A stretch of 64,000 nt of DNA, taken from the NCBI GenBank assembly GCA_938082375.1, contig CALKCJ010000020.1, positions 161,080 through 225,079 on the forward strand, given 5' to 3'. Shown piece after piece: positions 1 through 64,000 of this stretch (positions are counted from its first letter, which is position 1; each line of letters opens with the position of its first letter). This DNA is from an uncultured Thermomicrobiaceae bacterium. GTDB lineage: Bacteria; Chloroflexota; Chloroflexia; Thermomicrobiales; Thermomicrobiaceae. A program made the position numbers and the translations under genes. The notes beneath the pieces are model-generated. The model was not told the DNA's origin, did no database searches, and saw only the letters and a program-made list of their open reading frames with translations.

Positions 1-911
1 GGGGGGCGTGGGGAGTCGGGGATTTCCAGCACGGCCAGCGCACGGCGCATCGCCTGGATGTGTGCTGGAGTCGTTCCGCAACAACCGCCGATGAGACTGA
101 TGCCTGCAGTAGTCGCTTCTCGCGCGTAGTCCGCGAAGTAGTCCGGAGAAGCGGTGAAGATGACACGGTTGCCGACCTGTCGTGGCCAGCCGGCGTTCGG
201 CTGACCCGACAGGGGGATCCGGCCTCTGCTGATGCTCAGCATCGTCCGTAGCACCTCGAGAGTCGGTCGCGGGCCGACGCTGCAGTTGACACCAGCGACC
301 GTGACGCCGAGCTCCATCAGGGCAACGACTACCTCGTCGGGTGTGTGCCCGTGAATGGTGCGGCCATCCGAGGCGAACGTCATCTGCGCGACGATCGGCA
401 GGTCACAGACGTCGCGAGCTGCCTGCACGGCCTGGCGCAGTTCATCGAGCTGGGAAATGGTCTCGATGATAAGCAGGTCGATGCCACCTTCGAGCAGCGC
501 CTCAATCTGCTCGCGGTAGGCCTTCCGCACTTGGTCGGGAGGCGTAGTGCCGATCGGAGCGAGCGTGCGTCCAGTTGGGCCGATCGACCCTGCGATGAAG
601 ACCGGGTGGCCAGTGATCTCACGGGCCTCACGCGCGTTGCGGGCAGCCTGGCGGTTGATCTGCCGGACGAGAGACGCGAGCCCGTGTTGTTCCAGCTTGA
701 ACCGGTTGGCACCGAAGCTGTTCGTTTCGATAATCTCGGCACCGGCCAGGATGTAATCGCGGTGGATATCGATCACCACCTTGGGGTTCGAGAGATTGAC
801 CTCATCAAAGCACGCCTCCAGGGGGATGCCACGCTCGTAGAGCTGTGTGCCCATAGCGCCATCGCAGAGGATCGGGCCGCGCGACAGCCGCTCGAGGAAA
901 GGGTGCGCCAT
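1..911 (-). CDS. Homocysteine S-methyltransferase / methylenetetrahydrofolate reductase-type protein, N-terminal part, truncated by window edge
   Basis: Manual minus-strand translation from ATG at 911: MAHPFLERLSRGPILCDGAMGTQLYERGI...ETNSFGANRFKL...GSIGPTG...GVNCSVGP...GGCCGTTPAHI; open to the left edge, so absent from the ORF track. Confidence 0.85.
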   Translation of the reverse strand, partial: MAHPFLERLSRGPILCDGAMGTQLYERGIPLEACFDEVNLSNPKVVIDIHRDYILAGAEIIETNSFGANRFKLEQHGLASLVRQINRQAARNAREAREITGHPVFIAGSIGPTGRTLAPIGTTPPDQVRKAYREQIEALLEGGIDLLIIETISQLDELRQAVQAARDVCDLPIVAQMTFASDGRTIHGHTPDEVVVALMELGVTVAGVNCSVGPRPTLEVLRTMLSISRGRIPLSGQPNAGWPRQVGNRVIFTASPDYFADYAREATTAGISLIGGCCGTTPAHIQAMRRALAVLEIPDSPRP

Positions 912-1042
912 CGATTCACCTCCGATCGGGCGCTCACCCTGAGCTACTGGCACAGGGCGGCGGTCGCCCTTGATTCTAGCAGCGGGAGTCGCTACCGACT
1001 CCCGGAGGAGGGACGCGGTCGAGGTATACGTTCACCCGGCGA

Positions 1043-1071
1043 TTGACAAGCGCCGTTGGATCGAGTAGGCT
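1043..1071 (+). promoter_or_regulatory. Sigma70-type promoter TTGACA-N17-TAGGCT upstream of ECF sigma gene
   Basis: -35 1043-1048, -10 1066-1071, 17-nt spacer, ~75 nt before the start codon. Confidence 0.55.
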
Positions 1072-1145
1072 GGACGGCGAAGCGGCACGGCGTTGAGTAG
1101 AACCACTGTCCTTGTCGTACGTTGTTAGAGGCAGGAGGACGTGAC

Positions 1146-1736
1146 ATGGACGGCTCGGCCGCCTTGTCCGCCGCCGAAGAGCTTTGGTGGGTGACCCGCG
1201 CGAAGGAGGGCGACCAAGCCGCGTTCGAGGCGATCTTTCAGCGGTACGAGCGGCCTATTTACCAGTTTATTTACCGCATGATGGGGAATGCCGAGGACGC
1301 GAGCGACCTGACGCAAGAGTGCTTCATTCGAGCCTACCGGGCGTTGCCGCAGACGTCGGATGACCTCAACGTCTCAGCGTGGCTGCACCGGATTGCCGCA
1401 AACGCCTGTCTGGACGTGTTGCGCCGGCGTAAGCGGATCCGCTGGTTACCGTGGGAAGGGCATGGGCAGTCGGAGCTCCACCTCAACGGTCACCTGGAAG
1501 ATCCGGAGCGGGAGGCCATTCGCAACGAGACGCAAGCGTTGGTTCAGTCTGTGTTGAGCCAAATGAATCCGCGGCACCGGCTCGCTCTCATCCTCAGGGA
1601 GTACGAGGGCCTGTCTTGCGAGGAGATCGGCGAGATTATGGGTCTGTCGCGGTCAGCAGTCAAGTCGGTACTCTTTCGCGCACGTGAAGAGTTCCGGCGC
1701 ATGTATCGGATGATGGAGGAAACGGCACCACCATGA
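1146..1736 (+). CDS. RNA polymerase sigma factor, sigma-70/ECF subfamily
   Basis: Regions 2 and 4 (FQRYERPIYQFIYRMMGNAEDASDLTQECFIRAYRAL; LREYEGLSCEEIGEIMGLSRSAVKSVLFRAREEF); AGGAGG at 1133-1138 favours ATG 1146 over ORF start 1122. Confidence 0.9.
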   Translation: MDGSAALSAAEELWWVTRAKEGDQAAFEAIFQRYERPIYQFIYRMMGNAEDASDLTQECFIRAYRALPQTSDDLNVSAWLHRIAANACLDVLRRRKRIRWLPWEGHGQSELHLNGHLEDPEREAIRNETQALVQSVLSQMNPRHRLALILREYEGLSCEEIGEIMGLSRSAVKSVLFRAREEFRRMYRMMEETAPP

Positions 1737-3307
1737 AGTCCCGCGAGTGCGAGTCCATGAGGCTGTTAATCTCGGCCTACATGGACGGGGAGCTGAGCCC
1801 GCAGGAAGAGGAGCAGCTCCACAAGCACCTCGCACAGTGTGCCCAGTGCCGGAACCTCCTCAGTGAGTACCAGCGCCTCCGTGACCAGCTGCGCTATCTG
1901 CCATCGTCTCCCGAGCCGCCGCCCCAGCTTCGCCAGCACGTCTGGCGCCGGACTGTCCAGCGTGAGCTTGCCCCGAGAGCGAAGCGTGGCCCTCGGGGGC
2001 TCTTCCTCCGGCCGAGCTTCTCTACGGCAGCCTTTAGCGTTGCCGTGCTCGTCGTGCTCGCACTTGTGCTCACCATCGGATACCAGCGTGCCCTTCCCCC
2101 AGCGGTCGCTGGCTCCTCGCCACAGAATGGCCAGGTGTGGCCGATCTACCAGCCGATCGAGATCACCTTCAACAAGCCGATGGATCACCGGTCGGTCATT
2201 GCCCACCTACGGATCGCGCCCGCCGCCGAACGCGAGCGGCTGCCGGTGAGCTGGCGCGGCACCACCCTCGTTATCGGAGCCGACCAGGAGCAACAGGTGT
2301 CGCTCTTGCCAGACACGGTCTACACCGTAGCCGTCCTGGCCGGTGCGCAAGATCAGTGGGGACATCCGCTCGGTAAGGACTGGGTGGTCACCTTCCGTAC
2401 CACGCGCGTTATCGCGGGCCAGCAAACTCCAGTGCCGACGCCGTCCCAGGCGACTCCGAAGCTCTCGCCGACCGCAACGCCGGAGCGAGCTCAGGTGGAG
2501 CCGACGGAGCCACCCATCCCCACGCCCACTCCCAGCCCGTCCCCCACGATCGCGGCCGAGCCGAATCAGCCCGCGCACCCGTCTCCTGTCCCGGCGACCA
2601 CACCCCGGCCAGCGCCGACGGTGACTCCGTCACCGCCACCGGCACCTACTCCGACGCCGGCTTCGACGCCAGAGATAGCGTCGACCCCGGAGCCGTCGCC
2701 GACACCCACGCCTGCCCTTTCCCCGTCGCCGACGCCAGAGCCTACTGTCAGCCCGCTTCCGACCACCCCGGAACCGATCCCGGTGACCGGTGCCTTCGCG
2801 CAGGTCTATTGGGGCAATGCGACGGTGCAGCAAAAGCTCGGGCGGCCGCTCGAGTACGCCTATACGGTGAGCGCGACCGAGATGGGTTTCCAGCGAGGCC
2901 TGATGATCGAGCGGTTCGACAGGCTCGCCATCTACGTGCTGGTCTCTGACGGCACCTGGTTCCCGATCGCTGACACTTGGGCGCCGGAAACCTGGCCGAC
3001 GGCCCAGGAAGTCGAACCGAACCTGTGGTCACCTGGTGGATCGTTCGGTGCCGCATGGCGCGAGCAGGCGCTCCAGCCCACGCTCGGCTACGCGATCGAG
3101 CCGGAAGCGTACCTCATGGCGCAGGGCGCGAGGATCCAGGCGTTCGAGAATGGGCTCTTGCTGTTGAGCGAGCGCGGTTTCGTCTACATGCTGCTCGAAA
3201 ACGGCACGTGGGAGCAGTTCCCAGCGGCTGGGAACCTCTCGAATCCTTCCAGTGGCTCCGCAGGCGCGGGCTCCTCGCTCGAAGCGACCCCCGTACCACA
3301 GCCGTAG
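1733..3307 (+). CDS. Anti-sigma factor: zinc-finger N-terminus, single TM, Ig-like (Big_5-type) domain, Pro/Thr/Ser linker, duplicated C-terminal domain
   Basis: ATGA overlap with sigma gene; HKHLAQCAQC (HxxxCxxC); TM AAFSVAVLVVLALVLTIG; 'ITFNKPMD' Big_5 signature; PTPTPSPSP linker. Confidence 0.85.
   Translation: MKSRECESMRLLISAYMDGELSPQEEEQLHKHLAQCAQCRNLLSEYQRLRDQLRYLPSSPEPPPQLRQHVWRRTVQRELAPRAKRGPRGLFLRPSFSTAAFSVAVLVVLALVLTIGYQRALPPAVAGSSPQNGQVWPIYQPIEITFNKPMDHRSVIAHLRIAPAAERERLPVSWRGTTLVIGADQEQQVSLLPDTVYTVAVLAGAQDQWGHPLGKDWVVTFRTTRVIAGQQTPVPTPSQATPKLSPTATPERAQVEPTEPPIPTPTPSPSPTIAAEPNQPAHPSPVPATTPRPAPTVTPSPPPAPTPTPASTPEIASTPEPSPTPTPALSPSPTPEPTVSPLPTTPEPIPVTGAFAQVYWGNATVQQKLGRPLEYAYTVSATEMGFQRGLMIERFDRLAIYVLVSDGTWFPIADTWAPETWPTAQEVEPNLWSPGGSFGAAWREQALQPTLGYAIEPEAYLMAQGARIQAFENGLLLLSERGFVYMLLENGTWEQFPAAGNLSNPSSGSAGAGSSLEATPVPQP
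2420..2785 (+). repeat. Low-complexity coding repeat (Pro/Thr/Ser linker)
   Basis: Dense PTP/PSP-type coding of PTPSPSPTIAAEP...TPEPSPTPTPALSPSPTPEPT. Confidence 0.8.
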
Positions 3308-3380
3308 AAGGCACGTGTTACAGCTAGCGAGCACTGGCAACGACGCTGGCGACGAGGGATCCCCCTGCCCGGGGGAACAG

Positions 3381-4310
3381 TCAGGTCGCGAGGTTTTGGA
3401 GCAGAATTGCCACGACGTTGTAGGCCGTGTGCGTCAGGATGCAGGCGGTCGTCCCGAGGTAGCGGCGTTCCAGCCCCAGCAGCATGCTCATGGCGAAGAC
3501 GCCAGCAGTGATGAACGAGAGGCCATACTGCACGTGGACGAGTGTAAAGAGCACCGAGGTGAGCACAAGGCCGTAGCGTGGCTGGATCGCCCCTCGGAAC
3601 AGCACCTCTTCGCCGATACCGGCGGCCATGCTGACGGCGAGCGCTCCGCCGACGGAGGAAACCTCCTCGGTCATTCGAACCAAACGGTCCTCGATCACAC
3701 GAGCTAGCTCCGGCTGAAGCCACTGCGTCAGCGCGCCTGAGAGGCTCGCGATGATGAAGAGTAAGACGGTGAAGCCGAGTGCCGTGACGGCCTGCACGAA
3801 GTTGAGACGCCGCAGGCCAAGCCGCTGAGCCGCCGAGGACAGATCGCGTTCGAAGCCCAGTCCGACAGCGAGCAGCGCGACACCGAGCAAGGTGATCGAC
3901 TGCGCGACGAGCTGAACCACGGATACCGAAGCGATCCGTAGCTCGTCTCCGAGCCAGATGAGTGTGGCGAGATTGCCCGCGATCAGGGTCGCGAGGATGG
4001 TCAGCCCCACCAGGTCGGGGATCGACTCGGCATCGAACGGGAGCAGCCGAGCGAGGAAACGGCGCACTGGCCCGGCGAGCGGAACCAGCATCGCCACGCC
4101 GGTGGTCGTCAGCACCAGGCCGATTCCGGGTGCAACCCGCGGCCTGGCAAGCGTCAGCCCCACGCCGATCAGTGTCGATCCCAAAGCGATGCTCCACAGA
4201 AGCCCCAGGAGCAGCAAGCGAAGCGTCCGATCGGCGCGTGCTGCGCGCGCCCACATGCTGACGACCGCGGTGACGAGCAGTATCCCGATGAGCTGCGCTA
4301 GCCACGACAT
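3381..4310 (-). CDS. CPBP family intramembrane glutamic endopeptidase
   Basis: Multi-TM protein with GIGEEVLFRGAIQPRYG and LTHTAYN (EExxxR...HxxxN type motifs). Confidence 0.85.
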   Translation of the reverse strand: MSWLAQLIGILLVTAVVSMWARAARADRTLRLLLLGLLWSIALGSTLIGVGLTLARPRVAPGIGLVLTTTGVAMLVPLAGPVRRFLARLLPFDAESIPDLVGLTILATLIAGNLATLIWLGDELRIASVSVVQLVAQSITLLGVALLAVGLGFERDLSSAAQRLGLRRLNFVQAVTALGFTVLLFIIASLSGALTQWLQPELARVIEDRLVRMTEEVSSVGGALAVSMAAGIGEEVLFRGAIQPRYGLVLTSVLFTLVHVQYGLSFITAGVFAMSMLLGLERRYLGTTACILTHTAYNVVAILLQNLAT

Positions 4311-4435
4311 CGCCGTGATCCTGTCCGGATTCGCCGGCTCTTGGCCCGGCTCGGGTCGGAGTATAGCCTGCAGGACGAACCGCCCGTGCTAGACTCAAGG
4401 GAGGCACGGAAGCTCGGCGAGGCAGGCAGACGGCG

Positions 4436-5299
4436 ATGGCGCAGCGACGAGGTGGTCTCGGACGGGGGCTCGATGCCCTGATCCAGGGGCCGGCGAGTTC
4501 GGACAGCGTTCAGGAGATCGACATCGAAGCCATCAGCCCCAATCCCCGACAACCTCGTCAGCATATCGACGACGAGGGATTGGTGGAGCTGGCTGACTCC
4601 ATCCGCACGCACGGGTTGATTCAGCCGGTGATCGTGGCACGGTCGGATGGAGCTGTGCCCTACCAGCTGGTGACTGGCGAGCGGCGCTGGCGTGCTGCCC
4701 GGCTGGCCGGGCTTGACACGATTCCGGCGATCGTGCGGGATGTGAGTCCACGGGATGCGCTCGAGCTAGCCCTGATCGAAAATGTCCAGCGAGCCGACCT
4801 CACAGCGATCGAGGAAGCGCAGGCCTACCGGTACTTGATCGAGGAGTTCGGGTTGACTCAGGCCGAAGTCGCGCAGCGGGTCGGCAAGAGCCGGGTAGCG
4901 GTGGCCAACACGCTCAGGTTGCTGCAGGCGGCGGCACCGGTGCGGGATGCGCTGTCGGCGGGGCAAATTACGGAAGGCCATGCGCGGGCGCTGCTTGGGC
5001 TGGCCCAGGCAGCCGACCAGATCGCAGCGCTCGGGCTCGTCTTGGAGCAGGGGCTCAGCGTACGCCAGACGGAAGAGCTGGTTCGTCGCTGGCAGCGAGC
5101 GCCCGAGCGGCGGTCGCGACCCCGAACACCGCCACCGGCGGAGGTGCAGCATATCGAGGACGCGTTCCGCCGCGCCCTCGGGACGAAGGTCGAACTTCGA
5201 CCGGGCCGGCAAGGCGGCCGGATCGTCATCTACTACTTCTCGGACGAGGAACTCGACGCCCTGTACCGCAGGCTCGCCGGTCAGACGCTGGACGACTAA
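4436..5299 (+). CDS. parB: ParB/Spo0J chromosome partitioning protein
   Basis: RRGGLGRGLDALI; ISPNPRQPRQ; LVTGERRWRAARLAGLDTIPAIV; ALIENVQRADLTAIEEAQAY. Confidence 0.95.
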   Translation: MAQRRGGLGRGLDALIQGPASSDSVQEIDIEAISPNPRQPRQHIDDEGLVELADSIRTHGLIQPVIVARSDGAVPYQLVTGERRWRAARLAGLDTIPAIVRDVSPRDALELALIENVQRADLTAIEEAQAYRYLIEEFGLTQAEVAQRVGKSRVAVANTLRLLQAAAPVRDALSAGQITEGHARALLGLAQAADQIAALGLVLEQGLSVRQTEELVRRWQRAPERRSRPRTPPPAEVQHIEDAFRRALGTKVELRPGRQGGRIVIYYFSDEELDALYRRLAGQTLDD

Positions 5300-5341
5300 G
5301 TTGTCGTCCCACGGTTCTGCTCTGCGAGGCGCCCAGCCGGG

Positions 5342-6760
5342 TTACCCCTTGTCCTCACTCCCCACGAGGCGGTGCCGGAGTTCCTCGACTAGCGAGCTGA
5401 TCGGTACCCGTACCTGCTCCATCGTGTCACGGTCACGGATGGTCACGGCGTTGTCGTCGAGCGTCTCGTAGTCGATGGTGACGCAGTACGGGGTGCCGAT
5501 CTCATCCTGCCGCCGGTAGCGACGGCCGATGCTCTGCGTCTCGTCATAGTCGATCATGAAGTGTGGCCGAAGGAGTGCTGCGACCTCTCGCGCGCGCTGC
5601 ACGAGCTCTGGCTTGCGCATCAAGGGCAGCACAGCCGCCTTGAAGGGCGCGATCCGCGGGTGGAAGCGAAGGACGACGCGCGTGTACGGCTTGCCACTCA
5701 CGTCCACTGCCGGCTCTTCGTGATAGGCATCGACCAGCAAGGCCAGGAAGAGGCGCTCGACCCCCATCGTCGGCTCGACGACGTGGGGAATGAAGCGTTC
5801 GTTCCGCTCCTGGTCGAAGTAGCTCAAATCCTCGCCGCTGTACTCCTGATGACGGCGGAGGTCGTAGTCGGTACGGTAGGCGAGCCCACAGAGCTCCTTC
5901 CAGCCGAACGGGAAGTAGTACTCGTAGTCGACCGTGCGCTTGGAATAGTGCGAGAGCTCTTCCGGCCCGTGCTCTCTCATCCGGAGGCGAGCGGTTCCCA
6001 GACCGATCCAGTGCAGGAAACGCGCCATCTCAGCGAGCCAGTGTTCGAATGTCTCCGGCCAGGTTTCGGGCCGGATGAAGTACTCAATCTCCATCTGCTC
6101 GAACTCGAGCAGGCGGAAGATGAAGTTGCCGGGGGTGATCTCGTTGCGGAACGCTTTCCCGATCTGCCCCACGCCGAAGGGGATCTTCATTCGGCTGCTC
6201 TGCAGGATCTGCTTAAAGTCGACGAAAATCGCCTGCGCGGTCTCAGGGCGCAGATAAACGAGTGTGCTCTGCTCCTCGACCGGCCCGATGAAGGTTCTGA
6301 ACATCAGGTTGAACTGGCGAACTGGTGTCCAGTCCCGCCGGCCACAGACCGGGCAAGGGATTTCGCTCTGCTGGATGGCCCGGCTCATCTCCTCGAGAGA
6401 CATCCCTTCGACGCGTAGGCCGAGCTTCTCTTCGAGGAGCGTATCGGCCCGGAACCGGCTCTTGCAGTTGCGACAGTCGACGAGCGGATCGTGGAACTCC
6501 TGCACATGGCCGGAGGCTTCCCACACGCGCGGGTGAAGCAGGATGCCTCCGTCGAGCCCAACCATGTCGTCTCGTCGCTGGATGAAGAACTCCCACCAGG
6601 CGTTCTTGATATTGCGCTTCACCTCGGCGCCGAGCGGCCCGAAATCCCAGGTATTGGCCAGGCCGCCGTAGATCTCGCTACCGGGGTACACGAAGCCGCG
6701 TCGCTTCGCCAGCGACGCGATGGTGTCGAGACTCACTGTTACCGGCTGGCTTGCGTTCAT
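5342..6760 (-). CDS. glyQS: Glycine--tRNA ligase
   Basis: [36 protein letters not shown]...[13 protein letters not shown]...[16 protein letters not shown]-like motifs. Confidence 0.95.
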
Positions 6761-6803
6761 TGAGGTGGTCTCCCATCACGCCTGGTCCCCAGGATTGATT
6801 AAT

Positions 6804-6833
6804 CCGCCCCTCGGCTGCCTGCACGAGGGGCGG
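6804..6833 (-). terminator. Perfect 10-bp hairpin between xerC-like gene and glyQS
   Basis: CCGCCCCTCG-N10-CGAGGGGCGG; no clear U-tract. Confidence 0.45.
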
Positions 6834-6871
6834 TGCGGCCGGGTTCACCTGTTGATGATACAGAAGCCGAG

Positions 6872-7816
6872 TTACTCTCGCAGGGCGAACGGCCGTCGCT
6901 CGCTCACTACGCGGTCGTAGCTCGCACCGTGGTGCAGAACGGCTCGTCCATCTGCGCTCGACGCAGTCTCTTGCAAGAGTTGCTGGTAGACCAGGGTCGT
7001 CGCTGGGCTGACGTGCCCAAGGATTCGCTGCACCTCGCGGAGCTCAAAGCCCTGGCTCAGCGCGTGCAGAGCGAAGGAGTGACGCAAGGTGTGTGGCGTC
7101 ACTTCCGGTATACCAGCTCGATCGGCATACTCCTTGAGAATGAGCCAGAATCCCTGCCTGGTCAACCGGCTGCCACGGTGGTTGAGGAAGAGAGCCCGCT
7201 CGTCCGGTCGCTGCGCCAGCAGTGGCCGGCCGGTCTCGAGATAGGTTCGGAGCGCCGAGACCGCCTCCGCGTTGAGTGGTACCTGCCGTGGCCGCTCGGG
7301 ATTCCGGCTCACGCTCACGACACCACGCTCGAGGTCAAGATCATCGACATCGAGTGCAGTCAGCTCGCTGACGCGCATCCCTGTCGCGTACAGGGTAACC
7401 AGCATTGCGCGGTCGCGGAGCCCCTCCGGTGTGGGGTCACTCGAGGCGGCTGCGATCAACGCCGTGACCTCCTGCGGGGTGATCGCCCGCGGGGTAAACC
7501 GCCCAACCTTCGGTGACGGCAGCCGGTCTGACGGGTTTGTCTCCAGGATCCCCTGCTCTTTGAGGTAGTGGCAGAATGACTTGACTGCTGCGAGTTTCCG
7601 CGCGACCGTCGTCTCAGCATACTGCCGCTTCCGCAAGTAGGCGATGAAGTCTCCCAGCTCTGCGGACGTCAACGCGCTCCAGGTCGCTACCCCGCGCATG
7701 CCAGCGAGGAACGCCGCGAACTGCTCCAGGTCGTTCCGGTAGGCTGCGACTGTGTTAGCCGACAGACCTCGCTCGTTCCCGACGGAGGAGAGAAACGCCT
7801 CGATTTGTTCCTGCAT
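6872..7816 (-). CDS. Tyrosine recombinase, XerC/XerD type
   Basis: ATGMRVSELTALDVDD...TPHTLRHSFALHAL...REVQRILGHVSPATTLVYQ. Confidence 0.9.
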   Translation of the reverse strand: MQEQIEAFLSSVGNERGLSANTVAAYRNDLEQFAAFLAGMRGVATWSALTSAELGDFIAYLRKRQYAETTVARKLAAVKSFCHYLKEQGILETNPSDRLPSPKVGRFTPRAITPQEVTALIAAASSDPTPEGLRDRAMLVTLYATGMRVSELTALDVDDLDLERGVVSVSRNPERPRQVPLNAEAVSALRTYLETGRPLLAQRPDERALFLNHRGSRLTRQGFWLILKEYADRAGIPEVTPHTLRHSFALHALSQGFELREVQRILGHVSPATTLVYQQLLQETASSADGRAVLHHGASYDRVVSERRPFALRE

Positions 7817-7952
7817 CCGTTCCCTCCAGCTATTCTCTACGCCAATTCACCCCCCGCATCGCCGAGCAACGACGACTGATCCCGAAGTTGACTTGGTAAC
7901 TTCGTCATTGCACAGTGCCCGACCGCTTTCCGGCGCCCAATCGTCTCACACC

Positions 7953-9065
7953 CTAGAGTATTTCGTCAACAGGCGTGTAGCGGAGTCCAAACGCCTCGGC
8001 CACCGATGGATGCGTTATGGTGCCGCGAAAGACGTTAACTCCCCTCGCCAGTGCCGGATCACGACGCACTGCCTCGACGAACCCCAGATCGGCGAGCTTG
8101 AGCCCGTAGGGCAGCGTGGCGTTGCTGAGCGCGAAGGTGCTCGTCCGGGGCACTGCGCCCGGCATATTCGTCACACAGTAGTGGACGACCCCGTATTCGA
8201 CATAGATGGGATCGGTATGAGTCGTGGGGCGAGCGGTCTCAATGCATCCTCCCTGATCGATCGAGACGTCGACCACCACTGAGCCGGGGCGCATCGACGC
8301 GACCATCTCGCGGCTCACCAGCTTCGGGGCCCGTGCACCGGGAATGAGCACCCCGCCGATGACGAGATCAGCATCGGCAACGGCATCCGCGATGCTCTGC
8401 TGGTTCGACATCAGCGTGTGGAAGCGCCCGTGGAGGACGTGGTCGAGATACCTGAGCCGTTCAGCATTGATATCGAGCAGGATGACGTTGGCGCCTAAGC
8501 CGAGCGCCATCTGAGCGGCGTTCGTGCCCACCGTGCCACCACCGAGGACCACTACGTTGGCGGACGGTACGCCGGTGACGCCGCCGAGCAGGACACCGCG
8601 GCCGCCATTCGGCTTCATCAGATAGTAGGCGCCGACCTGAACCGCCAACCGGCCAGCGACCTCGCTCATCGGCGCCAGGAGCGGCAGCGTGCCGTCGGGG
8701 AGCTGCACGGTCTCGTAGGCGATCGCTGTAACTTCTTTGTCGATGAGGACTCTCGTCAGCTCCTCGTTGGCGGCCAGGTGGAGGTAGGTGTAGAGGATCA
8801 AGCCAGGTCGCAGTAAGGGGTATTCCGGCGGAATCGGTTCCTTCACTTTTACGACCATATCGGCCTGAGCCCACACCTCTTCGGCCGATGGGAGGATCGT
8901 CGCACCAGCGGTTCGATACTCGTCGTCCGAAAAGCCGCTCCCTTCCCCAGCCCCGGCCTGAACGATCACTCGATGCCCGTGCCGCACATATTCACGGGCA
9001 CCGTGAGGGGTCGTCGAGACGCGGTTCTCTTTGTCCTTGATCTCCTTCGGCACCCCAATAATCAT
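7953..9065 (-). CDS. ald: Alanine dehydrogenase
   Basis: MIIGVPKEIKDKENRVSTTPHGAREYV...VVLGGGTVGTNAAQMALGLGANV...; start moved to ATG 9065. Confidence 0.95.
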   Translation of the reverse strand: MIIGVPKEIKDKENRVSTTPHGAREYVRHGHRVIVQAGAGEGSGFSDDEYRTAGATILPSAEEVWAQADMVVKVKEPIPPEYPLLRPGLILYTYLHLAANEELTRVLIDKEVTAIAYETVQLPDGTLPLLAPMSEVAGRLAVQVGAYYLMKPNGGRGVLLGGVTGVPSANVVVLGGGTVGTNAAQMALGLGANVILLDINAERLRYLDHVLHGRFHTLMSNQQSIADAVADADLVIGGVLIPGARAPKLVSREMVASMRPGSVVVDVSIDQGGCIETARPTTHTDPIYVEYGVVHYCVTNMPGAVPRTSTFALSNATLPYGLKLADLGFVEAVRRDPALARGVNVFRGTITHPSVAEAFGLRYTPVDEIL

Positions 9066-9096
9066 GCCGCTCGCCCCTCTTTCCTCCACCGCGTAC

Positions 9097-9125
9097 ATAA
9101 TAAACGGAACCTATGAGGCTGTCCA
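9097..9125 (-). promoter_or_regulatory. Promoter TGGACA-N17-TATTAT for ald
   Basis: Minus strand; -35 at 9120-9125, -10 at 9097-9102. Confidence 0.6.
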
Positions 9126-9208
9126 TACGCCTCAGTCGGCACTGCCAGCGACATTGTCGACTACGTGGTGCAAATCGGCAAGGGCGTGCCGGCCTTCTTC
9201 TGTCGAGA

Positions 9209-9237
9209 TTGACGCGGCGAAGGTTGCTGGCTACAGT
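9209..9237 (+). promoter_or_regulatory. Promoter TTGACG-N17-TACAGT for rseP-ispG operon
   Basis: -35 9209-9214, -10 9232-9237. Confidence 0.65.
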
Positions 9238-9289
9238 TAGGCGGCCGCCTACTGAGTCGGCGGCCCTGAACGGAGATCGAGGCTGAACC

Positions 9290-10615
9290 GTGACGGCGAC
9301 CGCGCTCTACATCGTCCCGATCCTCGCGCTCCTCATCCTGGTACACGAGCTCGGCCATTTCTTGACCGCGCGCCTCTTCGGCATCAAGGTGCTGGAATTC
9401 GGCATCGGGCTGCCGCCTCGGATAGTCGGGATCAGGCGTGGCGATGTGCTGTACTCCATCAACCTGATCCCGATCGGCGGCTTCGTCCGTGTCCTCGGCG
9501 AGGATAGCCGTAGTCTCGAGCCGGGCAGCCTGCAAACGAAGTCGCGTTTCCAGCGCGCGGTCTTCTTTGCTGCGGGGGCACTGATGAACCTCGTGCTGGC
9601 GGTGCTCTTGACCACGCTGCTGGTTGCGGCTCAGGGTGAACCAGAATTGCGCGTGTACATCGCCGAAGTGGCCCCTGACTCCCCAGCCGCCGAGGCTGGA
9701 TGGCAGCCTGGCGACCGCTTCTTGGCCGTAGCCGACCGTCCAGTGGAATCGGTGGAGCAACTACTCGAGCTGACCGATGAGCATGCCGGCCGGCCGATGG
9801 CCGTGACCGTGCTGAGGGGCAGCGAGCGCGTGGAGACGGTCGTCGTTCCGCGGCGTGACCCTCCCCCGGGACAGGGACGAACTGGAATCCGAGTCACTGA
9901 GGCGGCGCGCGCACGGATCAGCGTGGCGCAGGTGGAGCGACTTTCGCCTGCCGAGGTGGCAGGGTTCCAGCCAGGAGACGAACTGGTCAGGATCGGCGCG
10001 TATCAGATTGAAGACGTGGCGAGCTACACCCTCGCCCTCAAGCACTATGCCGGACAGACGGTTGAGGTCGTGGTGGTGCGCGGAGACCAGGAGGTCGTCA
10101 TCGATCTCGCTGTGCCCGTGGAAGTGCCAGCGGAAAGCCAGCTTCATGTCGGGTTACTCGTCAGGCAAGTGATCCAGGCCCAGCCCGTGCCGTGGTGGAA
10201 GATACCGTGGCGGGGAATCGAGCAGACGCTCGGTACCCTGGTTATGATGTTGCAGGCGTTGGGGATGCTCTTGCGCGGCGAGGCGTCGCTCACCGGCATC
10301 GCCGGGCCAATCGGTATGGGTCAGCTCACGTCTGAAATCCTGGCGGTCAGCCCCGCGCCGATCTGGGTGACGCTCCTCAACCTCACGGTGCTGCTCTCGC
10401 TAAACCTGGCGGTGCTCAACCTGATCCCGTTCCCGGCGCTCGACGGCGGCCGCCTGTTCTTCGTCCTGATCGAGGCGGTGCGACGCCGCCGCATCGCGCC
10501 GGAGAAGGAAGGGCTGGTACACCTGATCGGCTTCGTCATCCTGCTCACCTTTATGTTCTTCATCGCCTTTGTGGACATCGGACGATTGCTCAGTGGGGAG
10601 CCGTTGCTCCGCTGA
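9290..10615 (+). CDS. rseP: Site-2 protease RseP-type, two PDZ domains
   Basis: ALLILVHELGHFLTARLFGIKVLEFGIGLPPRI; PDZ regions; NLAVLNLIPFPALDGGR. Confidence 0.92.
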   Translation: MTATALYIVPILALLILVHELGHFLTARLFGIKVLEFGIGLPPRIVGIRRGDVLYSINLIPIGGFVRVLGEDSRSLEPGSLQTKSRFQRAVFFAAGALMNLVLAVLLTTLLVAAQGEPELRVYIAEVAPDSPAAEAGWQPGDRFLAVADRPVESVEQLLELTDEHAGRPMAVTVLRGSERVETVVVPRRDPPPGQGRTGIRVTEAARARISVAQVERLSPAEVAGFQPGDELVRIGAYQIEDVASYTLALKHYAGQTVEVVVVRGDQEVVIDLAVPVEVPAESQLHVGLLVRQVIQAQPVPWWKIPWRGIEQTLGTLVMMLQALGMLLRGEASLTGIAGPIGMGQLTSEILAVSPAPIWVTLLNLTVLLSLNLAVLNLIPFPALDGGRLFFVLIEAVRRRRIAPEKEGLVHLIGFVILLTFMFFIAFVDIGRLLSGEPLLR

Positions 10616-10736
10616 CGCGAGCCGGTCAATCTGGTCTGCTGCCCGCTCCCCGGAGGTGCTGGCCACCTCGACACTGAGCGCAGGGAGCGGCACACTTATC
10701 CTGTGGTAGGAACTGACTCAGGAGGATATACACGGA

Positions 10737-11897
10737 ATGACCGTCCAGTGGAGGAAGTCTCGTCCGGTTCGAGTCGGTAACGTGCAGATCGGCGGCGATG
10801 CGCCCATCGTGGTGCAGTCGATGACGACCGCCGACACGCGTGACCCGAAGGCGACTTTGCGGCAAATCCAGGAGCTGGCCGACGCGGGCTGCGAGATCGT
10901 GCGGATCGCGGTACCCGATCGAGTCGCAGCAGCGGCATTGCCGGAGATCGTGCCATACTCGCCAGTACCGCTGGTCGCGGATATCCACTTCGAGCACACC
11001 CTGGCGCTCAAGGCGTTGGACGCTGGCATTCACAAGCTTCGTCTCAACCCGGGCAATATCCGCAAACCGGAAGATGTCCGCGAGGTGGTGCGCAAGGCGA
11101 AAGAACGGGGCGTACCGATCCGGGTCGGTGTCAATTTCGGTTCATTGCCGCCTATGACCCGTGAATTCGTCGATGAGATGGCGGCGCAAAACGCAACGCA
11201 CACAGAGTTGATCGCGGAGCACATGGTTCGCACTGCACTCGGGCACGTGCGCATCCTCGAAGCCCTCGACTTTGGCGACATCGTCATCTCGCTGAAAGCG
11301 TTCGAGGTACCGGTGATGCTCGAGGCGTACCGGCGGATGGCCACGTTGGTCGACTACCCGCTGCACCTGGGTGTGACCGAAGCCGGCACACCGAAAGCAG
11401 GGGCGATCCGCTCGGCGGTCGGTATCGGGACGCTGCTGGCCGAAGGGATCGGCGACACCATTCGCGTCTCGCTCGCGACCGACCCGGTTGAAGAGGTGTA
11501 CGTCGCGTACGAGATCCTCAAGAGCCTGGGTCTGAGGCAGCGCGGGGCGACGCTGGTCGCCTGCCCGACATGCGGGCGGGTCGAGGTCGACCTCTTCAAG
11601 CTCGCGAACGAGATCGATGCCTACCTAAAGACCATCAAGGAGCCGATCAAGGTCGCCGTGATGGGCTGCGTCGTGAATGGCCCAGGGGAGGCGCGCGACT
11701 CCGACGTCGGCGTCGCTGCCGGTCGTGGCAAGGGCGTCATCTTCCGCAAGGGGAAGATCGTGCGCAAGGTAGACGAGGGCGACATCGTCCCGGCGCTGAA
11801 AGAGGAGATCCAGCTCGTTCTGGCGGAGCAGGCGGCTGGAACCCCCGATGGGGAGGTCGAGCGTCGCCGGATCACGGTGCCGATCGTCGACGGTTAG
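10737..11897 (+). CDS. ispG: 4-hydroxy-3-methylbut-2-enyl diphosphate synthase
   Basis: RVGNVQIGGDAPIVVQSMTTADTRD...HLGVTEAGT...ACPTCGR...VMGCVVNGPGEA. Confidence 0.97.
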   Translation: MTVQWRKSRPVRVGNVQIGGDAPIVVQSMTTADTRDPKATLRQIQELADAGCEIVRIAVPDRVAAAALPEIVPYSPVPLVADIHFEHTLALKALDAGIHKLRLNPGNIRKPEDVREVVRKAKERGVPIRVGVNFGSLPPMTREFVDEMAAQNATHTELIAEHMVRTALGHVRILEALDFGDIVISLKAFEVPVMLEAYRRMATLVDYPLHLGVTEAGTPKAGAIRSAVGIGTLLAEGIGDTIRVSLATDPVEEVYVAYEILKSLGLRQRGATLVACPTCGRVEVDLFKLANEIDAYLKTIKEPIKVAVMGCVVNGPGEARDSDVGVAAGRGKGVIFRKGKIVRKVDEGDIVPALKEEIQLVLAEQAAGTPDGEVERRRITVPIVDG

Positions 11898-11923
11898 GAT
11901 CAAGCTCGCCTGGGTAGGGCTGC

Positions 11924-12898
11924 ATGGAGAGAGAGCGCGCGCTAACCCGCTCCGATCATATCGCTGCGGTTGGCCTGATTTCGTGGGATCGCTTTCTCGT
12001 TCTGGATCGCAGCCCGCAGCCCGGGTCGTACGCTATCGTCACGCACCGGGAAGAGCAGCCGGGCGGTACCACGAGCAACTTGTGCGTGGCACTCCGGAGG
12101 CTAGGTGTCGCTGTCACGCTGGCGGCGGTGGTCGGTGACGACGCTGAGGGGCGCACGCTGATCGAAGGTCTCGCGACCGAGGGCTGCGACGTGCGCCACG
12201 TGCGCGTGAAGGCCGGTGTACCGACCGACGCCTGTTTCATCCTGGTGGCTCCCGGGGAGCACGGGCCCGATCGGACGATCCTCTGGGAACAGGGGGCCCG
12301 GCTCCAGCTCGGTGACCCGCTGCCGATCGACGAACTGTTTTCTTTCGAGCTGCTGGTCGTTGACGTCGATGACCCGCAGCTACGACAGTTCCTCGTGGAC
12401 TTGCCGGCCCACGTCTCCCCGCGCACTCAGCTCGTTGGCCCGCTGGTCTACCTGTTGGAACTGGAGCCGGAAGAAGGCCTCCGGCTGGCGCTCCAGCACG
12501 ATGTGATCGTCGGTAACGACGACGAGCTCTGCTACCTCGCGGGAACAGCCGATCTCGATGCTGCGATCGGGCGCTTGCAGGCCTTGATGCCCCTCCACGT
12601 GACCCGCCTGGCGGCGATCAGCCGGGGGAGGCAGGGGTGCGTGGTCGTCACGCGTCGTGACGTCATTTCGGTACCCGCTTTCAACGTCGAGGTCGTCGAT
12701 ACGACCGGTGCCGGCGATGCCTTTGCCGCTGGCGTGGTCTACGGGCTGCTCCGGCGCTGGGATCCGGAACGTCTGGGGCGGTTTGCCAACGCGATGGGAG
12801 CGCTCGCGGTGCGGGCGCTCGGTGCGCAGGCCAGCCTCCCCACGCTCGCTGAAGTGGAGGCATTGATGGCTGGCGCGCACGACCGGAGTTCAGCGTGA
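11924..12898 (+). CDS. PfkB family carbohydrate kinase
   Basis: PGGTTSNLCVALRRLG; DTTGAGDAFAAGVVYGLL. Confidence 0.85.
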   Translation: MERERALTRSDHIAAVGLISWDRFLVLDRSPQPGSYAIVTHREEQPGGTTSNLCVALRRLGVAVTLAAVVGDDAEGRTLIEGLATEGCDVRHVRVKAGVPTDACFILVAPGEHGPDRTILWEQGARLQLGDPLPIDELFSFELLVVDVDDPQLRQFLVDLPAHVSPRTQLVGPLVYLLELEPEEGLRLALQHDVIVGNDDELCYLAGTADLDAAIGRLQALMPLHVTRLAAISRGRQGCVVVTRRDVISVPAFNVEVVDTTGAGDAFAAGVVYGLLRRWDPERLGRFANAMGALAVRALGAQASLPTLAEVEALMAGAHDRSSA

Positions 12899-14115
12899 CG
12901 TCGTTGACGAGCGTGCGACTCAAGGTGCTGGCCCGGGAAGCCGGCCTGGTCGTCACCGGGGTGACGACGGCCGCATCCTTTTCAGACATCGCGGAGATGG
13001 TGCTCGAACGGATCCGCGAGGGCCACATGACCGGCCTCGAGTGGTTTACCGAAGACCGGGCACGCTTCTCCGCCGATCCACGCAACCTGCACCCGACGGC
13101 CAGGAGCATCATCAGCGTCGGCGTACCGTACTGGCAGCCTGATCTTCAGCCTCCTCAGGACGGCGAGCCGCACGGCCGTATCTCCCGCTACGCCTGGGGG
13201 CGCGACTACCATACGACCCTGCGCGCGCGGATGGAGCGACTGCATGCGTGCCTGGAGGCGGAGCTGGGCCGGAGAATCGAAGCCCGCTTCCTGGTCGACA
13301 CGGCTCGTATCGTCGACCGCGCCGCAGCGGTCAGGGCGGGCGTGGGCTGGTACGGCAAGAACACGATGGTGCTCGTGCCTGGCTACGGTTCCTGGGTGAT
13401 GCTGGGAGAGCTGATAGTCGACATCGAGCTCGAGCCGGACACCCCGCTCCGTCCCCGCTGCGGCCGCTGTACTTCCTGCCTCGATGCCTGCCCCACCGGG
13501 GCGCTGGTCGAGCCGTACACACTCCATGTGCCACGCTGCATCTCGTTTCTGACCATCGAGCTGCGCGGGCCGATCCCGCGCGAGCTGCGACCGCTCATGG
13601 GCAACTGGGTCTTTGGCTGTGACCTGTGCCAGGAAGTCTGCCCGTACACCGGAGCAGCGCGCCCGGTGGTCGACCCAGACTTCCGCCCCGAGCGGATCGA
13701 GCACTGCTTCCCGGCGCTTACGTGGTTGCTGCGGATGACCGAGGAGGAGTTCCGCGAGGTCTATCGTGGCCGCGCCGTGCTGCGTGCGAAGCGCTCTGGC
13801 CTGGCCCGAAACGCTGCGGTCGCCCTCGGCAATGTCGGACGACCTGACGACCTTGCTGTACTGGAAGAGGTGCTTACCCGGCATGACGTACCGCTCGTCC
13901 GCGGCCATGCGGCCTGGGCCATGGCCCGGATCGATGCAGCGGCCGCCGATCCGGCACTCCGGAGGGCGCTCGTCAGCGAGTCCGATCCGTACGTCCGCGG
14001 AGAAATCCGGCAGGCGCTCGAGACGCCGCCACCAGCCCGCGACCAGCAGCGACCTGTAGCCGCTGCCCAGCCGATTCAACTCCGCGCGCGCCGGACACCA
14101 GCGGCCGCTCGCTGA
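12895..14115 (+). CDS. queG: Epoxyqueuosine reductase
   Basis: Two 4Fe-4S motifs (CGRCTSCLDACPTGAL; CDLCQEVCPYT), RVDTARIVDRAAAVRAGVGWYGKNTM-like segment, HEAT-like C-terminus; overlaps pfkB-like stop. Confidence 0.93.
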   Translation: MTSLTSVRLKVLAREAGLVVTGVTTAASFSDIAEMVLERIREGHMTGLEWFTEDRARFSADPRNLHPTARSIISVGVPYWQPDLQPPQDGEPHGRISRYAWGRDYHTTLRARMERLHACLEAELGRRIEARFLVDTARIVDRAAAVRAGVGWYGKNTMVLVPGYGSWVMLGELIVDIELEPDTPLRPRCGRCTSCLDACPTGALVEPYTLHVPRCISFLTIELRGPIPRELRPLMGNWVFGCDLCQEVCPYTGAARPVVDPDFRPERIEHCFPALTWLLRMTEEEFREVYRGRAVLRAKRSGLARNAAVALGNVGRPDDLAVLEEVLTRHDVPLVRGHAAWAMARIDAAAADPALRRALVSESDPYVRGEIRQALETPPPARDQQRPVAAAQPIQLRARRTPAAAR

Positions 14116-14179
14116 GTGCCTCCTGCCTGCCTGGGGATGAGGCTGAACTCGTGGCAAGCTGTCTCCGCCGGGCTCCAGG

Positions 14180-16996
14180 TCAGCCGGCGACCTGCAGGCC
14201 AGCGGCGATGCCGTTGATGCTGTGATGGATCGCGTCGAGTAGTCGGGTGCGCTCGGCCGGGGAAGCATCCGCAGGTAGCGCTCGGTAGCGACGCAGCAAC
14301 GCCACCTGAGCCACGTGCAGGGCGTCGACGTAGGGATTACGCAGCTTGATCAGCCGCGGTAGCACGGTTGCGCGCTCGAGGAGCGCACGTTGTCCGGTGA
14401 CCTCCAGGATCGCTGCCGCGCTCCGGCGGTACTCGGCGACGATCCGCTCGAACAGGCTCCGCTCGTTGCCGGCGAGCGTCGCGTACAGGCGCGCGCACGA
14501 AAGGTCGGCTGTTGCAAGGCTGACCTGCGCGTTGTCCAGCACGGCGGCGAAGAACGGCCACCCGCGGTACATGGCGCGCAGCCGATGGAGTCCTCCAGAC
14601 TCGAGCTCGGCCCCGAGCGCCGTGCCCAGGCCGAACCAGCCAGGCAGGTTGATCCGTGCCTGAGTCCAACTAAAGACCCAGGGGATGGCACGCACGTCCT
14701 CCAGTCGAAGCCCGGCGCCCTGTCCGGCCGAGCGCGTCACTGGGCGGGAGGCGAGGTTCAGGGTCTCGAGTTCCCGGAACGGAGTGATCGAAGTGAAGAG
14801 TTCCAGGAACCCTGGCGTGCCCTTGACCAGTTCCTCATAGGCCTGCTGGGACGCTTCAGCCAGCCGCTCCATCACCTCGACCCACTCGTCCGGTGGGTCA
14901 GACTGCTCGCGCTCGAGCGCGGAGCGCAACAGTGCATGGACGACCTGCTCGAGATGCCGCTCGGCAATCGCCGGGTCGAGGTAGTGGGAGAAGACGACCT
15001 CGCCCTGCTCGGTAACCTTCAGGGAGAGCGAGCGCGCCTCAGGCGGCCTGGCGAGGATCGCTCGACCCATCGGCCCGCCCCCGTGCCCGATCGCCCCACC
15101 ACGACCGTGGAAGATGATGAGCTCCACCCCGGCTACCGCGGCGACCCGGGCCAGTGCTTGCTGAGCACAGTAGATGCGCCAGTTCGCGGAGAGATAGCCG
15201 CCGTCCTTGTTGCTGTCGGAGTAGCCGACCATCACCTGCTGCCGGGCACCACGCGCCTCCAGTGCGGCCCGGTAGGGTTCGAGGGCCAGGACGCAGGCAA
15301 GCACCTCTCTGCAGCGATCCAGCTCCTCGATCTGCTCGAAGAGGGGGACGATGTCGAGCCTACTCCAGGCCCGCTCTCGCCCGCCGCCCCAGGCGGCCAG
15401 CCCGCACTCACGGGCCAGGAAGAGCAGGTTGAGCACGTCGCTCGGCGCCCGGGTCATCGAGATCACGTAGGTCTGGCAGGCACGCGGGCCGTGCAGGCGC
15501 TGGATCTCGGCGATCGCCTCCAAGGTCTCGAGCACCTCGCGCGTCTCCGGCGAGAGCGCCTCACGCGGAAGCGCCAGCGGCGGCGCTGCCAGCCGCTCGA
15601 CGAGGAGTCGCTGCCGGCTCGCCTCGTCGAGGGCCAGGTAGCCAGGGAGACCCGCCAGCCCGAGTAGCTCCGCCACCGCGCTGGCATGCCGGGCCGCGTG
15701 CTGGCGCACCTCGAGCTCAGCGAGGTGAAAACCGAACAACTCAACTCGGCGGAGCAGGTCTCGCAGCGCACCTGCCGCGATATGCCCTCCCCGGTGTGTC
15801 TCCAGGCTCTCCTGTACCTGGCGCAGGTCTGCCAGGAATTCCTCAGGGGACGCGTACGCGCCGGGCTGCCCGGACTCGGTGCGGCGCAGGCGCTCGGCGA
15901 TTAACCCCAGCTTGCGCCGGTACGGCTCATCGGCCCAGGCCCGCACTGGCTGCAGTCCAAGAGCCTCACGATCCTGCTCGATCGAATCGAGCAGCTTGGG
16001 AGCTGCCCCCACCAGCCGCTGCGAGACGCTCAAGTCGTGTCCCAGCCGCTGCACTTCATCCTGGTAGCGACGGAGAATCGCGACGTGTGCGAGCTGCGCT
16101 GCCGCGCGGGTGACCGCAGGCGTCACCGCTGGGTTGCCGTCACGATCGCCGCCTACCCATGACCCGAAGCGGAGCACGCCGGGAAGCTCGAGCGGGCCGA
16201 TCTCCGGGTAGACCCGCGCCACAGCGGTCTCCAGCGCGCGCCAGAACGCTGGAGCCATCTCGTAGATTGGGCCGACGAGAACCGCGAGCATGCTCCGTAC
16301 CTCGTCCAGCACGCTCGGGCGCTCGGCCCTGGCCTCAGCCGTCTGCCAGAGTAGTGTGATCCGGGCGCGCAGCTCTTCCAGCAGCCGACTACGCTCGCGC
16401 TCCGTGAGCCGGCGATCGTCGAGGGCGACGATCAGCCTGCTCGCCTGCTCGAGGTGGTACAGCAGGGTACGGCGCCGGGTCTCCGAAGGGTGCGCCGTTA
16501 AGACCGGGCAGACCTGAAGGCGTTGCAATGCGGCGCAAATCGTCGCAGCCTCGACCCCTCGCTCGCGCAAGGCTACCAGCGCCGCCTCGATCGACTCGTG
16601 CAGCGGCGGGTCGGCCCGCTCGCGCTCGCGCAGCGTGCGGACACGGTGATGCTGCTCGGCTAGGTTGATCAGGTGGAAATAGACGCTGAACGCACGCACG
16701 ACGTGGAGCAGCCGGTCAGTCGGTTGCGCCTCAGCCCAGGCCAGGAGATCTGCCATCTCTGGCTGACCTGCGGAGCCAGCCGATCGCAGGGCGATCGCCG
16801 TTTTACGCACGTGCTCGACAGCCGCAAAAAGCTCCTCGCCGCCCTGTTCCCGCAGTACCTCACCCAGCAGCGAGCCCAGCAGGTTCACGTCCCGCCGCAA
16901 GCCGTCGATCGGCTCGGCGCGCGCTATGGGCAGCCCATCGCGGGCGGCTGTCTCAGCCGCCTGGCCGGAGCCTGCACTCCCTTCACTCTCCGCCAT
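14180..16996 (-). CDS. ppc: Phosphoenolpyruvate carboxylase
   Basis: PVLTAHPSETRRRTLL; GSWVGGDRDGNPAVT; MVGYSDSNKDGGYLSANW; FHGRGGAIGHGGGPMGRAI; C-terminal QVAG. Confidence 0.96.
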   Translation of the reverse strand: MAESEGSAGSGQAAETAARDGLPIARAEPIDGLRRDVNLLGSLLGEVLREQGGEELFAAVEHVRKTAIALRSAGSAGQPEMADLLAWAEAQPTDRLLHVVRAFSVYFHLINLAEQHHRVRTLRERERADPPLHESIEAALVALRERGVEAATICAALQRLQVCPVLTAHPSETRRRTLLYHLEQASRLIVALDDRRLTERERSRLLEELRARITLLWQTAEARAERPSVLDEVRSMLAVLVGPIYEMAPAFWRALETAVARVYPEIGPLELPGVLRFGSWVGGDRDGNPAVTPAVTRAAAQLAHVAILRRYQDEVQRLGHDLSVSQRLVGAAPKLLDSIEQDREALGLQPVRAWADEPYRRKLGLIAERLRRTESGQPGAYASPEEFLADLRQVQESLETHRGGHIAAGALRDLLRRVELFGFHLAELEVRQHAARHASAVAELLGLAGLPGYLALDEASRQRLLVERLAAPPLALPREALSPETREVLETLEAIAEIQRLHGPRACQTYVISMTRAPSDVLNLLFLARECGLAAWGGGRERAWSRLDIVPLFEQIEELDRCREVLACVLALEPYRAALEARGARQQVMVGYSDSNKDGGYLSANWRIYCAQQALARVAAVAGVELIIFHGRGGAIGHGGGPMGRAILARPPEARSLSLKVTEQGEVVFSHYLDPAIAERHLEQVVHALLRSALEREQSDPPDEWVEVMERLAEASQQAYEELVKGTPGFLELFTSITPFRELETLNLASRPVTRSAGQGAGLRLEDVRAIPWVFSWTQARINLPGWFGLGTALGAELESGGLHRLRAMYRGWPFFAAVLDNAQVSLATADLSCARLYATLAGNERSLFERIVAEYRRSAAAILEVTGQRALLERATVLPRLIKLRNPYVDALHVAQVALLRRYRALPADASPAERTRLLDAIHHSINGIAAGLQVAG

Positions 16997-17247
16997 CTTG
17001 GTCTACCCCCTCGCCGGATGTGAGACGCGGACGACTTGCTCGAGGCCGAAGCGGTACTCGTGCCGTTGCCATGCGCTCGACGAGCCTACCATCTCTGGTG
17101 GTGCGCCGACAAAGCGCGGACGTGGTGGCAGTACCAGCATGCCGGCGCTGAAACTCCAGTACAATGTAGAGAGCGCCAAAGCGAGGCCGGCGGTCAAGCG
17201 CGAGACTCGGCCGCGTGCCTCCATGACACCGGCAAGGGAGAGCAGCA

Positions 17248-18048
17248 GTGCTTCTGGCGATCGATGTCGGGAACACGAACGTGGTCTTCGGTCTCTTCGC
17301 CGGTGAAGCGCTCCGCACCCGCTGGCGCCTGGCGACGGTTCGCGAGCGCATGCCTGACGAATGGTGGGCGGTGCTGACCACGCTCGCCGCCGACGAGGGG
17401 ATCGATCTGCGCCGCGCGAATGCCGTCGTGCTTGCGAGCGTGGTGCCGCCACTGACCACCGCGCTGACCGAGATGGCGCGGGCGCGGCTCGGCGCCGAGC
17501 CGCTGGTCGTCAACGGAGCGCTCGACTTCGGCTTTGCTGTCCTGGCCGACTACCCGGCTGAGGTCGGGGCCGACCGGCTCTGCAACGCCGTCGCGGCCTT
17601 CGAGCTCTTTGGCGCACCGGCCATCGTCGTCGACTTCGGCACCGGCACGAACTTCGATGTGGTCGGGCCCGAGGGCGGGTATATCGGCGGAGCCATCGCG
17701 CCAGGTCTGGCGGTGGCCCTCGACGCGCTGGTCAGCCGGGCGGCACGGTTAGTCGGGGTCGAGCTGAAGGCGCCGCGGCGGGCGATCGGCCGGAACACAG
17801 TCGAGTGCTTGCAAACGGGCACAGTGCTCGGTTACGCCGACCTCGTGTCTGGCTTGATTCGCCGCATCAGCGCCGAGCTGCCGTCGCCGCCGCGGGTGAT
17901 CGCTACGGGTGGACTCGGCCAATTGATGGCACCGCTGATCCCGGAGATCGAACGCTACGAGCCTGATCTGACGCTGATCGGCCTGCGGCTCATCTACGAC
18001 CGAGTGACCGCCCGGCGGTCGAGCGGGTCAGGAGTGCCCTCGAGCTAA
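17248..18048 (+). CDS. coaX: Type III pantothenate kinase
   Basis: MLLAIDVGNTNVVFGLF...VGADRLCNAVAAFELFG...VVDFGTGTNFDVV...GGAIAPGL. Confidence 0.95.
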   Translation: MLLAIDVGNTNVVFGLFAGEALRTRWRLATVRERMPDEWWAVLTTLAADEGIDLRRANAVVLASVVPPLTTALTEMARARLGAEPLVVNGALDFGFAVLADYPAEVGADRLCNAVAAFELFGAPAIVVDFGTGTNFDVVGPEGGYIGGAIAPGLAVALDALVSRAARLVGVELKAPRRAIGRNTVECLQTGTVLGYADLVSGLIRRISAELPSPPRVIATGGLGQLMAPLIPEIERYEPDLTLIGLRLIYDRVTARRSSGSGVPSS

Positions 18049-19160
18049 GCCCAGTCCGTGGCCAGGAAATCCAGGTTGACATGCTCGTTGAAGCGACGGA
18101 CGGCCGTCTCGAGCAGCGCCAGCGTGGCGGTTACGTCGTTCAGATCCAGTGTCTCGACTGGGCTGTGCGAGTAGCGGCGGGGGATGTTTACCACGCTGGC
18201 CGGAATGCCGCCTCGTACCAAGTGGACGGCAGCGACGTCGGAGGTACTACGGGGGAAGAGGGCGAGTTGAAGGGGAACCCCCGCTTCCTCAGCAATACGC
18301 AGGAGGAAGTCGCGCATCGCGGGGTTGGCCAAGTGGCCATGGGTACTTCCCATGCCACTCGCCAGCGCCAACACCGGCCCGGCGCCGATCCTGATGCCGA
18401 GGTCGCGGTGGTAGTCGACGTCCGGTGTGCCTCCGGCTGGCACCGTATCGATGACGATCGCAGCCGTTGGGGCGAGCCGGTAACTCGCCATCTGCGCACC
18501 GCGCAGCCCGACCTCTTCCTGCACGGTGACCACAGCCGTCAGCGTGCAGGGAAGCTCGCTGCCAGCGAGTCGCTCCAGCAGGAGGACGAGGAGAGCGCAG
18601 GAGACACGGTTATCGAGTGCCTTGCCTGAAATGCGGTCAGGGTTGGCGAGTTCGACGATCGGCTGATCATAGGCGACGGCATCGCCTACCTTGATCCCGA
18701 GAGCACTCACGGCTTCTGCGGAATCGAGGCCAAGATCGACATAAAGATCGCGTAGCGCCGGCACCCGGTTGCGCTCCTCAGGGGTCTGCAAGTGTCCGGC
18801 CTTGACGCCGATAACGCCGCGGTACCCCCGGATCCGCACATGCCGCCCGACGAGCAAGCTTTCGATCGTGCCCCCGACTTTCTCGAGGCGGAGAAAGCCG
18901 TTAGGCTCGATGCTCTTGACCAGGAGCCCGATCTCGTCGGAATGGGCAGACACCATCAGGTGCGGTGCTTGCCTCGGCCCCTGGCGAGTAGCGAAGAGGT
19001 TCCCATAGCTATCCACTTCGAGGTGATCGACGAGCGGGTGGAGCAATTCGACCAGCCTCGCGACGACCGGTTGCTCGTGGCCAGAGACGCCGTCGATCGC
19101 GGCGAGCTCGGCCGTGAGGTCGCGTATCCGGCGCTTGAGCTGAAGCGTCTGATTCCCCAT
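18045..19160 (-). CDS. M42 family metallopeptidase (aminopeptidase)
   Basis: VSGHEQPVVARLVELL; MVSAHSDEIGLLVKSI; VQEEVGLRGAQMA; PRRYSHSPVETLDLNDV. Confidence 0.9.
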   Translation of the reverse strand: MGNQTLQLKRRIRDLTAELAAIDGVSGHEQPVVARLVELLHPLVDHLEVDSYGNLFATRQGPRQAPHLMVSAHSDEIGLLVKSIEPNGFLRLEKVGGTIESLLVGRHVRIRGYRGVIGVKAGHLQTPEERNRVPALRDLYVDLGLDSAEAVSALGIKVGDAVAYDQPIVELANPDRISGKALDNRVSCALLVLLLERLAGSELPCTLTAVVTVQEEVGLRGAQMASYRLAPTAAIVIDTVPAGGTPDVDYHRDLGIRIGAGPVLALASGMGSTHGHLANPAMRDFLLRIAEEAGVPLQLALFPRSTSDVAAVHLVRGGIPASVVNIPRRYSHSPVETLDLNDVTATLALLETAVRRFNEHVNLDFLATDWA

Positions 19161-19200
19161 CTCGACTCCCTTCGGTCGTAACGCGGCCCGCCCTGCGGGC

Positions 19201-19206
19201 TATAAT
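19201..19206 (+). promoter_or_regulatory. Consensus -10 hexamer TATAAT upstream of EF-G-like gene
   Basis: TATAAT ~125 nt before start 19331; no good -35 seen. Confidence 0.35.
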
Positions 19207-19330
19207 ACGCGGTGCAAGCAGCGGAGCATCAGGGGTTGCCAGATGCGGAGGAAGTGGTCACCCCATGAGGAGATGACGCAGGCCGCCTGCGCGGGCGGCG
19301 AGGCCGATCTGGACTAGGCGGGGGGTAGTC

Positions 19331-21406
19331 GTGAAGACCTATCCGGTAGATCGATTGCGCAACGTTGGGTTGCTTTCCCACGGTGGGGCCGGGAAGACGT
19401 CGTTGACGGAGGCGATGTTGTTCGCCACCCGCGCGATCTCCCGGATGGGACGAGTCGAGGACGGGACCACCGTGTCCGACTGGGATCCTGACGAGCACCG
19501 TCGCGGGATCTCGATTTCGACCAGCGTGATCCCGCTCGAGTGGCGCCAGCACAAGGTGAACGTCCTCGACGCCCCCGGTTACTTCGACTTCCTCGGAGAG
19601 GTGAAGGCAGCGCTCCGGGTCGTCGATGCCGCGCTCATCCTGATGGATGCCTCGGCCGGTGTAGAGGTCGGCACCGAGCAGATGTGGGCCTTTGTCGCAG
19701 AGGCTGGGTTGCCACGGGCGCTGGTGATCAACAAGCTCGATCGGGAGAACGCCAATTTCCAAGCGAGCCTGAGCAGAGCCCAGGAGACCTTCGGGGCATC
19801 GGTGGTGCCGGTTCAGATGCCGATCGGCCAGGAGAAGGACTTCCGGGGCATGATCGATCTCGTCAGTGGCCAGGCGTACCTGTTCGGGAGCAACGGCGAC
19901 TTCCAGCCGGCCGCAGTCCCATCTGAACTGGCGGAAGCCGTCGAGACCTATCGCACACAACTCATCGAGCGCGTCTGCGAGTGCGACGATGAGCTGATGA
20001 CGCGCTACCTGGAGGGCGAGGCAATCGAGGTCGAGGAGCTGAAGCACGGGATGCGGGCCGCCCTGGCGAGTGGCGAGCTCACGCCCGTTTTCGTGACAGC
20101 GGCGACCAGCCTGAAGGGCGTTCTACCTTTGCTCGATGCCATTGTCGACTACTTCCCGGCTCCCGGGCCACTCAAGGCGGTCTCACCTGGTGGTGAAGAG
20201 GTGACCCTCACGCCGGATCCCAGCGGCCCGCTGGCGGCGTTGATCTTCAAGACCATCGCCGACCCGTTCGTCGGTAAGCTGTCCTACTTCCGGGTCTATT
20301 CCGGCACCATGCGCTCAGACTCACACGTGCTCGTCTCCCAGCGGGGCGAGACGGAGCGGATCGGACAGCTCTTCGTCGTCCGGGGCAAGGAGCAGATCCC
20401 GGTTGGCCAGCTCGTTGCCGGCGATATCGGTGCTGTCGCGAAGCTGCAGCATGCCCGTACCGGCGAAACACTGTGCGAGCCGACCCGCCAGGTTGTGTTG
20501 CCCGGCATCCAGTTTCCGTCCCCGGCCTACACCGTCGCTGTTGCGCCGAAGACCAAGAGCGACCTTGACAAGATGGGCACGGCGCTGCAGCGACTGCTCG
20601 AGGAGGATCCAACGTTGCACGTCAGCCGAGAGCCGCAGACCGGTGAGACACTTATCTCGGGGCTCGGCGAGTCGCACGTCCAGATCGCACTCGAGCGGAT
20701 GTCGCGCAAGTTCGGCGTGAACGTCGAGTTTGGGCTGCCGCGCATCCCGTACCGGGAGACCATCTCGGTGCCGGTGCGGCGCGTCGAGTACAAGCACAAG
20801 AAGCAGACCGGCGGCCATGGCCAGTACGGGCATGTCTTCCTCGACCTCGAACCACTGCCGGAGGCCGAGTTCGAGTTCCGTGAGACGATCGTCGGCGGCG
20901 TTGTGCCCAAGCAGTTCATCCCAGCGGTGGAGAAGGGTGTCCGGGAGGCGATGGAGGAAGGCGTGCTTGCTGGCTATCCAGTGGTCAACGTCAAAGTCAC
21001 ACTGGTGGACGGCTCGTACCATTCCGTCGACTCCTCGGAGATGTCGTTCAAGATTGCGGCGGCCCAGGCATTCAAGAAGGGAGCGCTCCAGGCCAAGCCG
21101 ATCCTGCTCGAGCCAGTCATGTGGCTGCGCGTCACGGTGCCTGACCAGTTCACCGGTGACGTGATGAGCGACCTCAACGGTAAGCGGGCGCAGGTGCAGG
21201 GAATGACACCCGCTGGCAACGGGATGACGACGATCGAGGCACTGGTGCCAGCAGCCGAGCTCCAGCGGTATGCGACCGACCTGCGGTCGCTGACGCAAGG
21301 GCGCGGCACTTTCAGTGTCGAGTTCAGCCACTACCAGCCGGTACCGCAGCACCTGGCTGAACAGGTCATCGCACAGACGAAGGCGCGCCAGGCGGCCGCC
21401 AGTTGA
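19331..21406 (+). CDS. Elongation factor G-like GTPase, EF-G-2 type
   Basis: GLLSHGGAGKTSLTEAMLF; VLDAPGYFDFLGEV; NKLDREN; domain IV/V (HKKQTGGHGQYGHVFLDLEP); divergent switch I (see findings). Confidence 0.9.
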   Translation: MKTYPVDRLRNVGLLSHGGAGKTSLTEAMLFATRAISRMGRVEDGTTVSDWDPDEHRRGISISTSVIPLEWRQHKVNVLDAPGYFDFLGEVKAALRVVDAALILMDASAGVEVGTEQMWAFVAEAGLPRALVINKLDRENANFQASLSRAQETFGASVVPVQMPIGQEKDFRGMIDLVSGQAYLFGSNGDFQPAAVPSELAEAVETYRTQLIERVCECDDELMTRYLEGEAIEVEELKHGMRAALASGELTPVFVTAATSLKGVLPLLDAIVDYFPAPGPLKAVSPGGEEVTLTPDPSGPLAALIFKTIADPFVGKLSYFRVYSGTMRSDSHVLVSQRGETERIGQLFVVRGKEQIPVGQLVAGDIGAVAKLQHARTGETLCEPTRQVVLPGIQFPSPAYTVAVAPKTKSDLDKMGTALQRLLEEDPTLHVSREPQTGETLISGLGESHVQIALERMSRKFGVNVEFGLPRIPYRETISVPVRRVEYKHKKQTGGHGQYGHVFLDLEPLPEAEFEFRETIVGGVVPKQFIPAVEKGVREAMEEGVLAGYPVVNVKVTLVDGSYHSVDSSEMSFKIAAAQAFKKGALQAKPILLEPVMWLRVTVPDQFTGDVMSDLNGKRAQVQGMTPAGNGMTTIEALVPAAELQRYATDLRSLTQGRGTFSVEFSHYQPVPQHLAEQVIAQTKARQAAAS

Positions 21407-21515
21407 ACCGCTCGCCTTCGCGTTTCTCCCCGGCCGGGGACCGCACTCCTGTGCCTGGCCGGGCCTCGTCTGCTGCAAGCAGGTGTTCGCCGAGTGAACA
21501 AGGAGTATCCAGGCC

Positions 21516-21938
21516 GTGAGCGTGCGCACCGGCTCAAGCGCCGACCTCAGCCTGCTGGTCGATGGGGGCTCGCGGGGGAACCCTGGGTTCGGCTACGGAA
21601 GCTTTCGGCTGACCGATCGCGAGGGGCACGACCGAATTGTCCGTTTGGAGTTCGAAGATCTGGTCACAAACAACCAGGCAGAGTATCGCACGTTGATCGC
21701 GGCACTCGAGGCCGCGATCGCGCATGCCCTGGAGCACGGCTGGCCGCCCGAGCGGCTCTCGCTGTCCATCACCAGTGATAGCAAGCTAGTGGTCGAGCAG
21801 ATCACAGGCCGCTGGCAGGTACGGCAGCCCCAGCTTCGACACCTGTACAGAAGGGCGCGCGCGCTGCTGGGTCGCTTCGGCGAGGTCGAGATCACGTGGC
21901 GACCCCGGAGCGAGGTCGCGGCGGTACTCGGTCACTAG
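21516..21938 (+). CDS. Ribonuclease HI-like (reverse transcriptase-like) protein
   Basis: LLVDGGSRGNPGFGYGSF; NNQAEYRTLIAALEAA; ITSDSKLVVEQITG. Confidence 0.8.
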   Translation: MSVRTGSSADLSLLVDGGSRGNPGFGYGSFRLTDREGHDRIVRLEFEDLVTNNQAEYRTLIAALEAAIAHALEHGWPPERLSLSITSDSKLVVEQITGRWQVRQPQLRHLYRRARALLGRFGEVEITWRPRSEVAAVLGH

Positions 21939-21953
21939 CCGGGGAGGCGACTC

Positions 21954-21982
21954 TTGTCAGATGCTGGCCGAGCCGGTATACT
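21954..21982 (+). promoter_or_regulatory. tRNA-Val promoter TTGTCA-N17-TATACT
   Basis: -35 21954-21959, -10 21977-21982, 14 nt before mature tRNA 5' end. Confidence 0.75.
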
Positions 21983-21996
21983 GGTCAGTGTGGCAG

Positions 21997-22070
21997 GGGC
22001 GGTTAGCTCAGCCGGTTAGAGCGCCACGTTGACATCGTGGAGGTCAGTAGTTCGAGTCTACTACCGCCCA
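21997..22070 (+). tRNA. tRNA-Val (anticodon GAC)
   Basis: Cloverleaf: GGGCGGT...ACCGCCC acceptor, CCACG-TTGACAT-CGTGG anticodon arm, GGTTCGAGTC-type T arm (AGTAGTTCGAGTCTACT); 3' CCA not encoded. Confidence 0.95.
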
Positions 22071-22084
22071 CCCGTCCGCAGGGG

Positions 22085-22111
22085 GCCCGCCGCGACTGTC
22101 GGCGGGTTTTC
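22085..22111 (+). terminator. Intrinsic terminator after tRNA-Val
   Basis: CCCGCCG...CGGCGGG followed by TTTT. Confidence 0.65.
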
Positions 22112-22159
22112 GCCTCGATACGCGGGGAACGCGTGCCGCCGGAGGATCCCCGGGCGGGC

Positions 22160-22440
22160 TGAACAAGAATGCATGCGTGAAGGCGTCGACCGGGACGAGT
22201 AGCCGGGTCAGGCCTGACCAGAGAGACGGGGCCGTGGGCTGGAAGCCTCGTCGGGAACCGGCCCGGTGAAGACCACCCGCGAGCTGGCCGGTGAACGCTT
22301 TGCGCGTAGCCGAGCCCGGAAGCCCCCGTTACCGGGCAGCAACGAGCGTCGTACCGTGATCGGACACGGCGCGACGAAACGAGGGTGGAACCACGTCAGG
22401 CTGGGCCTGTCGTCCCTCCTGGGGACGGCAGGCCCGAACG
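22160..22440 (+). promoter_or_regulatory. T-box riboswitch, Thr-specific, upstream of thrS
   Basis: GACGAGTA and AGAGAGACGGGG stem I motifs; GAAGACCACC specifier region (ACC); T-box core AGGGTGGAACCACG at 22382-22395; antiterminator GAGGG[TGGAACC]ACG-T-CAGGC-TGG-GCCTG-T-CGT-CCCTC 22381-22418 versus terminator hairpin 22403-22435. Confidence 0.93.
22403..22435 (+). terminator. T-box-controlled terminator of thrS leader
   Basis: GGGCCTGTCGTCCC / GGGACGGCAGGCCC 14-bp stem (one G-U) overlapping the antiterminator 3' arm; weak TTTCT tail. Confidence 0.8.
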
Positions 22441-22478
22441 TTTCTGCACAGTATCAGCCAGTATAGGGAGGTACTGCG

Positions 22479-24266
22479 ATGCCTGAGATCGTCGAGGAGA
22501 TGGACCTGCAGGTTGCCGCAGAGAGTAAGGCCGAGCTGGAACTGGCCAGGATGCGGCACTCCTGCGCGCACGTGATGGCCCAGGCAGTGCTGGAGCTGTT
22601 TCCGGGTGCCAAGCTCGGCATCGGCCCGGCCATCACGGACGGCTTCTACTACGACTTCGACTTGCCTCGGCCGCTAACCCCCGACGATTTGCAGCAGATC
22701 GAGCGCCGGATGGCTGAGATCAAGGCGGCGGCCTATCCCTTCGTGCGGCGCGTCGTCAGCCGAGAGGAGGCGCGGGAGCTCTTCAGAGACCAGCCATACA
22801 AGTTGGAGCTGATCGATGAGTTTCCCGCAGGCGAAGTCATCTCCACCTACACGCACGACGGCTTCGTCGACCTGTGTCGCGGGCCACACGTTGAGGACAC
22901 GTCGAAGATCGGTGTCTTTAAGCTGCTGAAAGTTGCTGGCGCCTATTGGCGCGGCGACGAGCGGCGGCCGCAGCTCCAGCGGATCTACGGGACGTCCTTC
23001 CCGACGCCGGACGAGCTCGATCGTTACCTGCACCGCTTGGCGGAAGCCGAGCGGCGTGACCATCGCCGGCTTGGCCGCGAGCTCGAGCTCTTCCACTTCG
23101 ACCAGACGGCGCCAGGCATGCCCTACTGGCTGCCAAAGGGGCTCAAGATCCTCAACACGCTCCTCGCCTTCTGGCGAGAAGAACACGAGAAGCGCGGCTA
23201 TCAAGAGATCGCGGCCCCACTGATCAATGACAAGAGCCTGTGGGAAATCTCAGGGCACTGGGAGCACTACCGGGAGAACATGTTTGTCATCCCGGTGGAA
23301 AAGCACCTCGTCTACGGCGTCAAACCGATGAACTGTCCCAACGCGATGGTGGTCTACAACCTTAAGAAACGCAGTTACCGGGACTTGCCACTCCGTCTCT
23401 CCGACTGCGACATCCTGCACCGTTACGAGCGCTCCGGCACGCTGCACGGCCTGCTGCGGGTGCGGAAGTTCCAGCAAGACGACGCCCATATCTTCGTGTC
23501 TGAAGAGCAGATCGAAGAGGAGTTCGGTCGCATCCTCGAGATCGCGAACCTGTTCTATGGGATCTTCGACCTCAAGTACACGCTGCGGTTGGGCACGAGG
23601 CCGGAGAGCTTCCTCGGCGACGCCGAGACTTGGGACAAAGCCGAAGCTGCGCTTAAGCGCATCCTGGACGAGCATGCTGGGCCTGGCAACTACCTGATCG
23701 GGGAGGGCGAGGGTGCCTTCTACGGGCCGAAGATCGACATTCTGATGGAGGACGCGATCGGCCGCTCTTGGCAGACGGGCACGATCCAGCTCGACTTCCA
23801 ACTTCCGCGGCGGTTCAGGTGCACCTATACCGACCGTGATGGCTCGGAGAAGACGCCGGTCGTCATCCATCGGGTCATCTACGGCTCGCTGGAGCGGTTT
23901 ATCGGCATCCTCATCGAGCACTTCGCTGGCGCCTTTCCGGTTTGGCTTGCGCCGGTACAAGCGGTGGTCATCCCTATCGCCGATCGCCACGTGCCGTATG
24001 CGGGCCAAGTGACGAAGCGGCTGCAGGCGACCGGCCTGCGCGCCGAGCTCAACGCAGGAGACGAGCGGATGCAGGCGAAGATCCGGAATGCACAGCTACA
24101 AAAGGTGCCCTACATGTTGATCGTTGGTGATCGCGAGGCCGAGTCAGATAGTGTTGCCGTACGATTGCGCACGAACGAGAACCTCGGTCCGATGCAACTC
24201 GATCGGTTTATCGCGCTGGTACGGGAAGTCGTCGATTCGAAGTCGCTCGAGCTCGCGGTTAGGTGA
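22479..24266 (+). CDS. thrS: Threonine--tRNA ligase
   Basis: RHSCAHVMAQAVLELFPGAKLGIGPAITDGFYYDF; MNCPNAMVVY; strong SD AGGGAGG. Confidence 0.97.
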   Translation: MPEIVEEMDLQVAAESKAELELARMRHSCAHVMAQAVLELFPGAKLGIGPAITDGFYYDFDLPRPLTPDDLQQIERRMAEIKAAAYPFVRRVVSREEARELFRDQPYKLELIDEFPAGEVISTYTHDGFVDLCRGPHVEDTSKIGVFKLLKVAGAYWRGDERRPQLQRIYGTSFPTPDELDRYLHRLAEAERRDHRRLGRELELFHFDQTAPGMPYWLPKGLKILNTLLAFWREEHEKRGYQEIAAPLINDKSLWEISGHWEHYRENMFVIPVEKHLVYGVKPMNCPNAMVVYNLKKRSYRDLPLRLSDCDILHRYERSGTLHGLLRVRKFQQDDAHIFVSEEQIEEEFGRILEIANLFYGIFDLKYTLRLGTRPESFLGDAETWDKAEAALKRILDEHAGPGNYLIGEGEGAFYGPKIDILMEDAIGRSWQTGTIQLDFQLPRRFRCTYTDRDGSEKTPVVIHRVIYGSLERFIGILIEHFAGAFPVWLAPVQAVVIPIADRHVPYAGQVTKRLQATGLRAELNAGDERMQAKIRNAQLQKVPYMLIVGDREAESDSVAVRLRTNENLGPMQLDRFIALVREVVDSKSLELAVR

Positions 24267-24433
24267 CCGAAGTGCTGACGTAAGCCGGTGCCGGGACTGC
24301 CTGCGGGGCTTGCGGAGCCAGGGTCATGCCGACCTGTTGCATGGAGCGGGACTCATCGGTTATTCACCTGACACACACCATGTGTTATGGTGTGAGTGTT
24401 TGGGCAGCTTTCAGTGTAAAGCGTAGGGCGGGA

Positions 24434-25246
24434 ATGAACGCGCGTTCTGTTTTTCGCGCCGTCTGTCTCCTCGGGTCGGTGTTGCTCACCGCTGCGGTCG
24501 CAAGTGCGTGCATGAAGATGGATGTCCAGAGCGATTTCACAGAGCAAGGCGGTGCCACGCACCGCCTTCGCTTCACGATGTCGAAGGAAGCGCTCCAGGC
24601 GATGGGTGTGTCCGAGGAAGAGCTTCAGCAGCAGCTTCAGCCGACGATGACCGCACCGCCGGGCGTCACCTTCGAGCAAGTCAACACCGAGCAGGAACTC
24701 GGCTTCGAGATGCGCACCTCAGTGGACGATGCCAGTGATCTCGGTTCACAGCTCAACGAACTGCTCACCTCAGGGGGCGAAGGAACTCCTACCACCAGCT
24801 TCAGCGGCTCGTTCCAACGCGACGGGAACCGGTATACACTGGATCTCACCTTCGACGCCGACGCCTTCTTCAACCAGGCTGGCGACGCCACGGGGGAGCA
24901 GGTTCCTCCGCAGATGCTGAGCCAGATGCTCACGCTCACATACACTGCCCGGCTTCCCGGTGAGGTGAAGGAACACAACGGCACGCTCCTCGAAGATGGT
25001 CGTGTCCAGTGGACGCTTCCCTACAGCGGCACGATGCGGATGACCGTGCGCTCGGAGACCGCTGGAATACTCAGTGGGACGCTTCTGCTCGTCGTCGCCG
25101 CGGCAGCGGTCGGTGCCCTCGCGCTTCTCGGTGCCGGGATCGTCCTGGCGACGCGTCGCCCAAAGCCAGCGGCTGTGTCAGCGCAGCTCGAGGCGACAGA
25201 GGAGGGCGAGCTTCCACCGAGTTCGCCTGGCACACCTGCCGAATGA
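24434..25246 (+). CDS. Secreted/lipoprotein with LppM-like (DUF3153-type) domain and C-terminal TM
   Basis: Signal peptide with lipobox-like VASAC; ~160-aa extracellular domain; C-terminal TM AAAVGALALLGAGIVLATRR. Confidence 0.65.
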   Translation: MNARSVFRAVCLLGSVLLTAAVASACMKMDVQSDFTEQGGATHRLRFTMSKEALQAMGVSEEELQQQLQPTMTAPPGVTFEQVNTEQELGFEMRTSVDDASDLGSQLNELLTSGGEGTPTTSFSGSFQRDGNRYTLDLTFDADAFFNQAGDATGEQVPPQMLSQMLTLTYTARLPGEVKEHNGTLLEDGRVQWTLPYSGTMRMTVRSETAGILSGTLLLVVAAAAVGALALLGAGIVLATRRPKPAAVSAQLEATEEGELPPSSPGTPAE

Positions 25247-25391
25247 CGCTGGGGTACTGCGCTGCTACCATGCTTCCCCGCGCGTTGTGAGCGGTAGCGC
25301 AGCACGGACGCCAACCAAGAGGCTCAGCACACGGACAGGAGTCCGGCCGCTACTCTGGTATTGGCTGTCGTCGAAGGCCGGGATCAGGCGT

Positions 25392-25421
25392 TTGACTCGC
25401 GGCGCGACGCTCTGCTAGAGT
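25392..25421 (+). promoter_or_regulatory. Promoter TTGACT-N18-TAGAGT upstream of rpsP
   Basis: -35 25392-25397, -10 25416-25421. Confidence 0.5.
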
Positions 25422-25539
25422 TCAGAGGTGCGGGCGCTCCCGCCAGTGTGGCGTAAACTCCTTTCCAGAGGGGCGCCTCGTTTCGCGCCTATCGAACGCG
25501 GCCTCGTGGCGGATGTGAGAGGGTTGGAGTTGAGCGACG

Positions 25540-25878
25540 ATGATCAAGTTGCGACTGCGGCGCATGGGGAGGAAGAGACAGGCACACTACCGCATTGTGG
25601 CGGCAGAAGCAACGTGGCCGCGGGATGGTCGGTTCATCGAGGCAGTGGGGTACTACAACCCGCGTACCGAGCCGGCCACGGTCGAGGTCAACGCTGAGCG
25701 GGCGCGCTACTGGCTGGAGCGCGGTGCCCAGCCGACCGAAACTGTGCGGTCGCTCCTCGTGAAGGCTGGCGTGCTGCCTGGTCGCCAACCGGAGACGCCG
25801 GAGAAGGCAGCATCTGCACGGAAGCCCTCGGGTTCTGGTGGGCCGGCGGCTTCCGAGGCCGCCGAGTACGCGCTCTAG
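25540..25878 (+). CDS. rpsP: 30S ribosomal protein S16 with C-terminal extension
   Basis: [42 protein letters not shown]. Confidence 0.96.
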
Positions 25879-25893
25879 TCCAGGTGGCGGTCT

Positions 25894-26250
25894 ATGTCAG
25901 GGACAGGCTCCGCCCGGCCGTACGAGCGGCGCCCCAGCCGCCCACCCGGCCGCGGGAGTGATCCACAGCGGGCGGTAAGCGAGCTGAGCAGTCTGATTCG
26001 GTACCTGGCGAGCCAGCTGGTGGAGCGGCCCGACGCGGTTCAGGTCCGCTCGCGTCGCCGCGGCCGCGCGGTGATCATTCGTCTTTCGGTCGCTCCTGAC
26101 CAGCTTGGGAAAGTGATCGGCCGTGAGGGCCGCATCGCCAAAGCGATGCGTACGCTGCTGAGTATTGCAGCCATTCGCCACGGGGTTCATGCCAGCCTGA
26201 CTATCGATGACCAAATCGAGCCAGAGCAGCCGCGTGCGCCCGAACCCTGA
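25894..26250 (+). CDS. khpA: KH domain RNA-binding protein
   Basis: LSSLIRYLASQLVERPDAVQV...VAPDQLGKVIGREGRIAKAMRTLLS; between rpsP and rimM. Confidence 0.88.
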   Translation: MSGTGSARPYERRPSRPPGRGSDPQRAVSELSSLIRYLASQLVERPDAVQVRSRRRGRAVIIRLSVAPDQLGKVIGREGRIAKAMRTLLSIAAIRHGVHASLTIDDQIEPEQPRAPEP

Positions 26251-26764
26251 GAACCAGCCGACCCAGCTCTCGATTGGCCGAATCGTTGGAGCCTCGGGCC
26301 TGCGGGGCGAGGTGCGCTTGCGGATATGGACGCACTTTCCCGAGCGAATTCCTCGGCTGCGGTATGTCTATCTGGAGAGTGAGACCACTCCCCGCCGTCT
26401 GATCAGTGCTCGGGTGCAGGGCGAGATCGCGGTGCTGCGTCTCGAGGGGATTGAAACACGTGAGCAGGCCGAGAGCCTCCGCGGTCGAGTGGTGCGTATC
26501 GACCTGGAGCAGGCGGCCCCGCTGGCCGAGGACGAGTACTACCACTTCCAGCTTCTCGGCCTGACGGTGGTCGACGAGAGCGGGCAACCGCTTGGGGAGC
26601 TGGTCGAGATCATCGAGACCGGGGCGAACGATGTGTATGTCGTTCGTGGGGAGCGTGGCGAGATCTTGTTACCTGCGCTCCGCTCGGTCATCCTCGAGGT
26701 CGACCTCGAGCGAGGCGTGATGGTCGTGCGACTGCCTCTGTACTATGAAGAGACCGAGCCTTAA
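26207..26764 (+). CDS. rimM: 16S rRNA processing protein RimM
   Basis: SIGRIVGASGLRGEVRLRIWTHFPERI...GANDVYVVRGERGEILLPALRSVI; 44-nt overlap with khpA. Confidence 0.93.
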   Translation: MTKSSQSSRVRPNPENQPTQLSIGRIVGASGLRGEVRLRIWTHFPERIPRLRYVYLESETTPRRLISARVQGEIAVLRLEGIETREQAESLRGRVVRIDLEQAAPLAEDEYYHFQLLGLTVVDESGQPLGELVEIIETGANDVYVVRGERGEILLPALRSVILEVDLERGVMVVRLPLYYEETEP

Positions 26765-27426
26765 TCTGGCTGTGCCCGGCCCCGTCGCTCGCGCAGCACC
26801 GCCCAGACGCGTTCCCGTTCGACGCCAGCGGCTTCGAGCAGCACCAGGAGATGGTAGAGCAGGTCGGCCGCCTCGTTCGCCAGCGCGTATGCATCGGCGT
26901 TCTTCGCTGCGACGATGACCTCGGCTGACTCTTCGCCGATCTTCTTCGCGATCTTGTCGATACCCTCGCGGAACAGGTAACTGGTGTATGAGTCGGCATG
27001 GGGCTCGCGCCGCCGCTGAGCGATGACTCGCGCGACGTCCTCGATTACCTGTACCGTCGACGGCTGAGAAGCCGGGCCACAGGCGAGCGGCGGCGTGTCG
27101 AAACAGCTCTCCCGACCCAGATGGCAGGTGGGCCCATGCGGGCGCACCAGGAGGAGCAGCGTATCGCCGTCGCAGTCGGGTCGTAGCTCGACCAGCTCCA
27201 ACTTGTGGCCAGAGGTTTCGCCTTTCATCCAGAGGCGCTGACGGCTGCGACTCCAGAAGTGCACCCAGCCCGTTTCCAGCGTCTTCCGAATCGCCTCTGC
27301 GTTGACGTAACCCAGCATGCGAACCTGGCCGGTGGCCGCGTCCTGCACGATGGCCGGAGCCAGACCTCGCTCATCAAACCGGATGGTGGCTACGGCCTCT
27401 TCGACCTTGCGCGTCATCGGGTACAC
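26761..27426 (-). CDS. hisIE: Bifunctional phosphoribosyl-AMP cyclohydrolase / phosphoribosyl-ATP pyrophosphatase
   Basis: QVRMLGYVNAEAIRKTLETGWVHFWSRSRQRLWMKGETSGH; C-terminal KKIGEESAEVIVAAKN. Confidence 0.95.
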   Translation of the reverse strand: MYPMTRKVEEAVATIRFDERGLAPAIVQDAATGQVRMLGYVNAEAIRKTLETGWVHFWSRSRQRLWMKGETSGHKLELVELRPDCDGDTLLLLVRPHGPTCHLGRESCFDTPPLACGPASQPSTVQVIEDVARVIAQRRREPHADSYTSYLFREGIDKIAKKIGEESAEVIVAAKNADAYALANEAADLLYHLLVLLEAAGVERERVWAVLRERRGRAQPD

Positions 27427-27431
27427 CCAAC

Positions 27432-28496
27432 CTAGTCGGCCGGTGAGAGGGCCGCCTGCGCCGCGGCTGCCTGGGGTGACGACAGTGAGCGTCCGACCGC
27501 CTGCGCGACGGCCGCCAGCCGCGGCATCACTGCGGCGAAGTTCTCGAACGTCAGGGATTGGGCACCGTCGGACAGCGCGTGGTCGGGGTTGGGATGCACT
27601 TCGACGATCAACCCGTCGGCCCCGGCGGCGATCGCGGCGAGCATCATCGAAGGAACCAGATACCAGCGCCCGGTGCCGTGGCTGGGATCGACGATGATCG
27701 GCAGGTGGCTCAACCGCTTGACGACAGGCACAGCTGCGAGGTCGAGCGTATTGCGCGTGAAGGTCTCGAATGTCCGAATGCCGCGCTCACAGAGGATGAC
27801 CTGGTCGTTGCCCTGGGCCATCACGTACTCGGCGGCGAGCAGCCACTCTTCGATCTGCACCGACATGCCGCGCTTAAGCAGCACTGGCTTGTTCGCTTTG
27901 CCCACCGCCTCCAGTAAGAGGTAGTTTTGGCAATTACGGGCGCCCACCTGGAGGACATCGGCGTACTCAGCCACGAGGTCGACGTCTTGCGGGCTGAGCA
28001 CTTCGGTGACGATCGGCAACCCGGTCTCCTCGCGTGCCCGAGCCAGGTACTTCAGGCCCGTCTCGCCCAAGCCGCGGAACTCGTAGGGAGAGGTACGGGG
28101 CTTGTACGCACCACCGCGCAAGAGCCGCGCGCCGGCAGCCTTGACCGCCCGTGCCGTCTGGATGATCTGCTCCTCGCTCTCCACCGAGCAGGGGCCGGCA
28201 ATGACGGCGATCTCGTGGCCGCCGATAGCCACGTCGCGCACACGGACGACGGTATCGACCGGGTGAAAGTCGCGGCTGACCAGCTTGTACCGCTTGGTGA
28301 TGCGGACGACCTCCTCGACACCAGGGAGGAGTTCCAGTGCCTCCTTGAGGGTATCCGGTAGCGGCGCGCCCAGCACGCCAACGATCGAGCGCTCCGCGCC
28401 GACGACAATCTTGGTGCCGAAGCCGAATTCGGCGACGCGCTTGACGACGGCCTCGATTTGCTCCTGCGTCGCGGTGGGCTCCATGACGACGATCAT
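27432..28496 (-). CDS. aroF: 3-deoxy-7-phosphoheptulonate synthase (AroF/KDO8P-like type)
   Basis: [46 protein letters not shown]. Confidence 0.95.
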
Positions 28497-28529
28497 CGAA
28501 ACCTCCTTCCCTGGCCAGTCACGGCGGCG

Positions 28530-28910
28530 CTACCCCAACGAATGTTCGAAGGCCCATTCTGGGCGCAGCTCACGAGCCCTGCGCAGGTAGACGTGCTTGA
28601 TTTCGCACGCTGGTTTCTCGGTATTGACATGCATCAACACCCGAATTACCCCTCGGAGCGCGCCAGGTACGTCCATCTCGTGCGCACAGAGGAGTGGCAC
28701 GTGTACCCAGCCGAGCTGGCGAGCAGCCACTGCCGGGAATGTCGCGGTGAGATCCGGGGTGGTGGTGAAGATGATGCTGGCCACATCGTCAGGCTGTATC
28801 CCATTGGCTTCGACCAGTGCCGTAAGGAGTTCCCGCGTTGCTTCCAGCATGTCCACCGCGTCGTTCCGCTCCACTGTCGTCGCCCCGCGGATGCCCCGGC
28901 ACCAGCCCAT
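28530..28910 (-). CDS. aroH: Chorismate mutase, AroH type
   Basis: [46 protein letters not shown] 28910 preceded by GGGAGGGG. Confidence 0.92.
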
Positions 28911-28934
28911 GCCCTTCCCCTCCCAGTGATGCAT

Positions 28935-29759
28935 TCAGCCTGTGCTCGACGTCAGCGGCGAGCGCAGCCACTCAATGAACGATCGCGCAGCCGCGGCCTG
29001 CCGATCGGACGCGGCCTGGCCGATCCGGTCGATCAGCGCACTACCGACGACCACAGCATCGGCCAGCGCGGCCGCCTCCCGCACGTGCTCCGGCCGGGCA
29101 ATGCCGAACCCGAGCGCCAGCGGCAGGCCGAGGTGGCGACGCACCCGGGCGAGAAACGGGCCGACGCCCTCGTCGAGCCGCTCGCGCGCCCCAGTCACGC
29201 CAGTCAGGGACACGCAGTAAACGAAGCCGCTCGCTTGGCGGGCAACCTCCTCAAGATGGGCATCGGTGCTCGTCGGCGCCACCATGAAGATCAGGTCGCG
29301 CCCGAACTGGCGGCACAGGTCAGCCAGCTCACCGCTCTCGACTGGTGGTAAGTCGGGGACGATCAGCCCGTCCACGCCAATCTCAGCGCACATTGAAACG
29401 AACCGCTCCAGGCCGAACTGGAGCAGTGGGTTGAAGTATCCCATGAAGACGAGTGGCACGTCAACGCCCGCGCCTCGCAGCTCGGCGGCCGTCTCCAAGC
29501 AGAAGCGAACCGTCACTCCATTGGCGAGTGCTAGCTGGCTTGACCGCTGGATTGTCGCGCCGTCGGCCAGCGGGTCGGAGAACGGGATACCAAGCTCGAT
29601 TGCGGCGGCCCCACCCTCGACCAGCGCGGGCACGATCTGGAGCGTACTCTCACGCGCTGGGAACCCCACAGTTAGGTACGGGATGATTCCGATTTCCCTC
29701 CGGCTTCGCAGCCGTTCGAACGTCTCCGCGAGGCGGCTCACTGGTATCGCGCGGCTCAT
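28935..29759 (-). CDS. trpA: Tryptophan synthase alpha chain
   Basis: [36 protein letters not shown]. Confidence 0.97.
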
Positions 29760-30976
29760 AGCCTCACCCCCACTGCCTGCGCAACCGTATGCATATCCTT
29801 GTCGCCACGGCCCGAAAGGTTGACCACGATGATCTCATCCGGGCGACGCTGGGCCGCCAGCCGGACTGCCAGCGCGATTGCATGGGCTGGCTCCAGAGCC
29901 GGAATAATGCCTTCAGTGCGGCAGAGGAGTTGGAACGCTTCGAGCGCCTCGCGATCGGTAATCGGGTGATACGTTGCCCGGCCGGTTTCCTTCAGGTAAC
30001 TGTGCTCGGGGCCCACGCCGGGGTAGTCGAGCCCGGCGGAAATGCTGTGCGCCTCGAGGATCTGTCCGTCCTCGTCCTGCAACACATACGAGCGCGACCC
30101 GTGCAGCACGCCGACGCGCCCGGCGGTCAGCGTGGCAGCATGCCGCCCGCTCTCGATCCCCTCACCGGCAGCCTCCGCACCGTGCAGCTCGACCTTGTCG
30201 TCTTCCAGGAAAGGGTGGAAGATCCCCATCGCGTTGGAGCCGCCACCGACGCAGGCCACGATCGCGTCCGGCAACCGGCCGCAGAGATCGAGCACCTGTT
30301 GCCGCGTCTCTCGCCCGATCACGGACTGGAAATCGCGCACCATCATCGGGTATGGGTGCATGCCAGCGACTGAGCCGATGAGGTAGTACGTGGTGCGGAC
30401 GTTGGTCACCCAGTCGCGGATCGCCTCGTTCATGGCGTCCTTGAGCGTGCGGCTACCGGAGGTGACTGGCCGCACCTCAGCGCCTAAGAGCTTCATCCGA
30501 AAGACGTTGAGCGCCTGGCGCTGGATGTCAAGCTCGCCCATGTAGACCACACACTCGAGGCCGAGCATCGCGCAGACGGTGGCGGTCGCGACCCCGTGCT
30601 GGCCCGCCCCGGTCTCGGCGATCACCCGTGGCTTCCCCATCCGCTGAGCCAGGAGACCCTGGCCGATAGCGTTATTGATCTTGTGCGCGCCGGTGTGGGC
30701 GAGGTCTTCCCGCTTCAGCAAGATCTGCGCGCCGCCGACTTCCCGGCTCAGCTTGGCTGCGTGGTAGAGCGGTGTCGGCCGGCCGACGTAGTGCCGCAGG
30801 AGCCGCTCGAACTCGGCCTGGAAGGCCGGGTCCTGGCGAGCTTCCTGGTAGGCGTCGATCAGCTCTTCGATGGCAGGCAGCAAGGTCACGGGCGCGTAGA
30901 TGCCGCCGAACTGCCCGAAGCGCCCGCGCTCGTCCGGCAACGGGGAGATGCGTCGGGGGCTCATTCCGAGGGTCAT
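29756..30976 (-). CDS. trpB: Tryptophan synthase beta chain
   Basis: [56 protein letters not shown]. Confidence 0.97.
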
Positions 30977-31695
30977 AGCTCCTCCTTCCAGGCGCTCATC
31001 CGCTGGCGCTCGAGCGGCCAGCTCGGCCCCTCGCGGTTCAACGACGCGAACGCTGCACGCGCTGACTCGACGAAGACGCGCATCTTGATGGGATCCTTCC
31101 GCCCATCGCTCTCGATGCCGCTGGAGACATCCACCCCGACCGGCCGCGCCACCTCGATCGCTCGCACAACGTTGCCTGGATGTAACCCCCCGGCCAGGAT
31201 GACCGGGAACTCAGTTGCCAGCTCCCTGGCGAGCTCCCAGTCCGCCAAGGTGCCGGTACCGCCGTAGTGCCCAGGCACGTGCGCATCGACCACCAGCGCA
31301 CGTGGTGGGCGCGGCCGCTCGAAATAGGTCCTTACGAGGGCGCAGACCTGGGCTCGGCTGGTGCCGGGGCCGAGGCGGAGGGAGCGGAGCACCGGACGAT
31401 CCAGCCCATCGAGATAGGCGGCCGGCTCGTCGCCGCACAGCTGGATCAGGTCCAGTGGTACCGCCTCGGCCAGCCGGAGCACTTCTGTCGCTGGCACATT
31501 GACGAAGAGGCCGACGACCAGGGGCCGGGCCGGTAGCCCATCCAATGACTGCACGATGGCGCGGGCAATGGAAAGCGTTACCTGGCGCTTGCTCGGCGCG
31601 AACACGAGGCCAATTAGATCGGCACCGGCCGCAGCGGCCGCACGTGCGTCCGCCGGTGTGCGGATCCCGCACAGCTTGATAATGCCCCGCGTCAT
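30973..31695 (-). CDS. trpF: Phosphoribosylanthranilate isomerase
   Basis: [34 protein letters not shown]-terminal [18 protein letters not shown]. Confidence 0.95.
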
Positions 31696-32495
31696 CGGCA
31701 GAGTGCCTCCACCGCAGCGCGCCGGTTCGGCGCACTCATCAGCGTCTCGCCCACCAGCACCGCGTGCACCCCAGCGGCTGCCAGCCGCTCGACATCGGAG
31801 GGGCCGTGGACGCCGCTCTCGGCGACGATCACCCGGTCACTGGGGATCAACGACGCCAGCCGCTCGCTCACTGCCAGATCGACGGCGAAGGTGCGGAGGT
31901 CGCGGTTGTTGATCCCGACTACCAGCGCGCCTGCCTCGAGCGCTTGTTCCAGCTCGCGCTCGTCGTGCACCTCGACCAGTGCCTCCAGGCCGTAGCTGTG
32001 CACCGCCGCCAGGAGCTCTCGAAGTGCGCGCGGCGTAAGCGCCGCAACGATGAGCAGTACCGCGTCAGCGCCATAGACGCGTGCCTCGGCCACCTGGTAG
32101 GGGTCGACGACGAAGTCCTTGCGCAGCACCGGCCGCGGCGGCTGCGCCGCGTGGGCGAGCTGGCTCACCGCCTCCAAATCGGCGAGCGAGCCCTGGAAGA
32201 ACGGCTCGTCGGTTAGCACCGAGATCGCCGCTGCGCCACCGGCCAGATACTCGCTCGCCACCACCTCGGCGGCGACGCCGGGCGCGATCGGCCCCTTTGA
32301 AGGCGAGGCACGCTTCACCTCAGCGATCAGCCGGACTCGCTGGCCGCGCAGCGCCGAGGCGAAGGGGAGGGCGGGTGGTAGGGCAGAGATCGCGCGCTCC
32401 AGCCCGGCGAGTGGCCGCTCCTTCCGGCGGTGCGCCAGATCCTGGCGCGTACGCACCAGGATTCGGTCGAGAATGTTCGAGTCCGCCTGTGCCAT
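31692..32495 (-). CDS. trpC: Indole-3-glycerol phosphate synthase
   Basis: IAEVKRASPSKGPI; LRKDFVVDPYQ; VGINNRDLRTF. Confidence 0.96.
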   Translation of the reverse strand: MAQADSNILDRILVRTRQDLAHRRKERPLAGLERAISALPPALPFASALRGQRVRLIAEVKRASPSKGPIAPGVAAEVVASEYLAGGAAAISVLTDEPFFQGSLADLEAVSQLAHAAQPPRPVLRKDFVVDPYQVAEARVYGADAVLLIVAALTPRALRELLAAVHSYGLEALVEVHDERELEQALEAGALVVGINNRDLRTFAVDLAVSERLASLIPSDRVIVAESGVHGPSDVERLAAAGVHAVLVGETLMSAPNRRAAVEALCR

Positions 32496-33541
32496 CAGAC
32501 CTGTACCTCGGACCCGACCAGACGGTTCGAGAGTTCGACTAACGCCTCGAGCCGAGCCAGAGCGGCGCCGCTGTCGATCGATCGGGCTGCCAGCGCCAGC
32601 CCCTCGCCCAGAGAGCCGGCCGCATCGGCCGCGTAGAGTGCAGCGCCCGCGTTGAGCAACGTGATCTCACGCGCAGGCCCTGGTTCACCCTGCAGCACCC
32701 GGCGGATGAGCACCGCGTTCTCGTCGGCAGTCCCTCCCCGCACCGCCTCGACGGGAACCGGCGTGAGTCCCAGCTCCGCCGCGTCGAGCGTGAATTGGTG
32801 GACGGTGGCCGACCCGTTGGCCCGTACCTCGTATACCCGGTTAGGGGCGCCGAGGCCGAGCTCGTCGAGGCCATCGCCGGAGTGGACCACCAGCGCGTGT
32901 TCGGCACCGAGGAGCGCCAACACCCGCGCGACGGTCTCCACCAGTTCCGGGATCGCGACGCCGACGAGCTGGTGCCGGACGCCGGCAGGGTTGGTGAGTG
33001 GACCGAGGATGTTGAACACCGTACGGATGCCAATCTCACGGCGCACCGGCGCGGCATGCCGCATGGCTGGGTGGAAGCGCGGCGCAAAGATGAACCCGAT
33101 ACCCACCTCTTGGATACAGCGAGTGACCGCCTCCGGCCCGAGATCGACTCGCACCCCGAGCGCCTCGAGCACATCAGCCGAGCCGCTGTGGCTCGACATC
33201 GCCCGGTTCCCGTGCTTGGCCACGGGCACCCCGGCACCGGCGACGACGAAGGCGGCCGCTGTCGAGATGTTGAAGGTACGCGCACCGTCCCCACCGGTCC
33301 CACAGGTATCCACGGGGGGGTGGGAAAGAGAGAGCGTGACCGGCACCGCGTGGCGGCGCATCGTCTGAGCGAAGCCGGCTACTTCCTCTTCGTGCTCTCC
33401 GCGCAGCCGCAGAGCCGTCACCAGCGCAGCGATCTGAGCCGGCGTCGCCTCGCCGGTCATGATCGCCTCCATCGCCGCGGCGGCTTCTTGCCGACTCAGC
33501 ACTTCACGAGCAGCGATTTTCCGGATCGCGTCAACGATCAT
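32495..33541 (-). CDS. trpD: Anthranilate phosphoribosyltransferase
   Basis: [53 protein letters not shown]. Confidence 0.97.
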
Positions 33542-34161
33542 TCCTCACCTCCCAGAGCGACCAGGATCGGCGACTGCCCGGCGCGACGGCGGGCCTCGAC
33601 GATCTCGAGAAAGTTCGCTAGGAGCTCCTTCCCGACCTCAGTGAGGATCGACTCGGGGTGGAACTGCACGCCTTCGACGAGCAAAGAGCGGTGGCGGAGG
33701 CCCATGATCAGCCCGTCCTCGCTGCGAGCGCTGACCACCAGCGGCTCGGGCAGGCTTGCCTCCTCCGCGATCAACGAGTGATAGCGCGTCGCACTGAACG
33801 GGCAGGGCAGCCCGGAGAAGATCCCCTGGCCGTCGTGATAGATCAGCGAGGTCTTGCCGTGCATCAAGCGCGGCGCCCGGACGACACGGCCGCCAAACGC
33901 CTCCGCGATCGCCTGGTGCCCCAAGCAGACACCGAGGATGGGCACGCTGCCGGCGAGCTCGCGGATCAGAGGAACCGACACCCCTGCCTCGCGCGGCGTG
34001 CACGGGCCCGGGGAGACGACGATACCGTCGGGCGCGAGCGCCGCAGCTTCCGCCACGGTGACGGCATCGTTACGCCGAACCAGCACGTCAGCGCCGAGTT
34101 CGGTCAGGTACTGGTAGAGGTTATAGGTAAAGGAGTCGTAGTTGTCGATCAAGAGGATCAT
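33538..34161 (-). CDS. trpG: Anthranilate synthase component II (glutamine amidotransferase)
   Basis: [45 protein letters not shown]. Confidence 0.96.
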
Positions 34162-35798
34162 CGTGCGCCGTCCTCCCGCAGCTCTCGCTCCATCTCCTCA
34201 GCCAGCTCGATCGCTCGCACCAGCGCCCGCATCTTGTGATGACACTCCTTGTGTTCGAGTTCTGGCACACTGTCGGCGACGATGCCCGCGCCAGCCTGAA
34301 GGTACGCGGTCTGGCCGCGCATGACGATAGTCCGAAGCGTAATAGCAGTATCGAGGTTGCCGCCGAAGTCGACGTACCCCACAGCTCCGGAGTAGGGGCC
34401 ACGTTGTTCCGGCTCGAGCTCGGCGATGATCTCCATCGCGCGGATCTTCGGGGCGCCGCTGACCGTGCCGGCCGGGAAACAGGCGCGCAGCGCGTCCAAC
34501 CCCGTCAAGTCGGGACGCAACAGGCCGGTCACGTGACTCACGAGATGCATGACGTGGCTGTACCGCTCGATTTCCATTAGCTTGGGCACCCGCACGGTGC
34601 CGGGCCGGGAAACCCGGCCGATGTCGTTGCGGCCGAGGTCCACCAGCATAATGTGCTCGGCCCGCTCCTTCTCATCGTTAGCCAGCTCGCGCGCCAGCGC
34701 CTCGTCTTCCTCCTCGGTGTGACCACGCCTCCGCGTGCCGGCGATGGGGTGCATCAGGAGCCGGTCGCCGTCGAGCCGAACCAGCATCTCCGGCGACGAG
34801 CCGATCAGATGGTCGTCTCCGAGTTGAAGGAAGAACATGTATGGCGAGGGGTTAACCCGGCGCAGAGCGCGGTAGATCGAGAACGGGTGTGCTCCGGTGT
34901 GCAGTGCCTGGCGTTGGGAGAGGACGACTTGAATGACGTCACCAGCGGCGATGTACTCCTTGGCCCGGCGCACCATTGTCTCGTAGGTCGCCTGGTCGAC
35001 GTTAGGAACCAAGCGCTGGGTCACTGGCCGCTCGTCGAGTGGCTCTCGTCCGACCGATACCCGTGCCGGCTCGCTCAGGCGAGCCGCTATTCGCTCGATG
35101 CGGGCAACGGCCTCGGCGTAGGACTGCTCGAGCGGATGCCGCTCATCTAGGTGCACGTGACTAACGACCTTGATGGTTCGCTCGAGGTGGTCGAAGACCA
35201 GCATCGAGTCGACGAACATGAACAAGGCATCGGGGAAACCGAGCCGATCAACCGTGGCGACCGGCAGGCGCTCGAAGTAGCGGACGGCTTCGTAGCTCAG
35301 GTAGCCGACGGCGCCGCCGAGAAACCGCGGCAGGCCGTGCAAGGTAACCGTCTTGTACGGTTCCAGGTACTGTTGGAGCGCCACCAGGGGGTCGCCATAC
35401 TCGAACCGCCGTTCGGTGGCAGGATAGCCATAGTAATCCAGCCCACCGAAGGTGCCGGGCGATCCATTCACCTCGGCGGACTCGCGGGGGCCGTGGAAGC
35501 GAGCGATCCCCTGACCGTCGTGCAGTTCCAACGTGAGGAAGGGATCCGCACCGATAAACGAGTAACGAGCCAACCGCTCAGCGCCCTCAACGCTCTCCAG
35601 CAAGAAGGCGTGGCGACCGCGGACGACCTTGAGGAAAGCGGAGACTGGCGTTTCGAGGTCGGCTACGATCTCACGGTAGATCGGGATGAGATTCCCGTGA
35701 GCCGATAGGGCGGCCACTTCCGCGAGGCTGGGCCGATACCTGGCTGCCCGCACCTCCTGGATTCGGTGGCTCGGTCGTGCCGTGACCGCTTCGGCCAT
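34158..35798 (-). CDS. trpE: Anthranilate synthase component I
   Basis: Chorismate-binding domain [27 protein letters not shown]-like; [33 protein letters not shown]; start set at ATG 35798 with GAGAGGAG SD rather than ORF start inside leader. Confidence 0.95.
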
Positions 35799-35825
35799 GC
35801 TCGACACTCCTCTCGTGAGCCGGGA

Positions 35826-35861
35826 GCAAAACAAAACCTCCGACCCAACAGGGACGGAGGT
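35826..35861 (-). terminator. T-box-controlled terminator of trp leader
   Basis: Minus: ACCTCCG-TCCCTGTTGGGT-CGGAGGT followed by TTTGTTTT. Confidence 0.9.
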
Positions 35862-36140
35862 CAACTTTGCTCCGCGGTGCCACCCTTGTTGGATGCCGCT
35901 CACGCGGACATCCCACCTCTGCGAGTACGGGATCGGGCAGGTGCCGATCCGATACCCAGCTCCCAGATAACGGTGGAGTCTCCGGCGCCGCCTACTGGCT
36001 CATCGCGTTCGGGGCGCGACTCCCGGATCCATTCCGCACCTGCGCTGGCGCCGGCTTCCCACCACCCGCCGGCTCGCTGGGCCCCGCTCGGTGCGTACTC
36101 GCTCCGTTCGTCGTCGTTCACTGTATCGCTTTGTCCTTGA
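35826..36140 (-). promoter_or_regulatory. T-box riboswitch, Trp-specific, upstream of trpE
   Basis: T-box core AGGGTGGCACCGCGG (minus, 35872-35886); specifier TGG in GGTGCGGAATGGATCC (36029-36031); GAGCGAGTA motif; antiterminator CCAAC(a)AGGG[TGGCACC]GCGGAG...CTCCGTCCCTGTTGG. Confidence 0.95.
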
Positions 36141-36146
36141 GTTGAT

Positions 36147-36175
36147 ACTGTAACGGTTGGCCGTCCAGTTGTCAA
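36147..36175 (-). promoter_or_regulatory. trp operon promoter TTGACA-N17-TACAGT
   Basis: Minus strand, -35 36170-36175, -10 36147-36152, directly upstream of T-box leader. Confidence 0.85.
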
Positions 36176-36230
36176 GAGCCGACCGGCACCATCTGCTCGT
36201 GTGCGGCACTGGTGACTCCTCGGCCGCCGA

Positions 36231-36926
36231 CTAGCGCCGCAGCTTGATGACCTTAAACGCCTCGGCGCACGGCATGCCCTGGCTCGCGCCGACTTCCGCC
36301 GCGCGCTCCCGGATGCGCTCCTCCAGATCCTTGGCCTCACCGACCTGACTGGTGTGGGCTCGAAGGGCGTGCAGCTTGACTTCGATGGTGTCGGAAATAT
36401 CGACATACAGGTCAGGATACTCGGCGCCGAAGAGCCAGAGCTCGGCGACCTTGTGAGGCTCGAGGCCTTCCCTCAGGTGGTCGGGGAAATACAAGGGGTC
36501 ACGCGCTGTCGGATAGACGGCGTCGACGGTGGTGATGCCGACGGCTCGATGGTCTGGGTGCAGCGCGTAGGGACGGAACGGGTCGTGCGTGATCACGATG
36601 TCCGGCCGGTGAAGGCGAATCTGCCGGACGATCTTCTCACGAAATGCGAGGTCGGGCACCAGTTCCCCGTCAGGCAATCTCAGGAAGACGACCTCCGCGA
36701 CGCCGAGGCGACGGCAGGCTTCCCGCTCTTCCTCTTCGCGCAGGCGGGCGAGCTGTTCCGGCGTGAGATCGCGGCGGTTGGTGCCCTTATCGCCAGACGT
36801 GCACTGGACGAGCACAACGTGCCGCCCCTCTCGCGCCAGCTTCGCGACCGTGCCACCGGAACTGAACTCCATGTCGTCCGGGTGGGCCACCACCACCATT
36901 ACCCGGTTCGTCACCTCGCTGCTCAT
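36231..36926 (-). CDS. PIG-L family deacetylase
   Basis: VMVVVAHPDDMEFSSGGTVAKLAREG; ITHDPFRPYALHPDHRAVG. Confidence 0.93.
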   Translation of the reverse strand: MSSEVTNRVMVVVAHPDDMEFSSGGTVAKLAREGRHVVLVQCTSGDKGTNRRDLTPEQLARLREEEEREACRRLGVAEVVFLRLPDGELVPDLAFREKIVRQIRLHRPDIVITHDPFRPYALHPDHRAVGITTVDAVYPTARDPLYFPDHLREGLEPHKVAELWLFGAEYPDLYVDISDTIEVKLHALRAHTSQVGEAKDLEERIRERAAEVGASQGMPCAEAFKVIKLRR

Positions 36927-37079
36927 CCCGTGTCCTCTTCCTCTGCGATCAAGCATCTGCGCGCCTGGCTACTCTGTGCCAGTAGCCCCACACAGTCAAG
37001 GTGCGTGACCGCGCGGGTGGGCAGGTGCCATGCACGTGGGCCGTGTGTCTGACGCGAGAACGGTTCACCCGGGTACCGA

Positions 37080-38441
37080 TCACGGTTGTCGCTGTGGTCT
37101 CTCGGCCAACAAACGCCGCATTGTCGGTGCCAGTTCGGCTGCGGGTACCTGGTACTGAACCCCGGTAATCAGCTCGCGGACGGTAATGACGCCGCGAGCG
37201 AGCTCCTCCGGGCCGCAGAAGAGCGCGACCGGTATTCCCTTGCGGTCGGCGTACTGGATCTGTCGTCGAAAGTCACGTCGCTCGCCGAGGTAGACCTCGG
37301 CGTTGATGCCGTCAGCGCGCAGTTGCTGTGCCAACTGGAGCGCCACCCCCCAGTGCTGATCGTCGAACACCGTGACCAGAACCTGGCTGACGGTGGTGGG
37401 GACGTGCAGAAGCTGTAACTCCTGCACCACCTCAACGATCCGCTCGAGGCCTAAGGAACCGCCGGTAGCCGGGATCTCCTCGCCGAGGAACATCCCGATC
37501 AGTCCGTCGTAACGGCCCGCGCCGCCAAGTGACCCAATGGCTGGCTCCTCGACGACCGCTTCGAAGACCGGCCCGGTGTAGTAGTCGAGCCCGCGGGCCA
37601 ATGCCAGGTTCAGCGTATAGCGACGCGGGTCGACGCCGAGCAGGTCGAGGTACCGGAGCAGCTCCAGGAGATCACTCACTGCTGCCTCGGCCTGCGGGTC
37701 ACCGGTCAGGCGGGCGCGGACTTCCGCCAGAACCGTCCCGGGCTCGCCGCGAAGCTGGACGAGGTCGAGTACCGTCTGGGCCGCTGCTTCAGCTATTCCA
37801 TGGCGAAGCATCTCCTCACGGACCCCCTCGGGGCCGATCTTCTCCAGTTTGTCGATAGCCCGGTAGACTGTCAGCGTCTGCTCGGTTGCTACACCGGCGT
37901 GTGTCGCCAAAGCCTGAAGCAACTGGCGATGGTTGAGCTGGATGACGACGTTCGGCAGGTTGACCGAAGCGAGTGCTTCAATCCAGATCGACACCACCTC
38001 GGCGTCCGCCAGCATGGAGCGAGTGCCGACGGTGTCGACATCGCATTGCCAGAACTGACGATAGCGCCCGCGTTGCGGCCGCTCGGCGCGGAAGACGGGG
38101 CCGATGTGGTAGCGCTTGAAGGGGAAGGTCAGCTCGTGGCGATGTGCAGCCACAAAGCGTGCCAATGGCACGGTCAGGTCATAGCGCAGGCCTACCTCTC
38201 GGCCGCCGTGATCCTGGAAGTGGTACATCAGCTTCTCACCTTCCTCGCCGTACTTACCGGCGAGGACTTCGTAGTATTCGAGCAGCGGCGTATCGATCGG
38301 CTCGAAACCGTAGCGCTCGAAGACCGTCTGGAAGCGGTCGATGATCTCTTGCCGCAGCAGCATCTGCTGTGGCAAGAAGTCGCGCATGCCCCGCAGTACC
38401 TGCGGTGGGCGCGACGTACCGGCCCGCGCCTCGCTCGTCAT
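37080..38441 (-). CDS. hisS: Histidine--tRNA ligase
   Basis: [62 protein letters not shown]. Confidence 0.96.
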
Positions 38442-38974
38442 GGCGTCGACTCCTCGCCCCCTGGTGCCTTTCGTATCTCATAGACCAGGTGGGGCAGTTC
38501 TGGCAACAACAGTTTCTCCATCGCGAGTCGGACCGCGTTTGGTGAACCAGGCATCAGTGCCACGATCCGGTCGCGGTAGACGCCGGCTGTTGCCCGCGAA
38601 AGCATCGCCGCTGGCCCGATCTCCTGGTAGCTCAACATCCGGAACAGCTCGCCGAACCCGTCCAGTCGCTTCTCCAGCCGCACAGCCACGACGTCATAGC
38701 TCGTGTCGCGCCGGGCAATGCCGGTGCCGCCGTTGATCAGGATAGCGTCACAGTCGTCGCGCGCGGCCAGCTTGTCGAGCAGTGGGCCGATCTGCTCCGG
38801 CTCGTCCGGCACGATCTCGTAGGCCACTACCGCGTGTCCCTGGCGCTCGAGTCCCTCGCGGATTACCGTCCCACTCGTATCCGTCTCGGGCGTGCGAGAA
38901 TCGCTCACGGTAACGACTGCACAGCGCACCTGTCGAGGTGCTGCGGCGCGATGGGCTGCGGCAGACTGGCTCAC
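38438..38974 (-). CDS. MogA/MoaB family molybdenum cofactor biosynthesis protein
   Basis: [57 protein letters not shown]. Confidence 0.9.
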
Positions 38975-40194
38975 GGGAGGCTCCCTTCCTCGGCGTCCGG
39001 CAGTGTGAGTGCGAGCGCGGCGTTGCCGAGCAACGCCTGGCGTAGCTGCTCGAGGCTCACCTGGTCGTGAACGGTGTGGGCAAAGCGTTCTTCCGCGGGG
39101 GCGAAGCCGATCGTCGCGATACCGGCCCGCATCAGGTGCCCGCCGTCCGTCGCGAACTGCCAGAAGCCGACCGGTACCTCGTGCCGGAAGATTGCACCCA
39201 GCGTCGCAGCTGCGGCGCGCACCAGCGGGTGCGCGGCCGGGAGCACAAAGCCGCGCGTCGGCGACATCTTCGCCTCCAGACCTGTGTAACTGCGTACCGA
39301 CCGGGTCACGCTACGCACTTCGGCCGTCACGCCCGGGGTGAGGCTCGCCTCGGCCAGCTCCCGCACCCTGGCCACGATGTCATGCGGCTCCTCGTCGGGG
39401 ACATTGCGCCAGTCGAGCGAGAGCCTCAGTACCCCTGGCGTCACGTTGCTGCTGGTCTGGTCGGTCGCGATCAAGGTCGGGGCGACCGTCGAGCGTCCGA
39501 GGTCAGGGTCGTCGCGCATCGGCAACGACTCGAGCGCCAGCAGGAAGCGGGCCAGCGCGTAGTGCGGGTTAGCTCCCCGCTCGGGCGCGCTGGCATGCAC
39601 CGACCGGCCAGCAAAGCTGACCTCGATCAGGATGCGCCCGCGATGACCGCGGCGCAGCTCGAGATTGGTCGCTTCGCCCAGCACCGCGTAGTCGGTCCGC
39701 AGATCCTCGCAGAGCGTAGCGGTGCCGAATCCCCCCAGTTCTTCTAATACCACCCCCACGACGTAGACGTCACCGCGTGGCCGGAGTCCGGCCGCACGTA
39801 GGACAGCAAGCGCGTAAACCTGCGCCGCCAGCGCCCCCTTGACGTCGCTCGCGCCGCGGCCGTAGAGGACACCATCTTCGATGACCCCGGCATAGGGGGG
39901 ATAAGGCCAGAGAGTCGGGTCTCCCTCGTGCACATGGTCGATGTGGGCATTGAACTGGACAGATTTGCCGCCGCCGGTACCGCGGAGCAGCCCCACGACG
40001 TTCCCAGCGCGATCGACCCAGACATGGTCGTAGCCCAGTCGCTCCATCTCTGCTCTCAGCAGCCGGGCCATGGCCTCCTCTTCACCTGGGAGACTGCGGG
40101 TCTGGACAGCGCGCTGGGCGAAGTCGACCATTGCGCCGAAGTGTTCAGCAACCGCGGAAGCCAGCTTTCTCCGGATCTCCTCGCTCAGCGCCAC
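38971..40194 (-). CDS. M20 family metallopeptidase (YgeY-like)
   Basis: [50 protein letters not shown]. Confidence 0.85.
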
Positions 40195-40238
40195 GACGTC
40201 ACTCCCTCGCTCCCCAACACTTCGGCATGCTTCCCTGT

Positions 40239-40610
40239 CTATCCGGCGACGACCGCGTTCTCGAAGTGAGCCACGCGTCGCACGCTGCCCCGTGCGTCCA
40301 GCGTAATCGCTACCAAGTCTACCCGCCAGACACGATCGCTGTGCTCGGGGTGAAGCAGGAGGTACTCGCTCACCGTCTGGAGCAGGCGTGCGGCTTTCGC
40401 TGGCGTGACTGCCTCTTCGGCGGCGCCCAGCGCTTCACCCCGACGGAGCTTGACTTCGACGCCGACTAGCACTTCACCGTCGAGCGCGACGACGTCGAGC
40501 TCACCGGCCGAGCCGCGCCAGTTTCGATCGAGCACTCTCCAGCCCCACTGCTCGAGCCACCGCACGGCGTGTTCCTCGCCCTGCGAGCCGAGGCGGCCTT
40601 GCCTGGTCAC
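40239..40610 (-). CDS. YraN family (UPF0102) endonuclease-like protein
   Basis: GSQGEEHAVRWLEQWGWRVLDRNWRGSAGELDVVALDGEVLVGVEVKLRRG. Confidence 0.9.
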   Translation of the reverse strand: MTRQGRLGSQGEEHAVRWLEQWGWRVLDRNWRGSAGELDVVALDGEVLVGVEVKLRRGEALGAAEEAVTPAKAARLLQTVSEYLLLHPEHSDRVWRVDLVAITLDARGSVRRVAHFENAVVAG

Positions 40611-41329
40611 CGCTCATCGTCCCGACCGATTGTGGTGGTCGCGCACCCGTTCTGGACGAGAGAGAGCCGAACCGGGGCAAAGGTTCTGCGGTGGAACGGA
40701 GACAGGCCGTACTGTTCGAGGGCGGCGAGGTGCTCCACGGTACCGTAGCCGGCGTTGTGCTCCCACCCGTAGGCGGGACAGCGCCGCGCCAGACGCGCCA
40801 TGAGCCGGTCGCGCGTGACCTTGGCGACGACTGCGGCGCAGGCGATGGAGAGACAAAGCTCGTCGCCGTTGACGACCGCGGTAAAGCGCGGCGGTGGCAA
40901 CTCTGGCATCGGCAGGCCATCGTACAGCGCGTGATCCCACTCTCCGAGGCGGCGCAGTGCTCGCTGCATCGCGAGCACGGTGGCGCGCCTGACGTTGAGG
41001 AGGTCGACCTCACGGTGCGAGGCTGCGCCGACTGCGACGGCGCTCGCATGCTCGAGGATCATGCGAGCGAGCAGCTCGCGCTGCGCGCGGCTGAGCTGCT
41101 TGGAGTCACGCACCGGGAACGGCGGGACGCAGCCAGGCACCAGCACGCAGGCCGCGGCGACGACTGGCCCGGCCAGGCAGCCGCGGCCGACCTCGTCCAG
41201 CCCGACGACGCGACGCACGCCCTGGCTCCAGAGCGCGCGCTCACGATCGCTACTCGGTTGCGCGAGTTCGCAAGCCCTCCCGCGCACGTCGGTCCCCCGG
41301 GCGCTCGGCGCAGCGAATCCGCTCCCCAT
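40607..41329 (-). CDS. rnhB: Ribonuclease HII
   Basis: VVGLDEVGRGCLAGPVVAAACVL; DSKQLSRAQRELL; SIACAAVVAKVTRDRLM; YGWEHNAGYGTVEH. Confidence 0.95.
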   Translation of the reverse strand: MGSGFAAPSARGTDVRGRACELAQPSSDRERALWSQGVRRVVGLDEVGRGCLAGPVVAAACVLVPGCVPPFPVRDSKQLSRAQRELLARMILEHASAVAVGAASHREVDLLNVRRATVLAMQRALRRLGEWDHALYDGLPMPELPPPRFTAVVNGDELCLSIACAAVVAKVTRDRLMARLARRCPAYGWEHNAGYGTVEHLAALEQYGLSPFHRRTFAPVRLSLVQNGCATTTIGRDDER

Positions 41330-41479
41330 TTAGCCGCGGCATCGGAGTGCCTGCGGCGAGCGTCTACGAGCACGCTATCCTAGCGCGGGGTCGTCAGGTT
41401 GAACAGCTCTCCCGCGGCCCGGAAACCAGCAGGCGGGCATGACGAGGTGAGCGAGAAAGCGCGTGGGTCGTGGACGCTC

Positions 41480-41851
41480 CTACCGCAGGTAGCTGCCGGC
41501 CGGCCGGCGACGCTCCTTGATGCGGGCGGCCTTGCCAGTGCGCTCGCGGAGATAGTAGAGCCGTGCCCGTCGCACCTTGCCGTGGCGCAGCACCTCGATC
41601 TTCTCGATCAGCGGGCTATGCAATGGGAAGGTGCGCTCGACGCCAATCCCGTGAGCCGCAATCCGGCGGACGGTAAAGGTCGCGTCGGTTCCACCGCTGC
41701 GCTTGCGGATGACCACACCCTCGAAGGGTTGGACACGGACGTTATTGCCCTCGACGACCCGATAATGCACCCGTACGGTATCGCCAGGGCTGAAGGGCGG
41801 TATGTCCGCTCGTGTGTACTCCTCAGCGACGCTGCGTACCACGTCGACCAT
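41480..41851 (-). CDS. rplS: 50S ribosomal protein L19
   Basis: [94 protein letters not shown]. Confidence 0.97.
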
Positions 41852-41990
41852 TAGTCACTCCCCCACTCTGCCGCGCTCGCTTGCCACCGATTCCGGCCTG
41901 CCGGTACGCAGGCGCCACATGGGAAGAGTATAGCAGAGTGACCGAGGTAAAACCGGTCGCGCGATGGTGCAGATGTGGGGCGCAGAGTGC

Positions 41991-42019
41991 TTGCCGCCGC
42001 ACACGCCGGTGTTTATACT
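41991..42019 (+). promoter_or_regulatory. Promoter TTGCCG-N17-TATACT upstream of S1-domain gene
   Basis: -35 41991-41996, -10 42014-42019. Confidence 0.6.
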
Positions 42020-42104
42020 TATGCGGTGTCTTGCTAGCCGTTTTCCCGCGTCTACCGACGAGCTCGGGGGCGAGCTGGCAAAACTGGGACACCGAGGAAG
42101 GTTC

Positions 42105-43451
42105 ATGGTGGAGCATATCGACGAGGCAGGTACCAGCCGGCGCGCCCATCTCAGCGGGCAGAACCCTGTCGAGGGCGGTCAGTCCGTCCTCCAGGACCTC
42201 CTGAGCGATCCGGCTCATGACTATCGCCTGTTCAAGTACGGTGACGTGGTCGAGGGGCAGGTGATGGCCATCGGCCGGGACGAGATCTTGGTCGACATCG
42301 GCGGAAAGTCGGAAGGGGTCATCCCCAGTCGCGAGTTCTCGACGCTGTCGCCGGAGGAGCTGGCGCGCTTGCAGCCGGGGGACCGGATCCTGGTCTTCGT
42401 GATGCAGTCCGAGGATCAGGCCGGTCAGGCGGTGCTCTCGATCGATCGGGCGCGGCAGGAAAAGAGTTGGCGGCGGCTACAGGAGGTCTACGAGGCGGGG
42501 GAGATCATCGAGGCCGAGGTCGTGAACTACAACAAGGGCGGCCTACTGGTGAATCTCGAGGGGGTGCGGGGATTCGTCCCCGCATCGCAAGTGATCGCCA
42601 TCCGCGGTGGTGATGAGAGCACCAAGCAGGCCGATATGGCTCGGATGATCGGCTCGCGGCTCAGATTAAAGATCATCGAGATTAACCGGCACCGCAACCG
42701 GCTGATCCTTTCAGAGCGCCAGGCGGTGCAGGAGCAGCGCGACGCGGTCAAGGCGCAGCTCATCGAGACGCTCCGTGAAGGTGAGGTGCGGCGCGGTCGC
42801 GTGACGAGCATTGCCGATTTCGGCGCTTTCGTCGACATCGGAGGTGCCGACGGGCTCGTGCACCTGTCCGAATTGTCCTGGAGCCGGGTCAAGCACCCGA
42901 GCGAGGTGCTCCAGGTTGGCGACGAGGTCGACGTCTACGTCCTCTCGGTGAACCCTGAGCAGAAGAAGATTGCTCTGAGCATCCGGCGAACGCAGCCGGA
43001 GCCGTGGTCTCGGGTGGCCAGTGCGTACACCGTAGGCCAGCTCGTGCGCGGGACAGTGACCCAGCTGGCCAACTTCGGCGCGTTTGCGCGGCTGGAAGAC
43101 GGGATCGAAGGCTTGATCCACGTATCCGAGCTTGCCGGCTGGCGCGTCGAGCACCCCCGTGAGGTGCTCAACGAGGGCGACGAGGTGATCGTCCAGATCA
43201 TCAGGATCGATCCGGCGAGGAGGCGCATCGGCTTAAGCCTGCGCCGGGCGCTCGAAGTGGCCGACGAGGAGATCGAGGCCGCACTGGGGCCAGAGGGGGT
43301 TGTGATCAAGCGGCAGTTGCTTGATCGGGGTATTACGCCGTATCCTGAAGAGGGAGACTCCGAGCCGGACAGCGAGCCAGCGGCCGAGTTAGAGGACGAG
43401 GTCGAGGCTGAGACAGAGGCTCATCCGGCCGATAATGGTGAGGGCGCGTAG
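42105..43451 (+). CDS. rpsA: S1 RNA-binding domain protein (ribosomal protein S1-like, four S1 domains)
   Basis: GDVVEGQVMAIGRDEILVDIGGKSEGVIP; GRVTSIADFGAFVDIGGADGLVHLSELSW; acidic tail; ATG 42105 with SD AGGAAGG. Confidence 0.9.
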   Translation: MVEHIDEAGTSRRAHLSGQNPVEGGQSVLQDLLSDPAHDYRLFKYGDVVEGQVMAIGRDEILVDIGGKSEGVIPSREFSTLSPEELARLQPGDRILVFVMQSEDQAGQAVLSIDRARQEKSWRRLQEVYEAGEIIEAEVVNYNKGGLLVNLEGVRGFVPASQVIAIRGGDESTKQADMARMIGSRLRLKIIEINRHRNRLILSERQAVQEQRDAVKAQLIETLREGEVRRGRVTSIADFGAFVDIGGADGLVHLSELSWSRVKHPSEVLQVGDEVDVYVLSVNPEQKKIALSIRRTQPEPWSRVASAYTVGQLVRGTVTQLANFGAFARLEDGIEGLIHVSELAGWRVEHPREVLNEGDEVIVQIIRIDPARRRIGLSLRRALEVADEEIEAALGPEGVVIKRQLLDRGITPYPEEGDSEPDSEPAAELEDEVEAETEAHPADNGEGA

Positions 43452-43833
43452 CCCGCGATCCCACCAGACCCCTGCACACGAACAAGGCGCCTGGCTGTAG
43501 CGCTCGAGGTACGGCCAGGCTGGCAGGCCCCCAGCCAGTACCAGCGCATGGGGGCCTGTGATTCCCTTGAGGTCAGATCGATCGGGGATGCTGATCGAGC
43601 GAGAGCGCCTGGCACGCGCTGGCTTCAAGGCAGGATACCGCGCCTCCGCTTGCCGCCTTGATGGGCGAACAGTACCAGTGGAGGCTAGGATCGGGCGCGG
43701 GCGTTTCAGTAGACTAGAAGGTGTCACGCGAGGCATGGCTAGGAAGGCGCGAATCGGATGCCTGTGCGGCGCTGGTGAAAGACAAAGCAAGTGACAGGGT
43801 TACGCATGACACGAGAGGCCCAAGGAGTGCATC

Positions 43834-46287
<2,454 letters not shown>

Positions 46288-46308
46288 ACCTCGTTGAGGC
46301 GTTGAGTC

Positions 46309-46339
46309 AGCGGCCGCAGAGCATAGCTCTGCGGCCGCT
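46309..46339 (+). terminator. Perfect 14-bp hairpin after clpC
   Basis: AGCGGCCGCAGAGC-ATA-GCTCTGCGGCCGCT; no U-tract. Confidence 0.6.
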
Positions 46340-46560
46340 ACGGTTGTTGGGTTTCGCCGAGGTCGACACGGCTTTGCGGTGGCGCCGATGCTCGGTTGGC
46401 ACCTCCGGCGTGTGCTTCGGACGAGCAGGGAGCTTGCCGGGCGGCCCGGTCGAACTGGGCAGCGCTGGCGCTCACGGTGTGACCAGGGGGTGGGGCACGT
46501 GTGGTACAATGCGAACAACCGTTCGCGTCTCTTCGCGTTGGACAGGGAGGACGGGGAGCG

Positions 46561-47982
46561 ATGTCACGCAGGCGCGGCAAGGGCCGGACGATCTGGGTCT
46601 GCCAGCAATGCGGCTTCGAGAGCCCCGGATACTATGGCCGCTGTCCATCGTGTGACTCGTGGGGGAGCCTCGTGGAAACGGCCGCTCCGGGCAGGGCGTC
46701 CGATACACTGCGGCTGCCCAGCGGCGCAGCCGCTCGCCCGCGGCTGCTCGCCGAGGTCTCCGGTGCCGCAGAGTCGCGGCACCAGGTCTCGATCGGTGAG
46801 CTCAACCGAGTGCTCGGCGGTGGGCTGGTGCCCGGCTCACTGATACTGCTCGGCGGTGATCCCGGGATCGGGAAGTCGACCCTGCTCCTCCAGACAGCCG
46901 AGGCGCTGACGACCAGCTCCGGTGCAGTGCTCTACGTGGCTGCCGAAGAGTCGGCCGAGCAAGTCAAGCTGCGCGCTGACCGTCTCGGGGTAGCCGGGCA
47001 CGGGCTGTACATTCTGCCCGAGACGTGTCTGGATGAGGCGCTCGAAGTGGCCGAGCAGGTACGTCCGGCGGTGCTGGTGGTGGACTCGATCCAGACGGTC
47101 TATGTCGAGGCGCTGGAGTCGTCGCCAGGCAGTATCAGCCAGGTGCGAGAGTGCACCTTGCGGCTTATGCAGTACGCCAAGCGCGCGCGGGTACCGGTCT
47201 TTATCGTTGGGCACGTGACGAAAGAGGGCATCATCGCAGGGCCGCGCGTGGTCGAGCATATGGTCGATGCTGTGCTGTACCTGGAAGGGGAGCGTTTCCA
47301 GCAGTACCGTATCCTCCGTGCTGTCAAGAACCGCTTCGGCTCGACCAACGAGGTCGGGGTGTTTGAAATGGTCGAAGCGGGGATGCGCGAGATCCTCAAC
47401 CCCTCGGAGGCGTTCTTGGGCGAGCGAGCACAGAATACGCCTGGATCGGCTGTCGTCGTGACGCTCGAGGGTACCCGCCCAATCCTCATCGAGGTTCAGG
47501 CCCTGACGAGCCCGGCGGGTTTCAGCATGCCGCGGCGAACGGTGACGGGGTTCGACGTGAACCGGCTCCAGATGCTGCTCGCTGTACTGGCCAAGCGAGC
47601 CGGGGTACGCCTCGGTGACCATGATGTGTTCGTCAACATTACCGGTGGCTTGCGTATCGCCGAGCCGGCGGTCGACCTCGGCGTCGCGGTCGCGATTGCC
47701 TCGAGCGCGCGCGAGGTACCGGTGGATCCGCAAACGGTGCTGATCGGTGAAGTCGGGCTCTCTGGCGAGCTGCGCAGTGTCAGCGGACTCGAGCGGCGCT
47801 TGCAGGAGGCGGCCCGGCTCGGGTTCCGTCGCGCTGTGGTACCGCAACGACGGGTCAATGGGCTCGGCGCGCCGTTCCCAACGGAGCTGGTTTGGGTGAG
47901 AACGATCGCCGAAGCGATCGAGCAGTCGCTTAACGGGCAAGCGTCCACTGCGGGGCCGGGCGGCGGGCCAGCTCGAGGATGA
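46561..47982 (+). CDS. radA: DNA repair protein RadA
   Basis: CQQCGFESPGYYGRCPSCDSWGSLVE zinc finger; GGDPGIGKSTLLLQ; KNRFGSTNEVGVFEM; Lon-like C-terminus. Confidence 0.96.
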   Translation: MSRRRGKGRTIWVCQQCGFESPGYYGRCPSCDSWGSLVETAAPGRASDTLRLPSGAAARPRLLAEVSGAAESRHQVSIGELNRVLGGGLVPGSLILLGGDPGIGKSTLLLQTAEALTTSSGAVLYVAAEESAEQVKLRADRLGVAGHGLYILPETCLDEALEVAEQVRPAVLVVDSIQTVYVEALESSPGSISQVRECTLRLMQYAKRARVPVFIVGHVTKEGIIAGPRVVEHMVDAVLYLEGERFQQYRILRAVKNRFGSTNEVGVFEMVEAGMREILNPSEAFLGERAQNTPGSAVVVTLEGTRPILIEVQALTSPAGFSMPRRTVTGFDVNRLQMLLAVLAKRAGVRLGDHDVFVNITGGLRIAEPAVDLGVAVAIASSAREVPVDPQTVLIGEVGLSGELRSVSGLERRLQEAARLGFRRAVVPQRRVNGLGAPFPTELVWVRTIAEAIEQSLNGQASTAGPGGGPARG

Positions 47983-49087
47983 GATCAGCCAGCCGCGCGG
48001 CCGCGTCGAGCCGAGCCTGTCGCCGGGCGGCGGTGGACATCTGCACGCGACGATGCTCGTTCTCCAGAAGTTCACTGACGAGCGCGAGCAGTCGGGCTTC
48101 GTTGAGTTCTCGCTGGGGCAGGAGCAGCGCGGCGCCCGCCTCGGCGAGGACGCGCGCGTTGAGCGTCTGCTCATCACCGCTCGCTCCTGGAAGCGGGATC
48201 AGGATCGAAGGCTTGCCCAGCGCAGCAAGCTCCGCGACCGTGCTCGCGCCAGCCCGCCCCACAATGAGCCACGCGGCCGCGTAGACGTCGGGCAGTTCCT
48301 CCGTGAGAAACTCGCGGACGACGTAGCGCTCAGCCAACTCGGCTGGGAGCGACTGCTTGCGAGCCAGCAGGCGGGGATAGTCGCCGTTCATCGCCTCCGG
48401 CCCGCACTGGTGCACGACTTGCGTGCGCTGCAACAGCTCGGGTAATGCGCGCTCGATGACCAGGTTGATCGCGTGAGCGCCCGATGCCCCGCCGGTAACG
48501 TAGATGAGCGGGAGGTCGGGTCGAAGACCGAAGGAGCGGTAGGCCCTTGCCGCCGTGCCGTCCAGCAGTTCTGGCCTGACCGGGTTGCCGGTGACGACGA
48601 CATGGCCGCGTGGGCGGCCCAAGGCGTGCTCGCTGGCTGAGTAGGACAGCGCGATCACGTCGGCGAAGCGCGCGTTGACTCGGGTCGCCAGTCCAGCAGT
48701 CGCTGTCTGCTCGTGGATGACGATCGGGCAGTGAGCCCAAGCTGCAGCGACAACGGTCGGCACGCTGACGTAGCCGCCGGTTCCGAAGACCACGTTGGGA
48801 CGGAACGTTCGGACGTACCGATAGGCTTGCAGGATTCCCAGCGGGACGCGGATCGCATCGACGAACGTGTGGATTGACGGGTAGCGGCGGAGCTTGCCGG
48901 TCGCCACCGCGCAGAACCGCACCCCTGCGGCGGTAGCCGCGTGGCGCTCGAATCCTGAAGCGGAACCGATCCAGACGGCATCGACGGGCACCCGCTGACG
49001 CAGCGCACGCAGAACCGCGATGGCCGGCTGGGTGTGGCCGCCGGTGCCGCCGCCACCGATCAACAGGCGGAGTACGTCTTCTTCCAT
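47930..49087 (-). CDS. murG: MurG-type UDP-N-acetylglucosamine transferase
   Basis: LLIGGGGTGGHTQPAIAVLRAL; VFGTGGYVSVPTVVAA; IVIHEQTATAGLATRV; VGRAGASTVAELAALGKPSILIPLPGA. Confidence 0.93.
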   Translation of the reverse strand: MEEDVLRLLIGGGGTGGHTQPAIAVLRALRQRVPVDAVWIGSASGFERHAATAAGVRFCAVATGKLRRYPSIHTFVDAIRVPLGILQAYRYVRTFRPNVVFGTGGYVSVPTVVAAAWAHCPIVIHEQTATAGLATRVNARFADVIALSYSASEHALGRPRGHVVVTGNPVRPELLDGTAARAYRSFGLRPDLPLIYVTGGASGAHAINLVIERALPELLQRTQVVHQCGPEAMNGDYPRLLARKQSLPAELAERYVVREFLTEELPDVYAAAWLIVGRAGASTVAELAALGKPSILIPLPGASGDEQTLNARVLAEAGAALLLPQRELNEARLLALVSELLENEHRRVQMSTAARRQARLDAAARLADLILELARRPAPQWTLAR

Positions 49088-49326
49088 AGTTCCTCGCAAC
49101 CGCCGCTCCTCACAGCGGCGCTGCCATGATCTTAGGCGCCCTAACGGAAGCGTGCCAGGGTACGGCATGTCCGCCAGCCTGTTGCCTCCCGGTGACAGTG
49201 CCTCCACCAAATCCAGTAGAATTGTCCAGTAGGGCCGGAAGGCTCGGCAGACAGCTCAGGGGTGAGCTTGCTCCGTTCGGATCGTGTGGGTTCGCCCCTG
49301 ATGCTGTGGATGGCGTAGGGTGTACC

Positions 49327-49860
49327 GTGACCGAACCGCTGACCCAGCGGGTCAGGACGACCGTTCAACCTAGCTGGCGGGCGCTCGGCTTGGTCAGCCT
49401 GGTGGCGGTGGTCGTGCTCGCCGCTGACCAGCTTTCGAAGGCGCTGGTGTTCGCGACGCTCGGCCCAAACTCGAACGGCGGAGCGATCGAGCTGGTACCA
49501 GGCCTGCTCTGGTTGCTGTATGTGGAGAACACCGGCGCTGCCTTCGGCCTGCTCCAGGGTCGGAACCCGGTGCTGGCCCTGGTCGCCTTGGTGATCGTGC
49601 TGGTGCTGGCGCTCTGGTTTCGCGCCCTGGCCGCGACGACGGCGTGGGGTGCCCTCGCGCTCGGGTTGCAGATCGGCGGCGCACTCGGGAACGTCGTGGA
49701 TCGCCTGCGCCATGGGTTCGTGATCGACTTCATCGACGTGCCTTACTGGCCGACCTTCAATCTGGCCGACAGTGCCATCACTGTCGGCGTCGTGATCCTT
49801 TTGCTGGTACTCGTACGTGCCGACGGCCGGCGAGCTGGTTCGGAGAAGCCGCCACACTGA
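49327..49860 (+). CDS. lspA: Lipoprotein signal peptidase (signal peptidase II)
   Basis: AADQLSKALVFATLG; NTGAAFGLLQGRNP; GALGNVVDRLRHGFVIDFIDV; FNLADSAITVGV; GTG start 49327 proposed. Confidence 0.93.
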   Translation: MTEPLTQRVRTTVQPSWRALGLVSLVAVVVLAADQLSKALVFATLGPNSNGGAIELVPGLLWLLYVENTGAAFGLLQGRNPVLALVALVIVLVLALWFRALAATTAWGALALGLQIGGALGNVVDRLRHGFVIDFIDVPYWPTFNLADSAITVGVVILLLVLVRADGRRAGSEKPPH

Positions 49861-49912
49861 ACGCTGAGGAGCCTGCTCGCCGCCTTGACCATCACGACGG
49901 TACACGAAGGGC

Positions 49913-50848
49913 ATGCGAGACACAGTTCGCCTCGTCCTGGATGTTTCGGAGAGAGAACACGGCGAGCGGCTCGACCGGTTGATCTCTACTCGCATCACCG
50001 GGGTAAGCCGCAGTTTTGCCCAGGCACTGATGAAGTTGGGTGATGTCCTGGTCAACGACCAGCCTGCTAAGCCAGCGTATCGCGTACGCACGGGTGACCG
50101 GATCGTCGTGCTGTTACCGCCGGCCGAGTCCCCGAAGGAACTCGAGCCGGTCTATCTGCCCATTCCGGTGCTCTACGAGGACGAGGACATCATCGTCTTC
50201 GACAAGCCGCCGGGACTGGTTACCCATCCAGCGCCCGGGCACGAGCAGGATACGCTCGTGAACGCCCTGAAGGCTATCCGCCCGGACTTGCAGCTCCGAC
50301 CGAGCGACCGCCCAGGTATCGTCCACCGTCTCGATAAGGACACATCGGGCCTGATCGTCGTGGCCAAGCACGAAGCGGCCAGGCTCTCGCTGCTCAAACA
50401 GTGGCAGGGTCGTTCGGTCATCAAGCGCTATGTGGCGCTGGTGCACGGCGTCGTGGAGCCAGACGAAGGCACGATAGAGGCACCGATCGGCCGTGACCCG
50501 CGTGACCGCAAGCGCATGGCTGTAGTCCCTGGTGGACGCCCGGCGGTGACGCACTTCCGCGTGCTCGAGCGCTTCCGTTCTGCCACTCTGGTGGAGCTCG
50601 AACTGGTCACCGGGCGCACTCATCAGATTCGTGTCCATATGGCCTTCATCGGGCATCCAGTGGTGGGTGACGACATATACGGACGCCGGCCATTCGTTGT
50701 CCCGGTACCGCGGCAGTTTCTCCACGCGACGTACTTGCGCTTCACGTTGCCGAGCAGCGGCAAGCCGATCGAACTCGAGACGCCGTTACCTCGCGATCTC
50801 AAGGCTGTCCTCGACGCGCTGCGCGCGCGGGAGGGAGTGGCGGCTTGA
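49913..50848 (+). CDS. rluD: Pseudouridine synthase, RluA/RluD family
   Basis: S4-like N-terminus; KPPGLVTHPAPGH; RPGIVHRLDKDTSGLIVVAK; LVTGRTHQIRVHMAFIGHPVVGDDIYG. Confidence 0.93.
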   Translation: MRDTVRLVLDVSEREHGERLDRLISTRITGVSRSFAQALMKLGDVLVNDQPAKPAYRVRTGDRIVVLLPPAESPKELEPVYLPIPVLYEDEDIIVFDKPPGLVTHPAPGHEQDTLVNALKAIRPDLQLRPSDRPGIVHRLDKDTSGLIVVAKHEAARLSLLKQWQGRSVIKRYVALVHGVVEPDEGTIEAPIGRDPRDRKRMAVVPGGRPAVTHFRVLERFRSATLVELELVTGRTHQIRVHMAFIGHPVVGDDIYGRRPFVVPVPRQFLHATYLRFTLPSSGKPIELETPLPRDLKAVLDALRAREGVAA

Positions 50849-50849
50849 G

Positions 50850-52157
50850 ATGGATCAGGAGCGAGCGCGCGCCGAGGTCGAGCGCATCTTCGGCCATGTC
50901 CTCTGTGAGCTGCGGCCCGAGCAACTGGTACAGCAGGTACTCCGTCTGCAGGCCGGCGTCCTCGTTGTGGACGGCGTGCCGCACCCCTTGCCTGCGGGCG
51001 CGCGACTGGTGGTGCTCGCGATCGGCAAAGCGGCCTCTGGGATGGCAGCGGGCGCCGAAGCAGCGCTGGGCAGCCGGATCGACCGCGGGTTAGTGGTGAC
51101 GAAGAGAGGCTTCGGCACCGCCCACGTGCCGAAGCGGTTCGAGCTCTTTGAGGCGAGTCACCCTGTTCCCGACCGCAGCAGCCTTGCGGCTGGGCAGGCG
51201 GTGCGCGCGGCGGTGAGCGGGCTCAGCGCCGACGACCTGGTGCTGGTGCTGATCTCCGGCGGAGGCTCAGCGCTGGTCGAGGCGCTCAGACCGGGGATCA
51301 CGCTGAGCGACGTCGCACAGGCGACGCAGGCCTTGCTCGGGGCCGGCGCCGACATCTGGCTCCTGAACGCGGTGCGGCGACGGTTGAGCTCGATCAAGGC
51401 CGGTGGGTTGGCCCGCGCTGCAGCGCCAGCGCGGGTGGTGAACCTCGTGATCTCCGATGTCCTCGGTAACCCGCTTCCGATCATCGCAAGCGGGCCGAGC
51501 GTCGATCCCGGGCCGGAAGTGGCTGATCCCAGCGCAGCGATCCAGTCCCTCGGAGTCTGGGAGGATTTACCAGAGCCGGTGCGACGCGCCCTCGGGGAGC
51601 CGGCCAGCTTTGACCCGGTCACCAATGTTGTCCAGACTGTCATCTTGGCAGATGCCCGCCGGCTGGCGGAGCTGGCACGCTCGGCAGCGGAGGGGCTCGG
51701 GTACCACGCGGTCGTTCTCGGTGACCGTTTCACCGGGGAAGCGCGCGAGTTTGCGCGTTTCTGGAGTGCAGTGGCGAAGCATGTACGGGAGCGTGCTGAG
51801 CCGTGGCTTCCCCCAGTCTGTGTCGTGGGCACAGGCGAGTTAACAGTCACGGTGCGTGGACACGGCACTGGTGGTCGCAATACGGAGATGGCGCTCGCTG
51901 CGGCCCTGGAACTGGATGGAGTTCACGGTGTGGCGGTGGCGAGTCTTGCGTCCGATGGCGATGATGGTACCTCCCGCGCGGCTGGGGGTATTGTGACCGG
52001 GGAGACCGCTCTATCGATCAAACAGGGCGGGCTCGATGCGAGACGGCTCCTCGCCGAGAACGATAGCGCCCGCGCTCTGGCGGCAGCGGGCGCGCTCCTG
52101 GTTACCGGGCCAACCGGCACGAACGTGAACGACCTGTACCTCGCGCTGATCTCGTAA
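50850..52157 (+). CDS. Glycerate 2-kinase (GckA/TtuD, MOFRL-type)
   Basis: AIGKAASGMAAGAE; LVLISGGGSALVEA; RAAGGIVTGETAL; GPTGTNVNDLYLALI; ATG 50850. Confidence 0.9.
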   Translation: MDQERARAEVERIFGHVLCELRPEQLVQQVLRLQAGVLVVDGVPHPLPAGARLVVLAIGKAASGMAAGAEAALGSRIDRGLVVTKRGFGTAHVPKRFELFEASHPVPDRSSLAAGQAVRAAVSGLSADDLVLVLISGGGSALVEALRPGITLSDVAQATQALLGAGADIWLLNAVRRRLSSIKAGGLARAAAPARVVNLVISDVLGNPLPIIASGPSVDPGPEVADPSAAIQSLGVWEDLPEPVRRALGEPASFDPVTNVVQTVILADARRLAELARSAAEGLGYHAVVLGDRFTGEAREFARFWSAVAKHVRERAEPWLPPVCVVGTGELTVTVRGHGTGGRNTEMALAAALELDGVHGVAVASLASDGDDGTSRAAGGIVTGETALSIKQGGLDARRLLAENDSARALAAAGALLVTGPTGTNVNDLYLALIS

Positions 52158-52189
52158 GCACGATCCCTGCCAGAGGGAGATCGACGATA

Positions 52190-53794
52190 CTACCTGGTCA
52201 GCAAAGTGGTATCGATCGGCGGGCGAGGGAGCCATCCCCTGCGCTGGAGCGCCTCACGGCCGAGCAACCCAAGCAGGACTCGGGACTGCTCGTCCTGGGC
52301 GTTGGGGTTGTACTCGAAGCGAGCGCGTTCGAAGTACTGCACCGTACGCCCGTTCTCGACAAACTCTTCGCTGATTGGATAGCCGAAGATCGCGACTCCG
52401 CCGTGGGTCTCCCAAAACTCCTTGAATCCGTACGCCAGCGAGTGGCCCGTCTCCGGGAAATACCGGCGTTCGCCTGAACTCTCGAACGGGGGTATGGGCT
52501 GGAACACGCGGTCACCGGTCAGCTCGACCCCGAGCCGGCCGAGCGTAATCCGCTGATCTTCAGGCGCGGAGGCACGGTACTCGAAGCGCGCGCGCTCGAA
52601 GTACTGGACAACCACCTGCTCCCCGGTGTCAGGATCAGTGATCGAGAACTCTTCGGTAAGCGGGTAACCGAAGATACGCTCGCCCCCATTCGCTTGCCAG
52701 AAGGCTTTGAACCCGGCGGAGATGAAATGCTGAGTTTCCGGGAAGTAGACGCGCTGGGCCGACGGTACCGCTGGGGGCTCCTGCGGATCGGTGGGAAGGC
52801 GCCCGACAATGGCCAAGGCTTGCACTCGTCCCTGGCCGGTCGACGTCTGGCTGATCCAGCCAATCAGCGCCTCGCTCACGCAGGGTGCCACAGCTTGTTG
52901 GGAGCGCGCGACAGCAAACTCCTGGTCATGCGCGATATCGTAGGCATAGATGTCAGGCAGGCCGCTTCGCCAATCTTCCCAAACGACCAGGTTCCCATGA
53001 AGAGCCGCGTTCGCAACCAGACGATCGTCGGTCAGGATACGCTCCTCTCCCGAAAGGCGGTGGCGCAGGACGAGCTTCGGTGGGCCGCCCCCTCTCAGGA
53101 ATCGTCGAAACACAATCCAGTCGCCAGAGATTACCGGATCGATCTCGTCGTCTGGGGTAATGGTTATGGGAGTGACCCGGCCCGTTCTGGCGTCCCAGGC
53201 AAAGATATCCCAGTTGTCCTCGTGGAAGCCCTGCCATACGACGATCTCGTTGCTGACCGAAGGGTGTGCTTGGTTCTCGGGGTCGTCCGTAATCTGGATG
53301 ACCTGCCCCGAGCCGAGGCGGCGTGCGAAGATATCCCATTGCCCGGTGCGGCGCTGGCGCCAGGCGACCAGATCGCCATCGATGGACGGCTCGCGCACTT
53401 CACCCGGCTGGTCGGTCACGACCAGCGGTGTGCCCTGGGCGAGGTCGATTCCGACGATCAGCCGCCTGGTCGGTTCGGTGCCGCTGACCCAGACGATGGT
53501 CGTCCCAGAAATTGCGGGCTCCTGGCGGGTACCGGGGCTCCGGTCAGGGCGAAACTCACGGCCGTCGTCGAGGTCGTAGGCATAGATATCCGGAGAGCCA
53601 CTGCGGAGATCCTCCCACACCGCGAGGGATCCGGAGCAGCGCAGCCCGCGCTGCTGGAAGCCGACTGAAGAGGTCATCGCCGGCTCGAGCCGGTACGGGA
53701 GTATCGTGGTGGTTGCGGAGGTGCTGCTGGTTGAAGGGGTAATCGCCAGGAAGGAGGTCAGGACGGCGATGCGAACCAAGAGACGCAGGCGCAC
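52190..53794 (-). CDS. Secreted beta-propeller (TolB/WD40-like) protein with two C-terminal YFPETGH repeats
   Basis: N-terminal hydrophobic signal; blade repeats DIYAYDLDDGREF, DIFARRLGSGQ, DIFAWDARTGRV, DIYAYDIAHDQEF; tandem YFPETxHxxxxGFKxFWxxxGGxxIFGYPxxEEF...VQYFERARFEY. Confidence 0.8.
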   Translation of the reverse strand: MRLRLLVRIAVLTSFLAITPSTSSTSATTTILPYRLEPAMTSSVGFQQRGLRCSGSLAVWEDLRSGSPDIYAYDLDDGREFRPDRSPGTRQEPAISGTTIVWVSGTEPTRRLIVGIDLAQGTPLVVTDQPGEVREPSIDGDLVAWRQRRTGQWDIFARRLGSGQVIQITDDPENQAHPSVSNEIVVWQGFHEDNWDIFAWDARTGRVTPITITPDDEIDPVISGDWIVFRRFLRGGGPPKLVLRHRLSGEERILTDDRLVANAALHGNLVVWEDWRSGLPDIYAYDIAHDQEFAVARSQQAVAPCVSEALIGWISQTSTGQGRVQALAIVGRLPTDPQEPPAVPSAQRVYFPETQHFISAGFKAFWQANGGERIFGYPLTEEFSITDPDTGEQVVVQYFERARFEYRASAPEDQRITLGRLGVELTGDRVFQPIPPFESSGERRYFPETGHSLAYGFKEFWETHGGVAIFGYPISEEFVENGRTVQYFERARFEYNPNAQDEQSRVLLGLLGREALQRRGWLPRPPIDTTLLTR

Positions 53795-53917
53795 AGGCTT
53801 CTCGCGCTCCTCCGAGATAGACCCAGCTCGCCAGGATCGCAGTATAGCATCGGATCAGCTTGGCCGCCGATGTATGCTCCCGGCTCAGAACGGAGCCGGG
53901 CTCGATGAGGAGGCAGT

Positions 53918-54856
53918 ATGGCTATGACCTCGCACAACCCAAGGCCCGTCATCCTCGATGTCGATACCGGAGTAGATGATGCGCTCGCGATCGCCCTCGC
54001 CTGCCGGCTACCGGAACTGGAGGTGATCGGCGTGACCACGGTCGCCGGCAATGTGGACCAGCGTCAGGCGACGGAAAACACCCGGCGCGTGCTTCATTTC
54101 CTCGGCGCCATCGATGTACCAGTGGCACCAGGCATGACCGGTCCGCTCGTCAGGCCGCATCAGGACGCAAAGGCGTATCACGGCCCGAACGGTCTGGGTG
54201 GGTTCGATCTTCCGCCCTCACCCGGCCGGATGATCGGCGCTCACGCGCCTGAATTTATCATTCAGGCGGCGCACGAGCACCAGGGGGAGCTGGACATGAT
54301 CTGCCTCGCGCCGCTGACGAACCTGGCAGTGGCGCTGCGACTTGAACCGGAACTGCCCCGCCTCCTCCACCGTGTGGTGGTCATGGGCGGTGCCTTCACG
54401 GTGCCAGGGAACATCACACCGTACGCGGAGTTCAATATCTTCGTCGACCCTGAGGCAGCCGCCATCGTGGTCAGAAGCGAGCTTCCCATCACCTTCATCG
54501 GCCTCGACGTGACAACCCGGGTTCGGTTTACCCGCGAGCAGTGGGAGCGGTGCCGAGGTCTCGACCACGTCGAGGCACAGTTGATCGCTGGTATATCGAC
54601 CTGGGCCTTCGAGCACCGTCAGGCCGACAGCTATGCGCTGCACGATCCCCTCTGCGTGGCCGCGCTCGCGGTGCCGAGCGTGGTCGGACTGGATCAGGCT
54701 GCCGTAGTTGTCGACACCGGGCTGTGGAGTACCGTCGGCGAGACGCGGCTGCTCCGCGGTGACAGAGGGAGGCCAGAGCATTTGATCGCACTCGACGTGG
54801 ACGTTGAGCGGTTCACAGTCCTTTTTAGCGAGACGCTTGGGCTCCCGCTGGACTGA
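53918..54856 (+). CDS. Inosine/uridine-preferring nucleoside hydrolase family protein
   Basis: VILDVDTGVDDALAIALACRLPELEVIGVTTVAGN; VVMGGAFTVPGNITPYAEFNIFVDPEAA. Confidence 0.94.
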   Translation: MAMTSHNPRPVILDVDTGVDDALAIALACRLPELEVIGVTTVAGNVDQRQATENTRRVLHFLGAIDVPVAPGMTGPLVRPHQDAKAYHGPNGLGGFDLPPSPGRMIGAHAPEFIIQAAHEHQGELDMICLAPLTNLAVALRLEPELPRLLHRVVVMGGAFTVPGNITPYAEFNIFVDPEAAAIVVRSELPITFIGLDVTTRVRFTREQWERCRGLDHVEAQLIAGISTWAFEHRQADSYALHDPLCVAALAVPSVVGLDQAAVVVDTGLWSTVGETRLLRGDRGRPEHLIALDVDVERFTVLFSETLGLPLD

Positions 54857-54970
54857 CGGGGGTCGATGACTGCTGGCCCTACGGTCGTACATAATTCATT
54901 CACAGATGCTCGTGTAGACTACGGCGCCCGGCAGCCTATGCGCAGGACGAAGACGACGTGGAGGCGTGAC

Positions 54971-55561
54971 GTGACCCGTGAGCTCGAGATCCGCGAAGAA
55001 CCGTCACTGCAAGACATCGACTTGCTGGGGCGACTGACCCAGTACTTCGACTCGATTACCCAGCACCTCCGCGCAGGCCATGGGTGGTTCATCTTCAACG
55101 CGCGTGGGACGCGTGGGGCGAGGATCGGTGCCTTTATTTTGAGCCGGCTTGCCGAATACCAGCCGCTGATCACCTATTACTACATTCCGTGGCGTGACTT
55201 CGCCCTGAACGCCTACCTGGTCGAGGTCGAGCTGCAAGCGATGGCGGAGCGCGCGGCGCCGCTCCAGGGGCGAGTCAAGCGCGAATACGATATCGCGACA
55301 CGGATCTCACGCGACAGCATGGCCAGAATGGTCATTTCCGACCTTCTGATTGTTGCTGGAGTCGCACCACACCACCGGCACGAGCTGCAGTTTTTAGATC
55401 AGGCTGTGGAGCGGCGGTACACGCAGAAGCTGTCAACAATTCTGATCACGCCCGCGCAGCCGCATGAATTGGCGGCGCAGTTTGAGGAACTGGCACCGGG
55501 CGAAGGGGTATGGGAGCGCCTCTTCAGCCGGATGTACGAACGTAGTTTGATCGCGCTGTAG
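54971..55561 (+). CDS. Hypothetical protein; possible degenerate DnaC/IstB-like AAA+ domain
   Basis: GTG 54971 preceded by GTGGAGG; GWFIFNARGTRGARIGAFILSRLAE and DLLIVAGVAPHHRHELQFLDQAVERRYTQKLSTILITPAQPHELAAQF follow DnaC order without intact Walker residues. Confidence 0.6.
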   Translation: MTRELEIREEPSLQDIDLLGRLTQYFDSITQHLRAGHGWFIFNARGTRGARIGAFILSRLAEYQPLITYYYIPWRDFALNAYLVEVELQAMAERAAPLQGRVKREYDIATRISRDSMARMVISDLLIVAGVAPHHRHELQFLDQAVERRYTQKLSTILITPAQPHELAAQFEELAPGEGVWERLFSRMYERSLIAL

Positions 55562-55614
55562 GGCGCTGGCACCGCGGACAACGGGAGGCCGCTAGTGGCC
55601 GTGCTCGGGCGGCC

Positions 55615-56697
55615 TCAAAAGTGACGCTCGACGGCGTGTTCGGCTACCGCCTCAAGCATATCACGTGCCTCGCCCGGGGGAACTCGATGGAGTGACTCTC
55701 TTGCCAGATCGACGTAGTGGCGCGCGATCTCGACCGCCTGCTCGATTGCACCCGAATGCCGAATCGCGAGGACAGCGGCGCGCAGGTCATCGTCGGCAGC
55801 GGAGCCACGGAGGACGTGCTCGACGAGCTGCCGGGTTGCTGCGTCCCCCAATTGGTTCTGAAGGAAGAGCATAGTGGGCAGCGTCATCGTCCCTTGCCGG
55901 AGGTCGTGCCCGGCGGGCTTACCGATCTGTTCGGTCGACTCGCGGAGATCGAGCACGTCGTCCACGATCTGGAAGGCCATGCCGAGATGACCGCCGTACC
56001 GTCGCAAAGCGTCGATCTGCTCGTCCGAAGCCTCGCCCAGGATCGCGCCGATCTCGGCCGATCCGGCGAAGAGTGCGGCGGTCTTGCCGTAGATACGTCG
56101 CTGATAGTCGTCGAGGCTGAGATCGATGCGGCGGGCTGAGAAAATCTCCCGGAGCTGCCCATCGCAAATGCTGCCGAGGCAGTTGGCGAAAACGACGAGG
56201 ACGCGCGGGTTCATCGTGGAGGCCGCGAGCATCGCCGAGCGTGCAAACATATAGTCTCCGACCATGATGACGATCTCGGGCGGGAAGAGCGAGTTGAGCG
56301 TCGGATGCCCCCGTCGCAAGTCAGCGTGGTCGATCGAGTCATCGTGGATGAGCGATGCGGTGTGGAGGAGTTCGATGCCGGCAGCGGCCGGCACGAGGCG
56401 TTCGAGGTCGTAGTTGAACGGCCTTGCCGCCAAAAGAACGAGCAGAGGCCGTAGGCGCTTGCCGCCAGCCCCAACCAAGCCGCGCAGGATATCGCTGACC
56501 AGCGGGTACTCGAGCGCGGTCTCTGCGAGGAGGCGGTCCTCGACCCGCTGCAGGTCGGAACGCAGCGCCTCCAAAACCGTGTCGACTTCCAAGTGGCCTC
56601 CAGCCCGCTCACTTCGGTGGGGTGCGACGCTCGCGCCAGAGCGGTCGGCGAGCGACCGGTCAGAGGCATTATAGGTGAACGCCTTCACGGCGGCCAA
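55615..56697 (-). CDS. Polyprenyl synthetase family protein (exact start uncertain)
   Basis: GGKRLRPLLVLLAA; LIHDDSIDHADLRRGHPTLN; FQIVDDVLDL. Confidence 0.93.
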   Translation of the reverse strand: MAAVKAFTYNASDRSLADRSGASVAPHRSERAGGHLEVDTVLEALRSDLQRVEDRLLAETALEYPLVSDILRGLVGAGGKRLRPLLVLLAARPFNYDLERLVPAAAGIELLHTASLIHDDSIDHADLRRGHPTLNSLFPPEIVIMVGDYMFARSAMLAASTMNPRVLVVFANCLGSICDGQLREIFSARRIDLSLDDYQRRIYGKTAALFAGSAEIGAILGEASDEQIDALRRYGGHLGMAFQIVDDVLDLRESTEQIGKPAGHDLRQGTMTLPTMLFLQNQLGDAATRQLVEHVLRGSAADDDLRAAVLAIRHSGAIEQAVEIARHYVDLARESLHRVPPGEARDMLEAVAEHAVERHF

Positions 56698-56886
56698 GCT
56701 GAAGCGGGACTGCGCTCACACGAGTGGATCGACCAGCCTGCTGAGAGGGTTAGGCCGGGAAAGCGTTTTCTAGGGGAGCAGAGAGCTACTGTGCATATGG
56801 CATACTGCACCGCGTTGGCATACCGGGACAGGGATGACTTCACCTCAGTAGCAGTAGGTGTCGGTGTGGTGGGACGGAGAGGAGCA

Positions 56887-58659
56887 GTGAAGTTCGAGGC
56901 GACGCCGTTCGGGCCGCGTCCGAGACGTCGCCGGCTAACCTGGAGGATGAGCCTGGCGATGTTGATTGTCCCGCTCGTCGCGCTCTTGGCAACGACGGGC
57001 TATGTCGTGTTCCTTCGTGACGACCGTCTTCGCGTTACGGTCATCGATGCGTACTCGGAACTCCCGCTTGGCAGCGTGCGTGTCAGCGACGGTCGGGAAA
57101 CCGCTGTGACCGACGACCGAGGTCAGACCCGGCTCGAGCTCGTCACGCCCGCGCGCGTAACGTTCGCAAAAGAAGACTACGACCCGGTAACACTCGAGGT
57201 GGCTGAGGGGCTCCGGTCAATCACCGTCCGGCTTCGTCCAAACGTTGTCCGCGGCGTGGTGACGAACCGGGCAAACGGCCAGCCGCTCGCTGGCGTCGCG
57301 GTCAAGGCGCTTCTCGGCGACCGCGTGGTCGCCGAGGCCAGAACTGGCCCCGACGGCCAGTATACCTTGCGAGAGGTTCCTGAAGGGGCCACACTCGCTT
57401 TCGAACACGACGAGTTCTCCGATGTCCAGGTCAAGCTTAGCCGGCAGACGTCGGTGTCAGTCGCGCTCCGGCGCGACGTCGTCACGGGGCGGGTGACGGA
57501 TCTGCACGGCGATCCGATCCCGGATGCCACTATTGTGATTGGAAATGCGATCAGCTCAACCGATGAGACTGGAGCGTTCCGTCTTGCCGGGGCGCCTGAG
57601 GAGGGAGATGTCGTCGTCAAGGCATCCGGATACCGCGCAATCGTGCTGCCGCTGACCGCCGAGATGCGGGTTGAGGCACAGCTCGAGCCGATTAGCGTTC
57701 GTGCCATCTACATCAATGCCGCGGTCGCTGCGAACCCGGAGGCCTTGGCTGAGCGACTGGCGTTGGCCGAACGCACCGAGATCAATGCTGTGGTGGTCGA
57801 CCTCAAGGACAGCACCGGGCGCGTGTACTATGACAGTCAGGTCCCGCTGGCTCGCGCGATCGGCGCGACCTTGCCGGTGCTCCAGCCGGCAGCACTCATT
57901 GAGGAACTACACCGCCGAAACATTTATGCCATCGCCCGGATCGTGGTGTTTGAAGACCCGATCCTAGCTGAAGCAAAGCCGGAGTGGGCCATCAAGAACG
58001 CTGAAACCGGAGGCCTCTGGCGCACCTGGAACGGACTGGCCTGGGTAAACGCGCATCGATCAGAGGTGTGGGACTACAACATCGCGCTGGCGCTCGAAGC
58101 AGCCAGGTTCGGTTTCGATGAAATTCAGTTCGATTACGTCCGCTTCCCGAGCGACGGCCCGCTCGACCAAGCCGAGTATGGAGTCGAGCACACCCGCGTA
58201 ACACGGACACACGCGATCGGGGAGTTTCTCGCGCGTGCTCGCCAAGCGCTGGCGCCGACTCGAGCGTACCTGGCTGCGGATATCTTCGGCTTGCAGCTCT
58301 GGGAGTTGGGGGACAGCGGCATCGGACAGAACCTCGAAATCATCGCTCAGCACGTGGATTACATCTGTCCAATGGTCTACCCTTCGCACTTCTATCCCGG
58401 TTCGATGGGGTTCGACATCCCTAACGATCACCCATACGAAGTCGTCTTGTGGAGTTTGCAGAACGGCATGGAGCGGCTCTCGCAGCAGTCCCGAAAACTG
58501 CGCCCGTGGTTGCAGGACTTTTCCTATGGACGTGGCATCGAGTACGGGCCGAACCAGGTGCGCGCGCAGATCCAGGCGGTTCTGGATGCTGGACTCGATT
58601 CCTGGATGCTTTGGAACGCTGACAATGTGTACCATGAACAGGCATTACAGGCTGATTAG
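56887..58659 (+). CDS. Membrane-anchored putative glycoside hydrolase (DUF4015/GHL-type) with carboxypeptidase-regulatory-like repeats
   Basis: N-terminal TM SLAMLIVPLVALLATTGYVVFL; CarboxypepD_reg-like GVVTNRANGQPLAGVAV...GRVTDLHGDPIPDATI; IYINAAVAANPEALAERLALAERTEINAVVVDLKDSTGRVYYDSQ...FDEIQFDYVRFPSDG; GTG 56887 with GGAGAGGAG. Confidence 0.85.
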   Translation: MKFEATPFGPRPRRRRLTWRMSLAMLIVPLVALLATTGYVVFLRDDRLRVTVIDAYSELPLGSVRVSDGRETAVTDDRGQTRLELVTPARVTFAKEDYDPVTLEVAEGLRSITVRLRPNVVRGVVTNRANGQPLAGVAVKALLGDRVVAEARTGPDGQYTLREVPEGATLAFEHDEFSDVQVKLSRQTSVSVALRRDVVTGRVTDLHGDPIPDATIVIGNAISSTDETGAFRLAGAPEEGDVVVKASGYRAIVLPLTAEMRVEAQLEPISVRAIYINAAVAANPEALAERLALAERTEINAVVVDLKDSTGRVYYDSQVPLARAIGATLPVLQPAALIEELHRRNIYAIARIVVFEDPILAEAKPEWAIKNAETGGLWRTWNGLAWVNAHRSEVWDYNIALALEAARFGFDEIQFDYVRFPSDGPLDQAEYGVEHTRVTRTHAIGEFLARARQALAPTRAYLAADIFGLQLWELGDSGIGQNLEIIAQHVDYICPMVYPSHFYPGSMGFDIPNDHPYEVVLWSLQNGMERLSQQSRKLRPWLQDFSYGRGIEYGPNQVRAQIQAVLDAGLDSWMLWNADNVYHEQALQAD

Positions 58660-58679
58660 GCGAACACCTGGGCGAGACC

Positions 58680-59606
58680 ATGGCTGAACTGGAAACCAGC
58701 CAGAGAGCGCGTGCCCTGGAAGGCGCAGCACGGTGGAACGATCTCTGGGTCTCGCTGCGGCCGCGCCAGTGGGTGAAGAACGCCGTCGTCTTCGCCCCGC
58801 TGGTCTTCGGCGAGCAGCTGACCGACTGGCACGCGGTGGTACGAGCGACCGTCGCGATGCTGGCGTTCTGTGCCGCCGGGAGCGCGCTGTACCTCTTCAA
58901 CGACTGGCATGATGCCGAAGCTGATCGACAGCATCCATTGAAGCGGAACCGGCCGATCGCAGCGGGCCGAATCGGGCGGACTACGGTGCGCGTGTGGATC
59001 GGGCTGCTGCTCGCCGGTGCGGTCGTCGCCTCCAGCGTGGTCAATCTGAGACTGCTTGCTGTGCTCGCGGCCTATGTGGTCTTAATGGTTCTCTATACGC
59101 TGGTGCTCAAGCATCTGGTTCTGATTGATGTCCTGGCCATCGCCGGGGGCTTTGTGCTTCGAGCTCTGGCTGGCGCGGTTTCCATCCAGGTGCCGATGTC
59201 GCCCTGGCTCTACGTCTGCACGGTCTTGCTCGCTCTCTTTCTGGGATTCGCGAAGCGGCGTCATGAGATCGTGCTCCTGGAAGAGCAGGCGGTCAACCAC
59301 CGCCGTATCCTGGACGACTACAGTGTGCCGCTGCTTGATGGGCTGCTCACCGTTACCGCTGCAGCGACGCTGATGGCGTATTCGCTCTATACGTTCTCCG
59401 CCCCCAACCTGCCGGACAGCCATTTGATGATGCTGACGATCCCGTTCGTCATCTACGGGATCTTCCGCTATCTCTACCTGGTTTACCGGCACGACCAGGG
59501 CGGGCTGCCGGAGCAAGTGCTGATCAACGATCTGCCGTTGCTGGCGAGCATTGTCCTTTGGGGGCTGGCGACAGTCGTGTTGCTCTACGGACCAGAGCTG
59601 CTATAA
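58680..59606 (+). CDS. UbiA family prenyltransferase, decaprenyl-phosphate phosphoribosyltransferase-like
   Basis: LWVSLRPRQWVKNAVVFAPLVFGEQL; LYLFNDWHDAEADRQHPLKRNRPIAAG; LALFLGFAKRRHEI. Confidence 0.88.
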   Translation: MAELETSQRARALEGAARWNDLWVSLRPRQWVKNAVVFAPLVFGEQLTDWHAVVRATVAMLAFCAAGSALYLFNDWHDAEADRQHPLKRNRPIAAGRIGRTTVRVWIGLLLAGAVVASSVVNLRLLAVLAAYVVLMVLYTLVLKHLVLIDVLAIAGGFVLRALAGAVSIQVPMSPWLYVCTVLLALFLGFAKRRHEIVLLEEQAVNHRRILDDYSVPLLDGLLTVTAAATLMAYSLYTFSAPNLPDSHLMMLTIPFVIYGIFRYLYLVYRHDQGGLPEQVLINDLPLLASIVLWGLATVVLLYGPELL

Positions 59607-59633
59607 GTCGACGCAACTTTACTCCACAGTATG

Positions 59634-59662
59634 TGGAAAGTCTGTGCGCGACTTGGTATACT
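59634..59662 (+). promoter_or_regulatory. Promoter TGGAAA-N17-TATACT for hsp20-lon
   Basis: -35 59634-59639, -10 59657-59662; overlaps dyad TCCACA-GTA-TGTGGA. Confidence 0.55.
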
Positions 59663-59742
59663 CCGGGCGTAACCAACCGAGAGCAGCCGGCTGCGTCGGC
59701 GTCACGACGCGATGCCGCTGAGGGGCGCAGGAGGGCACAGAC

Positions 59743-60204
59743 ATGCTGATCATACGGCGTCGGGGCCGACATGAGACCGGTCGTATCCAGCAGGAAATGG
59801 CCGAAGTATTCCAGTCCTGGGTGATCGGCTTTCGACCGTTGTTGCGCTCTCAGGGAGGAGTATGGCGCCCACCGACCGAGGTATTTGAGGACGAGAGCGG
59901 CCTGGTCGTGCGTGTCGAGATTGCTGGCGTGCGTGAGGCCGACCTGGAAGTGGTGGTCGACGATGCGATGGTGCGTATTTCTGGCGTTCGCCAGCCGCGT
60001 GAGGGGGAGCAGCGGAAGACGTATCACGAGATGGGCATCGTCTATGGCCCCTTTGTGACGGAAATCCTGCTCCCGTTTGCTGTCGAGCTCGACGATGTCC
60101 AGGCGGTCTACGATCAGGGCCTGCTCGAGGTCTCATTGCCGCGCGCCCGTGCCTCTCGCGTCGTGCCCTTGCGGACGCCTGAGCCGGCTGCGGAAGAGGA
60201 GTGA
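59743..60204 (+). CDS. Hsp20/alpha-crystallin family small heat shock protein
   Basis: WRPPTEVFEDESGLVVRVEIAGVREADLEVVVDDAMVRISGVR; GPFVTEILLPFAVELDDVQAVYDQGLLEVSLPRA. Confidence 0.93.
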   Translation: MLIIRRRGRHETGRIQQEMAEVFQSWVIGFRPLLRSQGGVWRPPTEVFEDESGLVVRVEIAGVREADLEVVVDDAMVRISGVRQPREGEQRKTYHEMGIVYGPFVTEILLPFAVELDDVQAVYDQGLLEVSLPRARASRVVPLRTPEPAAEEE

Positions 60205-62711
60205 TTACGACAATGACGAGAGAAATGCGTGAGCGCGAAGTGTCGACCGAGGAGACGGTCGAGACATCTCAGACCGAAGGAGAGCAGCCTGGGCAGCAGG
60301 TGCTGCCGATCTTGCCGCTGCGCAACACCGTGGTCTTCCCGATGACGGTGGTGCCGCTGGCGGCCGGCCAGCCTCGCTCGCTGCGATTGATCGATGACGT
60401 GGCGTCCGGGGACCGCCTGGTCGGGTTGGTGCTGCAGAAGGATCCGAAGCAGGAGGGTGCCGGTCCTGGCGAGACCTACGAGGTCGGAACGATCGCCAGC
60501 ATCCACCAGATGATGCGCGTGCCGGATGGCACCGTGCGCCTGGCGGTGCAGGGGCTGCGGCGGATGCGCATCGTGGAGTGGGTGGCGGAGGAGCCGTATC
60601 TCAAGGCCCTGGTCGAAGCGATCCCGGAGACGGTGGAGGACACAGTCGAGGTCAAGGCGCTGATGCGTACCGCACTGGAGCTGTTCCAGCGCCTGGTCTC
60701 GCTGGTCTCCAACCTGCCGGAAGAGCTGGTGACTGCCGCGCTCAACATCGACGATCCGCTCCACCTGGTGTACCTGATCGCGTCGAACCTGCGGATGGAA
60801 CCGGAAGAGCGCCAGGCGTTGCTCGAGCTGGACAGGGCGCGTGACAAGCTCATGAAGCTGAACGCCTTCATGAGCCGCGAACTGGATCTGCTCGAGCTGG
60901 GCAAGAAGATCCAGAGCGAAGTGCAGGAGGAGGTCGCGCGTACTCAGCGGGAGTACTACCTGCGAGAGCAGCTCAAGGCGATTCAGCGCGAGCTCGGCGA
61001 GACGAGCGAGCAGGAGGCCGAAATTAACGAGCTGCGGGCCAAGATCGAGGAGTCGGGTATGCCTGAAGAAGCCCGACGCGAGGCCCTGCGCGAACTCGAG
61101 CGGCTCTCGAAGCTCCCGCCGGCCGCGGCCGAGTACGGCGTGATTCGCACCTACCTCGACTGGCTGACCTCCCTGCCCTGGAATCGGAGCACCGAGGGCG
61201 AGATCGACATCGCCAAGGCGCGGCGGATCCTGGACGAAGACCACTACGACCTGGAGAAGGTCAAGGAGCGGATCCTCGAGTATCTGGCCGTGCGGCGGCT
61301 GCGCAAGGAGCGCGGCGATGAGCAGGCCGAATCCAGCCGCGAGCCGATCCTCTGCTTTGTCGGGCCGCCTGGGGTGGGGAAGACCAGCCTGGCACAGTCG
61401 ATCGCGCGTGCGCTGGGCCGCGAGTTCACCCGGATGTCGCTCGGTGGCGTGCGCGACGAGGCGGAGATCCGTGGTCACCGGCGGACATACATCGGCGCCA
61501 TGCCGGGGCGGATCATCCAGGCAATCCGTCGAGCGGGAACCAACGATCCGGTCTTTGTGTTAGACGAGATCGACAAGGTCGGTGCCGACTGGCGCGGAGA
61601 CCCGTCGTCGGCGCTGCTGGAGGTCTTGGATCCTGAGCAGAACAACACGTTCCGGGATCACTACCTCGATGTGCCGTTCGACCTCTCGAAGGTCATGTTC
61701 ATCGCGACGGCGAACGTGCTCGACACCATCCCGCCGGCGCTGCGCGACCGGATGGAGATCCTGGTGCTCTCCGGCTATACCGACGAGGAGAAGCTCCGGA
61801 TTGCCGAGCGCTACCTAATCCCGAAGCAGTTCCGGCGTCACGTGTTGAACCCGGACGAGTTTACCTTTACGGACGAGGCGATCCTGGAGATCATCCAGCA
61901 CTACACCCGGGAGGCCGGGGTTCGGAACCTCGAGCGGGAGATCGCCAGCGTGGCCCGGAAGCTGGCAACACGGATCGCCGAAGGACAGGAGGTGCCGCGC
62001 ACCATCACACCGGTCGAGATCCGCGAGTTCCTCGGCAAGCGGCGCTACTACTACGAGGAGCTGTCGGAGCGCACCGCGCAGCCGGGCGTGGCAATCGGCG
62101 TCGGCGTCAGCCCGGTGGGGGGTGACATCATGTTCATCGAAGCCACGCGGATGCCGGGCAAAGGCCAGTTGATCATCACTGGCCAGCTCGGCGAGGTCAT
62201 GCGCGAGTCCGCGCAGGCAGCGTTGAGCCTGGTGCGGGCCCGGGCCGAGTCGTACGGTATCGAGCCTGACTTCCTGAAGGACAGCGATATCCACATCCAC
62301 GTGCCTGCCGGCTCGACACCGAAGGACGGCCCCTCGGCCGGGATTACGCTGGTGACCGCGCTGGTGTCGCTGCTCACCGGGATTCCGGTGCGCGACGATG
62401 TCGCGATGACCGGAGAGATCACGTTGCGGGGCCAGGTGCTGCCGGTGGGGGGGATCAAGGAGAAGGCGCTGGCCGCACAGCGGGCGGGCGTCAAGGTCTT
62501 CATCCTGCCGAAGCGCAACGAACTCGACCTCGACGAGCTTCCGCCGGTGCTGAAGGAGAACCTACGCTTCGTCCTGGTGGAGAACATCGACCAGGTGCTG
62601 GCGGAGGCGCTCCCGGAGGAGTTCCGGCGGCGCGTCGAAGAGATCACCAGGGAAGCGCGCGAGGGCCGGGCCCCGATCGAGTCGATCGCAGCGGCCGGTG
62701 AGCACCGGTAA
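60201..62711 (+). CDS. lon: ATP-dependent protease La (Lon)
   Basis: LPLRNTVVFPMTVVPL; GPPGVGKTSLAQSIARAL; KDGPSAGITL catalytic Ser; start 60201 or 60213. Confidence 0.97.
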   Translation: MITTMTREMREREVSTEETVETSQTEGEQPGQQVLPILPLRNTVVFPMTVVPLAAGQPRSLRLIDDVASGDRLVGLVLQKDPKQEGAGPGETYEVGTIASIHQMMRVPDGTVRLAVQGLRRMRIVEWVAEEPYLKALVEAIPETVEDTVEVKALMRTALELFQRLVSLVSNLPEELVTAALNIDDPLHLVYLIASNLRMEPEERQALLELDRARDKLMKLNAFMSRELDLLELGKKIQSEVQEEVARTQREYYLREQLKAIQRELGETSEQEAEINELRAKIEESGMPEEARREALRELERLSKLPPAAAEYGVIRTYLDWLTSLPWNRSTEGEIDIAKARRILDEDHYDLEKVKERILEYLAVRRLRKERGDEQAESSREPILCFVGPPGVGKTSLAQSIARALGREFTRMSLGGVRDEAEIRGHRRTYIGAMPGRIIQAIRRAGTNDPVFVLDEIDKVGADWRGDPSSALLEVLDPEQNNTFRDHYLDVPFDLSKVMFIATANVLDTIPPALRDRMEILVLSGYTDEEKLRIAERYLIPKQFRRHVLNPDEFTFTDEAILEIIQHYTREAGVRNLEREIASVARKLATRIAEGQEVPRTITPVEIREFLGKRRYYYEELSERTAQPGVAIGVGVSPVGGDIMFIEATRMPGKGQLIITGQLGEVMRESAQAALSLVRARAESYGIEPDFLKDSDIHIHVPAGSTPKDGPSAGITLVTALVSLLTGIPVRDDVAMTGEITLRGQVLPVGGIKEKALAAQRAGVKVFILPKRNELDLDELPPVLKENLRFVLVENIDQVLAEALPEEFRRRVEEITREAREGRAPIESIAAAGEHR

Positions 62712-62734
62712 AGCGGTTGTTGGTTGGGTGCCCG

Positions 62735-62768
62735 CGAGGCGCCGGTGACGGGGGTCACCGGCGCCTCG
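62735..62768 (+). terminator. Perfect 15-bp hairpin after lon
   Basis: CGAGGCGCCGGTGAC-GGGG-GTCACCGGCGCCTCG; no U-tract. Confidence 0.6.
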
Positions 62769-62836
62769 TCGTCGTGCCAGTGCTCGCCAAGAGGACGCGA
62801 CGCATGCACCCGTGACGCGATCGCGACGGCTGCGCT

Positions 62837-63703
62837 ATGATGCTCGGCGACGAGCGAGGGTCTCGCTGCGGCGAGGGAGCGTGGAGGATCGAGATGGGGA
62901 AGGGGGCGACTGACCGGCCGCCGGTCATCGGAATTACGCCGAGCCTGAGTATCGACACGTTTCCGCACGGCACGTTCGAGCGTTACGCACTCTCGACGAA
63001 CTACGCTCGTGCGGTGGAGCGGGCTGGTGGCATCCCCATCATCTTGCCGCCCCAAGTCGGGCACGTCGCCGACGTCCTCTCACTGCTCGACGGCCTGCTG
63101 CTCAGCGGTGGCGGGGATATCCGACCGAGCCGTTACGGCGACACCGTGGTTCATCCTGAGACGTACGGGATCGATGACCTTCGCGACCAGTTCGAGCTGG
63201 AGCTGACGCGCGCGGCACTGGAGCTGGATCTGCCGCTCTTGTGCATCTGTCGTGGGATCCAGGTGCTGAATGTGGCGCTCGGTGGCACGCTGGTGCAGGA
63301 TATTGGCGACCAGTGGGGGACAGCGATCGAGCACCGGCAGCAGCGTTGTGGAGTGCCATCATCGGAGCCGAGCCATGAGATAGACGTCGTGGCTGGGTCG
63401 CTGCTCGAGATGGTATACGGGAGCCGGGCTATCGCCGTGAACTCCTTCCATCACCAGGCGTTGAATCGGGTGGCCGAGGGGCTACGGGTAGTGGGGCAAG
63501 CTCCGGACGGGCTGGTGGAAGGGGTCGAGTGCCCAGGGAAGCGCTTCGTGCTGGGGGTACAGTGGCATCCTGAGATGATGTTCGAGGCCCATCCGGAGCA
63601 TCTGCGGCCGTTCCGGGCGTTGGTGGAGGCGGCGGGGGATCGGCGCGTGGAACGCGGGATGGAAGCGGGGATCAGAGCGGGGGCTCAGCCGGGGTTGGGT
63701 TGA
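62837..63703 (+). CDS. Gamma-glutamyl-gamma-aminobutyrate hydrolase family (class I GATase) protein; start may be 62894
   Basis: PVIGITPSLS; LLSGGGDIRPSRYGD; LLCICRGIQVLNVALGGTLVQDI; GVQWHPEMM. Confidence 0.9.
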   Translation: MMLGDERGSRCGEGAWRIEMGKGATDRPPVIGITPSLSIDTFPHGTFERYALSTNYARAVERAGGIPIILPPQVGHVADVLSLLDGLLLSGGGDIRPSRYGDTVVHPETYGIDDLRDQFELELTRAALELDLPLLCICRGIQVLNVALGGTLVQDIGDQWGTAIEHRQQRCGVPSSEPSHEIDVVAGSLLEMVYGSRAIAVNSFHHQALNRVAEGLRVVGQAPDGLVEGVECPGKRFVLGVQWHPEMMFEAHPEHLRPFRALVEAAGDRRVERGMEAGIRAGAQPGLG

Positions 63704-63728
63704 CGCGGCTGGAGCAGACGAGTATACT
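63700..63728 (+). promoter_or_regulatory. rrn promoter TTGACG-N17-TATACT
   Basis: -35 63700-63705, -10 63723-63728, ~145 nt upstream of 16S. Confidence 0.85.
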
Positions 63729-63872
63729 AATAGTCGCGTCTGGAGCAGCCTCGTAGAGGCTGGATGCACCTTGACAATCGGAGCGTGGTCGAGTGCCCTG
63801 GTCGGTATGACCAGGAGGTGGCCGGGTCACCCAGGCAGTGAACGCGAGTCCCTCGCGAGAGGGGCTGAGTTC

Positions 63873-64000
63873 TGATGGAGAGTTTGATCCTGGCTCAGGG
63901 ACAACGCTGGCGGCGTGCCTAATGCATGCAAGTCGGACGGGAGCCGCGCAAGCGGTCGACCGTGGCGGACGGGTGCGTAACACGTGGGGAACCTGCCCGC
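63873..64000 (+). rRNA. rrs: 16S ribosomal RNA, 5' end, truncated by window edge
   Basis: AGAGTTTGATCCTGGCTCAG...ACGCTGGCGGCGTGCCTAATGCATGCAAGTCG...GGCGGACGGGTGCGTAACACGTGGG. Confidence 0.97.

Follow-up and report, generated by a model that had tools for sequence, protein, structure and literature searches.

A very probable DnaC/DnaI-like pseudo-ATPase conserved across Thermomicrobia and in a few further Chloroflexota families

Introduction

Can a AAA+ protein of the DnaC/DnaI/IstB branch lose its ATP site and still be kept by selection, and what might such a protein then do? The question is raised by an open reading frame of an uncultured Thermomicrobiaceae bacterium that lies in a window of 64,000 nucleotides (the whole stretch of DNA analysed here) and encodes a product of 196 aa. 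An earlier note on this DNA had read the product, from a frame that looks intact, as a possible pseudo-ATPase, an AAA+ domain of the DnaC/IstB order with its Walker A and Walker B motifs lost. Clamp loaders and the ORC-related proteins of eukaryotes are known to include pseudo-ATPase subunits, and in the open-access literature we found no description of one belonging to the DnaC/DnaI/IstB branch. The lineage itself has been studied with respect to loaders: phage-derived dnaC/dnaI genes have been domesticated in Chloroflexi, according to the excerpted text of a work whose data set includes Thermomicrobium and Sphaerobacter (PMC5109545), and that excerpt makes no mention of a degenerate second dnaC/dnaI copy.

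Results

The coding sequence (54971..55561, forward strand) begins with GTG and ends with TAG, and a Shine-Dalgarno-like GGAGG (54960..54964, forward strand) stands 6 nt 5' of the start, a layout that recurs in the same-genus orthologs. The frame is also open from an ATG at 54866 to 54971, offering a longer alternative start; matches to the orthologs in related genomes start at 54971 or slightly past it, not at that ATG. Between 54866 and 54970 we observed a weak promoter-like match, with CATAAT ending at 54895, the only one that the promoter scan returned and near chance (shuffles give 0.5). Of 61 related genomes, 45 have a single ortholog each, and none of these orthologs carries an internal stop. 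Between the window gene and its same-genus orthologs dN/dS amounts to 0.035-0.051, and in the P-loop-equivalent segment it is at most 0.12. The frame at 54971-55561 is a real gene, and purifying selection acts on it. It is as intact as the earlier note had held it to be, and every peptide stretch quoted there is found exactly in the translation.

As for the fold, an AF2 model built on 26 family members (model 1; mean pLDDT 89.7, pTM 0.85) runs from a strand at residues 38-41 through a helix, a strand at 69-73, two helices, a strand at 125-129, a helix, a strand at 155-159 and further helices to a strand at 192-195; in this prediction the order of elements is that expected of an initiator-clade AAA+ core. 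Foldseek against the PDB placed IstB (2.4e-5), DnaI (1.1e-4) and DnaC (1.2e-4) on top, with DnaA next, and against a viral library it returned DnaC-like proteins at 1e-7. A second model (model 2; pLDDT 91.4), centred on a distant member that shares 39-63% identity with the sequences aligned to it, gave DnaI, IstB and DnaC as top matches. Hda is among the weaker structural matches of the two models, and the Sir3 AAA+ domain (3te6) is a weak match of model 2. By prediction, then, the fold is an AAA+ core and falls in the DnaC/IstB/DnaA clade.

Sequence profiles point to the same branch. The window protein alone matches the PHROG family phrog_50, "DnaC-like helicase loader", at 9.1e-6, as do 24 of 35 family members, and a profile of the 35 members finds E. 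coli DnaC as its sole significant match in the PDB (6.8e-4). With hhalign, the family aligns with the intact DnaI encoded by the same genomes at P = 1.2e-5 (local) and 6e-6 (global), and with their DnaA at P = 0.46. When the window organism's own genome was searched in six frames with the family profile, the second-best match was the intact DnaI (E = 0.0038). In the 26-member alignment, family and DnaI segments pair as GWFIFNARGTRGARI with GWLFLLGGYGCGKTHL, SDLLIVAGV with AGLLVLDDLG (the Walker B region) and YTQKLSTILITP with YNQRKPTIITSN; the global alignment further pairs ERLFSRMYER with ERIRSRLCDR. Pfam, IstB_IS21 included, gave no match to the window protein. One Pfam match among family members was judged to be chance, and weak NCBIfam and PDB matches (MyrA, NblS, YEATS4, MdcC) were set aside as isolated and at odds with the fold.

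Motifs were counted over 40 representatives below 90% identity. Only about 37 residues precede strand 1, so that the N-terminal helicase-binding domain is absent; the place of that domain and its linker in DnaC/DnaI is occupied by residues 14-22, QDIDLLGRL (55010..55036, forward strand), the start of a conserved helix in model 1 in which Q14, D15, D17, L18 and R21 are each at least 97% conserved across the family. At the Walker A position, residues 42-52, FNARGTRGARI (55094..55126, forward strand), the P-loop lysine (DnaC K112) is found in 0 of 40 representatives and GxxxxGK[ST] in none, conserved N43, R48 and R51 standing there instead; in the family/DnaI profile alignment R48-G49-A50 corresponds to the Gly-Lys-Thr triplet, in a loop that falls short of a P-loop by about one residue. 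A family hallmark, PWRDFALNAY (residues 73-82; 55187..55216, forward strand), follows strand 2 in the alignment. The Walker B strand, residues 124-138, DLLIVAGVAPHHRHE (55340..55384, forward strand), carries invariant P133 and E138 and lacks the acidic pair (DnaC D169/E170; 0 of 40, with single E and D seen in isolation only), its second position (130) being Gly in 37 of 40. In the sensor I strand, STILITP (residues 155-161; 55433..55453, forward strand), the sensor Asn (DnaC N203) is replaced by Pro161 in all 40.

What is kept lies at the C-terminus. The arginine finger and arginine coupler of DnaC are R220 and R216 (PMC8213410), and the box VII helix, residues 180-191, VWERLFSRMYER (55508..55543, forward strand), keeps at R183 and R187 the R-x-x-x-R spacing seen in DnaC (R216/R220) and DnaA (R281/R285; PMC8213410). 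The finger position, R187, is Arg in 36 of 40 representatives and lost in four; the coupler position, R183, is Arg in 32 and lost in eight. Conservation is higher still at N43, R48, W74, P133, E138, R149, P161, W181 and R51 (39 or 40 of 40). At the C-terminal edge of the strands 12/34 positions are nearly invariant (at least 97%), as against 17/150 elsewhere (Fisher p = 0.0014, a descriptive value, the edge set having been drawn from DSSP post hoc, after the alignment had been viewed). This edge, which in AAA+ proteins is the seat of ATP, is the best-protected surface here, above the finger.

Judged from the alignment, the loss of P-loop, Walker B and sensor I is fixed family-wide, which marks the protein as a putative conserved pseudo-ATPase rather than a pseudogene. 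Since fold, profile and motif evidence agree, its identity as a conserved pseudo-ATPase of the DnaC/DnaI branch is very probable. The proposals of the earlier note come out largely as made. The check it called for by structure prediction yields an AAA+ core of the P-loop-NTPase type in the DnaC/IstB/DnaA clade, the best sequence-profile matches are loaders of the DnaC type and not an unrelated family, and the ortholog alignment bears out a conserved inactive AAA+ protein, its degraded motifs being fixed. The suspected loss of the Walker B pair extends to 40/40 representatives, and the suspected finger helix keeps R187 in 36/40 and R183 in 32/40. On Walker A the note was right that the lysine is gone; its placing of the triplet at "R-I-G" (R51-I52-G53) gives way to R48-G49-A50.

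With regard to distribution, a scan of genome collections found 43 distinct loci, by title all Thermomicrobia/Chloroflexota except for three "Bacterium HR" bins, which cluster with the former by identity. In an even sample of the phylum the gene is present in 21 of 399 Chloroflexota genomes, from six families. The family is a previously unnamed, single-copy one of Thermomicrobia and a few other Chloroflexota families. Some relatives lack it, for example one 98% complete genome, which speaks for a replication factor that is not universal, if it is one at all. It is also absent in all four sampled members of genus g12 (G026, G034, G055, G056) and from the 96% complete genome G028, though a congener of the latter has it; these absences suggest lineage-specific loss. 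A viral or mobile origin was considered and rejected: no relatives were found in IMG/VR (pattern scan), phage records or plasmids.

On another contig (1-2088) of the same genome, intact dnaB, a DnaD-like gene with a DnaB_2 domain and the gene for DnaI are consecutive, DnaI having intact motifs (GGYGCGKTH, LLVLDDLGTE), and the pseudo-ATPase is therefore an additional paralog. The dnaB-dnaD-dnaI row amounts to a primosome set resembling that of Firmicutes, here in a member of Thermomicrobia. DnaA is present as well; a PF00308 search of this genome finds only DnaA and DnaI, hence no Hda-like protein, and has no match at the pseudo-ATPase locus. DciA gave no match in this genome, as expected where DnaI is present, and was dropped as a candidate in place of DnaI. 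DnaI occurs in 21/21 family-positive genomes against 242/399 Chloroflexota overall (phylum sample), and in 8/8 family-positive genomes tested outside the order; the excess is suggestive, covering only about six families and being confounded by descent.

Most Thermomicrobiales loci share one gene order: nucleoside hydrolase, pseudo-ATPase, polyprenyl synthetase (opposite strand), DUF4015, UbiA, Hsp20 and Lon. Outside Thermomicrobiales the neighbours differ, and a neighbourhood kept within the order and replaced elsewhere is uninformative on function. No replication gene was identified among the neighbours in any neighbourhood examined, nor was IS21, istA or another transposase among the annotated neighbours of the loci examined; the earlier remark that no IS element or dnaB is nearby holds for these neighbours, dnaB being on the other contig. 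The contig ends at window position 64000, about 8.4 kb 3' of the gene. In many draft genomes, too, the distance from the ortholog to a contig end is about 8 kb; two more contiguous relatives have an rRNA operon there (16S, two tRNAs, 23S, 5S, tRNA), which explains the recurrent assembly break. On the other side, 52190-53794 (reverse strand) encodes a protein of 534 aa whose repeats look like those of a beta-propeller and which has, at its C-terminus, a repeated motif of the type YFPETxH...FWxxxGGxxxFGYPxxEEF...YFERARFEY, for which Pfam gave nothing significant.

Discussion

What, then, might an ATPase-dead relative of DnaI do? The protein is most probably a chromosomally fixed AAA+ core of that branch, devoid of the helicase-binding domain, whose ATP site appears rebuilt with other conserved residues, and it would not itself load helicase. 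It may instead take an end position in which it docks on the ATP face of a relative that is still active, DnaI in the first place and DnaA in the second, through the kept box VII arginines R183 and R187. Once docked, it would stimulate or lock the ATP hydrolysis of its partner and so regulate helicase loading or initiation independently of ATP. There is precedent in Hda, an initiator-clade protein that acts on another, DnaA, via its arginine finger (PMC5295017). An end cap or activator for a neighbouring AAA+ subunit would require just such a finger, retained where the ATP site is gone. Fold, homology, motif loss, a finger kept in most members, selection and coexistence with DnaI, all computed, are consistent with such docking, as is the absence of a separate Hda-like protein from the PF00308 matches in this genome. 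Speaking against it, replication genes lie near the gene in none of the neighbourhoods examined, R187 and R183 are lost in 4/40 and 8/40 whereas the key residues of the old ATP edge stand at 39-40/40, the gene is missing from some relatives, and the coexistence with DnaI, phylogenetically confounded, spans only about six families. We hold the docking mechanism, in which partner, docking and effect are all conjectural, only tentatively, and much the same tentative standing goes to the whole, an ATPase-dead DnaC/DnaI paralog that docks on an active relative.

The pattern of box VII and the presence of DnaI in the same genomes put docking slightly ahead of a repurposed site, itself a possible if rather doubtful reading. 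Here the AAA+ fold would be kept while the former ATP edge became a new pocket with a role outside replication, perhaps lined by N43, R48, R51, W74-R75-D76, P133, E138 and P161 and perhaps binding a protein, a phosphorylated metabolite or the backbone of a nucleic acid. One precedent for a repurposed AAA+ protein is the Orc1 paralog Sir3, which serves in silencing in yeast and whose AAA+ domain (3te6) is a weak structural match here. The enrichment of near-invariant positions at the strand edge (12/34 vs 17/150, in a set chosen post hoc), the better conservation of edge residues than of the finger, which four representatives miss, and neighbours that are metabolic and quality-control genes rather than replication genes all fit this reading. 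However, no ligand or enzyme motif is recognisable, the conserved arginines could form a structural salt-bridge network, and the box VII R-x-x-x-R would need a separate explanation. That both ideas hold at once, in a Chloroflexota-specific initiation regulator which caps the loader or DnaA with its arginine finger and senses a ligand in the dead ATP site, we regard as unlikely.

Lower still stands an ATP-independent binder of ssDNA or RNA, acting singly or as a homo-oligomer, in which part of the DNA-binding surface of DnaC survives. H137 aligns with Tyr179 of the DnaC ssDNA-binding tetrad, and the position is H, Y or F in 39/40; yet in the alignments made no counterpart could be identified for the other half of the tetrad, Lys143/Phe146, and the assembly of initiator AAA+ proteins into oligomers on DNA usually depends on ATP, which leaves a nucleic-acid scaffold quite improbable. 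Just as hard to favour, and if anything harder, is an equivalent of Hda, tethered to the beta-clamp and docking on DnaA-ATP to trigger hydrolysis after initiation (RIDA-like): the box VII arginines are kept, PF00308 finds no separate Hda-like protein in the genome and Hda is among the weaker structural matches, but the profile resembles DnaI (P 1.2e-5) and not DnaA (P 0.46), and the N-terminal Q-D-x-D-L-L, lying in a predicted helix, misfits the clamp motif QL[SP]LPL (PMC5295017). A clamp-binding motif at Q14 was accordingly rejected, the N-terminus reading QD(I/V/R)DLL with invariant D17 where a hydrophobic residue is expected. An ordinary active ATPase with misread motifs, or a decaying pseudogene, has no finding in its favour and hardly deserves consideration, since GxxxxGK[ST] occurs in no representative and the acidic pair is missing at the Walker B position, while a dN/dS of 0.035-0.051 and intact frames in all members already refute decay.

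If a pseudo-ATPase of the DnaC/DnaI/IstB branch were confirmed, it would show how a domesticated phage-derived loader of Chloroflexi (domestication according to PMC5109545) came to yield, or to be joined by, a non-catalytic relative. Moreover, a small protein of a thermophile offers a direct test case for loader regulation.

How does the family compare with known systems? Yeast Sir3 and the clamp-loader delta subunit are pseudo-ATPases of the initiator and clamp-loader clades in which the AAA+ fold outlives the ATP site; unlike them, the present protein is bacterial, DnaC-like, without extra domains and of a different sub-clade. IstB, the helper ATPase of the IS21 transposase, is the top Foldseek match of model 1 (2.4e-5), but here no IS21 or istA stands beside any locus examined, the ATP motifs are missing and chromosomal synteny is conserved across the order. 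With Hda/HdaA it shares a stand-alone AAA+ core with a kept arginine finger and a possible in-trans role on a paralog; it departs from them in a profile that is not DnaA-like and in the missing clamp motif, and Hda acts in the ADP-bound state (PMC5295017) whereas this protein has no P-loop. From the DnaC/DnaI loaders it differs in lacking the Walker A Lys, the Walker B acidic pair, the sensor I Asn and the N-terminal helicase-binding domain, and in that a separate DnaI, itself intact, is encoded beside dnaB and the dnaD-like gene in the same genome. It is nevertheless with these loaders that it shares its AAA+ core topology, its best sequence-profile match, alignable Walker B and sensor I strands, the conserved Arg of the N-x-R-Y helix (R149) and the box VII R-x-x-x-R.
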